A stretch of 55,785 nucleotides of DNA from an uncultured Pseudomonadota bacterium (GTDB taxonomy: Bacteria > Myxococcota_A > UBA796 > SXON01): NCBI GenBank assembly GCA_903844155.1, contig CAIMSU010000073.1, positions 1-55,785 on the forward strand, in the 5' to 3' direction. A program made the translations under genes and the position numbers. A model generated the notes under the pieces. It had not been told where the DNA came from, searched no databases, and was given only the letters and a program-made list of their open reading frames with translations. Below are positions 1 to 55,785 of this stretch, piece by piece; position 1 is the first letter of the stretch, and each line of letters begins with the position of its first letter.

Positions 1-2
1 CG

Positions 3-113
3 GGCGACATGGCGGCCTACTGGCAGTTCCACCGGCGGCAGGAATTTTGGAGAAATCATGCTTCATGCTACGCAGATGCCGAAAGAACATGGCTCTGGCA
101 GGAGGCGGCTTGA
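3..113 (+). CDS. possible 3' end of an upstream gene (partial)
   Basis: The frame is open from the window edge to a TGA at 111-113. It reads as an aromatic-rich protein tail (WQFHRR, TWLWQEAA). It has no recognisable domain. It could be the C-terminus of a gene that begins before the window, or chance coding. A GGAGG at 101-105 lies inside its end and could serve a downstream start. Confidence 0.3.
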   Translation, partial: GDMAAYWQFHRRQEFWRNHASCYADAERTWLWQEAA

Positions 114-138
114 GCGTCGTCGAAGTTGAGCCGCACCC

Positions 139-651
139 ATGTCGTTCAGCTACTCCGATGACTTTCCCTGGGACACCGCCGGTTATCACTACCTTCGCGT
201 GCGCGAGGGGGCGAGCGTGCTCTACGAGGAGGACGTTGCCGGCGAGGAGTCCCACGACACCGTGACCCTCCCCATCGCCGCGGGCACCGTGACGTTTGGG
301 CTGGAAGACGACCTTGGGGTGTACAACTTCGGGATCACCACCCATCTCGCGAACTTTTCTGCCCCAACGTGTGGGCCCTGGACGTTCAGTTCGAACAACG
401 CCGGGTTTACGGGCACGTATGGCGACGTTGCCGGATGGACCGGGATGGAGCTCTACCCCATGGTCTACGCGACCGGGACAAGCTGGCACGCCGATCCGCC
501 GACCACCGCGATCGTGAGCGAGGCCGTCGACATCGCGCTGGGCGCCTACGACGACGGCGTGGCCGAGGGGGTGATCACGTACTGCCTGCCCAAGTCGGAC
601 GAGTCGGACCCGCTCTACACCGCCGTTCAGACGCGGTATACGGCGCGTTGA
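139..651 (+). CDS. hypothetical protein, 170 aa, start uncertain
   Basis: The protein is acidic and rich in Tyr, Trp and Thr, with short alternating hydrophobic stretches that suggest a beta-sandwich. No family was recognised. ATG 139 is the first usable start because TGA at 127-129 closes the frame just upstream, but no ribosome-binding site precedes it. An SD-like GGAGG at 101-105 sits better before a TTG at 110 in another frame, whose product VVEVEP runs towards this protein. The 5' end may therefore be frameshifted or missing. The gene is convergent with the lipoprotein operon that ends at 661. Confidence 0.55.
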   Translation: MSFSYSDDFPWDTAGYHYLRVREGASVLYEEDVAGEESHDTVTLPIAAGTVTFGLEDDLGVYNFGITTHLANFSAPTCGPWTFSSNNAGFTGTYGDVAGWTGMELYPMVYATGTSWHADPPTTAIVSEAVDIALGAYDDGVAEGVITYCLPKSDESDPLYTAVQTRYTAR

Positions 652-660
652 AGGGGCCGT

Positions 661-951
661 TCAGGAGCCGGAAGGATTGAACTTGCGCGCGCACTCCACG
701 GCCCCGATCGGGTCGCACGAGGTCTTGTCCAGGCACGTGCTCTCGGCCGCGATGTCGACGCCCTGCTGCTCGTCGTAGTTGCAGCCCTGCACGCAGCTCT
801 CCAGGCTTGGGTACGCCGAATAGTTGCAGTCGTTCACCATCGTGTTGCACAGGGTCTGGCACGCGGACTCCTTCTTGCAGCCAACGGCGGCTGCGACGAG
901 AACGAGTGCGACGAACGCCGAGAAGAGGCGCGGAAACGGGCGATGAATCAT
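661..951 (-). CDS. small Cys-rich lipoprotein
   Basis: This 96-residue protein starts with a signal peptide and a lipobox, VGCKK, so the mature form should be lipid-anchored in the envelope. The mature part has about nine cysteines spaced as in small disulfide-bonded domains (CQTLC, CVQGC, CLDKTSC). Function is unknown. Its ATG overlaps the stop of the upstream gene by four bases (ATGA, 948-951), so it is the last gene of a translationally coupled operon of three predicted lipoproteins read from 3277. Confidence 0.75.
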   Translation of the reverse strand: MIHRPFPRLFSAFVALVLVAAAVGCKKESACQTLCNTMVNDCNYSAYPSLESCVQGCNYDEQQGVDIAAESTCLDKTSCDPIGAVECARKFNPSGS

Positions 952-2144
952 TGGATAACTCCGGTGCCGAGCACCCCCACCCGCGCGACCGTCTCCAGCG
1001 TGGCGCCGGACGCGAATTGGGGGTCCTCGATCTGGTAACGCAAGAAATAGATGGCGAGCAGGCTGCCGGCCGGCCAGGCACCAAGGACGGAGGAAGGCAC
1101 CGCCATCGATCCGTTGTCGTCGCCCGCGCAGAGGCCCTCGCCGATCGGACTTCCGCTGCGGCCGTCGTAGGCGTCGATGAGCATGATGAACTGGCCGGTC
1201 CCGCCGGAGGGGGACCAGGTGAAGGTCTGCCCGCTGCGGGAAACACGGGCCGTGAACGCCGAGTGCGAGTCCGTGTACAGGACCTCGGTCGGGGTGACGG
1301 AGTCAAACCCCTGCGGCGTGAGCATCGCGTCCGTCAGCTTCTCGGCTGAGAGATCCGCGCCGCCGGGGATGTCGACGGTGTAGAACGCCGTACGGGCGTA
1401 ATCGTCGTTGGTCAGGCCGGAGGCTGCATAGCCAGGGCCACCCGTGCCCTCGGTCTTGACCATGCCGATGCTGTGGGAGCCGGACTCCAGGTAGACGTAG
1501 TCGCCAGCGTCGAGGTAGGTGCTCGCGGGCGAGGTGACGGTCGCTGAGCTGGAGCAGGAGCCGCGGGCCGGGATCCAGGAGACCCAGGAGCCGCTGACGG
1601 GCCGGTGGAAGGCGGCGTCCGCCGAGACGTCCAGGTCCGTCGTCATGCCAAAACAGCTTGGACAGGCGATCTGGAGCAGTGAGAATTCCACCAGCCCCCC
1701 TACGCCCGTCTGCCCGCCGCCGTTGTCGCCACCGCCGGTGTCCGTTCCGCTGTCGCCGGTGTCGGGCGGGGTGGTGCCAAACCGGTAGCCACCGGTCTTC
1801 GTGGCGGTCCCGAGGTCCGAGGTGACGGTGAGATCGACGGTGGCCTCCACGCCCGAGTAGGGCGCAAGCACGCTGATCGTGCCGGTGTCGATGACGCTGG
1901 CGGCGACCGGGTCGGCCCGCCCGAACGCGACGCTGACCGCGCCCTCGAACCCGCGCCCGGAGAGCGTGACGGCATTGCCGCCCTCCACGGGCCCGAAATT
2001 AGGGTCTACAGTGGTGATCGCGACCGGCCCTGTGGACGTGTCGTCCAAATGGCGCGTCGGGTCGAGGCCCACGGAGCCGCAGCCCGTCGCCAGGCCAACG
2101 GCGGCCAGGAGCAAAGCGCGGGGTGGCAGGCCCGTTCCGCTCAT
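948..2144 (-). CDS. IPT/TIG-domain lipoprotein
   Basis: The 398-residue protein begins with a lipoprotein signal peptide ending in ATGCGS. Residues of about 45-125 form an IPT/TIG fold (FGPVEGGNAVTLSGRGF), an immunoglobulin-like domain common in surface proteins. A Gly/Asp/Thr-rich linker (DTGDSGTDTGGG) follows. The C-terminal 230 residues are a beta-rich domain of unknown family with a few cysteines. ATG 2144 was chosen over longer open frame upstream because it gives a clean signal peptide and overlaps the preceding stop by four bases. Role: probably a cell-surface protein. The ligand is unknown. Confidence 0.75.
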   Translation of the reverse strand: MSGTGLPPRALLLAAVGLATGCGSVGLDPTRHLDDTSTGPVAITTVDPNFGPVEGGNAVTLSGRGFEGAVSVAFGRADPVAASVIDTGTISVLAPYSGVEATVDLTVTSDLGTATKTGGYRFGTTPPDTGDSGTDTGGGDNGGGQTGVGGLVEFSLLQIACPSCFGMTTDLDVSADAAFHRPVSGSWVSWIPARGSCSSSATVTSPASTYLDAGDYVYLESGSHSIGMVKTEGTGGPGYAASGLTNDDYARTAFYTVDIPGGADLSAEKLTDAMLTPQGFDSVTPTEVLYTDSHSAFTARVSRSGQTFTWSPSGGTGQFIMLIDAYDGRSGSPIGEGLCAGDDNGSMAVPSSVLGAWPAGSLLAIYFLRYQIEDPQFASGATLETVARVGVLGTGVIQ

Positions 2145-3277
2145 GGACCGCTGTCCCCGCTCGCGGTCATGGTGTGCAGCGGATCGTAGATGAAATAGCC
2201 CACGGCGTTCTGGCCGCTCCAGTTGTCCGTGACCCAGAGGTTCACGCGGCTCCCAACCGTGCGCGCCGCCACCGCGGTGACCTCGCCGGCCGCCGTGTTG
2301 TTGACCGGAATCGTGGCTGTCTGCCGTTTCCAGTTGCCACTGGAGTCCTTCGTCGCCATGCCGAGGAACGCCTTGGAAGACTCCTGGTACTGCCCGTTCG
2401 CGACCCACGCGCCAAAGCCGACATAGAACAGGTAGTCCTGCCCATCCAAAGACGCGACGGCGAGTGAGAGTTGGCCCTTTGAGTCCCAGGCGTTTGCACT
2501 GCCAGCCGGGAAATAGCTGTTGTTGGAAGGCGTCCAGTTGGTCAGGTTTGCAGCATCCAACTCGTACGCCGAGCACGTGTTCGTGCGCGAATCATACCCC
2601 GCAGCGTAGCCCGTGTACCCCGCGACCGGCCCGAGGTAGAGGCCGAGCGGCCAGCACCACCCGTCGAGGCCGCCGGACGCCTGTTCCAGGTCGTAAACCG
2701 GGTTTTGCGGCAGGCTCGTCCACGCCACGCCATCCGGGCTCGTCAGCACGCCCATCCCGAGGTTGCCCGCCGAGGCGTGCAGACCCTGGTAGATCATCAC
2801 ATATTGCATGCTGTCCGGGTCCCAAACGACCTGCATCGCGTCCATCGAGGAGGAGTCCCAGGCCCCCGAAACCGAGCCGATCAGCGGGTTGGCCGTCGAT
2901 GGCACCCAGTCCGTCCCCTCGGCGCTCACGGCATACCCAAGGCTCCAGCCATCCGGGTTGGCGCTGTTCGCCACCCCGGTGTACCAGAGCTGGTAGAACG
3001 GGTGCCCGAGCACTTCGGTGACAAGGAACGTGGTGTTGTCGATCTGTGGCGCCCAGGACTCATTGGTGGTCGTGAACACCGGATTGCAGTCATACGACCA
3101 GAAGTCCGTCGCGCTGCCGGAGCCATCCATGACTTGCGTGAACCCGCAGGCGGTCACGTCCGCCGGGTTCACGTCCGGCGGCTTGGCGTTGAGCTTGTAG
3201 TCGGGCTGGCACGAAAGGAGCGAGCCAAAAACCGGCCAGAGGGCGAGGAGGGCAAGGCAGGCGGGATGATGGTACAT
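2141..3277 (-). CDS. beta-propeller lipoprotein (glycosidase-like fold)
   Basis: This 378-residue protein has a signal peptide with a lipobox (SLLSC). The mature part repeats blades containing YAVSAEGTDW, LTSPDGVAWTS, MIYQGLHA and YDPLH elements. Such S-x-D-G-x-x-W patterns are typical of five-bladed propellers of the GH43/GH32 type. I see no clear full catalytic Asp/Glu set, so it may bind rather than hydrolyse glycans. It is the first gene of the operon. The start has no Shine-Dalgarno sequence but lies seven bases after a TACGCT hexamer (3285-3290), as at several leading genes here. Confidence 0.7.
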   Translation of the reverse strand: MYHHPACLALLALWPVFGSLLSCQPDYKLNAKPPDVNPADVTACGFTQVMDGSGSATDFWSYDCNPVFTTTNESWAPQIDNTTFLVTEVLGHPFYQLWYTGVANSANPDGWSLGYAVSAEGTDWVPSTANPLIGSVSGAWDSSSMDAMQVVWDPDSMQYVMIYQGLHASAGNLGMGVLTSPDGVAWTSLPQNPVYDLEQASGGLDGWCWPLGLYLGPVAGYTGYAAGYDSRTNTCSAYELDAANLTNWTPSNNSYFPAGSANAWDSKGQLSLAVASLDGQDYLFYVGFGAWVANGQYQESSKAFLGMATKDSSGNWKRQTATIPVNNTAAGEVTAVAARTVGSRVNLWVTDNWSGQNAVGYFIYDPLHTMTASGDSGP

Positions 3278-3284
3278 GGCGACC

Positions 3285-3290
3285 AGCGTA
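3285..3290 (-). promoter_or_regulatory. -10-like TACGCT, leaderless-type promoter
   Basis: The hexamer ends seven bases before the ATG at 3277, so transcription would begin at or next to the start codon. The context CTGCGATAC is shared with the promoter of the giant gene at 24350. No -35 box is evident. Confidence 0.45.
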
Positions 3291-3323
3291 TCGCAGAACC
3301 GGGCCCACCGTCGCGCCCCGGGA

Positions 3324-5528
3324 TCAGTCCTTGATCTGGAGCTTCTGGCCCGGGTAGATGGTGGCGCCCGAGAGGCCGTTCCACGACTTCAGGTCGGCGA
3401 TCGTGCAGTTGTAGCGATCCGCGATGTTCCCCAGCGTGTCGCCCCGGCGAACGACATAGACCGTGGTCCTGGACGCCGCGCTGGGAGCCGGGACCGCGGC
3501 CGCGCCGCCAACGATGAGCGTCTGCCCAACCACAATCGTGTTCCCGGAGAGCTTGTTCCAGGACTTGAGCTGGTCCAGGGTGACGTTCCTGGCTGCCGCG
3601 ACCCCAGACAGCGTGTCGCCCGAGCGCACGGTGTACACGGTCGGCGCCGGCGCGGGCTTGGGCGGGGCCTTGGCCGGTGCGGCCGCGGGATGCGTACTCG
3701 AAGGGGCCGCCGGCGGGGCCGCCTTTCGGATGGTCAGCCGCTGACCCGCGTAGATCTGGTTCTCGTTGCGAATCCCGTTCCAGCCCTTCAGGTCGTCCAT
3801 GCTCACGCCTTGCGCGCGAGCGATGTTCGCGAGCGTGTCGCCCGACCGCACCTTGTAGGTCACCACGATCGTGGTGGGCGCTGGTGCTGCCGGGGCCGGC
3901 GATGACTTGGAGGCACCCTGCGTGGCCGCGCTGCTCGACGTGCTCGGCACGGCGTCCGGCCTGAGCACGGGCCCGTCGCCAGTGGTGGGCGTGGTGGTCG
4001 GGGCGGAGGGTGACGGCACCTCCGCGCCACCGTGGGGCAGCGTGGGGATGATCAGCTCCATGCCCACAGCGATGCGCTCGGTGGACTGGATGTGATTGAT
4101 TCGCGCGATGTCGGAGGCGGCCACGCCATACTTCTTGGCGATCGACCCCATGCTCTCGCCCTTCTTCACGGTGTGCTGCTCGTAGGTCAGCCGCGCCTCA
4201 GGCGGCACCTTCGCAAATTCAGTCTTGAACGTCGCCGCCACGCCTTTCGGCACCCGTACGGTCTGCACCGCGGGGTCGGGCGGCAACGCCCACCGCCGAA
4301 GCGCCGGGTTGAGGTCCAGAAACCCCTCTTCGGACACCCCGGCGCACTTCGCCAGCACGTCCACGCCCACGCTCGCCGGAACCTCGACGGTGTCGAACAC
4401 GAATTCGGGCTGATAGTGGATGCCGACAAAGCCATAGCGCTCGGGGTGGTGACCGATGATGGCGGCAGCGATCAGCTTCGGAACGTAGTTCTCGGTCTCG
4501 CTTGGGAGCCCGTTCTGCGCGATGATCGTCCAGAAATCCGTCGTCCCATAGCGACGGGTCGCGTTCATCACCCGCCCCTCCCCGCCGTTGTAGCTCGCCC
4601 AGGAGAGCCACCAATCGCCTGCGAACATCTGGTGCAGGTAGCTCAGATAATCGAGCGCCGCCCGCGTCTCGGCGACGGGATCCCGGCGTTCATCCACCCA
4701 CCAATCCACACGCAAGTTGTACTGCCGCCCTGTCGCCGGCATGAATTGCCAGAGTCCTGCGGCCGCAGCGTAGCTCACAGCGCCCGGGCTGTAGCCGCTC
4801 TCAATCATCGAGAGGTAGGTGAGATCCCGCGGCATGGCGCGCGCGTCGATCTGCTTGTACTCAATCGGCCGCCACTTGGTCGACCGCTCGAGGTAGTGGG
4901 TGTAGTATTTCCGGCCGCGACCGAGGAAATACTCCATCCAGCGCTTCACGTCGTCGTTCACCACCACCGGGATGTCGAACTCCTTCGGGTCGATGGCGTC
5001 GAGGTGCAGGGGGTCCTGATTGGTCGCGGCGACGGGGTCGATGTAGTAGTCGGTGGGCGGCTCACCGCCGGGACTGCCGAGGTCCGAGAGCTCGGAGAGG
5101 CGCTCGCTCGAGAGCTCCTCCGCGGCGGCCTTCACGTCCGGCGTGGCGCTCGCGCCCTCGCTCGGCTGGATGAAGTCCCACACCGACGCGTCCTTCTCGG
5201 CGGCCTCCGTGGGCCTGGCATCGGGGGCGACAGCCTCGTCGACGGCGGGGGCATTCTCGGCGGGGTCCCCGGACGCGGCAGAGGCCCCGGGCGCCGGGCT
5301 GCCCGCGGGCGCCGAAGCGGGCGGCGACACGGCTGGACCGGCCGCCAACGCCGAGCCCGAGAGCATGGCGAAGGAGACGGCGAGGCCGGCGACCAGGGAG
5401 ATCGACCGCGAGACGTGCCCCAGCGGCGAAGGAAGCGCTGGACACGCCGTCGCCCGGGTTGCTGACGTAGGCGCGGAGAGCGCGGACGAGGGCGCGGGGA
5501 GCGCCAAGGGGGGCAAGCGGGCGGGCAT
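3324..5528 (-). CDS. mltD: membrane-bound lytic transglycosylase D-like, four LysM domains
   Basis: The 734-residue protein cleaves peptidoglycan glycan strands with formation of 1,6-anhydroMurNAc, judged from its SLT domain at about 235-390. Catalytic Glu243 is in MIESGYSP, followed by GLWQFMPATG and the WLSWASYNGGEGR and ENYVPKL segments of family 1D enzymes. Four LysM modules follow (GESMGSIAKKYG, GDTLANIARAQG, GDTLSGVAAARN, GDTLGNIADRYN), separated by Ala/Pro linkers. The N-terminus is long (about 45 residues) before a hydrophobic segment ending SGSALA. No later ATG or GTG fits, so 5528 is kept. Residues of about 65-160 are Ala/Pro/Glu-rich. It is divergent from the regulator at 5571, 42 bp away. 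Confidence 0.9.
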   Translation of the reverse strand: MPARLPPLALPAPSSALSAPTSATRATACPALPSPLGHVSRSISLVAGLAVSFAMLSGSALAAGPAVSPPASAPAGSPAPGASAASGDPAENAPAVDEAVAPDARPTEAAEKDASVWDFIQPSEGASATPDVKAAAEELSSERLSELSDLGSPGGEPPTDYYIDPVAATNQDPLHLDAIDPKEFDIPVVVNDDVKRWMEYFLGRGRKYYTHYLERSTKWRPIEYKQIDARAMPRDLTYLSMIESGYSPGAVSYAAAAGLWQFMPATGRQYNLRVDWWVDERRDPVAETRAALDYLSYLHQMFAGDWWLSWASYNGGEGRVMNATRRYGTTDFWTIIAQNGLPSETENYVPKLIAAAIIGHHPERYGFVGIHYQPEFVFDTVEVPASVGVDVLAKCAGVSEEGFLDLNPALRRWALPPDPAVQTVRVPKGVAATFKTEFAKVPPEARLTYEQHTVKKGESMGSIAKKYGVAASDIARINHIQSTERIAVGMELIIPTLPHGGAEVPSPSAPTTTPTTGDGPVLRPDAVPSTSSSAATQGASKSSPAPAAPAPTTIVVTYKVRSGDTLANIARAQGVSMDDLKGWNGIRNENQIYAGQRLTIRKAAPPAAPSSTHPAAAPAKAPPKPAPAPTVYTVRSGDTLSGVAAARNVTLDQLKSWNKLSGNTIVVGQTLIVGGAAAVPAPSAASRTTVYVVRRGDTLGNIADRYNCTIADLKSWNGLSGATIYPGQKLQIKD

Positions 5529-5570
5529 CGGGAGCGGGAGGATAACCCCCCAACCGACCGGAGCGTCCGC

Positions 5571-6806
5571 ATGTCCGTGCTCGTCATCGCCACTATTCGC
5601 GACGAGATCCGCGCCGAGCTGCTCCTGCCGCTCTCCCGCGCCGGGGTCCCCGTGCGACCCGTCGCCGACTGGGAGTCGCTCTGCCGGGCGATCGCGGGCG
5701 TCGACACACGCCTCGTCCTCGTCGATTCCGAGCTTCCAAATCTAAATCCTGCCCTGCTGGACGGCCTCGCCCGGTCGCTGGCGCACAACCCGCGCGTGCG
5801 CGTCCTCGGTGGAAAGCGCCCTCCCCTCATCCGCATCCCCGCCACGCGTCGCGCCGCGGAGCGCGAGGTCGAGCGGATGCCCGGCAGCGCCGCGGTCACG
5901 GACGCCGACCGCGAGGAATTGACCTGGTTCGGCCTTGAGGGTCAGCCGCTCGACCTTCTCGGGCGCCTCGCCGCCTCGCCCCTCCCCCTGTGCGTGCACG
6001 GCGAGCGAGGCACCGGCAAGGAACGAATCGCCCGCTGGGTCCACCGGCTCTCCCGCGCGGAGGGCCAATTCGTCGTGGTGGCCCCCGGACAACGCTGGGA
6101 GCGCATCGCGGGACGGGGCACGTTGTTCCTGGAGAGCGGCCACAAGCGCGACGTCGGCGAGGTCCGTGCCGTCGCCCGCGAAGCCGCCGCGCTTGGCTGG
6201 CGAATCGCGACCGGCACCCGGGCCACCGAGGCGCCGACGGGCGTGGACTGGACGCGCGTCGTCATCCCGCCCTTGCGCTCCCACCGCGCTGACATCCGGC
6301 CGCTGGCGACGACGTACCTGGCTCGGCACTGCCAACGGATGGGCCTGCCATTGCGCAGTTTTGACCGTGAGCTCTGGTCGCTGCTCGCGGGCTGGCGCTG
6401 GCCCGGAAACCTTCGCGAGCTGGAGATGTTCGTGGTCCAGGCCCTCACCCAGACGGACGCCCGGATCATCCGTGCCCGGGGCTTGCCCGACGGCGTCGCC
6501 CGACTGCTGCGCCCAGAGGACGAAGCGGTCGGCCAGGACATCGCCGGCTTCGAAGACATCGCCGAGGCCCGTCTCCGCGACGTCATCGGCCGCTACACCC
6601 CCGGTCCAGGGCTCACGTTGCACGCCCGGGTGATGGACGCCGCGGAACGTGCGCTGCTTCGCCTCGCGCTCGGTCGGACGGGCGGCAATCGCAAGGCCAC
6701 GGCGCTACTGCTGGGCATCGCAAGAAACACCCTTTCGAGCAGGTCAAAGGCGCTCGGCATCGAGGCGACGGTCGAGGCGCCGGAGGAGGAGAAGGCGGGG
6801 GAGTAG
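5571..6806 (+). CDS. degenerate sigma-54 activator-like regulator with Fis HTH
   Basis: The 411-residue protein has the outline of an NtrC-family response regulator. Residues 1-80 look like a receiver with an LVLVDSELP strand but no acidic pair. A Walker A (GERGTGKE, 144-151) follows, then GTLFLES where Walker B should have Asp-Glu, the sensor segment PLRSHRADIRPLA, the R-finger region WPGNLRELE, and a C-terminal Fis-type helix-turn-helix (TGGNRKATALLLGIARNT). The stretch of about 45 residues that normally holds the GAFTGA loop is absent, so contact with sigma-54 is unlikely. It is probably a sigma-54-independent DNA-binding regulator. SD-like CGGAG precedes the ATG. Confidence 0.75.
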   Translation: MSVLVIATIRDEIRAELLLPLSRAGVPVRPVADWESLCRAIAGVDTRLVLVDSELPNLNPALLDGLARSLAHNPRVRVLGGKRPPLIRIPATRRAAEREVERMPGSAAVTDADREELTWFGLEGQPLDLLGRLAASPLPLCVHGERGTGKERIARWVHRLSRAEGQFVVVAPGQRWERIAGRGTLFLESGHKRDVGEVRAVAREAAALGWRIATGTRATEAPTGVDWTRVVIPPLRSHRADIRPLATTYLARHCQRMGLPLRSFDRELWSLLAGWRWPGNLRELEMFVVQALTQTDARIIRARGLPDGVARLLRPEDEAVGQDIAGFEDIAEARLRDVIGRYTPGPGLTLHARVMDAAERALLRLALGRTGGNRKATALLLGIARNTLSSRSKALGIEATVEAPEEEKAGE

Positions 6807-6828
6807 ATGGGGGAATCGGCGACCGCGC

Positions 6829-6834
6829 TATGGT
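6829..6834 (+). promoter_or_regulatory. -10-like TATGGT, leaderless-type promoter
   Basis: TATGGT lies exactly six bases before ATG 6841. There is no Shine-Dalgarno sequence between it and the start codon. Confidence 0.45.
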
Positions 6835-6840
6835 CGCATC

Positions 6841-9645
6841 ATGGTCCCCTTCGCGGCCGCCTTCGCGCTCCTCACTGCTTGCGCCCCGAAGCGAGCCGAG
6901 CGCGCTGTTCCCGAGGGCGACTCCGTGGTGCCCGCAACGGACACGAGCACGGACACGGCGCCCGCGGACTCCGCCGATTCCGAGCCCCCAACCGGACGAT
7001 TGACCGGCGACCTCGACCTCGACGCCATCGCCGGCGCCCATCGCGTCGACGCCGCAGTCAGCACGGCGGTCTCCATCGCTTCGGCAGCGGGGGATGTCGA
7101 TGGCGACGGCGTAGCGGACTTGCTGATCGCCGGGGGCGACGAGAGCGCCTGGCTGTGGCGCGGACCGATCGGTGACGGCGGACCGTCCGGGCCGGAGCCC
7201 ACGACGCAGACACACTTCGTCAGCAGCGATCCGGGGCGGGACTCGGACCAGGAGATCACGGGCGTGAGCGCGGGGGGCGACGTCGACGGTGACGGGCTCC
7301 CGGACGTCGTCCTGACCAGCTCCTACGGCGGCGGCTACCTCTACACCTCCGGCCTCGAAGACGCCGAGATCCTCATCAACAGCGCCACCACCCACCTCGG
7401 CGCGACGACCGACCGTTACGACGACAGCGCCTGCGTGGACGTCGGCGACCTCGACGGCGACGGCATCGACGAGGTCGCGCTGGGCGTCGACGACAGCGAG
7501 CACGCCGCCTTCGTCTACGCAGGACCACTCGCACCGGGAGATCACGGCGAAGCCGGCGACATTGACATCCTGCAGACCCGCGACCGCGACATCCACCCGA
7601 CCCGCGTCGGAGACATCGACGGCGACGGCCTCGACGACCTCGCCCTCTCGGGCACCGGCGCGACCAATTCCGGCGACGGTCCCGCATCCGGCCTGTGGAT
7701 CTTCACCGGCGGCTCTCCCTGGTCGCGCGATCTGCTCTCCGCCGCGATCATCCTCGACAACACCGGCGACAACGGCGCATTCGGCACCGCCGTGGCGAGC
7801 GGCGACTTTGACGGCGACGGGTCACGGGATCTCGTGGTCTCCGCGCCCGGCGGGCCCTACGACCCCACGCCCCGGGGTGCGGTCTACCTGCAGCCCGGTC
7901 CGGTCGCGTCGGGGGCCTACACGCTGGACGTCCCCGCGCTCGAGGGCACGCACGACGGCGACAGGGCCGGCTACGCGCTCTCCGGCGGCGAGGATCTCGA
8001 CGGCGACGGGCGTGACGACCTCGTCGTCGCCTCGAACCCCTGGTATGGCGACGGCGCGGTTGACGTCGTCTACGGCCCAATGCCGGCGGCAACGACCACG
8101 CTCTACGCTGCCGGGGTGGCGCTCGACGGCTCCCTCCGGAACACGGTCGCCGTCGCGCTGACCCCCGACGTTACCGGCGATGGTCGGGCCGATCTCGTCG
8201 TCCAGGCCGGCGGCCAGAGCCTCCGCGAGGAGACCTGGGTCGTGCCCGGAGGGAGGGAAATGGCCGGCGACGACCTGGATCGCGACCACAGCGCGGCGCC
8301 AGCGGACTGCGACGACGCCGACGCCGCCATCCGCCCCGGGGCCGTTGAGGGGTGTGGCGACGCGGTCGATCAGGACTGCGACGGGGACCCGGACGCCAGC
8401 TGCGACCCCACCGCGCTCTCCGTTGCCGACGCGGTCACGACCTGGGGCGACCAACCCGTCGACGCGGACGCCGGGGAGCGGCTCGCGGACGCCGGGGACC
8501 TCGACGGCGACGGGCTGGACGACCTGATCATCGCAGGCGTAGGGTCCGGCGAGGGCACGGTGGCCGCCGCCTGGTACGTGATCACGGACGCCGGGGTCTC
8601 GGGCCCGCGTTCCCTGACCGACGCGGCCGCAACGCTCGAGGGCACGGCCTACGACGACGGCCCCTGCGACGTGACCGCCGCGGGTGATCTCACCGGGGAT
8701 GGCGTGCCCGACGTGATCGCGCACGGTCAACTCTACGCGGGGCCGGTCGGGGGTGTTCTGGGTCCGGACGCCCTCGGCGCGACCTCCTGGGCGAGCGATT
8801 ACCACCCGCTCGGCGCCCACGATGTCGATGGGGACGGCGCCCCCGATCTCGTGCTCGCCGCTGGCGGGACCCAGCCGACGCTGACCCTCTACGCGGGTCC
8901 GCTCCCACCCGGCCGGCTGGACTACGAGGCACCCGCGGCGACGCTGCGATGGAACTGGGAGAACGCCGAGCTTGGGACGGCCTTGGCCGCGGGAGATCTG
9001 GACGGCGACGGCGTGGACGACCTGGCCGTGGCCGCGACCTCCGGGATCCAGCCGGTCTCCATGCTCTACACGCTGGCTGGGCCACTCGTGGACGGCTGGC
9101 TCGAGGACGAGGCGACGGCGACGCTCTCGGAGACCCATTCCTACGACGGCTTCGCGGCGGTCGTCATCGCCGATCTCGACGGCGACGGTCTCGCCGATCT
9201 CACCTTCGGCGCCCCCGGCATCGACACGGACGACAACGGCGATGGGGCTGTCTTCGCTTTCCTGGGCGGGGCCCCGGTCGGCGCCCAGACGCCCGAAGGC
9301 GCCACGTTCCGGGCCATGGGGTCAGCCGGCAGCCTTGCTGGGTCGTCCCTCTCGGTCCTCCCCGGGGGCGGCGACGGCGGGGGCCTGCTCGTCGGCGGTC
9401 CAGGGGACTCCGACGCGGGCGCCTCTGCCGGGAACGCGTGGGCCCTCAATGGGCCGCTCGGCGCGGGCACGCGCTGGCTCGTCGACGCCGACGCGCACAT
9501 CATCGGCGAGCAGGCCGGCGACGCGCTCGGCACCGCTGTTGTCGCCCTCCCGGATCTCGATGGCGACGGGCTCGCCGAGCTGTACGCCGGGGCGCCGGGC
9601 GCGCTCGCTCGCGGCCCGAGCGTGTACCGCTGGGCCGGTCCATGA
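6841..9645 (+). CDS. FG-GAP repeat lipoprotein with MopE-type metal-binding motif
   Basis: The 934-residue surface protein has a lipobox (LLTACAP), then a Thr/Asp/Ser linker. About a dozen FG-GAP/VCBS blades carry calcium loops of the DxDGDGxxDL type (DVDGDGVADLL, DLDGDGIDEVAL, DLDGDGLAEL), as in integrin-like seven-bladed propellers. There are probably two propellers. Between them, at about 478-521, is the DCDDADAA...DQDCDGDPD motif found repeatedly in Myxococcota proteins. ATG 6841 was chosen because it yields the signal peptide. The frame stays open further upstream, inside the preceding gene. Role: adhesion or calcium-dependent binding is inferred from fold only. Confidence 0.8.
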   Translation: MVPFAAAFALLTACAPKRAERAVPEGDSVVPATDTSTDTAPADSADSEPPTGRLTGDLDLDAIAGAHRVDAAVSTAVSIASAAGDVDGDGVADLLIAGGDESAWLWRGPIGDGGPSGPEPTTQTHFVSSDPGRDSDQEITGVSAGGDVDGDGLPDVVLTSSYGGGYLYTSGLEDAEILINSATTHLGATTDRYDDSACVDVGDLDGDGIDEVALGVDDSEHAAFVYAGPLAPGDHGEAGDIDILQTRDRDIHPTRVGDIDGDGLDDLALSGTGATNSGDGPASGLWIFTGGSPWSRDLLSAAIILDNTGDNGAFGTAVASGDFDGDGSRDLVVSAPGGPYDPTPRGAVYLQPGPVASGAYTLDVPALEGTHDGDRAGYALSGGEDLDGDGRDDLVVASNPWYGDGAVDVVYGPMPAATTTLYAAGVALDGSLRNTVAVALTPDVTGDGRADLVVQAGGQSLREETWVVPGGREMAGDDLDRDHSAAPADCDDADAAIRPGAVEGCGDAVDQDCDGDPDASCDPTALSVADAVTTWGDQPVDADAGERLADAGDLDGDGLDDLIIAGVGSGEGTVAAAWYVITDAGVSGPRSLTDAAATLEGTAYDDGPCDVTAAGDLTGDGVPDVIAHGQLYAGPVGGVLGPDALGATSWASDYHPLGAHDVDGDGAPDLVLAAGGTQPTLTLYAGPLPPGRLDYEAPAATLRWNWENAELGTALAAGDLDGDGVDDLAVAATSGIQPVSMLYTLAGPLVDGWLEDEATATLSETHSYDGFAAVVIADLDGDGLADLTFGAPGIDTDDNGDGAVFAFLGGAPVGAQTPEGATFRAMGSAGSLAGSSLSVLPGGGDGGGLLVGGPGDSDAGASAGNAWALNGPLGAGTRWLVDADAHIIGEQAGDALGTAVVALPDLDGDGLAELYAGAPGALARGPSVYRWAGP

Positions 9646-9680
9646 AGCGCCTCCACCGCGCCCGGGTCGACCGCCCGCGG

Positions 9681-9720
9681 TGGGCAACAATTGCCCATCC
9701 ATCGCCCGCTCCATCGGGCG
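9681..9720 (+). promoter_or_regulatory. two inverted repeats upstream of the LVIVD lipoprotein gene
   Basis: Two hairpins lie between the FG-GAP gene and the next start. TGGGCAA/TTGCCCA has a three-base loop (9681-9697), and CGCCCG/CGGGCG has a six-base loop (9703-9720). They could end the upstream transcript or bind a regulator. Neither has a T-tract. Confidence 0.4.
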
Positions 9721-9726
9721 TACACT
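9721..9726 (+). promoter_or_regulatory. -10-like TACACT, leaderless-type promoter
   Basis: TACACT lies exactly six bases before ATG 9733. No Shine-Dalgarno sequence is present. It abuts the second inverted repeat. Confidence 0.45.
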
Positions 9727-9732
9727 CGGCGT

Positions 9733-11214
9733 ATGCACCCCCGACTCCTCGCCCCCTCCTTCGCCCTCCTCTGCGCGTGCACACAGCCACCCGCGCCCTG
9801 TGATTCGCCCAACTTCGAGGCGACGAACGGCGGTTGTTACCCGGACCCCGGCATGCATTTCGACGGCATCGCCAGTGCGACCTGGGACGGCGGCGATGGG
9901 CTCTCTGCGGCGTTTGACCCCGCCTATGGGGCCCCGCCGCTGGTCTACACCCTCACCGTGACGGACGACGCCGGGGCCGTGGTGACGAAAACCGGCTCCC
10001 ACTCGCCGCTTACCGTGACCGGTCTGGCGGACGGGATCTACACACTCTCCGTGAGTGTTGTCGACTCGTTCGGGCGCACCGCCGGGGCCGAGAAGTCGAT
10101 CGAACAGCTCGTCGGGGCGAATCGCGTTGTTTATCGCGGAGAAGCTGGGCTCGACGGGGGCGCACGCGCGGTCTCGGGCGACGGCGACCTCATCGCCATC
10201 GGCGGTGGGCCGGACAAGCAGGGGCAGACCGAAAAGACCGGTCTGGCCGCGATCGTGGACGCTTCGGACGTGAACAACCCGGTGACCCTCTCGACGATCA
10301 CGGGCCTCGGGCAGGTGACCGACGTCGAGATCCATGATGGCTTGTTGTTTGTCGCGACAGACACGGTCCAGGACTCGTCAGCCACGACGGGCGTCTGGAT
10401 CTACGACATCGCCGATCCCACCGCCCCCGTGCTGGTCTCCACCATCGAAAAGACCGAGGACATCGCCCACACCTTGAGTTGGGGCACCATCGCCGGGCAG
10501 GACCTCCTCCTGCTTGCCAGCAACCAACAGAGCGGTGGTCGGATCGCGTTCTATTCCTTCGCCGACCCCGCGAATCCGGCGCTCGCAGGGTACTGGTCGC
10601 CGCCACCCTCGCCCCAGGGCTCCGGGGTCCACGACCAGATCCTGATCGACCAGCCCTGTGTGCGTGGCTCCGCCGCAACCGGGGCCTGCCTGTATTCGGC
10701 GTACACGGAGGGCTTTGGCATCGTCGACGTCTCCGACCTGGCCAACCCCCTCACCCTCGTCGCGCAAGACGCCACCTGGTCCAACCCCTTCGTCCACAAC
10801 CTCGGCCTCACCGACGATGGCCTCACGATGGCGATGTCCGAGGAGGCGGTCGGCGGGGGATTGCGGGTCTGGGACCTCTCGAACCTCGACGCGCCGGTCC
10901 AGGCTGCCGAGTACATCACGGCACCAACCCACTCGATCCACAACGTGGCTGTGCGAGGAAGCACGGCGTTCTGCGCGTGGTACGTGGACGGGCTGCTTGC
11001 ATTGGATCTCTCGGACCCAGCCAACCCAACCCTCGTCGGCAGCTACGACACCTACGCAGGCGCGGACACAGTGGAGGAGCGCAGCGACGGCACCGAGTGG
11101 CCGAACGTGGCCGGGGCAACCAACGTGTGGGTCGGCGGCCCGCACATCGCCGTCTCTGACTCAGTACGGGGGTTGATCCTGTTTGATTTCTATGCGGTAA
11201 CGGTCGCGGGCTAA
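9733..11214 (+). CDS. LVIVD-repeat beta-propeller lipoprotein
   Basis: The 493-residue protein has a signal peptide with lipobox LLCAC. Residues of about 15-125 hold a small Cys-containing segment and an Ig-like domain (YTLTVTDDAGAVV). The rest consists of propeller blades of the LVIVD family: AIVDASDVNNPV, IYDIADPTAPV, FYSFADPANPAL, IVDVSDLANPL, VWDLSNLDAPV, ALDLSDPANPTLV. Such proteins are predicted extracellular with no known catalytic role. ATG 9733 was preferred over an in-frame upstream ATG (9691) because it starts the signal peptide directly. Its stop overlaps the convergent pncB stop by four bases. Confidence 0.8.
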   Translation: MHPRLLAPSFALLCACTQPPAPCDSPNFEATNGGCYPDPGMHFDGIASATWDGGDGLSAAFDPAYGAPPLVYTLTVTDDAGAVVTKTGSHSPLTVTGLADGIYTLSVSVVDSFGRTAGAEKSIEQLVGANRVVYRGEAGLDGGARAVSGDGDLIAIGGGPDKQGQTEKTGLAAIVDASDVNNPVTLSTITGLGQVTDVEIHDGLLFVATDTVQDSSATTGVWIYDIADPTAPVLVSTIEKTEDIAHTLSWGTIAGQDLLLLASNQQSGGRIAFYSFADPANPALAGYWSPPPSPQGSGVHDQILIDQPCVRGSAATGACLYSAYTEGFGIVDVSDLANPLTLVAQDATWSNPFVHNLGLTDDGLTMAMSEEAVGGGLRVWDLSNLDAPVQAAEYITAPTHSIHNVAVRGSTAFCAWYVDGLLALDLSDPANPTLVGSYDTYAGADTVEERSDGTEWPNVAGATNVWVGGPHIAVSDSVRGLILFDFYAVTVAG

Positions 11215-12464
11215 CCAGGACCCCTCACCGGCCACTCCGCCGGGTCCTGCAACCGCCGCACGGCCGCCGGCAACGCCCCAACCGCACGGGCCCTGTGCTC
11301 TCGCGCCTGCGCGAGCGTCGGCCGGTCCGCGGCTACCGGCTGCAAGAGCCCGACCCCGCCTGCCCGCTCCATCGCCCACGCCTCGTTCACGCCGACCATC
11401 GTATCGCCCTGCGCCGTCCTGAAAATCTGCTTCTTTCCTGGCCAACGCGCAGCGCCCTCACCGCGCGCAGCGACGGGTCCGTGCGGCGTCTGGCGCTCGG
11501 CCACGCGGAAGGCGAGCCGGACATTCTCGTCCGTGACCCGCGCAAGCGCCCGGCCCACCGCGTACCGGTCGATTGGCGCGCCGGCGGCGACGAGCGAGGC
11601 GATGCGGTGCTCATCGAGGTGCCCGGAGCCAAGGATGCGCGTGGACGCGTACCCGGCAGCGTCGAGAGCGGCGCGCACCTCGCCGGCTTTCCGGCCAAGA
11701 TCGGGGTGGTCCAGGCGCACACTCAGGACGTCGCCGCGAAACTTCTTGAGATCGGCGACGCCGGCGACCGGGTCGTCGTCGGGCAGCGCGAGGTGGCCGA
11801 TGCCGGGGAAATAGAGGCGAAAGGCGTCGTAGGCGAGCTGCTGGTCGCCGTAGGCGGCGAGGAAGGTGTCGGACATCGTGCCGATGGACGGGACGCCCCA
11901 GCGCAAGACGGCCGCGGCGTTGGTGGTGCCCGCAGTGCCGCCGATGTAGGCCGAGCGCGCGGCGAGCAAGGCGGCTTCGGGATGGGGCGCACGACGGCTC
12001 CCGAAGTCGTAGACCGGCGCCCCACCGGCTGCGGCGACGAGGCGGGCCGCGCGTGTGGCGATGAGCGACGATGCCGACACGATCTGGATGGCGAGCGTCT
12101 CAATCAGGCCGCAGGCCATCAGCGGCGCGGTGACGCGGAGGATCGGCTCGCCCGGGAACACCGGGGTGCCCTCGGGGACGGCGTGGACGCTGCCTTCAAA
12201 CCGGAACCGGCGCAGATAGTCGAAGAACGCCGGCTTCACCTGTTTGAACACCGGATACTGCGCGAGGGCCGAGACCTGCGCCTCGCTGAACGTCATCGCC
12301 CGCAACCGCTCCATCAGCGGGTCCAGCCCGGCCGCGATCAGGAATCCCCAGTCCTCCGGCAATCCGCGCGCGTACAGGTCAAAGGTCGCCTCGCCCCACA
12401 GCCCGTCTGCGTACCAGGTCGCCGCGAGGACGATCTGGTAGAGCTCGGAGGGGAGCGTGTCCAC
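11211..12464 (-). CDS. pncB: nicotinate phosphoribosyltransferase
   Basis: The 417-residue cytoplasmic enzyme makes nicotinate mononucleotide from nicotinate and PRPP in the NAD salvage (Preiss-Handler) pathway. Family features are the N-terminal YADGLWGEATFDLYARG, EPILRVTAP, the substrate-binding YDFGSRRAPHPEAALLAARS with GGTAGTTN, then DVLSVRLDHPDLG and ILGSGHLDEH towards the C-terminus. Length is normal. The start is one base after the stop of the upstream lipoprotein gene at 12466, so the two are co-transcribed. I see no functional link between them. Confidence 0.92.
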   Translation of the reverse strand: MDTLPSELYQIVLAATWYADGLWGEATFDLYARGLPEDWGFLIAAGLDPLMERLRAMTFSEAQVSALAQYPVFKQVKPAFFDYLRRFRFEGSVHAVPEGTPVFPGEPILRVTAPLMACGLIETLAIQIVSASSLIATRAARLVAAAGGAPVYDFGSRRAPHPEAALLAARSAYIGGTAGTTNAAAVLRWGVPSIGTMSDTFLAAYGDQQLAYDAFRLYFPGIGHLALPDDDPVAGVADLKKFRGDVLSVRLDHPDLGRKAGEVRAALDAAGYASTRILGSGHLDEHRIASLVAAGAPIDRYAVGRALARVTDENVRLAFRVAERQTPHGPVAARGEGAARWPGKKQIFRTAQGDTMVGVNEAWAMERAGGVGLLQPVAADRPTLAQAREHRARAVGALPAAVRRLQDPAEWPVRGPG

Positions 12465-12465
12465 C

Positions 12466-13434
12466 CTACGGCTTGTACTGGATGGCCGCGCCGAGGTTGC
12501 CGACGGCCCAGACGTTGGTCGCGGAGGATCCGTGCACGGCGTAGAGGTTGTTGTTCACCCCGGTCGGCAGGCTTGTCCAGGTAGAACCGTCGTAGTGAAG
12601 AGCGAGCCCGCCGTCGCCGACGGCAAAGACATCGCTCGCGTCAGCCGCCCAGACTCCCCAGAGCGTCAGCGTCGTCGGCACCGCGATGACGGACCAGGCG
12701 TTGCCGTCAAAATGCAGGACCGTTCCGGCATCGCCGACGGCCCAGACGTCCGAGGCCGTGGTCCCGCTCACGCTGTGCAAGCCCCCCTGCACACCGGTGG
12801 TCGACGAGGTCCATGTCCCGCCGGATCGCACGGCAGCGGCACCGTCCTCTCCGACAGCGACGGCGTCGCCAGCGGAGCCCCATACATCGTTCAGGCGCTC
12901 CTGCCCGGGCGGGCTCACGAACGTCCAATTCGTCCCGTCCGACTCGTAGATCCCACCCCAGCCCACCGAGTAGAGCGCGCTTGGCCCCGACCCGCCGAGG
13001 CCCTCGAAATTGTTGGTGCCGAGGTCCGAATCCGTCCACGCGCTGTTGGCGTAGTGCTCGATGTGGCCCTCGTCGCCCGCCGCGTAGAGCTCGACCGTGT
13101 CACCCGACCCGGTGCCCCACAGATCGTGCAGGTCCACCGTCACCGGCGGGGTGACCGCGCTGAAACCGACGGACGCCGTACCCACCCAGCCCTGCCCGCC
13201 GCTGCCGACGATGTACGTGCCCTCTCCCGACGCGTAGACGCCGTGGAAGGTGGACGACGTCTCGATGTGGCAGTTCGTCCATACCGGGGTCACGACGGTG
13301 CCCGTGTCGGACGTCGAGTCGGAGGCGTGGGAGTCAGGCACCACGCTGTCGCTGGTTCCGCCCGTGCAAGCGGCGAGCAGGCCGCAAAGGCCGACCGGAA
13401 GGACGAATGCGCAGCGAAAGAGGGGGACGGTCAT
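12466..13434 (-). CDS. lipoprotein with WD/BNR-like propeller repeats
   Basis: The 322-residue protein has a lipobox (LLAACTGG) and an Asp/Ser/Thr linker. It then has repeats of the form VWAVGDAGTVLHFDGNAWS, VFAVGDGGLALHYDGSTWT and VWAVGNLGAAIQY, the glycine-rich propeller repeats common in Myxococcota surface proteins. ATG 13434 is supported by an AGGAG seven bases upstream. A longer frame to 13497 lacks a signal sequence at its beginning. Function is unknown. Confidence 0.75.
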   Translation of the reverse strand: MTVPLFRCAFVLPVGLCGLLAACTGGTSDSVVPDSHASDSTSDTGTVVTPVWTNCHIETSSTFHGVYASGEGTYIVGSGGQGWVGTASVGFSAVTPPVTVDLHDLWGTGSGDTVELYAAGDEGHIEHYANSAWTDSDLGTNNFEGLGGSGPSALYSVGWGGIYESDGTNWTFVSPPGQERLNDVWGSAGDAVAVGEDGAAAVRSGGTWTSSTTGVQGGLHSVSGTTASDVWAVGDAGTVLHFDGNAWSVIAVPTTLTLWGVWAADASDVFAVGDGGLALHYDGSTWTSLPTGVNNNLYAVHGSSATNVWAVGNLGAAIQYKP

Positions 13435-13672
13435 GGTTCGGCTCCTGCGACACGAGGGTAACCGGCCGCCGATCCCGGCGCTCGGCGAACCTCGCACCGG
13501 CCTCGGCCGTCAATTCTTGCCGTTCCGAGGCCACGTTCGCCGCCAGCCGCCGAGTACGCCAGCCGGCACGGTTCGTGCGCGGAACCGCGCGCCGGGGGGC
13601 CATTGCTCTCGCCAATCGCGCGCTTTCAGCCACTTAGGAGGTGAACGTTCGCCCAGCGCCAGCACTGGCCCC

Positions 13673-16600
13673 CTAGCCCCCGATGGCGTCCCGCGCCGCA
13701 GCGATGGCGTCGTGCTGGTCCGGGTAGCGCTTCTGCAGTTCATCCAGGATCCTTCGGGCCTCCGTCGAGTCGCCCTGCGCATTTTCGGCAGCAGAGCGTC
13801 CGATTTCGGCCTGGACGATGTAGTAGGCATCCGTGGTGCTCGCCTTTGCCGCGTTGAACTCGTCGAGCGCGCCCTTGGCATCGTCGGCACGCAGCGCGCA
13901 CTCGCCGAGCCCGAGCAGGCGCACCGTGCGCTCCTCGGCGCCGCCAGCGAGCTTGTCGTACACGTCGTGGGCTGCTCCCACCTGGTTCTGATCGAGCAGC
14001 GCCTCGCCGCGGACCTGCGCGATGGAGAGGGTGTAGCCGGGGTCGGGCGTCGCGAGCTTGTCGAGGGCCGCCAGCGCGGTCTTCGGATCGTCCTGGGCCA
14101 TGGCAACGCGCGCGAGACCAAGGTTCCCGGCCGTCTTCGTCTCGTTGTCCTCGGCGTCCGCGAGGCGCTGCCACGCCTCCTTGGCGTCGTTGAGCTTGCC
14201 CATGCCTTCTAGCACGAGCCCGCGCTCCGCCGGCACCCTTGGGTCGTCGCAATTCGCGAGGAGGTTTTGGGCGTCTTCGAAGTTCCCCGCCTCCCGCGCC
14301 ACGCGGGCCAGCCCGTAGCAGGCGCTCGCATCGCCAGACGCCTTGAGCGTGTCGAGCACCTTCTGGGCGCCGTGGAAGTCACCGGCCTCGATCCTCGTAT
14401 CCGCCTCGGTCTCCGCGACCCAGGCCTTGTCCTGGGAGTCCGTCGGGGTGAGTCCGGCCAGGAGCGTAGCTGCGTCGTCGGCCCGCCCCGCGTCCCTCAG
14501 CGCCCCGGCCCGCTCCATCGCCAGTTCAAAACCCCCCTCCTTCGCGTACTTCACGGTGATCGCCAGCGCAGGTTCCGCCTGCCCTTCCGCCCGAAGCGCA
14601 CGCACGGCGGCCACCGCAAGCTCGCCCCGCAAGTCAGCGTCCTCCTCGTCGGCCAGCCAGGCGTTGATCTGGTCCTCGCCCTCGGTCACCTTGTGCAGCG
14701 CGATCGCCGCCCTCAGCCAGCCGCTACGGGCGTCTGCGCGGTCCTGCCCGGCCGGTGCCTCAGCCATGGCCGCGGCGAAACGCGCCTCGGCCGCGGCGGG
14801 ATCGGTCGTGAGCTTCTGCTCGCCGACGGCGATGTTCGCCTTGATTCGGACTTCGGGCGCAGGGGCGGTCATCAACTTCTCGTAGACGTCCGCCGCCGCG
14901 GGATCCTGCGCCTCGGAGAGCGCCTCGGCCAGCGCGATCTGCAGGTCCAACCGGCGAGCAGGCTCGGCCCGTGCTGCGGCCCCGGACGCCAACGCACGTC
15001 GATATGCGTCGGCGGCGCCCGGCCAGTCGCCGTTCTTGCCCCGAAGCTCGCCGAGCGCCGAGAGCGCCTCCAACGACCAGGAGCCGTCCGTCTTCCCAAC
15101 CTCCAGGTAAAGGCGTTCGGCCTCCTCGTTCTTGCCTGAGAGCGCGGCGATCCGCGCCAGCCCGAGGTTGCACTGCGCGGCAACATCGGCGTCATCGACG
15201 GACCCCGTCGTGGCCTGGGCGAGCAGGCCCCGGTAGACCTTGTCCGCCTCTCCCACCCGGTTCCCGTGAACATAGGCGTTCGCGGCCCCGAGTTGGATGC
15301 GTCGCTTGACCGAGAGCGACGAGGTCGCCGCCATCATCGCGTCGTACCGGTGCAACGCGCCCTCGGGGTCCTTGTCCTCGACCATCAGATCCGCGAGCGC
15401 AAGCTGGGCTTCAAGCTTGGCTTCAGCGCCGGTATTCACGTCGTCCGCAAGCGCGGCCCAAACAGCCTGCGCCTCCCGCCGCTTCCCAGCGTCCTGCAGC
15501 GCGCGGGCCTTTCCAAGCTCGACGGACTCCTTCAGGTCCGGGTTGGCGTTCTCCAACTTCGCCGCCTCCTCCGGGTTCGTCTTGAGCAAAAGGCGCGCGA
15601 GGTCGAGCCGCGCCTCGTCCGCGACGCGAGGCTCGATCCCGTCGATCGCGAGCAGCGTCCTCAGGCTGGTGATGGCCCCGTCGTTGTCCCCGGCGCGCTC
15701 GTCGATCTCGGCCACGAGCGCATCGGCGCGGGCACGGAGCGCAACGTTCGTGGAGGATTGCAGCGGGGCGATGGTCGCCCGAGCGGCCTTGTCGTTCCCG
15801 CGACGCGACAGGAGATCGGCAGCGCCAAGCGAGCCTTCTTCGCCCCCGGGCTCGGAGAGTACCTGCCGGTACAGCGCGAGGGCACCGTCCTCGTCGCCCC
15901 CATCGGCGAGCAGGCGGGCGAGGCGGACCCGAAGCGCGGTGCGGTCCTTGGCGACCTCGGGGGAGGTGCTGACGGTCGTGGCATCGAGCGCGTGCTCGAT
16001 GGTCGAGCGGGCGCTGGCGACGTCGCCGATGCCGGACCACCCTTCGGCGAGGGCGAGGGCCAGGGCCGTGCGCTGGACGTCGGTGTCCGTGGAGGCGAGG
16101 ACCTGGACCTCGCGGTCGAGGAGCGCAGCCCGTTGATCGGCGGGGAGGATCTGGGCGAGGCCGACGAAGGCGGAGGCCCGGTCCGACGGGCCGACATCCG
16201 TCCGGGCGAGGACGCGCTCGTAGGTCGCCTGGGCCTGCAACGCGAGGTCGTGGTGCGCCTGCATGTCCGCGAGGTGGAGGAGCGCGCGCGGCAGATCGTT
16301 GCCGTCGCCGGCGATCGTGACGGCCTGGTCGAGCTGCTCGAGGGCCGGGCCGACGAGGCCGGCCTCCTCGTACGCGCTGGCAGCCTCGATGCAGTAGTCG
16401 ACGTGCTGACTCGGGTCGTTTGCGGCTGCGGCGAGGCTCGCAAACCGCTTGGCCGCCTGAGCCGGGTCGCCGGACTGCTGGGCGACGGTGGCCTGGTGTT
16501 CGAGCATTGCCGCGTCGCCCCCCCCACTCTCGAAGCGCGCCGCCGCGTAGACCCCCATGACGCCGAACAGGGCGACAGCAGCGGCTGTACCAACGAGCCG

Positions 16601-19600
16601 TACCCAGCCCGCCTCGCCGGCCTGTCCGAGATCCGCGCCGCGCTCGGCCAGGTCTGCCCGGGCGACGGCGTTGAGGCCCAGCGCGCCCGCAGCGCGCGCG
16701 CCGCGGACGGAGGTGGTGGTGAGGTCGACGTCGTGGAGGTGGGTCTGGTCGAGGAGGGCGTCGTCGAGCGAGGCGCGGGCGAGACTTGCGCCGCGGAGGG
16801 TGGCGGCGGTGAGATCGGCGCGGGAGAGGTCGGCCCCGGCGAGATCGGCCTCACGCAGATCGGCGCCGACGAGGCTTGCGCCGGCAAAATTCACGCCCCG
16901 GAGGTCTGCGCCTCGTAGGTCGCGCTCGTCCAGGGTGCGCCCGTGCCAGTCGGACCCGGGGCTGGGGACGGCCCCCGGGCGGTTCATGCGCGAGGCCAGG
17001 ACACGCACCCCGGCGCGAACGCCGCCGCTCATGATCAGCGCCACGTCCTGATCGAGGCTGTCGACGCCGTCGCCATGGCCGGTGGTCCGCGCGAGGATGA
17101 CCCCACGCCGACGCCGCAGCTCCAACTCAAAACGCTCCAGGCCCTGATCGCGGTCCCGCATCGCGGCGTCCTGCCGGAACGTGGCCGCTTCCTCGGCGCT
17201 GACGCCCCCGCCCACCTGGATGTTCCGACCGAGGAGCGCGTCCACCGTCCCCGCCGCCGCGCGGGCCGCAACCAGAGCGCCACCGCTGAGGAAGAGACCG
17301 AGCGGCCCCAGGGCCTCACGCCGACGGGCCTCGCGAGCAGCAGCCCGCTGCGAAAACTTCTCGCGGGCGGCGGCCGAATCGGAGCCCGCTGTTTGCAGTC
17401 GCTCCCGCTCGGCAACGAACCGGCTGTGGTCCGCCCTGGCGGCGGCCCGGGCCGCGATGACGAGCGCCGCCCAGCGCTTGTCCTCCTCGACCTTGCTCCG
17501 GTCGCGCCCGTCGATCTCGAAGTTTTCCAGCTCCAGGCGATGGTCGGCGTCCAGCGCCGCCTTCTCACGGGCCTGACGCCGCGCGATGGCCTGCATGCGG
17601 TCGTGTTGGGCGCGGCGCAGACCGGCCTGGAGCGGGCTCGGCGCGGGCTCCCCGGGCGGGTGCGCAGCAGCGGCAACCCCCGCCGCTCGTGCCCGAGCAG
17701 CGGCGACCCGTGCCGCAGCCACGCGTTCGCTCCCTGACTCGCGCTCGTCGACCTCGGCTTGCTCCACTTCAAAATCGATGCTGCGACGCTGGCTGGCCCG
17801 GACCGAGGCCGCGAGCGCCTCCTCCTCCCCGCGAAGCCGGGCAGCGCGGGCCTCGGCACGCGCCCGGCGGGCAGCCTCATCGCGCTCGGCCGAGGCGCGG
17901 GCGACCTCTCCCTCGCGCTCGGCACGATCCGCCGCCTCGGCTGCCTCTTTTGCGTCGCGCTCCCGCTGCGCCGCGGTCGCAGCCGCGACACGCGCGAGAT
18001 CCGCCTGCTCGCGCGCGGACTGGACGCGGCGGGCGTTGGCCTCGGCGAGCAGACGAGCGGCGGTGGCTGCTCGCAGCGCCTCCTCCGCGCGGATGGCGGC
18101 CTGGCGGGCCTCTTCGGCCTCGCGCTGCGCACGCCCGCGGGCCTCGGACTCCAGGGCAGCCTCGGCCTCCCTTCGGGCCGCCGCTGCTACAAGCTGGCGG
18201 GCGAGAACCGCCTCCTCGCGCGCGACCTGCTCGCGCCGGGCGTTCTCGTCCGCTCGTGCTCGCGCCGCCGCGAGCCGGGCCGCCGCTAGACGCATCGCCT
18301 CGCCCTCTCTCGGCAACGCGAACCCCTGCTCGACCCGGCGCCGGGCCCGGGCCAGCGCCTCGGCCTCGGCCGCCTGCTGCACCCGGCGTGACTGTTCCTC
18401 CGCCTGGGCTCGCGCATCGGCGAGGCGCGCCGCCGCCTCCTGTCTGGCCGCGGACGCTGCCGCGACGCGCGCGATCTCGGCCTGCTCCCGGGCGGCTTGC
18501 AGTCGGCGGGCGTTCTCCTCGGCACGCAGTCGGGCCGCCGCCAGCCGGGCCGTGGCCAACCGGCCCCCGTCGACCTCGTGCTCCGAGGCCCGCGCAACCT
18601 CCGCTTCCCGCTGGGCGTTCAGCGCAGCGTCGGCCTCAGCGCGCACTGACGCTTCCTGCTGCGCAGCCACCGCTGCGGCGACGCGAGCCAGGTCGGAGCG
18701 CTCCTTCGCTGTCTGGACCCGCAACCCCTCAACGGTCGCCCGTTGCCGCGCTTCCGCAAGCCGCTCGGCGGCAGCCGCGCGCGCCTCCTCCTCCCGTCGT
18801 GCGGCTTCGCGGACCTGGGCCGCCTCCGCCTCCACCCTCGCCGTCGCCTCGGCCCGCGCCCTCGCGTCTGCCTCCTGCCTCGCCGCGATCGCCTCCGCGC
18901 GTCGCGCCGCCTCTACTTCCGCGTTGGCGATGGCGAGCCGACGGGCGTTGTCCTCCGAGCGGGCGCGTGCCGCCGCCAGCCGCGCAGTCGCGAGGCGCAC
19001 CCCATCCGCCTGCTGCTCCGACGCGCGAGCCACCTCCGCGTCGCGCTGGGCGCGCAGCGCTGCGTCCGCTTCCGCACGCACCGCGGCCTGCTGGCGCGCC
19101 GCCACGGCGGCCGCCACGCGCGCAAGATCCGCCTGCTCGCGGGCGGCCTGTACCCTCGCACCTTCGGCGACGGCGCGCTGGCGAGCCTCTGCCAACCGCG
19201 CCGCGGCCGCCACACGCTCCTCGTCTTGCCGGCGAGCCGCTTCCCGTATCCGCTCGACCTCCGCCTCCAACCTCGCGGCCGCCTCGGCCTCGGCACGCGC
19301 CTCCTCCTCGCGCCTGGCAGCCGCGAGTTCCGCAAGATGGGCAGCCTCCGCCGCCGCTTTCGCCGCTGCCAGGCGACGCCCGTTCTCCTCCGAGCGGGCG
19401 CGCGCAGCGGCGAGCCGCGCCGTGGCCAGCCTCCCGGCCTCCACCTGCTGCTCCGAGGCCCGCGCCGCCTCGGCATCACGCTGCGCTCGCGCAGCCGCGT
19501 CCGCCTCAGCGCGCAACGCCGCCTCCTGCCGCGCCGCGTCGAGGCGTAGCGCCGCCTCCTGCCGCGCGGCCTCCGCGGCCGCCGCCCGCGCAAGATCCGC

Positions 19601-22600
19601 CTGCTCCTTCGCCGCCTGGACGCGGCGAGCGTCCTGCTCCAGACGCGCCCGTGCCGCCGCCAACCGGGCCGACCCCACCCGCGCCGCATCACTCTCCAAC
19701 CGGGCCACATCCCGCTCGCGCTCCACCTCCTCGCGGAGCCGGGCGGCCGACTCGGCGTCGATGCGAGCGTCGAGCTCACGACGCGCCGCCGCAGCGGCCG
19801 CGACCCGGGCCGCCTCGGCTGCGTCGCGTGCGGATTGCAGCCGTGCTGCCTGTTCTTCCGCACGAAGGCGAGCCGCAGCGAGACGCGCCTGCGCCACCCT
19901 TCCGCCCTCCACCGCCCGCTCGGTCAATCGCGCCGCCTCGGCCTCACGCTGGGCGCGCGCCGCCGCCTCCACCTCCGCGCGGACTGCCGCCTCCGCGCGC
20001 GCCGCCGCCGCCGCAGCGACGCGGGATTGCTCCGCCTGCTCCCTGGCCAACGCCGCCCGAGCCGCTTCTGCGTCGGCCACGGCCCGGGCTTCGGCGAGCC
20101 GTTCCGCCGCCGCCACGCGGGCCGCTTCTTCACGACGCGCCAGCTCCCGGGCCTGCTCGGCCTCGGCGTCGGCCTTCGCGGTCGCCTCGGCCGCTGCTTG
20201 CGCCTCCGCCTCCCGCCTGGCCGCCGCGATGGCAGCCACTCGCGCAGCCTCCGCCTCGGCCTTCGCCGCCGAGAGCCGCCGCGCGTTGTCCTCCGCCCGC
20301 GCGCGCGCCGCCGCCAACCGCGCCGCTGCAAGACGCGCCCCGTCTACTTGATGCTCCGAAGCTCGGGCGACCTCGGCCTCGCGCTGGGCCCGCGCAGCGG
20401 CCTCCGCCTCCGTCCGAACCGCAGCCTCCCGTTCGGCCGCTGCCGCCGCGGCTGCGCGCGCGCGATCGGATTGCTCCCTGGCGGCCTGCATTCGCGCGGC
20501 TTCGGTGGCCGCGCGCCGCCGTGACTCCGCCAGGTTCGCTGCTGCATCTGCTCTGGCCTGCTCCGCCCGGTGCGCCGTCTCGCGCCCTTGCTCCTCCGCC
20601 GCCGCCCGGTCCGCGACCGCAGCCGCCTGGGCCCGCGCCTCGGCCTCGCGTCTGGCCGCGGCGACCTCCGCGAGCCGGGCCGCATCGGCCGCCGTTCGCG
20701 CTGAGGCCAGCTTGCGAGCGTTCTCCTCCGAACGCGCTCGCGCAGCAGCCAGGCGAGCGGCCGTCAGGCGCACGCCATCCGCGTCCCGCTCCGAGGCTCG
20801 CGCCGACTCCGCCTCCCGCTGCGCCCGCATCGCCGCCTCGGCCTCCGCGCGCGCCACTGCCTCCAGGCGGGCTGCTTCCGCAGCCGCTGCCTTTGCGGCC
20901 TCCGCCTCGGCCTTCGCCGCCAGCACCTGCGCGGCTTCCCCGGCAGCCCGGACACGCGCCTCGGCGAGGCGGGCCGCTGCGGCGACCCGCGCCTCCGCCT
21001 CCTGCACCGCCGCCTGCCGCGCACGCTCGGCGTCCGCTTCGGCCTTCGCGTTGGCCTCCGCCTCCGCGCGCGCCTCCGCCTCCCGTTTGGCCGCTGCAAC
21101 CTCGGCTCGACGGGCGGCGTCTGCCTCTGCCTTCGCGGCGGCAAGTCGGCGCGCGTTGTCCTCCGCGCGGGCCCTGGCGGCCGTCAGCCGCGCAGCCGCG
21201 AGCCGCGCCCCGTCGGCCTGCTGATCCGATGCGCGTGCGACCTCGGCCTCGCGCTGTGCACGCACCGCGGCGTCCGCCTCCGCGCGCGCCGCACCCTCGC
21301 GCAAGGCCGCCTCAGCCGCGCTGATGCGCGCCTGATCAGCCTGCTCTTTCGCGGCCTGGACTCGCCGGACCTCGGCCTCCGCCCGTGCCCGCGCAGCGGC
21401 GAGGCGGGCGTTGGTCACCCGGCGCTCGTCCTCCGCGCGGCGGGTGGCATCGCGCTCCCGCTCGGCCTGGGCGCGAGCGCGAACTGCCACCTCTCCCTGC
21501 GAGCGGGCCTCCGCTTCAGCTCGGGCTGCGACCTCGGCTTGCGCTCGCGCGACCTCCGCCTGCTCCCGGGCAACCGCCGCTCGGGCTCGGGCCGCGGTGA
21601 GACGAGCGGCCTCCAGGCGCGCGTCGCCGGCCGCAAGTCCGGTCGTCCGCACCTCCTCGGCGGCACGCTGGGCCCGTGCTTCAATCTCCGCTTCTTCGCA
21701 CGCCTCGGCCTCCTGCTGCGCAGCGAGCGCAGCGGCAGCCCGTGCCGCCTGGGACGCCTCCTTGGCCTCCCGAACCCGCACCGCCTGGGCGTCGGCCGCC
21801 TCCCGGGCCCGCGCCAGGCGCACTCCCACGGCGCGGCGCGCTTCCTCCCGGGCCTGCGCACCGGTACGCTCCGCCTCCTGCTCCTCCTGCGCCCGCCGGG
21901 ATGCCTCCGCGGCCGCCCGCGCCCCGGCCTCCTGGAGCGCCGCGGCCTGGGCTCTGGCCCGAGCGGCGCTTGCCGCCTGCGAGACTGCCTGCAGGCCGCG
22001 TGCAAACTCCACCATGCGCGCGCGAGCGGCGGTCAGGCGGTTGCCAGGCGCCTGCGGTGCGCCCGCCACATCGGCGCTCGCCAGGTCGCGCTCTGCCTGC
22101 GCTGCCCGGGCTACCTGGTCGGGGGCCTCGAGCTCCGCAAGCTCGGCAGCGGCAACCGCCACCCGTGCGAGCTCCGATTGCGCCGCCGCCACCTCGGCCA
22201 GCCTCGCGTCCTCCTCCGCCCGTTCGCGCACCACCACGGCACGTTGTGCGTCCAGGCGAGCAGTTTCCTGACGGACGCCTTCCGCCTTCGCCAGCGCCGC
22301 GCCGAGCACCTCCCGCGCGTCGGCGTCGTCAGAGACCACGCCCGCGATCTCGGCGAACGCGCGCAGGTGCTCGATGCGTTCCTCTGCGGCGGAGAGCTCG
22401 GCCCTCGACTCCTCCTCGACCGAGGCGTGCGCGAGCAGCTCCAAAGCGAGCGTTGCGGCCTCAACGTCGGTCCGGGCGCGGGCATCCGCCTCAAGCGCGC
22501 TTTGAAGCGCCACCGCCGCCTGCGCGGAGGCATCATCGTCGGCCGGAAGCGGCTCCGCGCCAGCCGCGTCCTCGTTGCTCTCGGCGAGCGTGAGTCGGGC

Positions 22601-24343
22601 TTCGGCGGCGACGAGGTCGGCCCCAGCGCGGCGCGCAGCCGCCCCCTCGAATGAAACCCGCCGGCGCGCCTCGGCCGACGCTGCCATGCGCTCCTCTTCG
22701 GCCCGACGATCCGGATCGGCTGGCCGAGTCGAAGGCGCGACTTCGTGCCCCGCACCAAGCGTGCCTTCGACGCGGTCAGCAGCGGTCGCGCCCGCCGATT
22801 CGCGCGCAGGAGTGGACACGTCAAGCGAGGTCACGAACACGCGTGACGGCTCGAAAGCCAAGGCTCGACGAGAATAAACAGCCATCACCCGACCGGACGG
22901 GCCGGTGATGGCTGCCCCGTCACCGTCAGCTTGCTCGCTATCAACGCGGAGTTCATCGACTTGGTCCGCCTCGGGCTCCTGATCTGGCGCGACCTCATCC
23001 GGCATCGGCTCGTCGAGGCTCGCCTGCTCGTAGAGGATCCGCTCCGCCCGCAGCCGCTCGGCTTCGGCCACCCGCGCCAGCGCTTCCGCTTCTGCCTCCG
23101 CTCGAGCGGCGATGGCAGCCTTGCGGCGCAAGTCGGCGTACCGCGCGCGCCTCGCCCGCGTACGGCCAGCGTTGTCGAGAGCGGCGCCCGCCTCGCGCGC
23201 CTCCTCGTCCCGGCGCACGGCGTCCACGGGAAAATCGCGATCGCGGCCGATGACGTCGCTGCGTGCGGGCTCGACATCGGTGCCGAGCACCGCCCGGGCC
23301 CAGTCGCGCCCGCCCTCGGCGACCCGTTGGGCGCGAAGGCGGAGGCGCTCGCGGCGGTTCGCGTCGTTCCAACGCGCTTCCCGGGCGCGTCGTACAGCAC
23401 GAGCGCGGAGCACCGCCTGGGTCTGGGTCCGAATCGCGGCGGTCGGGTCGACGACGGGCAACCGGGGCGGGGCGGGCGCAGCGACGGGCGCGACGTTGAC
23501 GCGGGGGGGAGGCCGGCGCTTCACGCTGGCGGGCACGGCCATGAGCGCGGCGAGCGCCTTGTCCTGCAACGGCGGGCGCCAGCCGCGTTCCTGCAGCTCA
23601 GCCCGAAAACGCCCGGCTGATGCCGATGAGATGCGGGCACCCCGAAGCCGGTTGCCCTCTCCGAGGAACCCGGCGAGGTCCACCCCGCGCAGGTCCGCGA
23701 CGAGCAGCGCCGCCCCCTCAGCGATCACCGCCCCCCTGGCGCCGAGCCACTGAGACCCGGTGAGCCCGGCCCGGTGGAACAGGAGCCCCTCGACCTCCGC
23801 GTGGTCAAGGCACACGCGCTCGAGCAGGGCCTCCGTGAGGTCCGCGCCCGTCAGATCCGCGCCGTCGAGGCGCCAGGACCGGCCCCGGACGCCGACCATC
23901 GAGGCGCCCCGAAGCGTGGCCCGTCGCCACTCGGCACCCTGGACGCGTGCGCCGTCGAGCACCGCGTTGGTCGCGTTGATGCCAAATGCCTGGGACCGAC
24001 GGAAATCTACATTCCGTGCATCCGCGTCTACAAGCGACGCGCCATCGAGATCGGCGTCTGGAACAAGTGCGTCGATCAGGATCGCGCGGTCGAGGCAGGC
24101 GCCGACGAGCCGGGCGCCAGCCAGGTTCGCGCCCCGCAGGTTGGCCTCCGTCAAGTTGGCATTCGAAAGGTTTGCCGCCTGTAGATTCGCTTCGGAGAGG
24201 TCCAGCCCGGCGAGGTTCACACCCCGCAGGTCGCACCCGCGCAGGTCCTGCCGGGCCAGCCCGCCTTGCGAAAAGTCCGCCCCGCGCAGGTCGAGCCCGC
24301 GCCCGATCGGACGCGCAGGGGAATCGCGGGCAGAGCTACTCAC
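13673..24343 (-). CDS. giant pentapeptide-repeat / helical-repeat / TM / TPR protein
   Basis: One uninterrupted frame of about 3,556 codons. Residues of about 15-215 are pentapeptide repeats (A[DN]LxG, for example LSEANLQAANLSNANL). Residues of about 300-475 are charged helix. Residues of about 477-540 are encoded by a dispersed repeat. About 540-2225 is an Ala/Arg/Glu-rich helical region with at least seven tandem units of about 145 residues. At 2470-2550 is a second pentapeptide block (LRGADLRGVNFAGASL). At 2578-2603 is one transmembrane helix (GTAAAVALFGVMGVYAA). From 2610 to the end are TPR repeats. There is no signal peptide, so the N-terminal 2,570 residues are probably cytoplasmic and the TPR domain periplasmic (inference). 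GTG 24343 lies six bases after TACAAT. The frame is open further upstream to 24814 but runs antisense into murA. A scaffold role is a guess. I know of no named family with this order. Confidence 0.85.
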   Translation of the reverse strand: MSSSARDSPARPIGRGLDLRGADFSQGGLARQDLRGCDLRGVNLAGLDLSEANLQAANLSNANLTEANLRGANLAGARLVGACLDRAILIDALVPDADLDGASLVDADARNVDFRRSQAFGINATNAVLDGARVQGAEWRRATLRGASMVGVRGRSWRLDGADLTGADLTEALLERVCLDHAEVEGLLFHRAGLTGSQWLGARGAVIAEGAALLVADLRGVDLAGFLGEGNRLRGARISSASAGRFRAELQERGWRPPLQDKALAALMAVPASVKRRPPPRVNVAPVAAPAPPRLPVVDPTAAIRTQTQAVLRARAVRRAREARWNDANRRERLRLRAQRVAEGGRDWARAVLGTDVEPARSDVIGRDRDFPVDAVRRDEEAREAGAALDNAGRTRARRARYADLRRKAAIAARAEAEAEALARVAEAERLRAERILYEQASLDEPMPDEVAPDQEPEADQVDELRVDSEQADGDGAAITGPSGRVMAVYSRRALAFEPSRVFVTSLDVSTPARESAGATAADRVEGTLGAGHEVAPSTRPADPDRRAEEERMAASAEARRRVSFEGAAARRAGADLVAAEARLTLAESNEDAAGAEPLPADDDASAQAAVALQSALEADARARTDVEAATLALELLAHASVEEESRAELSAAEERIEHLRAFAEIAGVVSDDADAREVLGAALAKAEGVRQETARLDAQRAVVVRERAEEDARLAEVAAAQSELARVAVAAAELAELEAPDQVARAAQAERDLASADVAGAPQAPGNRLTAARARMVEFARGLQAVSQAASAARARAQAAALQEAGARAAAEASRRAQEEQEAERTGAQAREEARRAVGVRLARAREAADAQAVRVREAKEASQAARAAAALAAQQEAEACEEAEIEARAQRAAEEVRTTGLAAGDARLEAARLTAARARAAVAREQAEVARAQAEVAARAEAEARSQGEVAVRARAQAERERDATRRAEDERRVTNARLAAARARAEAEVRRVQAAKEQADQARISAAEAALREGAARAEADAAVRAQREAEVARASDQQADGARLAAARLTAARARAEDNARRLAAAKAEADAARRAEVAAAKREAEARAEAEANAKAEADAERARQAAVQEAEARVAAAARLAEARVRAAGEAAQVLAAKAEAEAAKAAAAEAARLEAVARAEAEAAMRAQREAESARASERDADGVRLTAARLAAARARSEENARKLASARTAADAARLAEVAAARREAEARAQAAAVADRAAAEEQGRETAHRAEQARADAAANLAESRRRAATEAARMQAAREQSDRARAAAAAAAEREAAVRTEAEAAARAQREAEVARASEHQVDGARLAAARLAAARARAEDNARRLSAAKAEAEAARVAAIAAARREAEAQAAAEATAKADAEAEQARELARREEAARVAAAERLAEARAVADAEAARAALAREQAEQSRVAAAAAARAEAAVRAEVEAAARAQREAEAARLTERAVEGGRVAQARLAAARLRAEEQAARLQSARDAAEAARVAAAAAARRELDARIDAESAARLREEVERERDVARLESDAARVGSARLAAARARLEQDARRVQAAKEQADLARAAAAEAARQEAALRLDAARQEAALRAEADAAARAQRDAEAARASEQQVEAGRLATARLAAARARSEENGRRLAAAKAAAEAAHLAELAAARREEEARAEAEAAARLEAEVERIREAARRQDEERVAAAARLAEARQRAVAEGARVQAAREQADLARVAAAVAARQQAAVRAEADAALRAQRDAEVARASEQQADGVRLATARLAAARARSEDNARRLAIANAEVEAARRAEAIAARQEADARARAEATARVEAEAAQVREAARREEEARAAAAERLAEARQRATVEGLRVQTAKERSDLARVAAAVAAQQEASVRAEADAALNAQREAEVARASEHEVDGGRLATARLAAARLRAEENARRLQAAREQAEIARVAAASAARQEAAARLADARAQAEEQSRRVQQAAEAEALARARRRVEQGFALPREGEAMRLAAARLAAARARADENARREQVAREEAVLARQLVAAAARREAEAALESEARGRAQREAEEARQAAIRAEEALRAATAARLLAEANARRVQSAREQADLARVAAATAAQRERDAKEAAEAADRAEREGEVARASAERDEAARRARAEARAARLRGEEEALAASVRASQRRSIDFEVEQAEVDERESGSERVAAARVAAARARAAGVAAAAHPPGEPAPSPLQAGLRRAQHDRMQAIARRQAREKAALDADHRLELENFEIDGRDRSKVEEDKRWAALVIAARAAARADHSRFVAERERLQTAGSDSAAAREKFSQRAAAREARRREALGPLGLFLSGGALVAARAAAGTVDALLGRNIQVGGGVSAEEAATFRQDAAMRDRDQGLERFELELRRRRGVILARTTGHGDGVDSLDQDVALIMSGGVRAGVRVLASRMNRPGAVPSPGSDWHGRTLDERDLRGADLRGVNFAGASLVGADLREADLAGADLSRADLTAATLRGASLARASLDDALLDQTHLHDVDLTTTSVRGARAAGALGLNAVARADLAERGADLGQAGEAGWVRLVGTAAAVALFGVMGVYAAARFESGGGDAAMLEHQATVAQQSGDPAQAAKRFASLAAAANDPSQHVDYCIEAASAYEEAGLVGPALEQLDQAVTIAGDGNDLPRALLHLADMQAHHDLALQAQATYERVLARTDVGPSDRASAFVGLAQILPADQRAALLDREVQVLASTDTDVQRTALALALAEGWSGIGDVASARSTIEHALDATTVSTSPEVAKDRTALRVRLARLLADGGDEDGALALYRQVLSEPGGEEGSLGAADLLSRRGNDKAARATIAPLQSSTNVALRARADALVAEIDERAGDNDGAITSLRTLLAIDGIEPRVADEARLDLARLLLKTNPEEAAKLENANPDLKESVELGKARALQDAGKRREAQAVWAALADDVNTGAEAKLEAQLALADLMVEDKDPEGALHRYDAMMAATSSLSVKRRIQLGAANAYVHGNRVGEADKVYRGLLAQATTGSVDDADVAAQCNLGLARIAALSGKNEEAERLYLEVGKTDGSWSLEALSALGELRGKNGDWPGAADAYRRALASGAAARAEPARRLDLQIALAEALSEAQDPAAADVYEKLMTAPAPEVRIKANIAVGEQKLTTDPAAAEARFAAAMAEAPAGQDRADARSGWLRAAIALHKVTEGEDQINAWLADEEDADLRGELAVAAVRALRAEGQAEPALAITVKYAKEGGFELAMERAGALRDAGRADDAATLLAGLTPTDSQDKAWVAETEADTRIEAGDFHGAQKVLDTLKASGDASACYGLARVAREAGNFEDAQNLLANCDDPRVPAERGLVLEGMGKLNDAKEAWQRLADAEDNETKTAGNLGLARVAMAQDDPKTALAALDKLATPDPGYTLSIAQVRGEALLDQNQVGAAHDVYDKLAGGAEERTVRLLGLGECALRADDAKGALDEFNAAKASTTDAYYIVQAEIGRSAAENAQGDSTEARRILDELQKRYPDQHDAIAAARDAIGG
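18070..21600 (-). repeat. tandem repeats of about 435 bp inside the giant gene
   Basis: The marker CGTT[CG]TCCTCCG and close variants recur near 18511, 18946, 19381, 19851, 20284, 20719 and 21154. Spacings are 435, 435, 470, 433, 435 and 435 bp. Each unit encodes about 145 residues, from LAAARAR[AS]E[ED]NARRL to QREAEVARASE and the next LAAAR. The 470-bp unit has a 12-residue partial duplication (AARQEAALR). Outer boundaries are approximate. Confidence 0.85.
22720..22916 (-). repeat. dispersed ~198-bp repeat, in-frame copy in the giant gene
   Basis: Read on the minus strand, this segment matches the intergenic segment 40615-40812 along nearly its full length by eye. It has the same hairpin start (GCCATCACC...GGTGATGGC), the same TTTATTCTCGTCG block, GACGTGTCCAC, and a long exact run beginning CGACCGCTGCTGACCGCG. 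Here it encodes about 64 residues between the N-terminal charged region and the long helical region, without a stop. Small indels relative to the other copy restore one continuous frame. Confidence 0.88.
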
Positions 24344-24349
24344 AATGCA

Positions 24350-24355
24350 ATTGTA
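24350..24355 (-). promoter_or_regulatory. -10-like TACAAT, leaderless-type promoter of the giant gene
   Basis: TACAAT ends six bases before GTG 24343 on the minus strand. The surrounding 25 bases are unusually AT-rich for this DNA. It shares CTGCGATAC context with the promoter at 3285. No good -35 box is seen. Confidence 0.5.
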
Positions 24356-24448
24356 TCGCAGATCACGTCGCCGAGCGCGTCCGAACCGCTGGCACGCTGC
24401 TTGCGATTGAAGGTGGCGACAGCAACGCAGCGCTGGTGCTGCTCCCGC

Positions 24449-24467
24449 CCCGGAGATAGTCTCCGGG
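24449..24467 (+). promoter_or_regulatory. hairpin in the murA leader
   Basis: CCCGGAGA, loop TAG, TCTCCGGG is a perfect eight-base-pair inverted repeat 23 bases before the murA ATG. It could be an operator or a leader hairpin. No conventional Shine-Dalgarno sequence lies between it and the start. Confidence 0.45.
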
Positions 24468-24490
24468 CCGCTCCACACCACGGATTCTAC

Positions 24491-25762
24491 ATGGACAAGC
24501 TGATCATCGAGGGCGGGGTGCCCCTGCGCGGCACGGTGCCGATCTCCGGCGCCAAGAACGCCGCCCTCCCGCTCCTGATGGCGACGATCGTGGCGCCTGG
24601 CGAGCACCGCCTCGCCAACCTGCCCGAGCTCGCCGACGTAGAGTCCATGCTCTCGCTGCTCGGCCGGATCGGCTGCCCGTCGCTGATCGGCCCCATCGTA
24701 CGTATCGACACGTCTCGCGTAGCGTGGTGCGAGGCACCGTACGATCTGGTTCGTAAGATGCGCGCTTCTGTGCTCGCGCTCGGGCCCCTGCTGGCGCGCT
24801 GTGGAGAGGCGCATGTGTCACTTCCCGGCGGCTGCGCCATCGGCGTGCGGCCGATTGATCAGCACCTCAAGGGCCTGGAGGCGCTCGGCTGCAGCTTCCG
24901 GATGGAGAACGGCTACGTCCACGGCAAGGTCTCGCAGCTCCGGGGCGCCGAGATGCGGCTCGACATGCCGACGGTCACGGGCACCGAGAACATCCTGATG
25001 GCCGCGGTCCTGGCCGAGGGCGACACCATCATCGACAACGCCGCCGCGGAGCCCGAGGTCGAGGAGCTCGGCGCGTTCCTGAACGCGCTCGGGGCGAAGG
25101 TCGAGGGCGCTGGGACGCCGACCATCCGCATCACAGGCGTCACGTCCCTCGCGCCGCCAACGCGCGCGTGGAGCATCCTGCCCGACCGCATCGAAACGGG
25201 GACGTACCTTGTCGCCGCGGCGATCACGGGCGGGGACATCACGTGCGAGAATGCCCGCGCTGGCGACCTCGTGGCCGTGCTGGACGTCCTGGAGCGGGCG
25301 GGATGCCTGGTGGAGCGGGGCGAGGACAGCATCCGCGTCGCTCGGACGGGGCCTGTCCGCCCGGTGGACATCACAACCGAGCCACATCCTGGCTTTCCGA
25401 CGGACATGCAGGCGCAGCTCATGGCGCTGCTCTCCCTCGCCGAAGGCGACTCCCACATCCGCGAGACGATCTTCGAGAACCGGTTCATGCACGTCGCCGA
25501 GCTGCTGCGCCTCGGGGCCCGGATCGACATCAACCTGAACCTGGCGACGGTCCACGGCGTTGGCGGCCTGCAAGGGGCATCGGTGATGGCGACGGACCTC
25601 CGGGCCTCGGCGTCGCTCGTACTCGCTGGTCTGGCCGCGCGCGGGCGCACGGAGATCCTGCGGATCTACCACCTCGACCGTGGCTACGAGCACCTCGCAG
25701 AGAAGCTCGCGGCCGTGGGGGCGCATGTCCGCCGCGGCGAAGAGGGCCGGCCGGGGGTCTGA
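24491..25762 (+). CDS. murA: UDP-N-acetylglucosamine 1-carboxyvinyltransferase
   Basis: The 423-residue cytoplasmic enzyme transfers enolpyruvate from PEP to UDP-GlcNAc, the first committed step of peptidoglycan synthesis. Seen: GAKNAALPLLMA at the N-terminus, the active-site loop LPGGCAIGVRP with Cys115 (the fosfomycin-reactive residue and the usual number), TGTENILMAA, PDRIETGTYLVAA, HPGFPTDMQAQ and ENRFMH, all in family order. ATG 24491 gives the standard MDKLIIEGG start. The frame extends upstream only as a shadow. It is divergent from the giant gene (147 bp) and convergent with glutamine synthetase. Confidence 0.96.
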   Translation: MDKLIIEGGVPLRGTVPISGAKNAALPLLMATIVAPGEHRLANLPELADVESMLSLLGRIGCPSLIGPIVRIDTSRVAWCEAPYDLVRKMRASVLALGPLLARCGEAHVSLPGGCAIGVRPIDQHLKGLEALGCSFRMENGYVHGKVSQLRGAEMRLDMPTVTGTENILMAAVLAEGDTIIDNAAAEPEVEELGAFLNALGAKVEGAGTPTIRITGVTSLAPPTRAWSILPDRIETGTYLVAAAITGGDITCENARAGDLVAVLDVLERAGCLVERGEDSIRVARTGPVRPVDITTEPHPGFPTDMQAQLMALLSLAEGDSHIRETIFENRFMHVAELLRLGARIDINLNLATVHGVGGLQGASVMATDLRASASLVLAGLAARGRTEILRIYHLDRGYEHLAEKLAAVGAHVRRGEEGRPGV

Positions 25763-25771
25763 CGGCCGGCC
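25745..25771. terminator. GC hairpin between convergent murA and glutamine synthetase genes
   Basis: GGCCGGCCG and CGGCCGGCC form a nine-base-pair stem with a nine-base loop, overlapping the last murA codons. There is no T-tract, so it is a possible bidirectional, factor-assisted terminator. Confidence 0.4.
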
Positions 25772-25784
25772 GGCTACTCGCAGG

Positions 25785-27947
25785 CTAGCTGAGGAACAGC
25801 ATCTCGCGGTACCGGGGGAGCGGCCACCGGCTGTCCGACACCATCGCCTCGACCGAGTCGCACGCCTCGCGAAGCGTCGACAATGCCGGGACAACGTGGC
25901 CGCAGAACGCGGTCGCGCGATCCGCTTCGCTGCCCTCGCCGACGCCGTGCGAGGCGAACTCCAGCGCCTGCCGGGCGGCGTCGAGCGCCTCCACGCGGGC
26001 GCGCAGCTCGTGGTATCGGCGTGCGGCCGCCGGACCGACTTCACCCTGCACGCGCGCATCCGCCAGCTCCGCGATGGCCACAGGAAGCACGACGGTGTCG
26101 ACGAGGTCGCGCAGCACGTCTGCCTCGATCTCGACCTTCTTGTTGTACTGCTCGACCCGGACCTCAAACCGGCTGTGGAGCTCCTCGTGCGAGAAGACGC
26201 CGTGCCGGGCGAACAGCGCCGCAGCGCCGTCGGTAGCGAGCGCGCGAAGGGCCGCGGGGGTGTTGCGGGCATGGGGCAGGCCGCGGCGCTCAGCCTCGAC
26301 GACCCACTCGGCGCCGTAGCCATTCCCGTCGAAGCGAACCGGGGCCGACTCCACGAGCGCCCGTCGCACGGCCGCCATGACTGCCGTCGCCCCGCTGCCC
26401 TCAGCCGCTGCCCACGCCGAGATCTGGTCGATCCCATCCGCAACGGCGGCGTTCAGGCACGTCGTGGGGAAGCTGATCGACGCCGAGGCGCCAACGGCAC
26501 GGAACTCAAACTTGTTGCCGGTGAACGCGAACGGCGAGGTGCGATTGCGGTCGGTGTTGTCCTTGGCGATCGCCGGAAGACGGCTGATCCCGAGCTCAAT
26601 CATCGCCTTTCCGGGGTCGAGGACCGAAACGTCGCCCGAGGCGATGCCGTCGCAGATCCGCGTGAGGAAGTCGCCGAGGAAGACAGAGATGATGGCCGGG
26701 GGCGCCTCGTTGGCGCCGAGCCGGAAGTCGTTGCCGTGCGAGGCGATGCTCGCGCGAAGGACGGCCGAGTGGCGATACACACCGAGAAGTGTCGCGGCGA
26801 GGAACGTCAGGAACCGCAGGTTCTCCTGGGGGTTCTTGCCAGGATCGAGGAGGTTCTCGCCGCGCGCATCCTGCATCGACCAGTTGATGTGCTTGCCCGA
26901 GCCGTTCACGAACGCGAACGGCTTCTCGTGCAGCAGCAACAGGAAATCATGACGCAACGCCACGCGACGCAACGTCTGCATCACGATCTGGTTGTGGTCC
27001 GCCGCGATGTTCGCCTCCGCGTAGATCGGGGCGAGCTCGAATTGGCACGGAGCAACCTCGTTGTGACGCGTCTTTGCGCTCACGCCGAGCTGGTAGAGCT
27101 CCAGCTCCACCTCCTCCATGAACGCGTGGACGCGAGGCGGGATCGAGCCGAAGTAGTGGTCTTCGAGCATCTGACCCTTGGGTGCGCGAGCGCCGAGCAG
27201 CGACCGCCCCGCGATGACCAGATCCGAGCGAAGCCCGGCGTAGGCCCTGTCGATCAGGAAGTACTCCTGCTCGGGCCCGACCGTCACGGTCACCCGGTGG
27301 ACCGTCTCGCCGAGCAGGCCCAGCAGCTTCGTCGCCGAGCGCGACAGCGCCTCCATCGAGCGCAGCAAAGGGGCCTTTTCGTCGAGCGCCTGGCCGTGGT
27401 AGCCGAGGAACGCGGACGGGATGCAGAGGGTGCGGCCGTTCGGGCTCTCCATGATGAACATGGGCGAGGTGGGGTCCCACGCGGTGTAGCCGCGCGCCTC
27501 GAACGTCGACCGCATGCCGCCGCTCGGGAAGCTGGACGCGTCGGGCTCGCTCTGGAGCAGCATCGAACCCGTGAACTTCTCGATCGGTCGCCCGTCCTTG
27601 TCGAACCAGAGGAAGGCGTCGTGCTTCTCGGCCGTCGACCCGGTCATCGGGTGGAACCAGTGGCAGAAGTGCGAAACACCGTTCTCCAACGCCCATTCCT
27701 TGACGGCGTGGGCGATGGCATCCGCCACAGGGCGATCGAGCTTGCGCCCGTGCTCGATGGTGTCACTCCAGCGCGCAAACACCTCCGGCGGCACGCGCTC
27801 GCGCATCCGATCGGCGTTGAACGTCCGGGAGCCGTACAGAACGGAGACGCGCACGGGGCGCCCCTGCGCGTCCATCGGGCGTGGGAAGGTGCGGATGCTG
27901 CGGCTGGCAGCCTTCTGAACGGCTTCGGTACGGGCAGGATGGGACAT
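25785..27947 (-). CDS. glnN: glutamine synthetase type III
   Basis: The 720-residue protein has the length and motifs of GSIII, the large class found in Bacteroidetes, cyanobacteria and some delta-proteobacteria. It makes glutamine from glutamate, ammonia and ATP in the cytoplasm. Seen: NGVSHFCHWFHPMTG, EKHDAF, GPEQEYFLID with a metal-ligand Glu, KTRHNEVAPCQFE, NGSGKHINWSM in the ATP site, FRLGANEAPPAI, and the C-terminal RVEQYNKKVEIEA helix of type III enzymes. The start has only a weak GAGG. No PII gene is adjacent. An ammonium transporter occurs at 52151. Confidence 0.94.
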   Translation of the reverse strand: MSHPARTEAVQKAASRSIRTFPRPMDAQGRPVRVSVLYGSRTFNADRMRERVPPEVFARWSDTIEHGRKLDRPVADAIAHAVKEWALENGVSHFCHWFHPMTGSTAEKHDAFLWFDKDGRPIEKFTGSMLLQSEPDASSFPSGGMRSTFEARGYTAWDPTSPMFIMESPNGRTLCIPSAFLGYHGQALDEKAPLLRSMEALSRSATKLLGLLGETVHRVTVTVGPEQEYFLIDRAYAGLRSDLVIAGRSLLGARAPKGQMLEDHYFGSIPPRVHAFMEEVELELYQLGVSAKTRHNEVAPCQFELAPIYAEANIAADHNQIVMQTLRRVALRHDFLLLLHEKPFAFVNGSGKHINWSMQDARGENLLDPGKNPQENLRFLTFLAATLLGVYRHSAVLRASIASHGNDFRLGANEAPPAIISVFLGDFLTRICDGIASGDVSVLDPGKAMIELGISRLPAIAKDNTDRNRTSPFAFTGNKFEFRAVGASASISFPTTCLNAAVADGIDQISAWAAAEGSGATAVMAAVRRALVESAPVRFDGNGYGAEWVVEAERRGLPHARNTPAALRALATDGAAALFARHGVFSHEELHSRFEVRVEQYNKKVEIEADVLRDLVDTVVLPVAIAELADARVQGEVGPAAARRYHELRARVEALDAARQALEFASHGVGEGSEADRATAFCGHVVPALSTLREACDSVEAMVSDSRWPLPRYREMLFLS

Positions 27948-28058
27948 GAGAGACCTCGGGGGCGACGGGCGGGCGTCTACCCCGACCCCGACTGGACATC
28001 AAGGGAAACCGACCGATCTCGCGTCTGGTTCGCTCCGGGGCGAGCGCGCCACCCCCGA

Positions 28059-29465
28059 TCAGTCCGACGGCATCACGCAACCCTGCTCCCAGCCCTGGAA
28101 CTGTTGCCGCATGGCGTCGGGGTTTGAATAGACGACCTCGCCGGACGCGACGAGCGGGTCGATGACGCTGGTCAAGCCGGCGTCGATCTGCGCCATGTCG
28201 GCGGCCAGACCACCGTCGCTCACATAGGTGTCGAACGCGTCGGTCGCGGCGTCGGGCCCAAAACCGTCGACGTGCTCGATGAAGTACCAGGTGTTCACGT
28301 AGCCGGCCTTGGCGTGTGCCCGCGCCTGGGCGAGGTGGCGTTGGACGAAGTTGCTGTAGCGCGTGTGATCGGCGTCCCGAACGCCGCTGCCGGGCAGGTA
28401 GATCATCGGTCCGGCCGGGTCGTTCGTGCCGAACGCCTCCTCGTCGCCGGCGCCGGTGCCGTCCGCCGGACGCCAGGGCTGGACGTGGGGACGCGCGAGA
28501 TCGAGCTGGGTGTCGGGATTCTTGAAGGCCGTGATGCTCTCAAGGCCCGAGGTCGCGAGCGTCTTCCAGATCCCCAGGCTGAACCCCCCGTTCAGGTCCT
28601 TCACGTCCACCCCCACGGCCTTGTAGTTCTGGACGCTGTTCCGCACCGATTTCTCGAGCGCCGTCGCCCCATCCGACTCGTTGTGGACATGCACCGACCA
28701 CGTCATCCCTTCCGCCTCGCGGTCTGACACCCAGCCCGGGCTCCAGACCGCCTCGCCGGCTACGAAGCTCTCGCCAGGCTGCAACGTGAGCATGGCGCCG
28801 TGCGCGGCCAGCACCTGCGAGAGCGCCGCGACCACCTCAGCCCGACGATTCCAGATCGTCTCGTCGGCGACCAGCGCGCCGGTGTCCTCGATGTGCATCA
28901 AGAAACCAAGTTGAATGGGAGAGGCGGCGCGCGCGGTCGGGTCGTCCGCCCACTGCGTCCCGGTGAGTTGGAGGGACACCTGTGCCGTGCCCGGGCTGCT
29001 GAGCGTCGTTGCCATGTGAAACGTTCGTGCATTGGCGGCGATGGTGATGGGCTCGTTCATGACCGTGGGAGGAGCGTCTGCGGCGACCGTCCAGGAGGCG
29101 AGGGTGACGAGCGCGTCGTCCTCCGCGGTCTCGATGAGGGAGACGGTCGCGGGGACGTCGGAAGCCAGGGTTCCGACGGCGGTGTACGTGTTCCCGCGGT
29201 TGAGCTGGAGCTCCGTGCTCGACGCTCCCGAACCGGCGAAAGCCTCCGCAGTACCGGAGGTCGAGGCGACAAGATCGCCCGTCCAGGCGGCCGTCGTCGC
29301 GTCAAATCGCAGCTCGGATTCCCAGACGGGGTCGAACCCCTCTGTGACCGGCGCGGGGCACGCGGGAAGGTTGGCCCCGCTCTCGGGCGACTTCCGACCG
29401 TCGCAGCCTCCGAGGAGCACGACCAGTCCGACCACCGGAGTCAGTCGGACGGCCAGCTCACGCAC
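28059..29465 (-). CDS. lipoprotein with possible glycosidase-like C-terminal domain
   Basis: The 468-residue protein has a signal peptide and lipobox (VLLGGCDG). The N-terminal half is a beta-rich domain (about 45-200). The C-terminal half has alpha/beta features (FLMHIEDTGALVADE, MTWSVHVHNESDG, NTWYFIEHVDGFG) that resemble carbohydrate-active TIM barrels, but no family was assigned. GTG 29465 overlaps the pgi stop by eight bases and begins the signal peptide directly. Longer frames upstream are pgi shadow. Translation is probably coupled to pgi. Confidence 0.65.
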   Translation of the reverse strand: MRELAVRLTPVVGLVVLLGGCDGRKSPESGANLPACPAPVTEGFDPVWESELRFDATTAAWTGDLVASTSGTAEAFAGSGASSTELQLNRGNTYTAVGTLASDVPATVSLIETAEDDALVTLASWTVAADAPPTVMNEPITIAANARTFHMATTLSSPGTAQVSLQLTGTQWADDPTARAASPIQLGFLMHIEDTGALVADETIWNRRAEVVAALSQVLAAHGAMLTLQPGESFVAGEAVWSPGWVSDREAEGMTWSVHVHNESDGATALEKSVRNSVQNYKAVGVDVKDLNGGFSLGIWKTLATSGLESITAFKNPDTQLDLARPHVQPWRPADGTGAGDEEAFGTNDPAGPMIYLPGSGVRDADHTRYSNFVQRHLAQARAHAKAGYVNTWYFIEHVDGFGPDAATDAFDTYVSDGGLAADMAQIDAGLTSVIDPLVASGEVVYSNPDAMRQQFQGWEQGCVMPSD

Positions 29466-30999
29466 CCGGCGCCCGGCGGAACCGGTCCGCCATCGGGCCA
29501 TCCCCGACGACGCATTCCACGCCGCGTTCCATGGTCGCAAGCCGGCGAAGCACATGCCATACCTCCACCGCGTCCGCCCCCGCCCTCGACGCGATCGCCC
29601 CCGCGGTCTCCCCGTCGTCGCCCAGCAGCGCCACCAGCCCACCCGCCAGCTTCAACACCTCCGCGGCAGCGTGCTTCCCGGCTTCCACCCCCGGCTGGTG
29701 ATACGCGTTGATACCAACGAACGACGCATAGTAACCCACGGCTCGCTCATAGAGCGCTACCAACGCGCCGATTCGCCGAGCATCCACGCACGGCAGCGAC
29801 AGCGTGATGGACGCGTGGCCGGCCTCAGATAGCGCCCGCCGGGTCCCCATCCACAACCCCTGTAGAAAATCGCCTGAGAGTACGCCGGGTTCGACCTCCT
29901 CCTGCCCCGCGTAGCCGTCGTCCAGAACGCTCACGAACGTGACGAAGTGGTCATCCGGCCCATCCCGGAGCTGCTGGACGTACGCGTGCTGGTCCGTCGA
30001 CCCCTTGTTGCCGAACACCGTGATCCCCTGGTTGACCTGCCGACCTTGAAGATCCAGCTTCTTCCCCAGGGACTCCATCACCAGTTGCTGGAGGTACTTG
30101 GAGAACAGCACCAGCCGGTCCCGGTACGGCAATACGACCATCGCCCGCCGGGCCTTTCCATCGGTCAACGCCAGCCAGGACAAAGCAAGGAGCCCGGCCG
30201 GATTGTTGGCGAGGTCCGCACACCGGGTGTGAACGTCCATCTCCGCGGCGCCTGCGAGCAACGCGTCCGCGTCGATCCCCTGCAAAAGCATCGGCAGGAG
30301 GCCTACTCCGCTGCAGATGCTCGTCCGCCCGCCGACCCAGTCCCACATCGGCACACGCGCGCGCCACCCCGCCGCCGCGTTCCAGAGCTTGCTGCCGTCC
30401 CCGCTGACGGCGATGGCCCGCGAGGGAAAATCCACCTCTGCACGGGCATAAGCAGCCTGCGTCTCGACGAGCGCGTTGCGGGTCTCGGCCGTCCCGCCGC
30501 TCTTGGAGATGCAAACCACGAGGGTCCGGTCGAGCTCCAGGGAGCCGAGCACACGCGCCATACCGTCGGGGTCGGTGTTGTCGAGAAAATGCACCCGCAT
30601 CCGGTCATCCGGCTCGCCGAGCGCGTCCGCGATGAACTGGGGGCCCAGGGCCGACCCGCCGATCCCCAGCACCAGCAGATCCTGGAACCGCCGCTCGCTC
30701 TCAAAGTCCGCTGGGTCGACGCGCTCGACGTGCGCCTCGCGGGTGAGCCGATGACACAGAGCCAACGCATCGACGATCTCCGCCCGAAGTGCCGGAGGCG
30801 CCAGATCCGGCGCCCGAAGCCAGTAATGCCCGACCTGACGGCCCTCATCGGGGTTGGCGATGGCGCCGGCTTCGAGCGCGACCATCGCCTCGTGGGCCGC
30901 CGCGAAGCGCTGCGCACCCTCAAGCGGGCGGGCGACATGGGAGAGATCGAGGACGATGCCGAGGTCTACGGCGCGCCAGAGGACGGGAAGGCTGGACAT
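29458..30999 (-). CDS. pgi: glucose-6-phosphate isomerase
   Basis: The 513-residue cytoplasmic enzyme interconverts glucose 6-phosphate and fructose 6-phosphate. It has two SIS domains: LVLGIGGSALGPQF, the phosphate-binding VCISKSGGTAETRNAL, the WDWVGGRTSICSGVG signature, and GNKGSTDQHAYVQQLRDG. The C-terminal GINAYHQPGVEAGK holds the catalytic His/Lys region. ATG 30999 lies six bases after TACCTT and has no Shine-Dalgarno sequence. It is divergent from the FKBP gene (44 bp). Confidence 0.94.
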   Translation of the reverse strand: MSSLPVLWRAVDLGIVLDLSHVARPLEGAQRFAAAHEAMVALEAGAIANPDEGRQVGHYWLRAPDLAPPALRAEIVDALALCHRLTREAHVERVDPADFESERRFQDLLVLGIGGSALGPQFIADALGEPDDRMRVHFLDNTDPDGMARVLGSLELDRTLVVCISKSGGTAETRNALVETQAAYARAEVDFPSRAIAVSGDGSKLWNAAAGWRARVPMWDWVGGRTSICSGVGLLPMLLQGIDADALLAGAAEMDVHTRCADLANNPAGLLALSWLALTDGKARRAMVVLPYRDRLVLFSKYLQQLVMESLGKKLDLQGRQVNQGITVFGNKGSTDQHAYVQQLRDGPDDHFVTFVSVLDDGYAGQEEVEPGVLSGDFLQGLWMGTRRALSEAGHASITLSLPCVDARRIGALVALYERAVGYYASFVGINAYHQPGVEAGKHAAAEVLKLAGGLVALLGDDGETAGAIASRAGADAVEVWHVLRRLATMERGVECVVGDGPMADRFRRAPGA

Positions 31000-31005
31000 G
31001 CGCCC

Positions 31006-31011
31006 AAGGTA
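31006..31011 (-). promoter_or_regulatory. -10-like TACCTT, leaderless-type promoter of pgi
   Basis: TACCTT ends six bases before ATG 30999 on the minus strand, with no Shine-Dalgarno sequence. Confidence 0.45.
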
Positions 31012-31043
31012 GCCCGGCCCGCGGCCGATGGATACGGCGCCGC

Positions 31044-31493
31044 ATGCGCTCCCCACGGTTCGTTTCGCTCCTGTTGCCCCTCGTCCTGCTCGTCGGCTGC
31101 CCGCACTCCCCGAAGGGCGCGACCACGCCGACCGACGTGCACGCTCTCAACCCCATCACCCTGCCAGACGGGCTGATCTACTACGTGATCCAGGCCGGCA
31201 CCGGTGCACAGCCCAAGGCGGGCGACACCGTCAAGGTCCAGTACACCGGCTGGCTCACGGATGGCACCCGGTTCGATTCCAGCCTCGATCGCGGCGAACC
31301 CATCGCGTTCAAGGTCGGCGCGGGCGAGGTCATCAAGGGCTGGGACGAGGCGGTGTTGAACATGCGCGTGGGAGAAAAGCGGCAGCTTCGGATTCCCTCC
31401 TCGCTCGGCTACGGAGCCAACGGGGCCGGCGGTGTGATCCCTCCGAACGCCATCCTCGTGTTCGACGTGGAGCTGGTCGGCATCGGCGCCTGA
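31044..31493 (+). CDS. FKBP-type peptidyl-prolyl isomerase lipoprotein
   Basis: The 149-residue protein has a signal peptide with lipobox LLVGCPH, then a single complete FKBP domain at about 45-148. Family segments are GDTVKVQYTGWLTDGTRFDSS, FKVGAGEVIKGWDEA, MRVGEKRQLRIPSSLGYG and IPPNAILVFDVELVGI. It should catalyse prolyl cis/trans isomerisation in the periplasm. ATG 31044 starts the signal peptide. TACGGC lies five bases upstream, a weaker version of the leaderless pattern. Confidence 0.92.
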   Translation: MRSPRFVSLLLPLVLLVGCPHSPKGATTPTDVHALNPITLPDGLIYYVIQAGTGAQPKAGDTVKVQYTGWLTDGTRFDSSLDRGEPIAFKVGAGEVIKGWDEAVLNMRVGEKRQLRIPSSLGYGANGAGGVIPPNAILVFDVELVGIGA

Positions 31494-31514
31494 CGCAACG
31501 CCTCGCCGCGCACT

Positions 31515-32816
31515 TTAGATGATCCGGATGCGCACGAGGCCCTTGACGTTGGCGCACTTGCTGACGCCCGCGGGGACCAGCACGCGGAACGGCCCGCCCT
31601 GCGCGGCAGGCAGCGGCTCACCGGCCAGCGCGTAGACGAGCAGCGCATCGCCGATGAGGGCGGCGGGCACTGCATCGGCGACAAGTCCATCCCCTGCGCA
31701 GAGCACTACGCGCGCATCGTTCCGCGCCGACAGCAGGCCGAGGACGTCGGCGAGCAGCGCTGCCGTGCCCTGCCGCCCCGGGACCCGGGCGCTCACGTCG
31801 ATGGCGCCGAGCCGCGCGAGCCCGTCCCGCGTGAGATCGGCCCCGTTGCCATCGGCATCCACGAGCGTCACCGTCGGCTCACCCGGCCCAACCTGGGCGG
31901 CCTCGGCCTGGTGGATCGCCGCCATGACCGCGTCCGCGACACCTTCCGCCCCGACCCGGACGATGAGGTCCGCCCGGTTGTCCCGCCGCCACGGCGTGCC
32001 CCGCATGTCGATCCTGCCACCGGCGACGTCCACGCACAGCCACCCCAGGTCTGTGCTGAACATCCCTTTGAACCTTTGGATTTCTGGCGCGGTCAGCGCG
32101 CGCCGTAACGCGTCCCACGAATAGCGGGCGCTCGCGGGGGCGACCAGTGAGCGGGCGACGAAGCCGGCGGTCGACGGGCCATGATCGTGGGTGTGGCCGT
32201 GGTCCAGGAGCGATGAATCGGGACTTGCACACTGCCAGTCGGGTAGATCGAGCGGCAACACACCGTGAGACGTCTCAACCACCCGCAGGAATGGCGGCCA
32301 CTTTACACTGACCGCGCTGCGCACGGCCGCGAGGGCCTCGGGCGAGGCCAGGTCGATCCGGTTGACCACGAGCACATCGCCACCCTCCCACTGCTCGTGC
32401 ATCAGCGGGTCGGCGAGGTCGAGGCGCTCGGGGTCGACGACGACCACCACCGGGCGCAGGTCCACACGGGAGGCGATGCCCCCGCGCCCGAGCATGTCCA
32501 CGACGTCCCTTGGCCGACCCAGCCCCGAGGGCTCGATGTAGATGCGGTCAGGCTTTTCGACGTCCAGCAGCTCGTGGACGAGCCGGACGAGCCCCTCCGG
32601 CGCGGTGCAGCAGACACAGCCGCCGGCGATGTTCTCGACCCGCAGCCGGCCGACGGTCTCGCCGCCGATGCGGTTCGCGTCGATCGCCGCCTCGCCGAAA
32701 TCGTTGACGATGACGGCGGCCCGCTCGGATCCGGCGCGAGACGCGACAAGCCGTGTCAGCGCGGTGGTCTTTCCAACACCGAGGAACCCGGCGACGATGT
32801 GGACGGGAATGCTCAT
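31515..32816 (-). CDS. CobW/COG0523 GTPase fused to a molybdopterin-oxidoreductase-like domain
   Basis: The 433-residue protein starts with a G3E GTPase domain: Walker A GFLGVGKTT (10-18), the metal-binding GGCVCC, IEPSGLGRP, VNRID, and a His loop HGHTHDHG. A CobW C-terminal domain follows at about 230-310. Such proteins are metal chaperones (zinc, cobalt, iron). The last 110 residues are extra: VDVSARVPGRQG, LLVYALAGEPLP, GGPFRVLVPAG and CANVKGLVRIRI match the small proteins related to the sulfite-oxidase-type molybdopterin fold. The start follows TAAGGC by six bases. No metal-uptake genes adjoin it. Confidence 0.85.
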   Translation of the reverse strand: MSIPVHIVAGFLGVGKTTALTRLVASRAGSERAAVIVNDFGEAAIDANRIGGETVGRLRVENIAGGCVCCTAPEGLVRLVHELLDVEKPDRIYIEPSGLGRPRDVVDMLGRGGIASRVDLRPVVVVVDPERLDLADPLMHEQWEGGDVLVVNRIDLASPEALAAVRSAVSVKWPPFLRVVETSHGVLPLDLPDWQCASPDSSLLDHGHTHDHGPSTAGFVARSLVAPASARYSWDALRRALTAPEIQRFKGMFSTDLGWLCVDVAGGRIDMRGTPWRRDNRADLIVRVGAEGVADAVMAAIHQAEAAQVGPGEPTVTLVDADGNGADLTRDGLARLGAIDVSARVPGRQGTAALLADVLGLLSARNDARVVLCAGDGLVADAVPAALIGDALLVYALAGEPLPAAQGGPFRVLVPAGVSKCANVKGLVRIRII

Positions 32817-32851
32817 CGGGCCGCCTTACTCCGTCCGCCAGCGCCGCGCGC

Positions 32852-33442
32852 TCAGCGAATCGCCGACCGCCGCATCGGCGCGACCCCGTCGGCCGTCACC
32901 TCCCAGCCAAACTCCATGGCCCCATGCGCGCTGGTGAATTGCAGTTCGACCGAACCTGTGGCCGGGCAGCCGGAAAAGTGCGCCACCCACTGCCGGTCCC
33001 AGGTCGAGAGGTTCGGGTACAAGCGATGGGTCAACGCCGTGATCTTCGTCTCGCCCACATCAATCAGCGTGCAGCGGCTCCCGTCCACCAGCATGCCGAT
33101 CTGCCAGGCGGCGGGCGTCTTTTCGGTCGAGATGCCGAGATCATCGAGGTCGCTCGCGGCCGAGAACGCCACCGTCCACGGCCGGCCATCCGGCTGCGCG
33201 GGATCCGCATCCTCCATCCACGCCTTTCGCTCGGCATCAAGGGCCCTGGCCATCGGCGGGCCGATGAGCGTGGCCTTGGCCAGGAGGACCGTGGCCATGC
33301 CGTCGTGGAGGGCGCCCGACTGCGTCCATGCGTCGAACACGCTCGGATAATCCTTCGGCGCGGCCGTGGTTCCGTCGATCGCAGGTCCTACGCCCACACG
33401 CGTCGCACAGCCGGCAACCAGCAGTACCAGCAGGGCCCTCAC
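32852..33442 (-). CDS. hypothetical lipoprotein
   Basis: The 196-residue protein begins with a short signal peptide and lipobox (LLVAGCAT). The mature part has two further cysteines (SRCTLID, FSGCPAT) that could form one disulfide, and a DPxxxDGRPWTVAF strand. No family was recognised. Its ATG overlaps the pyrE stop by four bases (ATGA), so it is the last gene of the 35713-32852 operon. Confidence 0.65.
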   Translation of the reverse strand: MRALLVLLVAGCATRVGVGPAIDGTTAAPKDYPSVFDAWTQSGALHDGMATVLLAKATLIGPPMARALDAERKAWMEDADPAQPDGRPWTVAFSAASDLDDLGISTEKTPAAWQIGMLVDGSRCTLIDVGETKITALTHRLYPNLSTWDRQWVAHFSGCPATGSVELQFTSAHGAMEFGWEVTADGVAPMRRSAIR

Positions 33443-33984
33443 GACTCCAGCTCCGCACGCCGCACCAGCGCCGCAAAGGGAAGCCCTGCCGCCCGGATCG
33501 CGTCCGCGCCGCCCTCCTCCCGGTCAACAATGGCGAGCGTCTGGACGACGTCGAGCCCCTCCGCCCGGCACCGCGCCACCGCCTGCAGCAGCGACCCGCC
33601 CGTCGTCACCGTGTCCTCGACCACGCACACCTTCGCGCCATCCGGCAGGCTCGCGCGCCCCTCGACGAACCGCGCCGTCCCATGCCCCTTCGCCTCTTTC
33701 CGAACGAGAAAGCCGTGAACCGGCCGCCCGCGCTGAAAGCTGACCGCCGCGATCGCGCCCGCGATGGGGTCCGCACCCACCACCAGCCCGCCCACGCCCG
33801 CGACCCCGGGCATCAGCAAGTCCAGCATCCCGTTCGCGACCAGCCACGCACCCTCGGCGTTCAACGTGGTCTGTTTCCCATCCACGTAGAAGTCGCTCTC
33901 GCGGCCCGAGGCCAGCGTGACCCGCATGCGCCGGTAGCTGAGCTGCCGCAGCAAGGTGACCAGGCGCGCATGGTCGGCTGCCAC
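33439..33984 (-). CDS. pyrE: orotate phosphoribosyltransferase
   Basis: The 181-residue cytoplasmic enzyme makes orotidine monophosphate from orotate and PRPP in pyrimidine synthesis. It has the N-terminal SGRESDFYVDGKQTTL segment, GADPIAGAIA, FLVRKEAKGHGT, and the PRPP-binding loop VCVVEDTVTTGGSL. Length is slightly short but complete. It starts three bases after the hydrolase stop at 33988 and overlaps the lipoprotein gene downstream. Other pyrimidine genes are not nearby. Confidence 0.92.
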   Translation of the reverse strand: MAADHARLVTLLRQLSYRRMRVTLASGRESDFYVDGKQTTLNAEGAWLVANGMLDLLMPGVAGVGGLVVGADPIAGAIAAVSFQRGRPVHGFLVRKEAKGHGTARFVEGRASLPDGAKVCVVEDTVTTGGSLLQAVARCRAEGLDVVQTLAIVDREEGGADAIRAAGLPFAALVRRAELES

Positions 33985-33987
33985 TGC

Positions 33988-34821
33988 CTACCCACCTGCT
34001 TCGAGGAAATCGGCGACATCCGCGATGGCCTGCTCCTTGCCGATCTCGTTGAAGATCTCGTGGAGCATCCCAGGGTATTCCTTCACATCCAGCCCCGGTG
34101 TACGGGCGACGAGGGCGCGGGAGACGGGCGGGTCCGTGATCGGGTCCGTGTCCGACAGGTGGAACCGCATCCGGCCGGCGAACGCCGAATAATCGGCGGC
34201 GACGACGCGGGCGATGGCATTGCGCATCTCCGTGTACCAGCGCGGCGTGATGGTGTTGTAGACCAGCGGATCCTTCGCGTAGGCCTGCCCGATGGCAGCG
34301 TCGCGCGAGAGCATCGACGGATCCAGCTCGTTCGTCAGCGACAGTGTCGGCCAGACGCGCGACAGCACATGTGCCGCCTTCTCCTTGACGAACGGCGCTT
34401 GCACGCGCACGCCGAGCAGCGGGTTCGACAGCGCGACCCGACGCGGCTTCAGGCCCAGCCTCAAGCTCTCCAGCGTGACGAGCCCGCCCATCGAGTGGGC
34501 GACGATGCAGTAGTCCGGCGAGATCGTCTTCACCGCCGCCGAGACGTCGTCGACGTATTCCTGCCAGCTCATCACGTGCCCGCGCTTGCCGCCCGAGTGC
34601 CCGTGCCCGCGCAGCTCCACCACACTGACGCGCCAATTCCGCGCCGCCAACGCCCGCGCGACGTGTGCGTACCGGCCAGCGTGCTCGGCCAGCCCGTGGA
34701 TGACCAGGGCATCGCGCCCGTTCTCCGGCATCGCCGGGCCGAATCGGACGATCCGGAGGCGCGTGCCGTCCGCAGAGTCGGTGAAATATGGCTCACCGCC
34801 GCCGTTGTCGTCCGCGCTCAT
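33988..34821 (-). CDS. alpha/beta hydrolase, monoglyceride lipase/lysophospholipase-like
   Basis: The 277-residue protein matches the PldB/monoglyceride lipase group: VIHGLAEHAGRYAHVA, VVELRGHGHSGGKRGHV, nucleophile elbow AHSMGG, and the HEIFNE His segment near the end (YPGMLHEIFNE). The acid is probably in the DTDP segment. It should hydrolyse acyl-glycerols or lysophospholipids. No signal peptide is seen. ATG 34821 follows an AGGAA seven bases upstream that overlaps the stop of the preceding gene, so translation is coupled. Confidence 0.88.
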   Translation of the reverse strand: MSADDNGGGEPYFTDSADGTRLRIVRFGPAMPENGRDALVIHGLAEHAGRYAHVARALAARNWRVSVVELRGHGHSGGKRGHVMSWQEYVDDVSAAVKTISPDYCIVAHSMGGLVTLESLRLGLKPRRVALSNPLLGVRVQAPFVKEKAAHVLSRVWPTLSLTNELDPSMLSRDAAIGQAYAKDPLVYNTITPRWYTEMRNAIARVVAADYSAFAGRMRFHLSDTDPITDPPVSRALVARTPGLDVKEYPGMLHEIFNEIGKEQAIADVADFLEAGG

Positions 34822-34831
34822 TGTTCGCTTC

Positions 34832-35713
34832 CTAGTTGGCGAAGTTGTCGTCGATAGCGGCGAGCAGCGCCCTGGCCTGGCGTTGCGCCGCTTCCATCTC
34901 AGGCTGCACATCGGGGATGGCCGAGGCATCCGCCGCGATCACCCAGTTCAATTCCTTGGTGAACGTCGCCTTGTCCTGCTTCTTGACCGCCCATTCCCCG
35001 GCGAGGAGGACGTGCGTGCCGAGGAACGTGGGGTAGGCCGCCAGCGCCTTGTCGAAGTAGTCCTTGGACTTGCTGAGATCCTGGCCGGCAAAGCTCGGAA
35101 TGGCCGAGTAGTACGCGCCCCAGTAACGGTCCGGACCATCGTAGTAGTAGGCGGGGTCCAACTCGCCGACCTTCGTCATGTAGGCTTTCACCGTGGGTAA
35201 ATGGCGCAGGGTGAGGGCGATTCCGCTGGCCTTGGCCCACTTGCCGAGCGCCGAGGAGGTCCAGTAGATGCACGGGACGTCGTCCTTGGTGAACACGCGC
35301 GCGGCGGTGTCGGGTGTCTCGTTGCCTTTGGAGAGCAACGCGGAGTAATCCGCGTTCGTTGCCAGACATTGATTGCCGTAGTCAATCGCCTTGGCCCAGA
35401 CGACGAGCTTCTGGTCCTTGTCGGTGAGGTGGCCATCACCGAGGAAATAGTAGCCGCGAACGAGGTGATAGAGCGCATCCTTGTCACCGGGGCTGGCCGC
35501 GAGCACGCCCTCGTAGGCCGTCAACGCCTCGCGGAGCTTCGCCTCGTCCCCCCGCTGACCCCAGAGCGCCAGGGCCTGCGTACGGGCCGCAGCCGGGTCG
35601 GCCGGCGCAGCGACGGGCGCAACGGTCGTGGTGGGCGCCGCGGCCGGGGCCTTCTTGGCCTCCGCCGGGTGGGAGAGGGTGAGGGCCAGCAAGGGGATGA
35701 GGGCGACGGTCAC
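34832..35713 (-). CDS. TRAP transporter TatT-like / TPR-type periplasmic protein
   Basis: The 293-residue protein has a Sec signal peptide (VALIPLLALTLSHPAEA) with no lipobox, then an Ala/Pro linker and a helical repeat domain. The WTSSALGKWAKASG, YYDGPDRYWGAYYSAIP and FLGTHVLLAGEWAVK segments resemble the TRAP-T (TatT) periplasmic protein family, whose partner is usually a TRAP substrate-binding protein. None is present here. GTG 35713 is fixed by AGGAGG five bases upstream. The longer ATG frame to 35791 lacks a signal sequence. It leads the operon with the hydrolase, pyrE and a lipoprotein. Confidence 0.78.
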   Translation of the reverse strand: MTVALIPLLALTLSHPAEAKKAPAAAPTTTVAPVAAPADPAAARTQALALWGQRGDEAKLREALTAYEGVLAASPGDKDALYHLVRGYYFLGDGHLTDKDQKLVVWAKAIDYGNQCLATNADYSALLSKGNETPDTAARVFTKDDVPCIYWTSSALGKWAKASGIALTLRHLPTVKAYMTKVGELDPAYYYDGPDRYWGAYYSAIPSFAGQDLSKSKDYFDKALAAYPTFLGTHVLLAGEWAVKKQDKATFTKELNWVIAADASAIPDVQPEMEAAQRQARALLAAIDDNFAN

Positions 35714-35784
35714 GGGACCTCCTGCGATGGGCGGGGATCTACAGGGACAAGGCCCCGATGTCAACGTCGTCGCAACAAAAAACA

Positions 35785-35822
35785 GGTACAAGCCACGGTA
35801 TCAAAATGATTTAGACTGTGTC
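35785..35822 (+). promoter_or_regulatory. AT-rich stretch before the rubrerythrin promoter
   Basis: This stretch is far richer in A+T than the rest of the window and contains TATCAAAATGATTTAGA, an imperfect palindrome. Given a rubrerythrin downstream, a Fur/PerR-type operator is possible. It is not a clean match to a known box. Confidence 0.3.
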
Positions 35823-35850
35823 TTGACGCGCTCCGACCCGCGGATACAAG
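35823..35850 (+). promoter_or_regulatory. sigma-70-like promoter for the rubrerythrin cassette
   Basis: TTGACG (35823-35828), a 16-bp spacer and TACAAG (35845-35850). The transcript would have a leader of about 43 bases before ATG 35900. Confidence 0.5.
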
Positions 35851-35899
35851 TGGCGGGCGCCGGAATCCACCGTCGTTCCCCTCCCTGGATGCACCCCCG

Positions 35900-36316
35900 A
35901 TGCCGAACCTGAACGGAACCAAGACCCACGCCAACCTCAAGGCCGCCTTCGCCGGCGAATCGCAGGCCAACCGCCGCTACACCTACTTCGCGAAGATCGC
36001 GGACGTCGAGGGGCATCCGGACATCGCCGGATTGTTCCGGGACACCGCCGAGGGTGAGACGGGCCATGCCCACGGGCACCTCGCGTTCCTGGCGCAGGTC
36101 GGAGACCCCGCCACGGGCCTGCCGATCGGCGAGACCGATGCGAACCTCCGCGCCGCCGTCGCCGGCGAGACCTACGAGTACACCGACATGTACCCGGGCA
36201 TGGCCGCCACCGCGCGCGACGAGGGCTTTGCCGACATCGCCAACTGGTTTGAGACGCTCGCCAAGGCCGAGAAGTCCCACGCCGGCCGGTTCCAGAAGGG
36301 CCTCGACAGCCTCTAA
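35900..36316 (+). CDS. rbr: rubrerythrin (diiron domain only)
   Basis: The 138-residue protein is the four-helix diiron domain of rubrerythrin, which reduces hydrogen peroxide in the cytoplasm. The ligand segments are [32 protein letters not shown] and AEKSHAGRF. The C-terminal rubredoxin Cys4 domain of classical rubrerythrin is absent, so electrons must come from another protein. The Fe-S protein gene next door is a candidate. It leads a cassette with the genes at 36417 and 37817. Confidence 0.93.
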
Positions 36317-36331
36317 GCGGTTGATTTCCCC

Positions 36332-36357
36332 GGCGGGCCCTTCGGGGTCCGCCCTTT
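36332..36357 (+). terminator. hairpin with TTCG tetraloop after rubrerythrin
   Basis: A nine-pair stem (GGCGGGCCC / GGGTCCGCC, one G-U pair) closes on a TTCG tetraloop and is followed by CCTTT. It is a good intrinsic terminator or attenuator between the rubrerythrin and Fe-S genes. Partial read-through would lower expression of the downstream genes. Confidence 0.6.
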
Positions 36358-36416
36358 GACCCACTCGGCGACGACACCGGGTTGGCGTGAGCTACATCCG
36401 CAGCCCCCGAGGTTCC

Positions 36417-37820
36417 ATGTCCCTGCACGTCCCCGGCCCCCGCGACCCCGTCTACTGGAGCCGCGAAGCGCTCGTCGCCGAGGAGAAGCGGGTCTTCGAG
36501 ATCTGCAACGGCTGCCGCCTCTGCTTCAACCTCTGCCCGAGCTTCCCCTCGCTCTTCTCGGCGATCGACGCCCTGGATACGAGCGAGCCCGTCGTCCCCT
36601 CGACCGTCCGGCACGAGGTCGACGCGGACGGAAACCACGCCTCCGCGACGTCCGGCGACCACGCCGCTGCGCCCCGGGCGGACATCCTCGGCCAGGCGGA
36701 GGCGCTTGAGCGATTGCCCTTGTCCGTCCATCAGAAGGTCGTGGACGAGTGCTACCAGTGCAAGCTCTGCGACCCCATCTGCCCCTACGTGCCGCCGCAC
36801 GAGTTCGCTGTCGACTTTCCAAGGTTGATGCTCCGTCACAAGGCGATCGACGCCAAAGAGCACGGCGTGAAGCTCCAGGACCGGCTGCTCGGTGACCCCG
36901 ACCTGGTCGGCGCGGTGGGGACGATGGTGCCGACGATCGCGAACTTCGCCAACTCGCTGAAGGTCAACCGCATCGTCATGGAGAAAGTGGCCGGCATCCA
37001 CCGGGACCGTCAACTCCCCACGTTCGCAGCGGAGACCTTCCTGGAGTGGTTCCGCGCCCGTCATCCGGCGCCGGCGGACCCGAACACCGTGGAGGGCAGG
37101 AAGGTCGTGCTCTTCTACACCTGCTCGGTGCAGTGGAACGAGCCGCAGGTCGGGCGCGCGGCGGTGGAGGTGCTGGAGCACTCGGGCATCACGGTGTTCG
37201 TGGAGGAGTTCAAGTGCTGCGGAATGCCGGCGTTGGACGGTGGAGATGTCCCTCGCGCAACGTCGTGGGCAACGACGAACATCGAGCGCCTCAAACCCTA
37301 CGTGGACGCCGGCTGCGAGATCGTTTCGCCCGGTCCAACCTGCTCCTACATGATGAAGCGGGAGTGGAAGGACTACGTGGGGAGTGACGACGCGGCGGCC
37401 GTGGCCGGACACGCCTGGGACCTGATGGAGTACCTGAACAAGGTGCGCAAGGAAGGCGGGTTGAAGGAGGACTATTCCGTGGCCGTGGGGTCGATCGGCT
37501 ACCACGTCCCCTGTCATTTGAAGGTTCAGAAGATCGGCTTCAAAAGCCGTGACATGATGAAGTCGCTGCCAGACGCGAAGGTCACGCTGGTGGACAAGTG
37601 CTCCTGCATGGACGGGACCTGGGGCATGAAGACGGAGTGGTACGAGCTCTCCAAAAAGGGCGCTGCGCCGCTTCTGGAAGGGTTGACGAAGGAAAAGCCG
37701 CTGACGTTGTCCTCTGACTGCCTCATCGCCAAGCTTCAGATCGAGGAGGGCACGGGCCAGAAGGTCGTCCATCCGATCGAGGTCATGCACAAGGCCCTCG
37801 GGCTCGCGGAGAAGAAATGA
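36417..37820 (+). CDS. CCG-domain Fe-S oxidoreductase (GlpC/HdrD-like)
   Basis: The 467-residue protein has two ferredoxin-like motifs, CNGCRLCFNLCP (about 31-42) and CYQCKLCDPICPY (about 115-127), for two [4Fe-4S] clusters. Two CCG-type halves follow: TCSVQWNEPQVG with FKCCGMPALDGG, then HVPCHLKVQKIG with CSCMDGTWGMK. These are features of GlpC, GlcF and HdrD proteins that pass electrons between flavins, quinones or thiols. It probably feeds electrons to the rubrerythrin (inference from context). ATG 36417 has a GAGG six bases upstream. Its stop overlaps the next start by four bases. Confidence 0.9.
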   Translation: MSLHVPGPRDPVYWSREALVAEEKRVFEICNGCRLCFNLCPSFPSLFSAIDALDTSEPVVPSTVRHEVDADGNHASATSGDHAAAPRADILGQAEALERLPLSVHQKVVDECYQCKLCDPICPYVPPHEFAVDFPRLMLRHKAIDAKEHGVKLQDRLLGDPDLVGAVGTMVPTIANFANSLKVNRIVMEKVAGIHRDRQLPTFAAETFLEWFRARHPAPADPNTVEGRKVVLFYTCSVQWNEPQVGRAAVEVLEHSGITVFVEEFKCCGMPALDGGDVPRATSWATTNIERLKPYVDAGCEIVSPGPTCSYMMKREWKDYVGSDDAAAVAGHAWDLMEYLNKVRKEGGLKEDYSVAVGSIGYHVPCHLKVQKIGFKSRDMMKSLPDAKVTLVDKCSCMDGTWGMKTEWYELSKKGAAPLLEGLTKEKPLTLSSDCLIAKLQIEEGTGQKVVHPIEVMHKALGLAEKK

Positions 37821-38404
37821 CGTTGCTCCGCGGCGATCTGCTCGACAACGCCGCGTTCATCGCCCGGCGCAAGCCGCTCGAGACCGAGGCCATCGCCAAC
37901 GCCGCCGCCCGCCGCGTCCGACTCGGCGCACACCTGACGTTCCTCTTCGAGAATCGGGTGAGCGTCCGCTGGCAGGTCCAGGAGATGTGCCGCGTCGAGA
38001 ACATCGTCGCCCCCGCGGCCGTCCAGCACGAATTGGACACGTACAACGCGCTGCTTCCGTCGCTCTCACCCGACGGATCCGCGGAGCTCTCGGCCACGCT
38101 GCTCATCGAGTACCGCGACGAAGCCGAGCGTGACCTCGCCCTGCGCGCGCTCGTCGGCCTGCAATCGCACGTGTTTCTGCGCGTCGCCGGCGTCGACCAC
38201 CCTGCCCGCCTCGACGGCGAGCAGTACAACGCCGATCGCGTCAGCGCCGTGCAGTTCGTGCGTTTTCCGATCCGGGCCGAGGCCTGGCGCGCGTTCACCA
38301 CCCTCGCAGGGCCAGTCGCGCTCGTGTGCACCCATCCTGCGCACGCGGCAGAAGTGGCCCTCGGTGCGGCCTTTCGTGGCGCGATCCTCGAAGACCTCGG
38401 GTAG
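37817..38404 (+). CDS. DUF3501 family protein
   Basis: The 195-residue protein matches DUF3501, recognised from FENRVSVRWQVQEMCRVE, the LIEYRDEAERDLALRALVGL segment and VQFVRFP. Its biochemical role is unknown. The family commonly sits beside a rubrerythrin and a CCG-type Fe-S protein, as here. The ATG overlaps the upstream stop (ATGA), so its production is tied to the Fe-S protein. Confidence 0.9.
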   Translation: MTLLRGDLLDNAAFIARRKPLETEAIANAAARRVRLGAHLTFLFENRVSVRWQVQEMCRVENIVAPAAVQHELDTYNALLPSLSPDGSAELSATLLIEYRDEAERDLALRALVGLQSHVFLRVAGVDHPARLDGEQYNADRVSAVQFVRFPIRAEAWRAFTTLAGPVALVCTHPAHAAEVALGAAFRGAILEDLG

Positions 38405-38477
38405 CACTGCGGTCAACTCAACGCGGCTCGTTCGAACCGGCGCCGGCACGCTCCGGCACCTCAAAACGCTCGGATCC

Positions 38478-38500
38478 GCAGAGGGCGGTTCTGGATCATT
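38478..38500 (+). repeat. repeat family B, partial copy
   Basis: GCAGAGGGCGGTTCTGGATC followed by ATT. It matches the centre and right arm of the copy at 38546-38586. The left arm is worn down to GGATCC. Confidence 0.7.
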
Positions 38501-38545
38501 TTGGGGTTCAGGCCGCCGGTGGAGTTCGCGCAAGGAGTTGGCCCG

Positions 38546-38586
38546 GCAATGATCCAGAAAGGCAGAGGGCGGTTCTGGATCATTGC
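38546..38586. repeat. repeat family B, full palindromic copy
   Basis: GCAATGATCCAGAA and TTCTGGATCATTGC are a perfect 14-bp inverted repeat around a 13-base centre containing GCAGAGGGCGG. It lies about 50 bp before the next gene. Confidence 0.8.
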
Positions 38587-38634
38587 GGGGCTGAGACGGG
38601 TGGCGTATGATCGCGACGGACACCTGGACGCGCG

Positions 38635-40521
38635 ATGCTGGTCTTCGCCCTCGCCTGCACGGTTCCCTCGCCAAGCGCCTACGTCGCCAACACCTCGGCG
38701 CTCGTGGACTCCGGCGTCACCGTTGAGTACCTCCCGGACTCGTCCACCGATTCCACAGTCCCAACGCCGGACTCCGGCGACTCCGCACTCAGCGATTCGC
38801 CCGAGTCCGCGGACTCCGCCAGCGACTCCGTCCCCGATTCCCCGCCCGACACCGGCCCTTTTGACGCCGACGGCGACGTCTACTTTGCCGCCACCGACTG
38901 CAACGACGCCGACTCCTCAATTCACCCGGATGCCACCGAGATCCCCTACGACGGCATCGACCAGGACTGCGACGGCGCGGACCTCAACGACGTCGACGGT
39001 GACGGGCTCGTCTCTGTCGCCGCGGGCGGCACCGATTGCGACGACGATGCTGACGGCCACGACGCGATCGCGTGCGGCGGTGACGACTGCGACGACGCCC
39101 TCGCAACCGCCTACCCGGGTGCGGTCGAGGTCGCGCTGAGCGGCATCGACGAGGACTGCGACGGCTACGTGGACCTCGACGTCGGCTCGCTCGCCGACGT
39201 GTCCGTCGAGTGGGACGGCACGGGCGGCACCGACTCCGACCGCTACATGCTCGGCCGTTTCCCACCCGTCTCCCTCGGCGACATCGACGGTGACGGCTCG
39301 CCCGACCTCATGACCGCCGCCGGCGACGTGCTGGTGCTGATCCCCGGTGGCTCCGTCTGGAGCGGCGGGGCGACGAAGACGGTCCTCGACGACGCCATCG
39401 CCGACATCCCCTGGACCTTCCCGGACGCGGGCGACGAGGGCGGTTGGTACAGCGTTGCGGCCGCGGGTGACGTCGATGGCGACGGCGTACCCGATCTGGC
39501 GACGATGAGCGGCTCCGATGACTGGGACGTAGGCTGCACGTACTATGGCGCGATCCAGGCGGGCTCCGCGCTGGCGGTGGGCGGAGATGTCGCCGCATGG
39601 CCGGCGTATTTCTCGGTCGCGACGGGACCGCCGTTGAACGAGGACAGCTGCGTCGACGCGCCCTCGCCCGCGAGCGGGGACTTCGACGGAGATGGCGTGA
39701 GCGACTTCCTGTTCGGGACGTACAAATACCACTATCCGGCCGGCGAGGTCTGGGAGGTGTTCGGGAGCAACGCAGCGATCGGCGGCGATACGGTTGCGGC
39801 CGACGCGGACGCCGCGATCACGGAGAGCGTGAACGGTCGGGCCGGCGGTTACCTCCAGAACGTCGGTGACTTGAACGGGGACGGCGTCGACGATGTCGCG
39901 ATCGGCGCGTACAAACTCACGATCGTGGATGGCGCGAAGCTCGGCGAGGGCGGGACCATCGACCTCGCGACGGACGCCCTGACCACCTTCTCGGACGTGT
40001 ATGGCTTCTCCGACCACACCTCCGCCACCGCGCTCGGCGACATCGACGGCGACGGCAAGAACGATCTGGCAATCGGCGGGTCCACCACCGCGGACGGCCC
40101 CTCCTACCCCCTGCTCGTCTACCTCGACCCCGGCGTCGGCGGCACGCTCGCGTCCACGGACGCCGCGGCCGCGATCCTCGGGGGTCCGGACGAAGGCGTT
40201 CAGTCCGCCGCCAGCGGCAGCCTGCGGGGCGCAGGCGACGATCTGGCGATCGCCCATGCGATCTCCTCCAGCGACTGGTGGGAACAAGTGTCCCTCGTCC
40301 CCATCGAAGACATCCCGCTCACCGGCACCCTCGACCTCTCCGCGTCCGACGACTTCCTCCACGACGCGGCCGATTACTTCGGCTCCGACGGCCTCCTCCT
40401 CGTCGACCTCGACAACGATGGCGACGACGAGCTCGTCACCGCCGACTACGCCGAGGGCATGACCGACGACTACGACTACGAGCCGCCGGGCAAGATCCGC
40501 ATCTTCGGGAACCCGCGCTAA
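38635..40521 (+). CDS. MopE-motif / FG-GAP surface lipoprotein, short signal peptide
   Basis: The 628-residue protein has a Cys at position 8 (MLVFALACTVP), then an Asp/Ser/Pro linker. Three metal-binding motifs of the DCxDxD...GIDxDCDG type follow at about 85-185 (DCNDADSS, DQDCDG, DCDDA, DEDCDGYVDLD). FG-GAP blades come next (DIDGDGSPDLM, DVDGDGVPDLA, DLNGDGVDDVA, DIDGDGKNDLA). The seven-residue pre-Cys sequence is too short for a normal lipoprotein signal, and TGA 38608-38610 closes the frame upstream. The 5' end may have been cut when the neighbouring repeats moved in. Confidence 0.75.
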   Translation: MLVFALACTVPSPSAYVANTSALVDSGVTVEYLPDSSTDSTVPTPDSGDSALSDSPESADSASDSVPDSPPDTGPFDADGDVYFAATDCNDADSSIHPDATEIPYDGIDQDCDGADLNDVDGDGLVSVAAGGTDCDDDADGHDAIACGGDDCDDALATAYPGAVEVALSGIDEDCDGYVDLDVGSLADVSVEWDGTGGTDSDRYMLGRFPPVSLGDIDGDGSPDLMTAAGDVLVLIPGGSVWSGGATKTVLDDAIADIPWTFPDAGDEGGWYSVAAAGDVDGDGVPDLATMSGSDDWDVGCTYYGAIQAGSALAVGGDVAAWPAYFSVATGPPLNEDSCVDAPSPASGDFDGDGVSDFLFGTYKYHYPAGEVWEVFGSNAAIGGDTVAADADAAITESVNGRAGGYLQNVGDLNGDGVDDVAIGAYKLTIVDGAKLGEGGTIDLATDALTTFSDVYGFSDHTSATALGDIDGDGKNDLAIGGSTTADGPSYPLLVYLDPGVGGTLASTDAAAAILGGPDEGVQSAASGSLRGAGDDLAIAHAISSSDWWEQVSLVPIEDIPLTGTLDLSASDDFLHDAADYFGSDGLLLVDLDNDGDDELVTADYAEGMTDDYDYEPPGKIRIFGNPR

Positions 40522-40523
40522 AA

Positions 40524-40597
40524 ATGTATGAAAACCGACGACGTCACTTTTCGCACATATCAAAAGTGACGTCGTCGGTTTTCGTATGTGGGGGTCG
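40524..40597. repeat. palindromic repeat family A, copy 1
   Basis: A perfect 21-bp inverted repeat (arms 40531-40551 and 40562-40582, core ACCGACGACGTCAC) surrounds a ten-base loop. The flanks ATGTATG and CGTATGTGGGGGTCGG recur at copy 2. It starts just after the stop of the FG-GAP gene. Confidence 0.9.
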
Positions 40598-40614
40598 GAG
40601 GGCGAGCCCCGCGT

Positions 40615-40812
40615 GGCCAGCCATCACCCGCCCCTCCGGTCGGGTGATGGGTGTTTATTCTCGTCGCGCCTTGGCTTTCCAACAACCGCGCGGCTTCGTG
40701 CTTCGGTTGACGTGTCCACACCTGCGCGGATCTCAGCGAGCGCGACCGCTGCTGACCGCGTCGAAGGCACGCTTCGTGCGGGGGCACGAAGCCGCGCCTT
40801 CGACTTGGCCAG
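40615..40812 (+). repeat. dispersed ~198-bp repeat, intergenic copy
   Basis: It is homologous along its length to 22720-22916 (minus strand) inside the giant gene. It fills the gap between the FG-GAP gene and the M3 peptidase gene and ends at the base next to the peptidase stop codon. Indels relative to the other copy break the reading frame, so this copy is not a coding pseudogene of the same frame. Confidence 0.88.
40621..40658 (+). terminator. hairpin with T-rich tail inside the 198-bp repeat
   Basis: CCATCACCCG and CGGGTGATGG form a ten-pair stem with a ten-base loop, followed by GTGTTTATT. It could end transcription of the FG-GAP gene. The same hairpin is present in the copy inside the giant gene. 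Confidence 0.5.
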
Positions 40813-42729
40813 TCACTTCTTGGCCGGTACAGCCTTCGCAGGCTTTGCTCCAGCCTTCTTCGCCACGATCGCCTCCATCTGGTCCATGATGGCGTTCATC
40901 TCGGCGGCCACGGCGTCGTAGGGGGCGGGCGTGGCCATGTCGACGCCGGCGGTCTTGAGCAGGACGTAGGGGTCGTTGGAGCCGCCTGCGGAGAGCAACG
41001 TGATGTACTTGTCGAGCACGCCGGGCTTCTTCGCGAGGATGTCCGTGGAGAACTGCGACGCGGCCGCGATGGAGGTGGCGTACTGGTAGACGTAGAAGTC
41101 GTAGTAGAAGTGGGGGACGTACGCCCACTCTGCGCCGTCGCGGTCGGCGATGTGGGTGACGGCGTCCGCGCCACCGGTATCGCCGTAGTAGCGCTTGAGG
41201 ATGCCGAGGTAGGTCTTGGACAATCCTTCGCCCGTGAGGGGCTCGCCGTGCTCGACCTGGTCGTGGATCGCCAGCTCGAACTCGGCGAACTGGGCCTGGC
41301 GGAAGTAGGTCTGGCGCAGGCCTTCCAACTGGGTGCCGAGGAAGTAGAGCTTCTCGTCGTCCGACTTGGAGTCCTTGAGCATCTGCTGCATGAGCAGCGC
41401 CTCGTTGCACGTCGAGGCGATCTCGGCGATGAACGTGGAGTAGTCCGCCTTCGCGTAGGGCTGGTTCTTCGCGGAGAGCACGCTGTGCATCGCGTGACCC
41501 CACTCGTGCGCGAGCGTGGTCACGCTCTCGTAGTCGCCGTTGAAATTCAGCAAAAGGAAGGGGTGAACGGCATAAGCGGCGCCGTCCATGTACGCGCCCT
41601 CCTGCTTGCCCGCGTGCGGGTACGCATCCATCCAGCGCCCGCCGAAGCCGGCCTGGAGCTGCGACGTGTAGGTCGGTCCGAGGGGCTTGGTCGCGGCGAT
41701 GGTGAGCGCCTCCGCCTCGTCGATGGTCCAGTGCTTGTCCAGGTTCACGAGCGGGGGGTACATGTCGCTGTACTGCAGGTCGGTGATCCCGAGGATCTTC
41801 GCCCGCAGCTTGAGGTAACGATGCAGCGTCGGCAGGTTCTTGTTCGTCGTGGCGACGAGCGTGTTGTAGACCGCGACGGGGACGTGGTCCTGGTCGACCG
41901 CCGCTGCGACGGAAGAGTCGTAGTGGTGCGCCTTTGCGACGAGCCAGTGCCCTTCGACGGCAGCACCCAGCGTCGCGCCGAGCGTGCCCTGGTAGGCCTT
42001 CATCGTCCCATAGAACGCGTCGAACACGGTCTTGCGGTCGTCGCGGTCAGGGACCTGCCGGTAGAGCGTCCAGGCGGAGGGGTCGAGGTGGATCTTCGTG
42101 CCGTCCTTGAGCGTGACGTCCGGCCAGGGGATCTCGGCGTTGATGAGGATGCCGTGGATGTGGTCGGGCTCGCCGAGGATCGTGCCGGCGCCGGCGAGGA
42201 GGCCTTCGCTGTTCGCGTCGAGCGTGTGGGGCGCGTCGACGACGATGGAGCGAAGGAAGTAGTCGTACGGCGCAAGGCCGGGATCGGCCTTGATCGCGGC
42301 TTCTACGGCCGGGCCGCCCATCGCGAGGATCTCGGGGGCGAAGAATGCGCTGGTCTCGCCAAAATGCGTGGCGAGGAGGCCGGCCTGCTGCGAGCGCTGC
42401 TGCAACGTCGCGTCGCGGGTGTCGGCGTTGGAGAGGTTGCTTGCGTACGTGTAGATCCGCGCTACCGTCTCCTGCAGCGTGAAGCGTTTGTCCAGGCAGG
42501 CCTTGAGCTGGTCCTTGAGGTGGCCCTGGCAGGCGGTCAGCGCGTCCGCGTCCGTGTTCGCCTGCTTCAAGGCGGCCGTCCAGGCGTCCACGGAGGGGTA
42601 GACGGCAGAGAGGTCCCAGGTGTCCTGAACGCGGGGGGTCGGCGCGGGCGTGTCACCCGCGAGGGCGGTGCCGGCGACGAGGGCGAGGACGACAGACGGG
42701 GCGACGAAGGCGGGAAAACGACGGTTCAT
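40813..42729 (-). CDS. pepF: M3 family oligoendopeptidase F-like, secreted
   Basis: The 638-residue zinc metallopeptidase has a signal peptide (LALVAGTALA) and an N-terminal helical domain (WDLSAVYPS). The active site is HEWGH at 408-412, with the third ligand Glu in the EIASTCNEALL segment. IHDQVEHGEPLT and VPHFYYDFYVYQYATS are typical of PepF. Most PepF enzymes are cytoplasmic, so the signal peptide implies periplasmic or extracellular peptide degradation. It ends in a Lys/Ala-rich tail (AKPAKAVPAKK). The stop codon adjoins the dispersed repeat at 40812. No clear ribosome-binding site was seen. Confidence 0.92.
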   Translation of the reverse strand: MNRRFPAFVAPSVVLALVAGTALAGDTPAPTPRVQDTWDLSAVYPSVDAWTAALKQANTDADALTACQGHLKDQLKACLDKRFTLQETVARIYTYASNLSNADTRDATLQQRSQQAGLLATHFGETSAFFAPEILAMGGPAVEAAIKADPGLAPYDYFLRSIVVDAPHTLDANSEGLLAGAGTILGEPDHIHGILINAEIPWPDVTLKDGTKIHLDPSAWTLYRQVPDRDDRKTVFDAFYGTMKAYQGTLGATLGAAVEGHWLVAKAHHYDSSVAAAVDQDHVPVAVYNTLVATTNKNLPTLHRYLKLRAKILGITDLQYSDMYPPLVNLDKHWTIDEAEALTIAATKPLGPTYTSQLQAGFGGRWMDAYPHAGKQEGAYMDGAAYAVHPFLLLNFNGDYESVTTLAHEWGHAMHSVLSAKNQPYAKADYSTFIAEIASTCNEALLMQQMLKDSKSDDEKLYFLGTQLEGLRQTYFRQAQFAEFELAIHDQVEHGEPLTGEGLSKTYLGILKRYYGDTGGADAVTHIADRDGAEWAYVPHFYYDFYVYQYATSIAAASQFSTDILAKKPGVLDKYITLLSAGGSNDPYVLLKTAGVDMATPAPYDAVAAEMNAIMDQMEAIVAKKAGAKPAKAVPAKK

Positions 42730-42815
42730 GGGGAGCAGCTCGCGGCAAGGGGTTTGGGCGCGCGAGGGCTAACGCGCGCGGGCGGTCAATGCCCGATGCG
42801 CGCCGTGCTCAAAAA

Positions 42816-42841
42816 CGCCCTCTGCGATTCTGGATCATTGC
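42816..42841. repeat. repeat family B, half copy
   Basis: Read on the minus strand it is GCAATGATCCAGAATC then GCAGAGGGCG, the left arm and centre of the copy at 38546. The other arm is missing. It lies between the M3 peptidase and cytochrome genes. Confidence 0.75.
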
Positions 42842-42882
42842 GAGGCCTGGTCGCGCGCCGGCCAGAGCCACCAGCCCCGAAA

Positions 42883-43317
42883 CTACCGTCGGCGGTGCAG
42901 GAGAAACGCCGCCGTTCCGAGCGCAATCCCGGCCAGTCCCGGCAGGCCGGCGGGTCCGGGCGCGGTTGCACAGCCGTAGGTCGGCGTCAGCGTATTGCAA
43001 AAGGAGACGCCGGTGTTCGGGTCCATGCCCTGGGCGAGCGCGTCGGTGTCGATGATGCCGTCGCCATCGCTGTCGACGCCGTCGGTCGTCATCTGGTCGA
43101 GGGCGGCGTGGAGCAGGTCGAAGTTGGAGAGACCGGTCAGCCCGCGCGCCTTCATCGCCAGCGCGAAGGGCTGGTTGGCGGTGCCCTGCCCCCCGGAGTT
43201 GGTCTCATGACAGATCGTGCACTGCGGCGTGCAGGCGAGGCCAAGATATGAGGCGACCTCGGCCGGATAGGCGTAGGACGCGAACGCCGGGGCGCTTAAG
43301 AGCAGGAGGGTGAGCAT
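42883..43317 (-). CDS. small cytochrome c-like protein with MYXO-CTERM-type tail
   Basis: The 144-residue protein has a signal peptide (LLLLSAPAFA), one heme c motif CTICH (33-37), and a calcium-loop-like DSDGDGIIDTDAL. The C-terminus is Cys115, a hydrophobic helix (GLPGLAGIALGTAAFLL) and HRRR, the layout of MYXO-CTERM sorting signals. It should carry a covalently bound heme on the periplasmic or outer face. It is the last gene of an operon with the heme/barrel protein (28-bp gap) and the YceI gene. No distal Met is obvious. Confidence 0.8.
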   Translation of the reverse strand: MLTLLLLSAPAFASYAYPAEVASYLGLACTPQCTICHETNSGGQGTANQPFALAMKARGLTGLSNFDLLHAALDQMTTDGVDSDGDGIIDTDALAQGMDPNTGVSFCNTLTPTYGCATAPGPAGLPGLAGIALGTAAFLLHRRR

Positions 43318-43345
43318 CGGGGTCTACGTCCCTGTGAAAGGGGTT

Positions 43346-44536
43346 TCAGAGGTAGAAGTGCGCTTGCAGGAGGCCCATGCCCTGGGGCGTTCCGCCGGCG
43401 GCGCAGGTGAGCATGCCGTCAAAGGCGTCGACGCGGATGTCGAGGCGGGGGACGAGGAACCACTCGACCGCCCCGCCGCCCGTCCAGGCCGGAGCCGCGG
43501 AAGACGATAGGTCCGGATTGCAATACTGCCCAATCCCCATCACGTGCAGCCCCTGGGCAGGCTCCCAGTCGACCATCGCGCTGCTGGCGATGCCAGTGGT
43601 GCTGGCGGTCGGGCTCTTGTCAAGCATCAAATCGGCTTCTGCGAGGATCGCCACGGACTTGACCGGGGAGGCGCGGGTGTAGACCCCGTGCACCTGCCGG
43701 GTGAGCGGCGCGAGCGTGATGATGTCCTCCTGCGCCTCCGTGACGAGGCTCGAGATACCAAGCTCAAAGGTCTTCTTGATGGCGTAGGAGCCGTACAGGC
43801 TGTACCCGCGCTCCCGGAAGACGTCGGGGCTGACCGAGAAGTTCCCCGCGATGCCCATCACCTCCGCCCGGAACTTCTTGGACGTGTAGGACGCCGCGAC
43901 CCCGGTCTGCTGCTGATCGTTGCCGTCCGTGCGCGTTGCGTTGCGGACGTAGAGCTCATGATCCTCGGACCGGATGCCGAACGGGAGCTGGATGCGCCCC
44001 GCACGGATCAACAGCCCCTTCATCGGCGTGACGCCCACCCAGTAGTCCCTTGAAACGAGATTCCACCCGTTCGGCGCGGTGTTCTGCGTGAGCCAGGCCG
44101 CCTCTCCGCCCTCGCTGACCGGCCCGATGGAGCCGGCTGCGGTGAAAATGCCGGCCTGCACGGCGCCGCTCACGTCCGCTTGCATCAGGATCGTCCGGAC
44201 GTTTCCCGGCTCGGGGATCACGAGCCCGCGCAGATCCGCCTGCAACGACAGCGGTTTCGGCAGGGTCACGGCGCCGAACGCGAAGTCCTTGATCTTTCCG
44301 GGTGTTTGGTCTGCCGCCGTCTTCTCGTAATGCGTGCGGACGAGGATCTCGCCTTGCGCCCGACCATATTCGGTGAGCGTGCCGCCGCCCGAGGGGTCGA
44401 TGTGGCACTGCGCGCAGTTGGTGTACCCGTGCTTGATCATCCAAGGGTACGCGAGGGCTTGCCGCGGTGCGAGCGCGGCAAGGACGACAAGGAGGGCAAG
44501 GAGCGCCCGCCACATCCGAAGGTAGAATTCAGGCAT
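43346..44536 (-). CDS. outer-membrane beta-barrel protein with N-terminal heme c motif
   Basis: The 396-residue protein has a signal peptide ending RQALA, then a heme c site CAQCH (41-45) followed by HIDPSGGGTLTEYGRAQGE. The rest consists of alternating strands typical of a porin-like barrel (WVGVTPMKGLLIRAGRIQLPFG, SLYGSYAIKKTFELG), ending in a C-terminal aromatic strand (LLQAHFYL). An internal ATG at 44515 would also give a full signal peptide. ATG 44536 overlaps the YceI stop by eight bases. A role in electron transfer or small-molecule passage across the outer membrane is inferred. Confidence 0.78.
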   Translation of the reverse strand: MPEFYLRMWRALLALLVVLAALAPRQALAYPWMIKHGYTNCAQCHIDPSGGGTLTEYGRAQGEILVRTHYEKTAADQTPGKIKDFAFGAVTLPKPLSLQADLRGLVIPEPGNVRTILMQADVSGAVQAGIFTAAGSIGPVSEGGEAAWLTQNTAPNGWNLVSRDYWVGVTPMKGLLIRAGRIQLPFGIRSEDHELYVRNATRTDGNDQQQTGVAASYTSKKFRAEVMGIAGNFSVSPDVFRERGYSLYGSYAIKKTFELGISSLVTEAQEDIITLAPLTRQVHGVYTRASPVKSVAILAEADLMLDKSPTASTTGIASSAMVDWEPAQGLHVMGIGQYCNPDLSSSAAPAWTGGGAVEWFLVPRLDIRVDAFDGMLTCAAGGTPQGMGLLQAHFYL

Positions 44537-45146
44537 CGACGAGATCCACGGTCACTTCGGCATGCATTTTGGGGTCCACGGTCACCCCGAGGTAGCTCGG
44601 AATCGCGATCCCGTGTTGGGAGACGTCGAAATTGAACTTCGCGATCACCCGGTAGCCGGTCTTCGAGCGGGCCACGTTGTAGTCGACGCTCACGGGGGCG
44701 TCGACACCGTGCGCGTTGAAGGTGGCGTGGACGGTGCCCTTGGCGGCCTGACCCAACGTCGTGGGCCAGGGGATGTCCGCCTTGTTGAGGGTCAACGTCA
44801 GGTTCGGGAATTGCTCGACCTGGCAGAACTCGTGGCACATGTGGTCGTCCCGCAGGTCGATGCCGGTCTTCACGGAGGTGACGGGCACGGTGAAGACCAG
44901 CTTCGTTCCGTCATCGGACGCGGTGACGGTGTTGGTATCGCCCTCGATGTCCAGCGCGCCAGGCGTGCCCTCGGCGAAGAACGCGACCTTTGGCTTGCCG
45001 CCAACGCTGATGGCGGCGTAGGCGGAGGTCGCGGCGGCGGAGCAGAGGAGCGCGGCGAGGACGAGCCCGACGGCGCGCCCCCGGCGGGGGACCGACAGCG
45101 AACCTGCGGAGCGTGGCGAGCGAGAGGAGGGTGGAAACGGGGTCAT
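44529..45146 (-). CDS. YceI family periplasmic protein
   Basis: The 205-residue protein has a long basic N-region, then a signal peptide ending ATSAYA, and a YceI lipocalin-like barrel (VAFFAEGTPGALDIEGDT, FTVPVTSVKTGIDLRDDHM, FPNLTLTL, GTVHATFNAHGV, FDVSQHGIAIPSYLGVTVDP). YceI proteins bind isoprenoid or quinone-like lipids. The start has an AAGGA seven bases upstream. It leads the operon with the heme/barrel and cytochrome genes, so lipid-soluble electron-carrier binding is plausible (inference). Confidence 0.88.
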   Translation of the reverse strand: MTPFPPSSRSPRSAGSLSVPRRGRAVGLVLAALLCSAAATSAYAAISVGGKPKVAFFAEGTPGALDIEGDTNTVTASDDGTKLVFTVPVTSVKTGIDLRDDHMCHEFCQVEQFPNLTLTLNKADIPWPTTLGQAAKGTVHATFNAHGVDAPVSVDYNVARSKTGYRVIAKFNFDVSQHGIAIPSYLGVTVDPKMHAEVTVDLVDA

Positions 45147-45178
45147 GGTGCGATCCTTCGGCTGGAGGGGACGCCGAG

Positions 45179-45207
45179 AACATAGGCTGCGGAGCGCGTG
45201 TCGTCAT
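45179..45207 (-). promoter_or_regulatory. promoter of the YceI-barrel-cytochrome operon
   Basis: On the minus strand: ATGACG, a 17-bp spacer, then TATGTT, leaving a leader of about 25 bases that contains an AAGGA ribosome-binding site. Confidence 0.5.
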
Positions 45208-45243
45208 GATCGGGCAGGCCCTCTCATGGAATCCTCACCGCCT

Positions 45244-45276
45244 TTGACAAGCCGGCGCGGCGCGCGCGCATAGATG
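45244..45276 (+). promoter_or_regulatory. TTGACA box and TAGATG near the DUF2231-like gene start
   Basis: A perfect TTGACA (45244-45249) lies upstream of TAGATG (45271-45276), which ends six bases before ATG 45283. The 21-bp spacing is longer than normal, so the pairing is doubtful. Confidence 0.4.
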
Positions 45277-45282
45277 GTCTGC

Positions 45283-45960
45283 ATGAACCCCGCACACCTC
45301 CACCTCCTCGTGAACCACTTCCCCATCATCGGCACCTACCTGGCGCTGCCGCTCCTGGTGCTGGCGCTCGTGCGGCGTGCCGACCGGGGCGCCCTCTACG
45401 CGCTCGTGCTGGTGCTGGTGATCTCCGGCGCCGGGGCAGTGGCCGCCAACCTCTCGGGCGACCCGGCGGAGGCGCGGGTGGAAGACCTCCCAAGCGTGTC
45501 GAAGCACTGGATCGACGTCCATTCGGATCGGGCGGACGACGCGACGATCATCGCCGTGGTCACCGCGGTGGGCGCGCTGGGGCTGCTTGGATGGACGATC
45601 CGCCGCGGCAGCACGCCGATTGTCGGCCTCGGCGTGCTCGGATTCCTGACCACGCTGAGCGCGGGCGCGATGGCGTGGACGGGGGTTGCGGGCGGGCAGA
45701 TCCACCACGGTGAGCTGCGCGAGGCCGGGGACAACACCAGCAACGCCTCTGAGCACGGCGGCAAGGGGCGACGCGGCCCCCATGCTGGCGCAGGCGAGCG
45801 GGGTGGGGCGGGCGAAGCGGGCGAGGGCGGTGAGGGTCGAGGGCGCCCGGGGGGGCGACGGCCGCGGGGGCCACGTCCGGGAGCCGGTGCTGACGGCGCC
45901 GATGGGACCGAGGCGACCCCGGGTGAGGCGCCCGCAGACCCCGCCGCTGCCGGCCAGTAG
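45283..45960 (+). CDS. DUF2231-like four-TM membrane protein with Gly/Arg tail
   Basis: The 225-residue inner-membrane protein starts MNPAHLHLLVNHFPIIG, with His residues ahead of four hydrophobic helices (residues of about 10-145), as in DUF2231-type membrane proteins. From about 155 the sequence becomes low-complexity (GGAGEAGEGGEGRGRPGGRRPRG in part). It is encoded by very GC-rich DNA and is probably disordered in the cytoplasm. An ATG nine bases upstream (45274) is possible. The two-component genes follow after 11 bp. Confidence 0.65.
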   Translation: MNPAHLHLLVNHFPIIGTYLALPLLVLALVRRADRGALYALVLVLVISGAGAVAANLSGDPAEARVEDLPSVSKHWIDVHSDRADDATIIAVVTAVGALGLLGWTIRRGSTPIVGLGVLGFLTTLSAGAMAWTGVAGGQIHHGELREAGDNTSNASEHGGKGRRGPHAGAGERGGAGEAGEGGEGRGRPGGRRPRGPRPGAGADGADGTEATPGEAPADPAAAGQ

Positions 45961-45971
45961 GGGGACCGTCG

Positions 45972-46637
45972 ATGCGGATGCTGGTTGTTGAAGACGAGCC
46001 GAAGATCGCGGGTTTTCTCTCGCGAGGACTGATCGAGGAGGGCCATCAGGTGACCGTGGCGGGGACGCTCGCGGCGGCCCGGTCGGCGCTCGCGACGGCT
46101 GGACACGACCTCCTCATCATCGACCGCATGCTGCCCGACGGCGACGGCCTCGCGCTGATCCGGGAGCTTCGCGAAGCGGGAAACGGGCTGCCAGCGCTGT
46201 GTGTGACGGCGAAGGATCGCGTCGAGGACCGCGTTCAAGGCCTCTGGGACGGGGCGGACGACTACCTCGTGAAGCCATTCGCCTTTGAGGAGCTCCTCGC
46301 ACGCATCGCGGCCATCGCCCGTCGCCGGCCCCAGGCCAGCCGGATCCTGCGCGTCGCAGACCTGACCCTGGACGCCGAGCTCCGCACGGCAAAGCGGGGC
46401 GAACGCGAGGTGCCCCTCACCCCGCAGGAGTTCGCGCTCCTGTGGTTCCTGGCGGAGCACCCCGGACGCGTCCACACGCGCGCCGAGCTGCTCGCGCACG
46501 TCTGGAACGTCCACCACGATCCGGGGACCAACGTCGTCGACGTCTACATGGGCTACCTCCGGCGGAAGATCGACCGGGATGCGGCACATCCGCTGGTCCA
46601 CACGGTCCGCGGGGTCGGCTATCTCCTCCGCGCCTGA
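45972..46637 (+). CDS. OmpR/PhoB-family response regulator
   Basis: The 221-residue protein has a receiver domain with the acidic pair Glu7/Asp8, phospho-acceptor Asp51 (LLIIDRMLPDGDGL), Thr79 and Lys101 (YLVKPF). A winged-helix DNA-binding domain follows at about 130-221 (LTPQEFALLWFLAEHPGRV, NVVDVYMGYLRRKI, HTVRGVGYLL). It resembles the CusR/PhoP group. It is co-transcribed with the membrane protein upstream and the kinase downstream. Targets are unknown, but the divergent YceI operon is a candidate. Confidence 0.93.
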   Translation: MRMLVVEDEPKIAGFLSRGLIEEGHQVTVAGTLAAARSALATAGHDLLIIDRMLPDGDGLALIRELREAGNGLPALCVTAKDRVEDRVQGLWDGADDYLVKPFAFEELLARIAAIARRRPQASRILRVADLTLDAELRTAKRGEREVPLTPQEFALLWFLAEHPGRVHTRAELLAHVWNVHHDPGTNVVDVYMGYLRRKIDRDAAHPLVHTVRGVGYLLRA

Positions 46638-47988
46638 GCCTGGCCCGAAGCGCTCCGGCGCGGTCGCCCGCGTCGGCCCCCGCGCGTGGTCCCTCGTCAC
46701 CCAGGTCCTTCGCACGAGCTTTCTCGTGCTGGTGTTGGTCCTCGCCGTCGTCGGGCTGGCGACGGGAGCGCTGCTCTACCTGCAGGAGCGCCGGGATGTG
46801 GACGCCGAGCTGCTCGCCGCGGCCCGGGCTGCGGGCGACGGGGACATCCAGCCGGGGCACTGGGGCACGGAGCACGCGGACTCGGCCGTCGACGTGCGAA
46901 TGCTGGCGCCGGACGACCCGCTGCTGCCCGCGGGCTGGGCCGAGCACGCGGAGGACCTGGAGACACCAGCGTGGCGGGATGACGGCGATCGTCGCGTTCT
47001 TTTCCTGCCCGTGGAGCGGGGTGCGGAGGGGTCGGAGGACCACGAGATGATCGTGGCGTCGACGCCGCGGGTGACCTGGATGCACAGCGCGGGCCGGTTT
47101 GCGCTGGCGTATGCGCTGGTCGCGGCGTTGGCGGCGCTGATCGGGGGGCTCGTACAGGAGCACCTCCTGCTTCTCGCTGTCGCGCCGTTGTTCGCCGCTC
47201 GGGCAGCGGTCGGGCGCGTCATGGGTGCGGGCGCCGGGGCGCGCCTTGACGAGCGCGGACCGGTGGAGGTCGCCGAGCTGCTCCACGCCGTCAACGGGCT
47301 GCTCACCCGATTGGACCAGGCTTTTGCCGCGCAGGCGCGGTTCACCTCCGAGGCGGCGCACGAGCTCCGCTCGCCGATCACGGTGATGCTGGGGGAGCTG
47401 GACGTTGCCCTTCGGCGCCCCCGCGACGCCGCGGAGTACGAGGCCGTCCTGCGGTCCACGCGGGAGGAAGTCGCGCGCCTCGCCGCCCTCGTCGAGGGGC
47501 TCCTCCTGCTCACCCGCGTCGACACCGGGCAGGCGGAACAAGCACGCGAACCGGTTCTCGCGGCAGCGCTCATGAGCGAGGCCGCAAGGGGGGGAGACGT
47601 CGGGCGTGCCGGCGGGGTGCTGACGGTGGACACCGGCGCCGTCCAAAATGTGCTGGTTCGGGTGCATCCGGCGCTGGTCGTCGCCGCGCTCGCGAACCTG
47701 CTCCGGAACGCGGCCGTCCACGCCGCCGGCTCCCCGGTCCGCTTCCACGCCGCCCCCGTGGACGGCTTCGTGCGCTTCGAGGTGGATGATGCCGGGCCCG
47801 GCGTGCCGGTGGAGGACCGCGGCCGGGTGTTCGACCGGCTCACGCGCGGGCGGGGAAGCGCGACGACGGGCCTCGGGCTCGGCCTGTCGCTCGCCCGCGA
47901 GGTGGCGTGTCGCCACGGTGGGGACTGCTTTCTTGCAGAGGCGCCGGGAGGGGGTTGTCGGGCGGTGCTGGACCTGCCGGTCGCCTGA
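46579..47988 (+). CDS. sensor histidine kinase
   Basis: The 469-residue inner-membrane kinase pairs with the preceding regulator. Two TM helices (about 45-65 and 168-200) flank a short acidic periplasmic sensor. The H-box is FTSEAAHELRSPI with His261. N-box LANLLRNAAVHA, G1 DDAGPGVP, F RVFDRL and G2 TGLGLGLSLA are all present. ATG 46579 lies 59 bases inside the regulator gene. No ATG, GTG or TTG occurs between it and the first TM helix, so this overlap seems real. The signal is unknown. Confidence 0.9.
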   Translation: MRHIRWSTRSAGSAISSAPEPGPKRSGAVARVGPRAWSLVTQVLRTSFLVLVLVLAVVGLATGALLYLQERRDVDAELLAAARAAGDGDIQPGHWGTEHADSAVDVRMLAPDDPLLPAGWAEHAEDLETPAWRDDGDRRVLFLPVERGAEGSEDHEMIVASTPRVTWMHSAGRFALAYALVAALAALIGGLVQEHLLLLAVAPLFAARAAVGRVMGAGAGARLDERGPVEVAELLHAVNGLLTRLDQAFAAQARFTSEAAHELRSPITVMLGELDVALRRPRDAAEYEAVLRSTREEVARLAALVEGLLLLTRVDTGQAEQAREPVLAAALMSEAARGGDVGRAGGVLTVDTGAVQNVLVRVHPALVVAALANLLRNAAVHAAGSPVRFHAAPVDGFVRFEVDDAGPGVPVEDRGRVFDRLTRGRGSATTGLGLGLSLAREVACRHGGDCFLAEAPGGGCRAVLDLPVA

Positions 47989-47998
47989 CCCACCGTGG

Positions 47999-48004
47999 TA
48001 GGCT
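47999..48004 (+). promoter_or_regulatory. -10-like TAGGCT, leaderless-type promoter of kup
   Basis: TAGGCT lies exactly six bases before ATG 48011, without a Shine-Dalgarno sequence. Confidence 0.45.
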
Positions 48005-48010
48005 CGCCGC

Positions 48011-49996
48011 ATGCCGCAGGTTCCCGCTGGTCCCCCGTCGACAACTCCCCCGACCCCCGAGGCCGTGTCGGCCCCCCTCGCCCCGCCGGCCCCGCCCGCC
48101 GTCGCACCTGCGCACGGCCATGGACCTCCCCAGGCCCTCGGCCCCCTCGCACTCGGCGCCCTCGGCGTGGTCTTCGGGGACATCGGCACCAGCCCGCTCT
48201 ACTCGCTGCAGGAGTGCGTGAGCGGCGCGCACGGCGCGGGTGTCGACCAGGCCGGCGTGTACGGGGTGCTCTCGCTGATCGTCTGGTCCCTGATGCTCGT
48301 GGTGACGACGAAGTACCTCGCGTTCTTGATGCAGGCGGACAACCGGGGCGAGGGTGGGATCATGGCGCTGCTGGCGTTGCTCCCTGAGAAAATGCGCAAG
48401 GGCAGCCCCGGGCAGGTGACGGCGATGGGCCTGCTCGTCATCATCGGCGCGTCGCTGCTGTACGGCGACGGCGTCATCACGCCGGCCATCTCGGTGTTGA
48501 GCGCGGTCGAAGGGCTGGGCGAGATCACCTCCGCGCTGACAGCGTGGGTGGTGCCGATCACCTGCCTCATCCTCCTCGGCCTGTTCTCGGTGCAGTCCAA
48601 AGGGACCGGCCCGCTCGCCACGGCTTTTGGCCCGATCATGCTGGTCTGGTTCAGCACCATCGGCGCGCTGGGGCTGTGGCAGGTGGTGCACCAGCCGGGC
48701 GTGCTGGCGGCGCTCTCGCCTGGATTCGCGGTCGCTTTCTTCCAGGACCACGGCTGGTCGGGGATTCGCGTGCTCGGCGCCGTGGTCCTGACGGTGACGG
48801 GCGGCGAGGCGCTCTACGCGGACATGGGGCATTTCGGCCGCAAGCCCATCCAGGCGGCGTGGCTGGTGGTCGCGCTCCCGGCGCTCGTCCTGTGCTACTT
48901 CGGACAAGGGGCCTTGATCCTTGCCCATCCCGAGCTGGCGATGCGGCCGTTCTTCTCGTTGGTGCCCGCGGGCTGGCCGACGGTCGCGCTGGTGCTCCTG
49001 GCTACGGCCGCGACGGTCATCGCGTCACAATCCCTGATCTCGGGCGTGTTTTCACTCACCCGACAGGCCGTGCAGCTCGGGTACTTTCCGCGCGTGGCCG
49101 TGCACCACACCTCCCACGACGCGGAGGGCCAGATCTACCTGCCGGTCATGAACTGGGGCCTGGCCGTCGGGTGCGTCGGGCTGGTGCTCTGGGCCGGCCA
49201 CTCCGAGAAGTTGGCGGCGGCTTTTGGCCTCGCCGTGAGCGGAACGATGGCGATCACGTCGGTCGTGTACTACGCGGTCGTCCGCGAGACCTGGGGCTGG
49301 TCTCGGCTCCGAGCCCTGCCGTTGCTCATCGGCTTTCTGTCGTTTGACATCCCCTTTCTCGTCGCCAACTGCTTCAAGTTCTTCGACGGCGGCTACGTCC
49401 CCTTCGCCATTGGCTTCGCGTTCGCGATCGTGATGGTGATCTGGCTTCGGGGCCGCGGCCTCCTCGCGCAGTTCCTCTCGGCACAATCGCTCGATCTCGA
49501 CGGGTTCGTGCGTGACGCGCCGGGCTTTTTGCGCGCGCGCGCCCCCGGCGTCGCCGTCTGCATGGCCTCGCAGGTCAACCGCGTCCCGCCGGTGCTGGCG
49601 CGCATGGTGCGACGGTTCGGCGTCACCTACGAGACCGTCCTGGTGCTGAACGTCGAGATCCTGCCGCGGCCGACGGTACCGGACGAGGAGCGCGCGGACA
49701 TCGAAGCGCTCGGCAACGGATTCTTCCGGGTCGCGCTGCGTTTTGGCTACATGCAGACCCCGGACGTTCCCGCCGGCCTGCTCCTCGCCCTCGCGAACGC
49801 CGGGCTGCCAGGCGGGCCGACGGACGTGGTGTACTTCCTCGGCCGCGAGCGCTTCGACGCGACCGCGAAGGGCGAGATGGGCCCGATCTCCGAGACGATC
49901 TTCGCTTTCCTCGCCAACAACGCCGGGGACGCGACGGCCCACTTCGGCCTGCCGTCCGGGCAGGTCGTCGAGCTTGGCGACCGCATCGACCTCTGA
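48011..49996 (+). CDS. kup: Kup-type potassium uptake transporter
   Basis: The 661-residue inner-membrane protein imports potassium with protons. The signature GALGVVFGDIGTSPLYSL follows a Pro/Ala-rich extension of about 40 residues not usual for the family. Other family segments are ADNRGEGGIMALLAL, LLYGDGVITPAISVLSAVEG, GGEALYADMGHFG, TRQAVQLGYFPR and GQIYLPVMNW. There are about twelve TM helices. The C-terminal cytoplasmic domain (from about 505) includes GFFRVALRFGYMQTPDVP. It is convergent with the SulP gene, seven bases apart. Confidence 0.95.
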   Translation: MPQVPAGPPSTTPPTPEAVSAPLAPPAPPAVAPAHGHGPPQALGPLALGALGVVFGDIGTSPLYSLQECVSGAHGAGVDQAGVYGVLSLIVWSLMLVVTTKYLAFLMQADNRGEGGIMALLALLPEKMRKGSPGQVTAMGLLVIIGASLLYGDGVITPAISVLSAVEGLGEITSALTAWVVPITCLILLGLFSVQSKGTGPLATAFGPIMLVWFSTIGALGLWQVVHQPGVLAALSPGFAVAFFQDHGWSGIRVLGAVVLTVTGGEALYADMGHFGRKPIQAAWLVVALPALVLCYFGQGALILAHPELAMRPFFSLVPAGWPTVALVLLATAATVIASQSLISGVFSLTRQAVQLGYFPRVAVHHTSHDAEGQIYLPVMNWGLAVGCVGLVLWAGHSEKLAAAFGLAVSGTMAITSVVYYAVVRETWGWSRLRALPLLIGFLSFDIPFLVANCFKFFDGGYVPFAIGFAFAIVMVIWLRGRGLLAQFLSAQSLDLDGFVRDAPGFLRARAPGVAVCMASQVNRVPPVLARMVRRFGVTYETVLVLNVEILPRPTVPDEERADIEALGNGFFRVALRFGYMQTPDVPAGLLLALANAGLPGGPTDVVYFLGRERFDATAKGEMGPISETIFAFLANNAGDATAHFGLPSGQVVELGDRIDL

Positions 49997-50003
49997 AGGC
50001 GGC

Positions 50004-51815
50004 TCAGATCACGAAATAAAGCCCTGTCGCCCGTCCCTCCACGCTCCGCCGCGGGCACGCCGGGCAGGGCTCGGTCACCAGCTCGTAGGCGTGCCGGATC
50101 GCTCGCAGCGTGCTCGTCTGGCGGACGGCCTCCTCCTGGAAGATCCCAGCCTCGGAGAGCTTTTTCGCCACGCCGGAGCGCTCGAAGCTCGCGTGCATGT
50201 CCGCACGAACCCCGCACGCGATCACGCTCACCCCGCGCGCCTGCAGCCGGGCGATGAGGCCCTCCAGCAGCGCGATGCCGACGGCATCGGGGTTTCGCGC
50301 GCGCTTCAGCCGCAGGACGACCACTTGCGTCTCGGGCGTGACGCGCGCCGCGACGGCATCGCAATGGGCCTCCAGGGACTGCGCCGAGCCGAAGTACATC
50401 TCGCCTTCAAGCCCGAAGATCAGGATGCGCCCGCAGACGTGGTCCTCGGGCACGCGCTCGTGGATGCCGCCGTCTGCCGCCACGACGAACTCGGTCAGCA
50501 GCATGTTTCCGGTGCGCGGGACGGCCAGCATGAACGACATCACGACGCCGATGAGCACGCAGAACTCGATGGAGATCGCGAAGGCCGCGACGGCCGTGGC
50601 GACGACGATCCACGCGTCGAAGCTGGACGCGCGCAGGTGGTAGCGCAGCTCGTCCAGGTTCACCATGCGCGCCGCCGTCAGCATCAAGAGGCCCGCGAGC
50701 ACGGAGCGCGGGATGTACTGGGCGAACGGCGCGAATGCCAGCATGATCAGGGCCACGGCGACGGCCGAGAGGATCGACGACCATTGCGTGCGTCCGCCCG
50801 CCTGCTGGTTGATCGCCGACCGCGTGAGCGACCCTGAGCCGGGCATGCAGCCGAACAGCCCGCCGACGAGGTTGGCGATGCCCTCCGAAAAACACTGTTG
50901 GTTCGGGTCGAAGCGCTCCGGCACTGCACCGGGCGGCAGTGTGAGCCGATTCTGGGACAGCAGCGACTTGGACATGGAGATGGCCTCGAGCAGGCCGAGC
51001 AGCGAGATCGCCAGGGCACTTGGCGCAAAGTCGCGTATCAACGTCGGGTCGAGCGTAAACAGGTGCGGACGCGGCAGCGCAGCGGGGATGGGCCCGACGA
51101 GCTTCACGCCCATGCCGCCGAGGTCCAAGCGCTGCGAGAGCCACGCCATCCCCACGATGACCACGAGAAATTCTGGGAAAAGCGGTGCGTGCAGCTTTGC
51201 TTTCACCCAGCGGAGGAGCAGCACGACGACCATCGCCGCCGCGCCCACCACCAGCGTTGGACCGTGGACGGCGCCCCCCTGGGTGACGGAATTCCAGACG
51301 CGCAGCAGGAACTGGTCGTGCACATCGCCGACGGACTTCTGCCCGAGCAGGTTCTTCAATTGGTCGAGCACCAGGAGGAGGCTCGCGCCGGCCGTGAAGC
51401 CCACGATGACCGAGTGGGAGATGTAGCGGGTAAGGTCTCCAAGCCGGGCGAAGCTGATGGCCAGCTGGATGACCCCGACGAGCGCGGCCATCAACGCCGC
51501 GGCCTGCACCTTCTGGTCCACCGTCGCCAGCCCGCCGATGGCAGAGAGCAGCGCGATGGACACTGCGTTTGTCGGCCCGTGGACGAGCTGTCGGCTCGAG
51601 CAGAACAGCGCGGCGACGAGCGTGACGACCACGGCGCTGTACAGCCCGATCTCGGGCGGCAAACCAGCGATCATCGCGTAGGCCATGGCCTGGGGCACCG
51701 CGACGGCGGCGACGGACAGGCCGCCGATCAGGTCGCCGCGCGCGTCTGCGAGCGAGTAGTGGCGGAGCGAGTCGAGCGCGGGGACGCGACGGTAGAGGGC
51801 GGCGGCTTCGGACAT
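50004..51815 (-). CDS. SulP-family anion permease with STAS domain
   Basis: The 603-residue protein has about 11-12 TM helices with the SulP signatures DLIGGLSVAAVAVPQAMAYA, GPTNAVSIALL, and GLFGCMPGSGSLTRSAIN. A cytoplasmic STAS domain follows at about 470-580 (ILIFGLEGEMYFGSAQSLE, ARNPDAVGIALL). Substrates of the family are sulfate, bicarbonate or other anions. The sequence does not decide which. ATG 51815 (MSEAAALYRR) was chosen over 51905. No ribosome-binding site is visible. The C-terminus has a CPACP pair. Confidence 0.92.
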   Translation of the reverse strand: MSEAAALYRRVPALDSLRHYSLADARGDLIGGLSVAAVAVPQAMAYAMIAGLPPEIGLYSAVVVTLVAALFCSSRQLVHGPTNAVSIALLSAIGGLATVDQKVQAAALMAALVGVIQLAISFARLGDLTRYISHSVIVGFTAGASLLLVLDQLKNLLGQKSVGDVHDQFLLRVWNSVTQGGAVHGPTLVVGAAAMVVVLLLRWVKAKLHAPLFPEFLVVIVGMAWLSQRLDLGGMGVKLVGPIPAALPRPHLFTLDPTLIRDFAPSALAISLLGLLEAISMSKSLLSQNRLTLPPGAVPERFDPNQQCFSEGIANLVGGLFGCMPGSGSLTRSAINQQAGGRTQWSSILSAVAVALIMLAFAPFAQYIPRSVLAGLLMLTAARMVNLDELRYHLRASSFDAWIVVATAVAAFAISIEFCVLIGVVMSFMLAVPRTGNMLLTEFVVAADGGIHERVPEDHVCGRILIFGLEGEMYFGSAQSLEAHCDAVAARVTPETQVVVLRLKRARNPDAVGIALLEGLIARLQARGVSVIACGVRADMHASFERSGVAKKLSEAGIFQEEAVRQTSTLRAIRHAYELVTEPCPACPRRSVEGRATGLYFVI

Positions 51816-52150
51816 CGCTGTCGGTTCAGCAAGGCCTGTGCCGCGGGATTGTGGGCGTTGGGGCGTCAGGACGTCACGGATAATCCGTTGTTCGATGAGA
51901 ATCACGGAATTTCCAACCCGCTTCGGCGTCGAGCCGGCCCGGCGATCCAGCCCCCGCCCGCGCCCGCAGATGTAGCAAAACCGACGACGTCACTTTTCGT
52001 ACATACGAAAAGTGACGTCGTCAGTTTTGGTAGGTGGGGTCGGCGCGGATGATCCAGGGGTCGGCGCGGAGGTCGGCGGGCCCGCACCGCAGCGGCCTCC
52101 GTCACCCGACTTCGAAAAGGTGTAGAGTCCCGGCACTGGAGAGCTTGAGC
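51816..52150. other. intergenic region between divergent SulP and amtB genes
   Basis: This 335-bp gap holds no credible gene. It contains the palindromic element at 51970-52043 and a TAGAGT hexamer at 52123-52128 that could be the -10 box of amtB, leaving a 22-base leader with GGAG nine bases before the start. Confidence 0.6.
51970..52043. repeat. palindromic repeat family A, copy 2
   Basis: Arms 51977-51997 and 52008-52028 match copy 1 apart from one base in the right arm (CAG for CGG). Here the stem extends through CGTA/TACG to a two-base loop. The right flank GGTAGGTGGGGTCGG resembles that of copy 1. Confidence 0.9.
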
Positions 52151-53368
52151 ATGTCCCACTTCGACACCGGCAACACCGGCTTCTTGATGATCTGCGCCGC
52201 GCTGGTGCTGCTGATGACACCCGGTCTCGCGTTCTTCTATGGTGGGCTCGTCGGCGGGCGCAGCACGCTCACGATCATGATGCAGAGCTTCGTCTCGATG
52301 TCGTGGACGAGCCTGATCTGGCTGGCGGTCGGCTACTCGCTCTGCTTCTCTGGCAGCATGGGAGACGGCGACTTCGGCGGCGTCCTCGGCAACCTCGACC
52401 ACGCCTTTTTGCGCGGCATCACGCTGGACACGCCCTCGCCGAACCCGACCGTGCCGGCCTTCGTGTTCATCGCCTACCAGATGATGTTCGCGATCATCAC
52501 CCCCGCGCTGATCACCGGCGCGTTCGCCAACCGGGTGACCTTCAAGGCCTGGCTCCTGTTCCTGACGGCGTGGCTGTTCGTCGTCTATTTCTCGTTCGTC
52601 CACATGATCTGGGGCGGCGGCTGTCTCGCAAAGTGGGGCGTGCTCGACTTCGCCGGCGGCATCGTCGTCCACAATACGGCGGGCATCGCCGCGTTGGCGT
52701 CGGTCTTCTACGTCGGCAGGCGCAGGTCCACCGAGGCCGCGCCCCACAGCGGCCCGCTCATCGCCATCGGCACCGGCCTGCTCTGGTTCGGCTGGTACGG
52801 ATTCAACGCCGGCAGTGAGGGCGCGGTCGACGGCACGACCGCCGTTGCCTTCCTGAACACGCACATGGCCGCCGCCTCCGCAGGCCTGGTCTGGCTGGGC
52901 ATGGACTGGATGACGCACGGAAAACCCAAGTTCATCGGCCTGTTGACGGGCATGGTCGCTGGCCTCGCCACCGTGACCCCCGCATCCGGGTTCGTCTCCC
53001 CCGTCAGCGCGACGCTGATCGGCGCCGCCGCCGGCCTCGTGTGCTACGGCGCTTGCCAGGTTCGCGGGAAGCAGGGCTGGGACGACGCGCTCGACGTCTG
53101 GGGCGTCCACGGCGTTGGCGGGATGCTCGGCATCGTGCTCCTCGGCGTGTTCGGGGACACGGCCTACAACGCCGCGGGCTCCAACGGGCTCCTGCTCGGA
53201 AACGCGGGGTTCTTCGGGAAGGAATGCGCGGCCGTCGGCCTCGCGTCGGTCTGGGCGTTCACCACGACCTACGGCATGCTCTGGCTCATCGACCGCGTCA
53301 CCCCCGTCAAAACCGACGAGCACGAGGGCCTCGACGACCACCTGCACGGTGAAGCCGCGTATATGTAG
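52151..53368 (+). CDS. amtB: ammonium transporter
   Basis: The 405-residue inner-membrane channel has eleven TM helices. MTPGLAFFYGGLVGGRS, FVHMIWGGGCLAKWG and DFAGGIVVHNTAG (His174) are present, with DVWGVHGVGGMLG (His320) giving the twin-His pore. TFKAWLLF and GFNAGSEG are also family segments. There is no cleavable signal peptide. The usual partner glnK is not adjacent. GGAG nine bases upstream supports ATG 52151. It links functionally with the GSIII gene 24 kb away. Confidence 0.96.
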   Translation: MSHFDTGNTGFLMICAALVLLMTPGLAFFYGGLVGGRSTLTIMMQSFVSMSWTSLIWLAVGYSLCFSGSMGDGDFGGVLGNLDHAFLRGITLDTPSPNPTVPAFVFIAYQMMFAIITPALITGAFANRVTFKAWLLFLTAWLFVVYFSFVHMIWGGGCLAKWGVLDFAGGIVVHNTAGIAALASVFYVGRRRSTEAAPHSGPLIAIGTGLLWFGWYGFNAGSEGAVDGTTAVAFLNTHMAAASAGLVWLGMDWMTHGKPKFIGLLTGMVAGLATVTPASGFVSPVSATLIGAAAGLVCYGACQVRGKQGWDDALDVWGVHGVGGMLGIVLLGVFGDTAYNAAGSNGLLLGNAGFFGKECAAVGLASVWAFTTTYGMLWLIDRVTPVKTDEHEGLDDHLHGEAAYM

Positions 53369-53404
53369 GCGCGACGGTCAAGGAGTCAGGTCGAACCTTA
53401 CGAA

Positions 53405-55357
53405 TCAGCCGTCGATAGCCGCGAGCCTGACCCGCTCGTCGTAGAGCGCGCCGCCCTCGCCCATGTCCGTCACCCTCGCTCGAACCAGCGCGTTCGCCGC
53501 CCGGCCAGCCGCAAGATGCCCGCCTTTGGGCAGGATGATCACGTCGCGGCGCTGACGAGGGTCGTGGCGGACCCGCACCGTCAGCCGTCCGAGCGCGGAC
53601 TCGAGCGTTGCCAGCTCGCCGTCAGCCACGGGAGAGGAGTCCGGGTGGACGGTCGCGACCGCAGGACCTTCGGGCGGGCGCGCCCATTGCGATGACTGGG
53701 ATTTGTCGGTCGAAAGCGAGAAAAGCCATAGCGGGTAACCGTCGACGTCGGGGGACGGTGACACCGCTTCGGTCATCAGGTTGACGCGCCCGGTGGGCGT
53801 GGGAAACTGGCGATCGGCGTAGAGAACTGCGGGCGCGAGCGGGTTCCGGACACCGCCGGCCTCGATGCGGTCGAGGTCGACGCCGTGATCCGCGAGGCCC
53901 GGCGCGAGCATCCGGCGCTTCCACTCCCGCGCGTCCGCCTCAAAGCCGGGGATCCCAAGCTCCGTCGCCAGCATCTGCGTGATCTCAAGGTCCGAGCGCA
54001 CGCCCTCCGGCCGCGGGACCACGGGCTGGACGGCGCCGATCCAGTGGTTGCCGTAGCCGCCGACGAGGTCGTCCTCCTCCAGGATCGTCGTCGTTGGAAG
54101 CACGATGTCGGCGAGCAGCGCGGTGTCGGTCAGGAACAGGTCGACGACGACCACGAATTCGCGCGTCCGGATCGCCTCGGCGACCCGCTCGCTGTCCGGC
54201 AGCATCACCACCGGATTCCCGGCCGTGACCCATAGCATTCGCACGGGCGGGTCGGCCGCGAGGAGGTCCTCGCCGAAGGTGATCTCGCTGATGGTCCGCG
54301 ACCCGCGGTCTTGCCCGTCGCCGACCCGCCCACCCGCGTCGGCGCAGTCGACCTGCAACTTCGGCGCCTGGAACGCCCGACGTCGCTTGTAGTAGAACGA
54401 GACTCCCCCGCCCGCGATGCCGAGATTCCCGGAGATCGCGCACAAGGCGTCGAGCGCTCGGACGATGGCACCGCCGTTCGACCGTCGCCCCATCCCCCAA
54501 CCAACGAGGATCGCGGTGGGTTTTGCCGCGAGGCAGTCGGCGAGATCCTCCGCCGCGGTGACCGGCAGGTCGGCGGCCTCGCACCAGTCCGCGACCGTTC
54601 GGGAACGAGCGAGGGCGCCAAAACCATCGAGGTTGTCGCAGTAGTCGGCGGCGCTGGCGTCGACGCGGCCAGAGTCGAGGAGCAGGCGGGCGACGGCCAT
54701 GGCGAGGGCGAAGTCGCCGGCGGGGCGAGGCTGGTAGACGCGGTCGGCGAGGCGGTTGCCGGCGTGCCAGACCGGATCGACGGAGATGACCGTTGCGCCG
54801 CGGGCTTTGGCGTCCTTGAGGATGGGGACGAGGTGGGGGCTGGAGACGACGGGGTTCTTGCCCCAGAGCAGGATGTTCCGGCTGTTCAACAGGTCGAAGA
54901 CGTCGTTGGAGTCCTCTTCGCCAAAGTCGGCGAGCTGGGCGGCGTCCCCCGCGCCGGAGCAGATGTCGCCGGACTTGGTGGTGACGGGGCCGAACGCGGA
55001 GAAGAGCAGGTCCGTGACTGACTTCAGCATGCCGAGGGAGCCGCCCGAGCGGTAGTGGAAGATGGCCTCGGCGCCGGACTCAGCGCGGATGGACGTCATC
55101 TTCTGGGCGATGAGCGCGATGGCTTCGGGCCAGGAGGCGGGAACTAGCACGCCATCGCGACGGATGAGGGGCGTCAGGACGCGGTCGGGGCTGTACTGGG
55201 TGCGGAGGTATTCGCCGGTTCGATGGCAGAGAAAGCCGCGGGTGACGGGGTGGTCGGGGTCGCCGCGCAGGCGGGTGACGCGGCCGTCGACGACCGTGGC
55301 GATCATGCCGCATGCATCGGGACAATCGCGGTTGCAGGTGGTGTGGAGCTCAGACAC
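53405..55357 (-). CDS. molybdopterin-dependent oxidoreductase (bis-MGD family)
   Basis: The 650-residue protein has an N-terminal [4Fe-4S] motif (TCNRDCPDACGM...GFLCHR) and then the catalytic subunit fold: SGDICSGAGDAAQ near the cofactor, LLWGKNPVVSSPH, VSVDPVWHAGNRLADR, GWGMGRRSNGG, WVTAGNPVVMLPDS, and ADIVLPTTTILEEDDLVGGYGN. The C-terminal molydopterin dinucleotide-binding domain is at about 530-640. No Tat signal is present, so it is probably cytoplasmic. The substrate is not evident, and no electron-transfer partner adjoins it. GTG 55357 has AAGGAG five bases upstream and overlaps the upstream stop by eight bases. Confidence 0.9.
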   Translation of the reverse strand: MSELHTTCNRDCPDACGMIATVVDGRVTRLRGDPDHPVTRGFLCHRTGEYLRTQYSPDRVLTPLIRRDGVLVPASWPEAIALIAQKMTSIRAESGAEAIFHYRSGGSLGMLKSVTDLLFSAFGPVTTKSGDICSGAGDAAQLADFGEEDSNDVFDLLNSRNILLWGKNPVVSSPHLVPILKDAKARGATVISVDPVWHAGNRLADRVYQPRPAGDFALAMAVARLLLDSGRVDASAADYCDNLDGFGALARSRTVADWCEAADLPVTAAEDLADCLAAKPTAILVGWGMGRRSNGGAIVRALDALCAISGNLGIAGGGVSFYYKRRRAFQAPKLQVDCADAGGRVGDGQDRGSRTISEITFGEDLLAADPPVRMLWVTAGNPVVMLPDSERVAEAIRTREFVVVVDLFLTDTALLADIVLPTTTILEEDDLVGGYGNHWIGAVQPVVPRPEGVRSDLEITQMLATELGIPGFEADAREWKRRMLAPGLADHGVDLDRIEAGGVRNPLAPAVLYADRQFPTPTGRVNLMTEAVSPSPDVDGYPLWLFSLSTDKSQSSQWARPPEGPAVATVHPDSSPVADGELATLESALGRLTVRVRHDPRQRRDVIILPKGGHLAAGRAANALVRARVTDMGEGGALYDERVRLAAIDG

Positions 55358-55709
55358 GGAGTCTCCTTGCGCGGGTCGATGGCGCACGGGTCGGCTTGGC
55401 GCGCGCGCCCTCCCATGCCGTGCGCAGGAGCGCGCGGAGCTGCTCGGGGTCGACGTTTGCGAGGCGAACGCCCGTCGCCCCGCCGTTCGTGGTCCAGGCG
55501 CCGTAGCCGAAGAAGGTCTCGGGGTCGGACGTCAACAATTCCCCAACCTGCGCCGGATCGACGAGCTTGACCATCGCCTCGGCGCCGTCTGCCGTCATGG
55601 TCGCGAAGATCCGGCCGCCAACGCGGAAGGAGGCGCGGTTGAAGTGGGGGGACTCGGCAGCGCCGTCGAAGGCGAGCGCGAGGGCGCGAAGCTCGGAGGA
55701 GGTGACCAT
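55350..55709 (-). CDS. MmcQ/YjbR family protein
   Basis: The 119-residue protein matches the YjbR fold: LALAFDGAAESPHFNRASFRVGGRIFATM and EAMVKLVDPAQVGELL, then GYGAWTTNGGATGVRL. The family has a CyaY-like, double-wing fold and no settled function. The tail is Arg-rich (RAKPTRAPSTRARR). ATG 55709 was chosen. A longer frame to 55757 runs into a repeat. It is coupled to the downstream oxidoreductase. Confidence 0.85.
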   Translation of the reverse strand: MVTSSELRALALAFDGAAESPHFNRASFRVGGRIFATMTADGAEAMVKLVDPAQVGELLTSDPETFFGYGAWTTNGGATGVRLANVDPEQLRALLRTAWEGARAKPTRAPSTRARRLRV

Positions 55710-55753
55710 GCGACGCGACGTAACTTCCAACGAAACGCCGCGAACCGCCCCCG

Positions 55754-55785
55754 ACATATCAAAAGTGACGTCGTCGCTTTTCGTA
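55754..55785. repeat. palindromic repeat family A, partial copy 3 at the window edge
   Basis: ACATATC, then an arm at 55761-55781 with one change from copy 1 (GCTTTT for GGTTTT), then CGTA. This equals the loop and right arm of copy 1. No left arm is present upstream. The element continues past the window. Confidence 0.75.

Follow-up and report, generated by a model that had tools for sequence, protein, structure and literature searches.

Selfish repeats inserted in frame into conserved proteins are familiar above all from intracellular bacteria whose genomes are reduced and AT-rich, and there weak selection offers an easy explanation. REP, BIME, and REPIN sequences and the palindrome-bounded elements derived from IS200/IS605 carry subterminal hairpins, make no target duplication, and form mosaic head-to-tail arrays. 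In-frame fusion of small mobile repeats has been described for Rickettsia, Wolbachia, and the ERIC, RU, and Correia elements; in Rickettsia, 19 reading frames contain a repeat, and the guanylate kinase stays active (PMC2229807, PMC10969869). Such fusion is documented in part for Coxiella (PMC5896051). A myxobacterial case was not found in the open-access literature, to which the search was confined. The phenomenon is thus already known; as far as could be checked, the element, the phylum, the two-subfamily fold, and the array structure reported here are new.

Like RPE and the Wolbachia palindromic repeats, the present element is short and structured, occurs both between and within genes, and sits in frame at tolerant sites of conserved proteins, whose reading frames remain open (PMC2229807, PMC10969869). 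Compared by features (ends, fold, and gene location) rather than by sequence, it differs from RPE in its length (196 bp versus 105 to 150), in having neither terminal inverted repeats nor target duplications, in forming three separate helices instead of one long stem-loop, in its head-to-tail arrays of two subfamilies, and in its host, an apparently free-living, 70% GC myxobacterium. We conclude that it behaves as the Rickettsia palindromic elements do without belonging to them. The earlier note had likened it to Rickettsia-like coding palindromic repeats, a likeness that holds for dispersal, for in-frame presence in four genes, and for empty sites in relatives but fails for membership in the RPE family, given the ends. 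With the bacterial MITEs ERIC/IRU, RU-2, RU-3, and Correia it shares being non-autonomous, about 100 to 200 bp long, folded, mostly intergenic, and fused in frame to some genes (PMC2229807). Terminal inverted repeats occur in most of these MITEs, and target duplications and TA ends in several; the present element shows none of these. The subterminal hairpins at both ends, the lack of target duplication, and the arrays recall REP/REPIN or IS200/IS605-derived elements. Its unit, however, is much longer than those of REP, BIME, and REPIN and includes a long-range stem, and no linked or end-matching Y1 transposase was found in the draft assembly.

Two copies of the element were located in the window, by which we mean the whole 55,785-nucleotide stretch of DNA analyzed. 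Its relevant features are as follows, with the basis for each in parentheses.

13673 to 24343, minus strand: giant gene hosting copy 1, 3556 aa with the probable GTG start at 24343 (translation; start backed by orthologues)
22720 to 22917, minus strand: element copy 1, subfamily A, in frame within the giant gene, ~65 residues, GAAITGPSGRVMAVYSRRALAFEPSRVFVTSLDVSTPARESAGATAADRVEGTLGAGHEVAPSTRPA (alignment with copy 2, genome search, translation)
22881 to 22912, minus strand: 5' hairpin of copy 1, helix 1 of the family fold (consensus fold, compensatory changes)
22721 to 22778, minus strand: 3' hairpin of copy 1, helix 3 (consensus fold; single-strand DNA fold z = -3.8)
40615 to 40812, plus strand: element copy 2, subfamily A, between convergent genes (alignment, genome search)
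40620 to 40651, plus strand: 5' hairpin of copy 2 (consensus fold, compensatory changes)
40753 to 40811, plus strand: 3' hairpin of copy 2 (consensus fold)

That the same ~198-bp element occurs here twice, hairpin included, was borne out by pairwise alignment: the two copies, at 22720-22917 (-) and 40615-40812 (+), are 198 bp each, align end to end with 87% identity, and have the 5' hairpin in common. When one copy was compared with the window by BLAST, the match had an E value of ~1e-60, so the likeness is beyond chance. Small indels distinguish the two copies, as the earlier note had said.

Translation through the mechanically called open reading frame 13673-24814(-), which spans 3713 codons, confirmed that the genic copy is in frame in the giant gene, behind the pentapeptide/linker part. 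Translation probably begins naturally at the GTG at 24343. An orthologue in genome G001 starts at the matching position, and the residue numbers given earlier are consistent with this start. The protein comprises pentapeptide repeats, a long Ala/Arg/Glu-rich coiled coil, a second pentapeptide block, and a C-terminal region whose sequence resembles tetratricopeptide (TPR) repeats, though without a Pfam match; copy 1 lies directly past the pentapeptide-repeat/linker part, inside the coiled-coil region. Searching with a 603-residue piece of the protein, we found orthologues in three congeneric genomes at 52 to 61% identity across the pentapeptide domain and linker. These congeners have kept the N-terminal pentapeptide domain, their coiled-coil sequence cannot be aligned with that of the giant protein, and a search of the three genomes for the element returned no copy. 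Because the coiled coil has diverged and the site cannot be aligned, the empty site here is deduced from the element-free genomes, which indicate that this lineage acquired the segment. The ~65 extra residues are probably an unstructured linker extension, a by-product of the filter proposed below and not a selected domain.

The earlier note had called the element a dispersed repeat on the strength of two copies, and the genome search strengthened this considerably. The host genome is an 8.13-Mb draft of 375 contigs, 96% complete, with ~70% GC. It yielded more than 50 matches, which fall into 40 places; eight weaker or partial places from a protein-level search bring the total to ~48, a count in which a copy split between two contig ends may figure twice. 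Many places are at contig ends, as expected for a repeat that breaks short-read assembly. Of the interior places, 20/26 are between genes and only 6/26 are in genes, even though the surrounding sequence is ~91% coding; the intergenic copies occur in convergent, tandem, and divergent gaps. By glutamine synthetase, the relatives are lake metagenome-assembled genomes labeled Myxococcales, Deltaproteobacteria, or proteobacterium, which places the host among the Myxococcota of lakes. A search of 37 relatives turned up no copy, the 196-base consensus of the element was absent from 62 other genomes of the same order, and an exact 22-base core matched nothing in 84,980 GTDB species genomes or in IMG/VR viral contigs. 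At a looser threshold, one genome of the family gave a lone match of 29 bases (E 5e-5), which we take as chance. Within the reach of these searches the element is therefore restricted to this species, and horizontal spread was rejected.

Genes at the element places were called by codon usage, with a gene finder that had been trained on the same genome, and named from Pfam and NCBIfam. By these calls, four genes read through a copy, with about 65 to 100 extra residues predicted per host protein. Besides the giant gene, these are the following.

Locus L165 (contig C77): RecQ helicase, 869 aa, element at residues 379-444 (66 residues), element reversed
Locus L163 (contig C277): sulfotransferase, 412 aa, element at residues 96-160 (65 residues)
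Locus L181 (contig C105): membrane protein, 692 aa, element at residues 365-465 (100 residues; 1.5 units)

All three sites are loops of varying length among relatives, and all three are empty there: 17 family genomes aligned across the RecQ site lack the insert, as do 11 relatives at the sulfotransferase site and 8 at that of the membrane protein. These data support extending the single case of the giant gene to a pattern of four in-frame, stop-free insertions. A fifth gene, for a TonB-like protein (L249), contains the 3' part of the element only, within a Pro/Ala-rich stretch.

Two further genes have been broken by the element. In a B12-binding radical-SAM gene (L164), the copy lies immediately ahead of the CxxxCxxC motif and adds an in-frame TGA; the gene is uninterrupted in congener G003, at 68% identity. 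In a ferritin-like gene (L166), so named by reading the sequence and without a Pfam match in its 3' half, a net insertion of 199 bp causes a frameshift, and the gene is intact in G010. Both relatives thus preserve the empty site. The two broken genes imply that insertion is not guided to preserve the frame and that the intact cases are what selection tolerates. Separately, the radical-SAM gene (L164:3200-4583) appears to have a further frame change downstream, which fits either a decaying gene or an assembly error.

The family fold has three parts: columns 4-35 form a 5' hairpin, columns 48-54 pair with 127-133 in a long-range stem, and columns 140-198 form a 3' hairpin. Across the copies, 97.5% of pair cells form, and five pairs have changed on both sides; the covariation score was reached by 0/500 shuffles, and slid pairings drop to about 40%. 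The five double changes are confined to the 5' hairpin; for the other two helices, which hardly vary, the support is conservation only. Certain copies have another 5' hairpin sequence that is palindromic nonetheless. The 5' hairpin is followed by TTTATT. In subfamily B, of about 205 bp (e.g., L184:4171-4380, L182:4585-4795, L198:4229-4434, and L248:2369-2575), the 5' hairpin is that of subfamily A, as is the junction word TGGCCA, and the sequences of the long-range stem and 3' hairpin differ; B nevertheless folds into the three-part layout of A (z = -6.9). Full and partial units of A and B are joined head to tail via TGGCCA, forming mosaic arrays.

The ends of the element (GCAGCCATCACC versus CTGGCCAAGTCG) form no terminal inverted repeats, and in 18 single copies the words shared by the flanks were no longer than in shuffled flanks (p = 0.61), giving no sign of target-site duplication. 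It is therefore not a classical MITE derived from a DDE transposon. As candidates of the Y1 (HUH) type for mobilizing hairpin-bounded elements, only two transposase-like genes were found in the draft assembly, L252 (C268) and L253 (C113), one of which scores above the Y1_Tnp cutoff. Their 3.3-kb loci in this assembly have no element-like ends, and neither gene lies in the element regions examined, which gives no support for a RAYT/IS200 partnership with either.

We consider it very probable that this is a non-autonomous, structured mobile repeat of ~196 bp that stays in genes only where it is open and falls in a tolerant loop. What was observed is the set of ~48 places, the two subfamilies, the three-part fold, the arrays, the filled sites that were formerly empty, and the four open host genes. 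Its spread within this genome would have gone by way of a folded single strand or another structured intermediate, mobilized by an enzyme supplied from elsewhere. Most genic insertions would then have been lost, those that persist being the ones in which the frame was kept by chance and the loop tolerated extra residues. For the movement itself, we infer by analogy a possible single-strand route that recalls IS200/IS605-type transposition. A bolder form, in which a lineage-restricted, two-subfamily repeat without terminal inverted repeats or target duplication moves as a single strand, repeatedly lengthens unrelated proteins of a free-living bacterium, and has had some of its peptides recruited, strikes us as unlikely. 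The case comes from a large genome, rich in GC and apparently that of a free-living bacterium, and is matched by empty sites in many relatives and by broken insertions; it shows that an open frame together with a tolerant loop can account for the pattern as a filter on their own. RecQ, the sulfotransferase, and the membrane protein provide a natural set of insertion tolerances.

Two similar segments in one window, one of them genic, might suggest that the giant gene has been duplicated, the segment being native to it and the intergenic copy a remnant of the duplicate. This is next to impossible, being refuted by the copies elsewhere: the ~48 places include unrelated genes and intergenic sites, each match is confined to the element, and the genomes carrying giant-gene orthologues are without it, the reverse of orthologues that all hold the segment in genomes with no other copies. 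It is quite unlikely that the hosts gained a useful 65-residue module or that the element's own frame is selected as a protein-coding mobile peptide. One forward frame is indeed stop-free in nearly all of the 32 full-length copies, an ATG behind the 5' hairpin opens that frame, and four host proteins carry the segment. Open frames are nonetheless common, as expected, at 70% GC, and copy 2 itself has two open forward frames, so that openness is not, as was claimed earlier, peculiar to the genic copy. Substitutions among 34 copies showed no third-position excess (p = 0.65); codon positions are thus equally variable, coding selection on the element was rejected, and the element is not evolving as a protein. 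Moreover, the RecQ element is in the opposite orientation, and hence encodes another peptide, and a broken gene also carries the element.

With the fold conserved and no coding signal, it is structure that was maintained. This constraint could also point to a repeat that acts as a regulatory RNA or in the manner of a terminator, retained in intergenic gaps for a function at the RNA level and present in genes by accident, a reading that gains from the TTTATT behind the 5' hairpin, from the predominance of intergenic copies, and from the lack of any Rfam match in the window, by which a known RNA family is set aside. We regard it as very unlikely: the gaps that hold copies are convergent, tandem, and divergent alike, a terminator scan at copy 2 found nothing, so that terminator function was rejected there, and elements moving as folded DNA should show a constrained fold just as much.

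The setting of copy 2 agrees with its earlier description as intergenic: it sits between the gene for an FG-GAP/MopE protein at 38635-40521 (+) and that for an M3 peptidase at 40813-42729 (-). Its core (40618-40812) begins 97 bp past the stop codon of the former and directly adjoins that of the latter. Between the stop of 38635-40521 and copy 2 there is also a near-perfect inverted repeat at 40526-40590 (gaaaaccgacgacgtcactttt ... aaaagtgacgtcgtcggttttc), which probably serves the two convergent genes as their own terminator.
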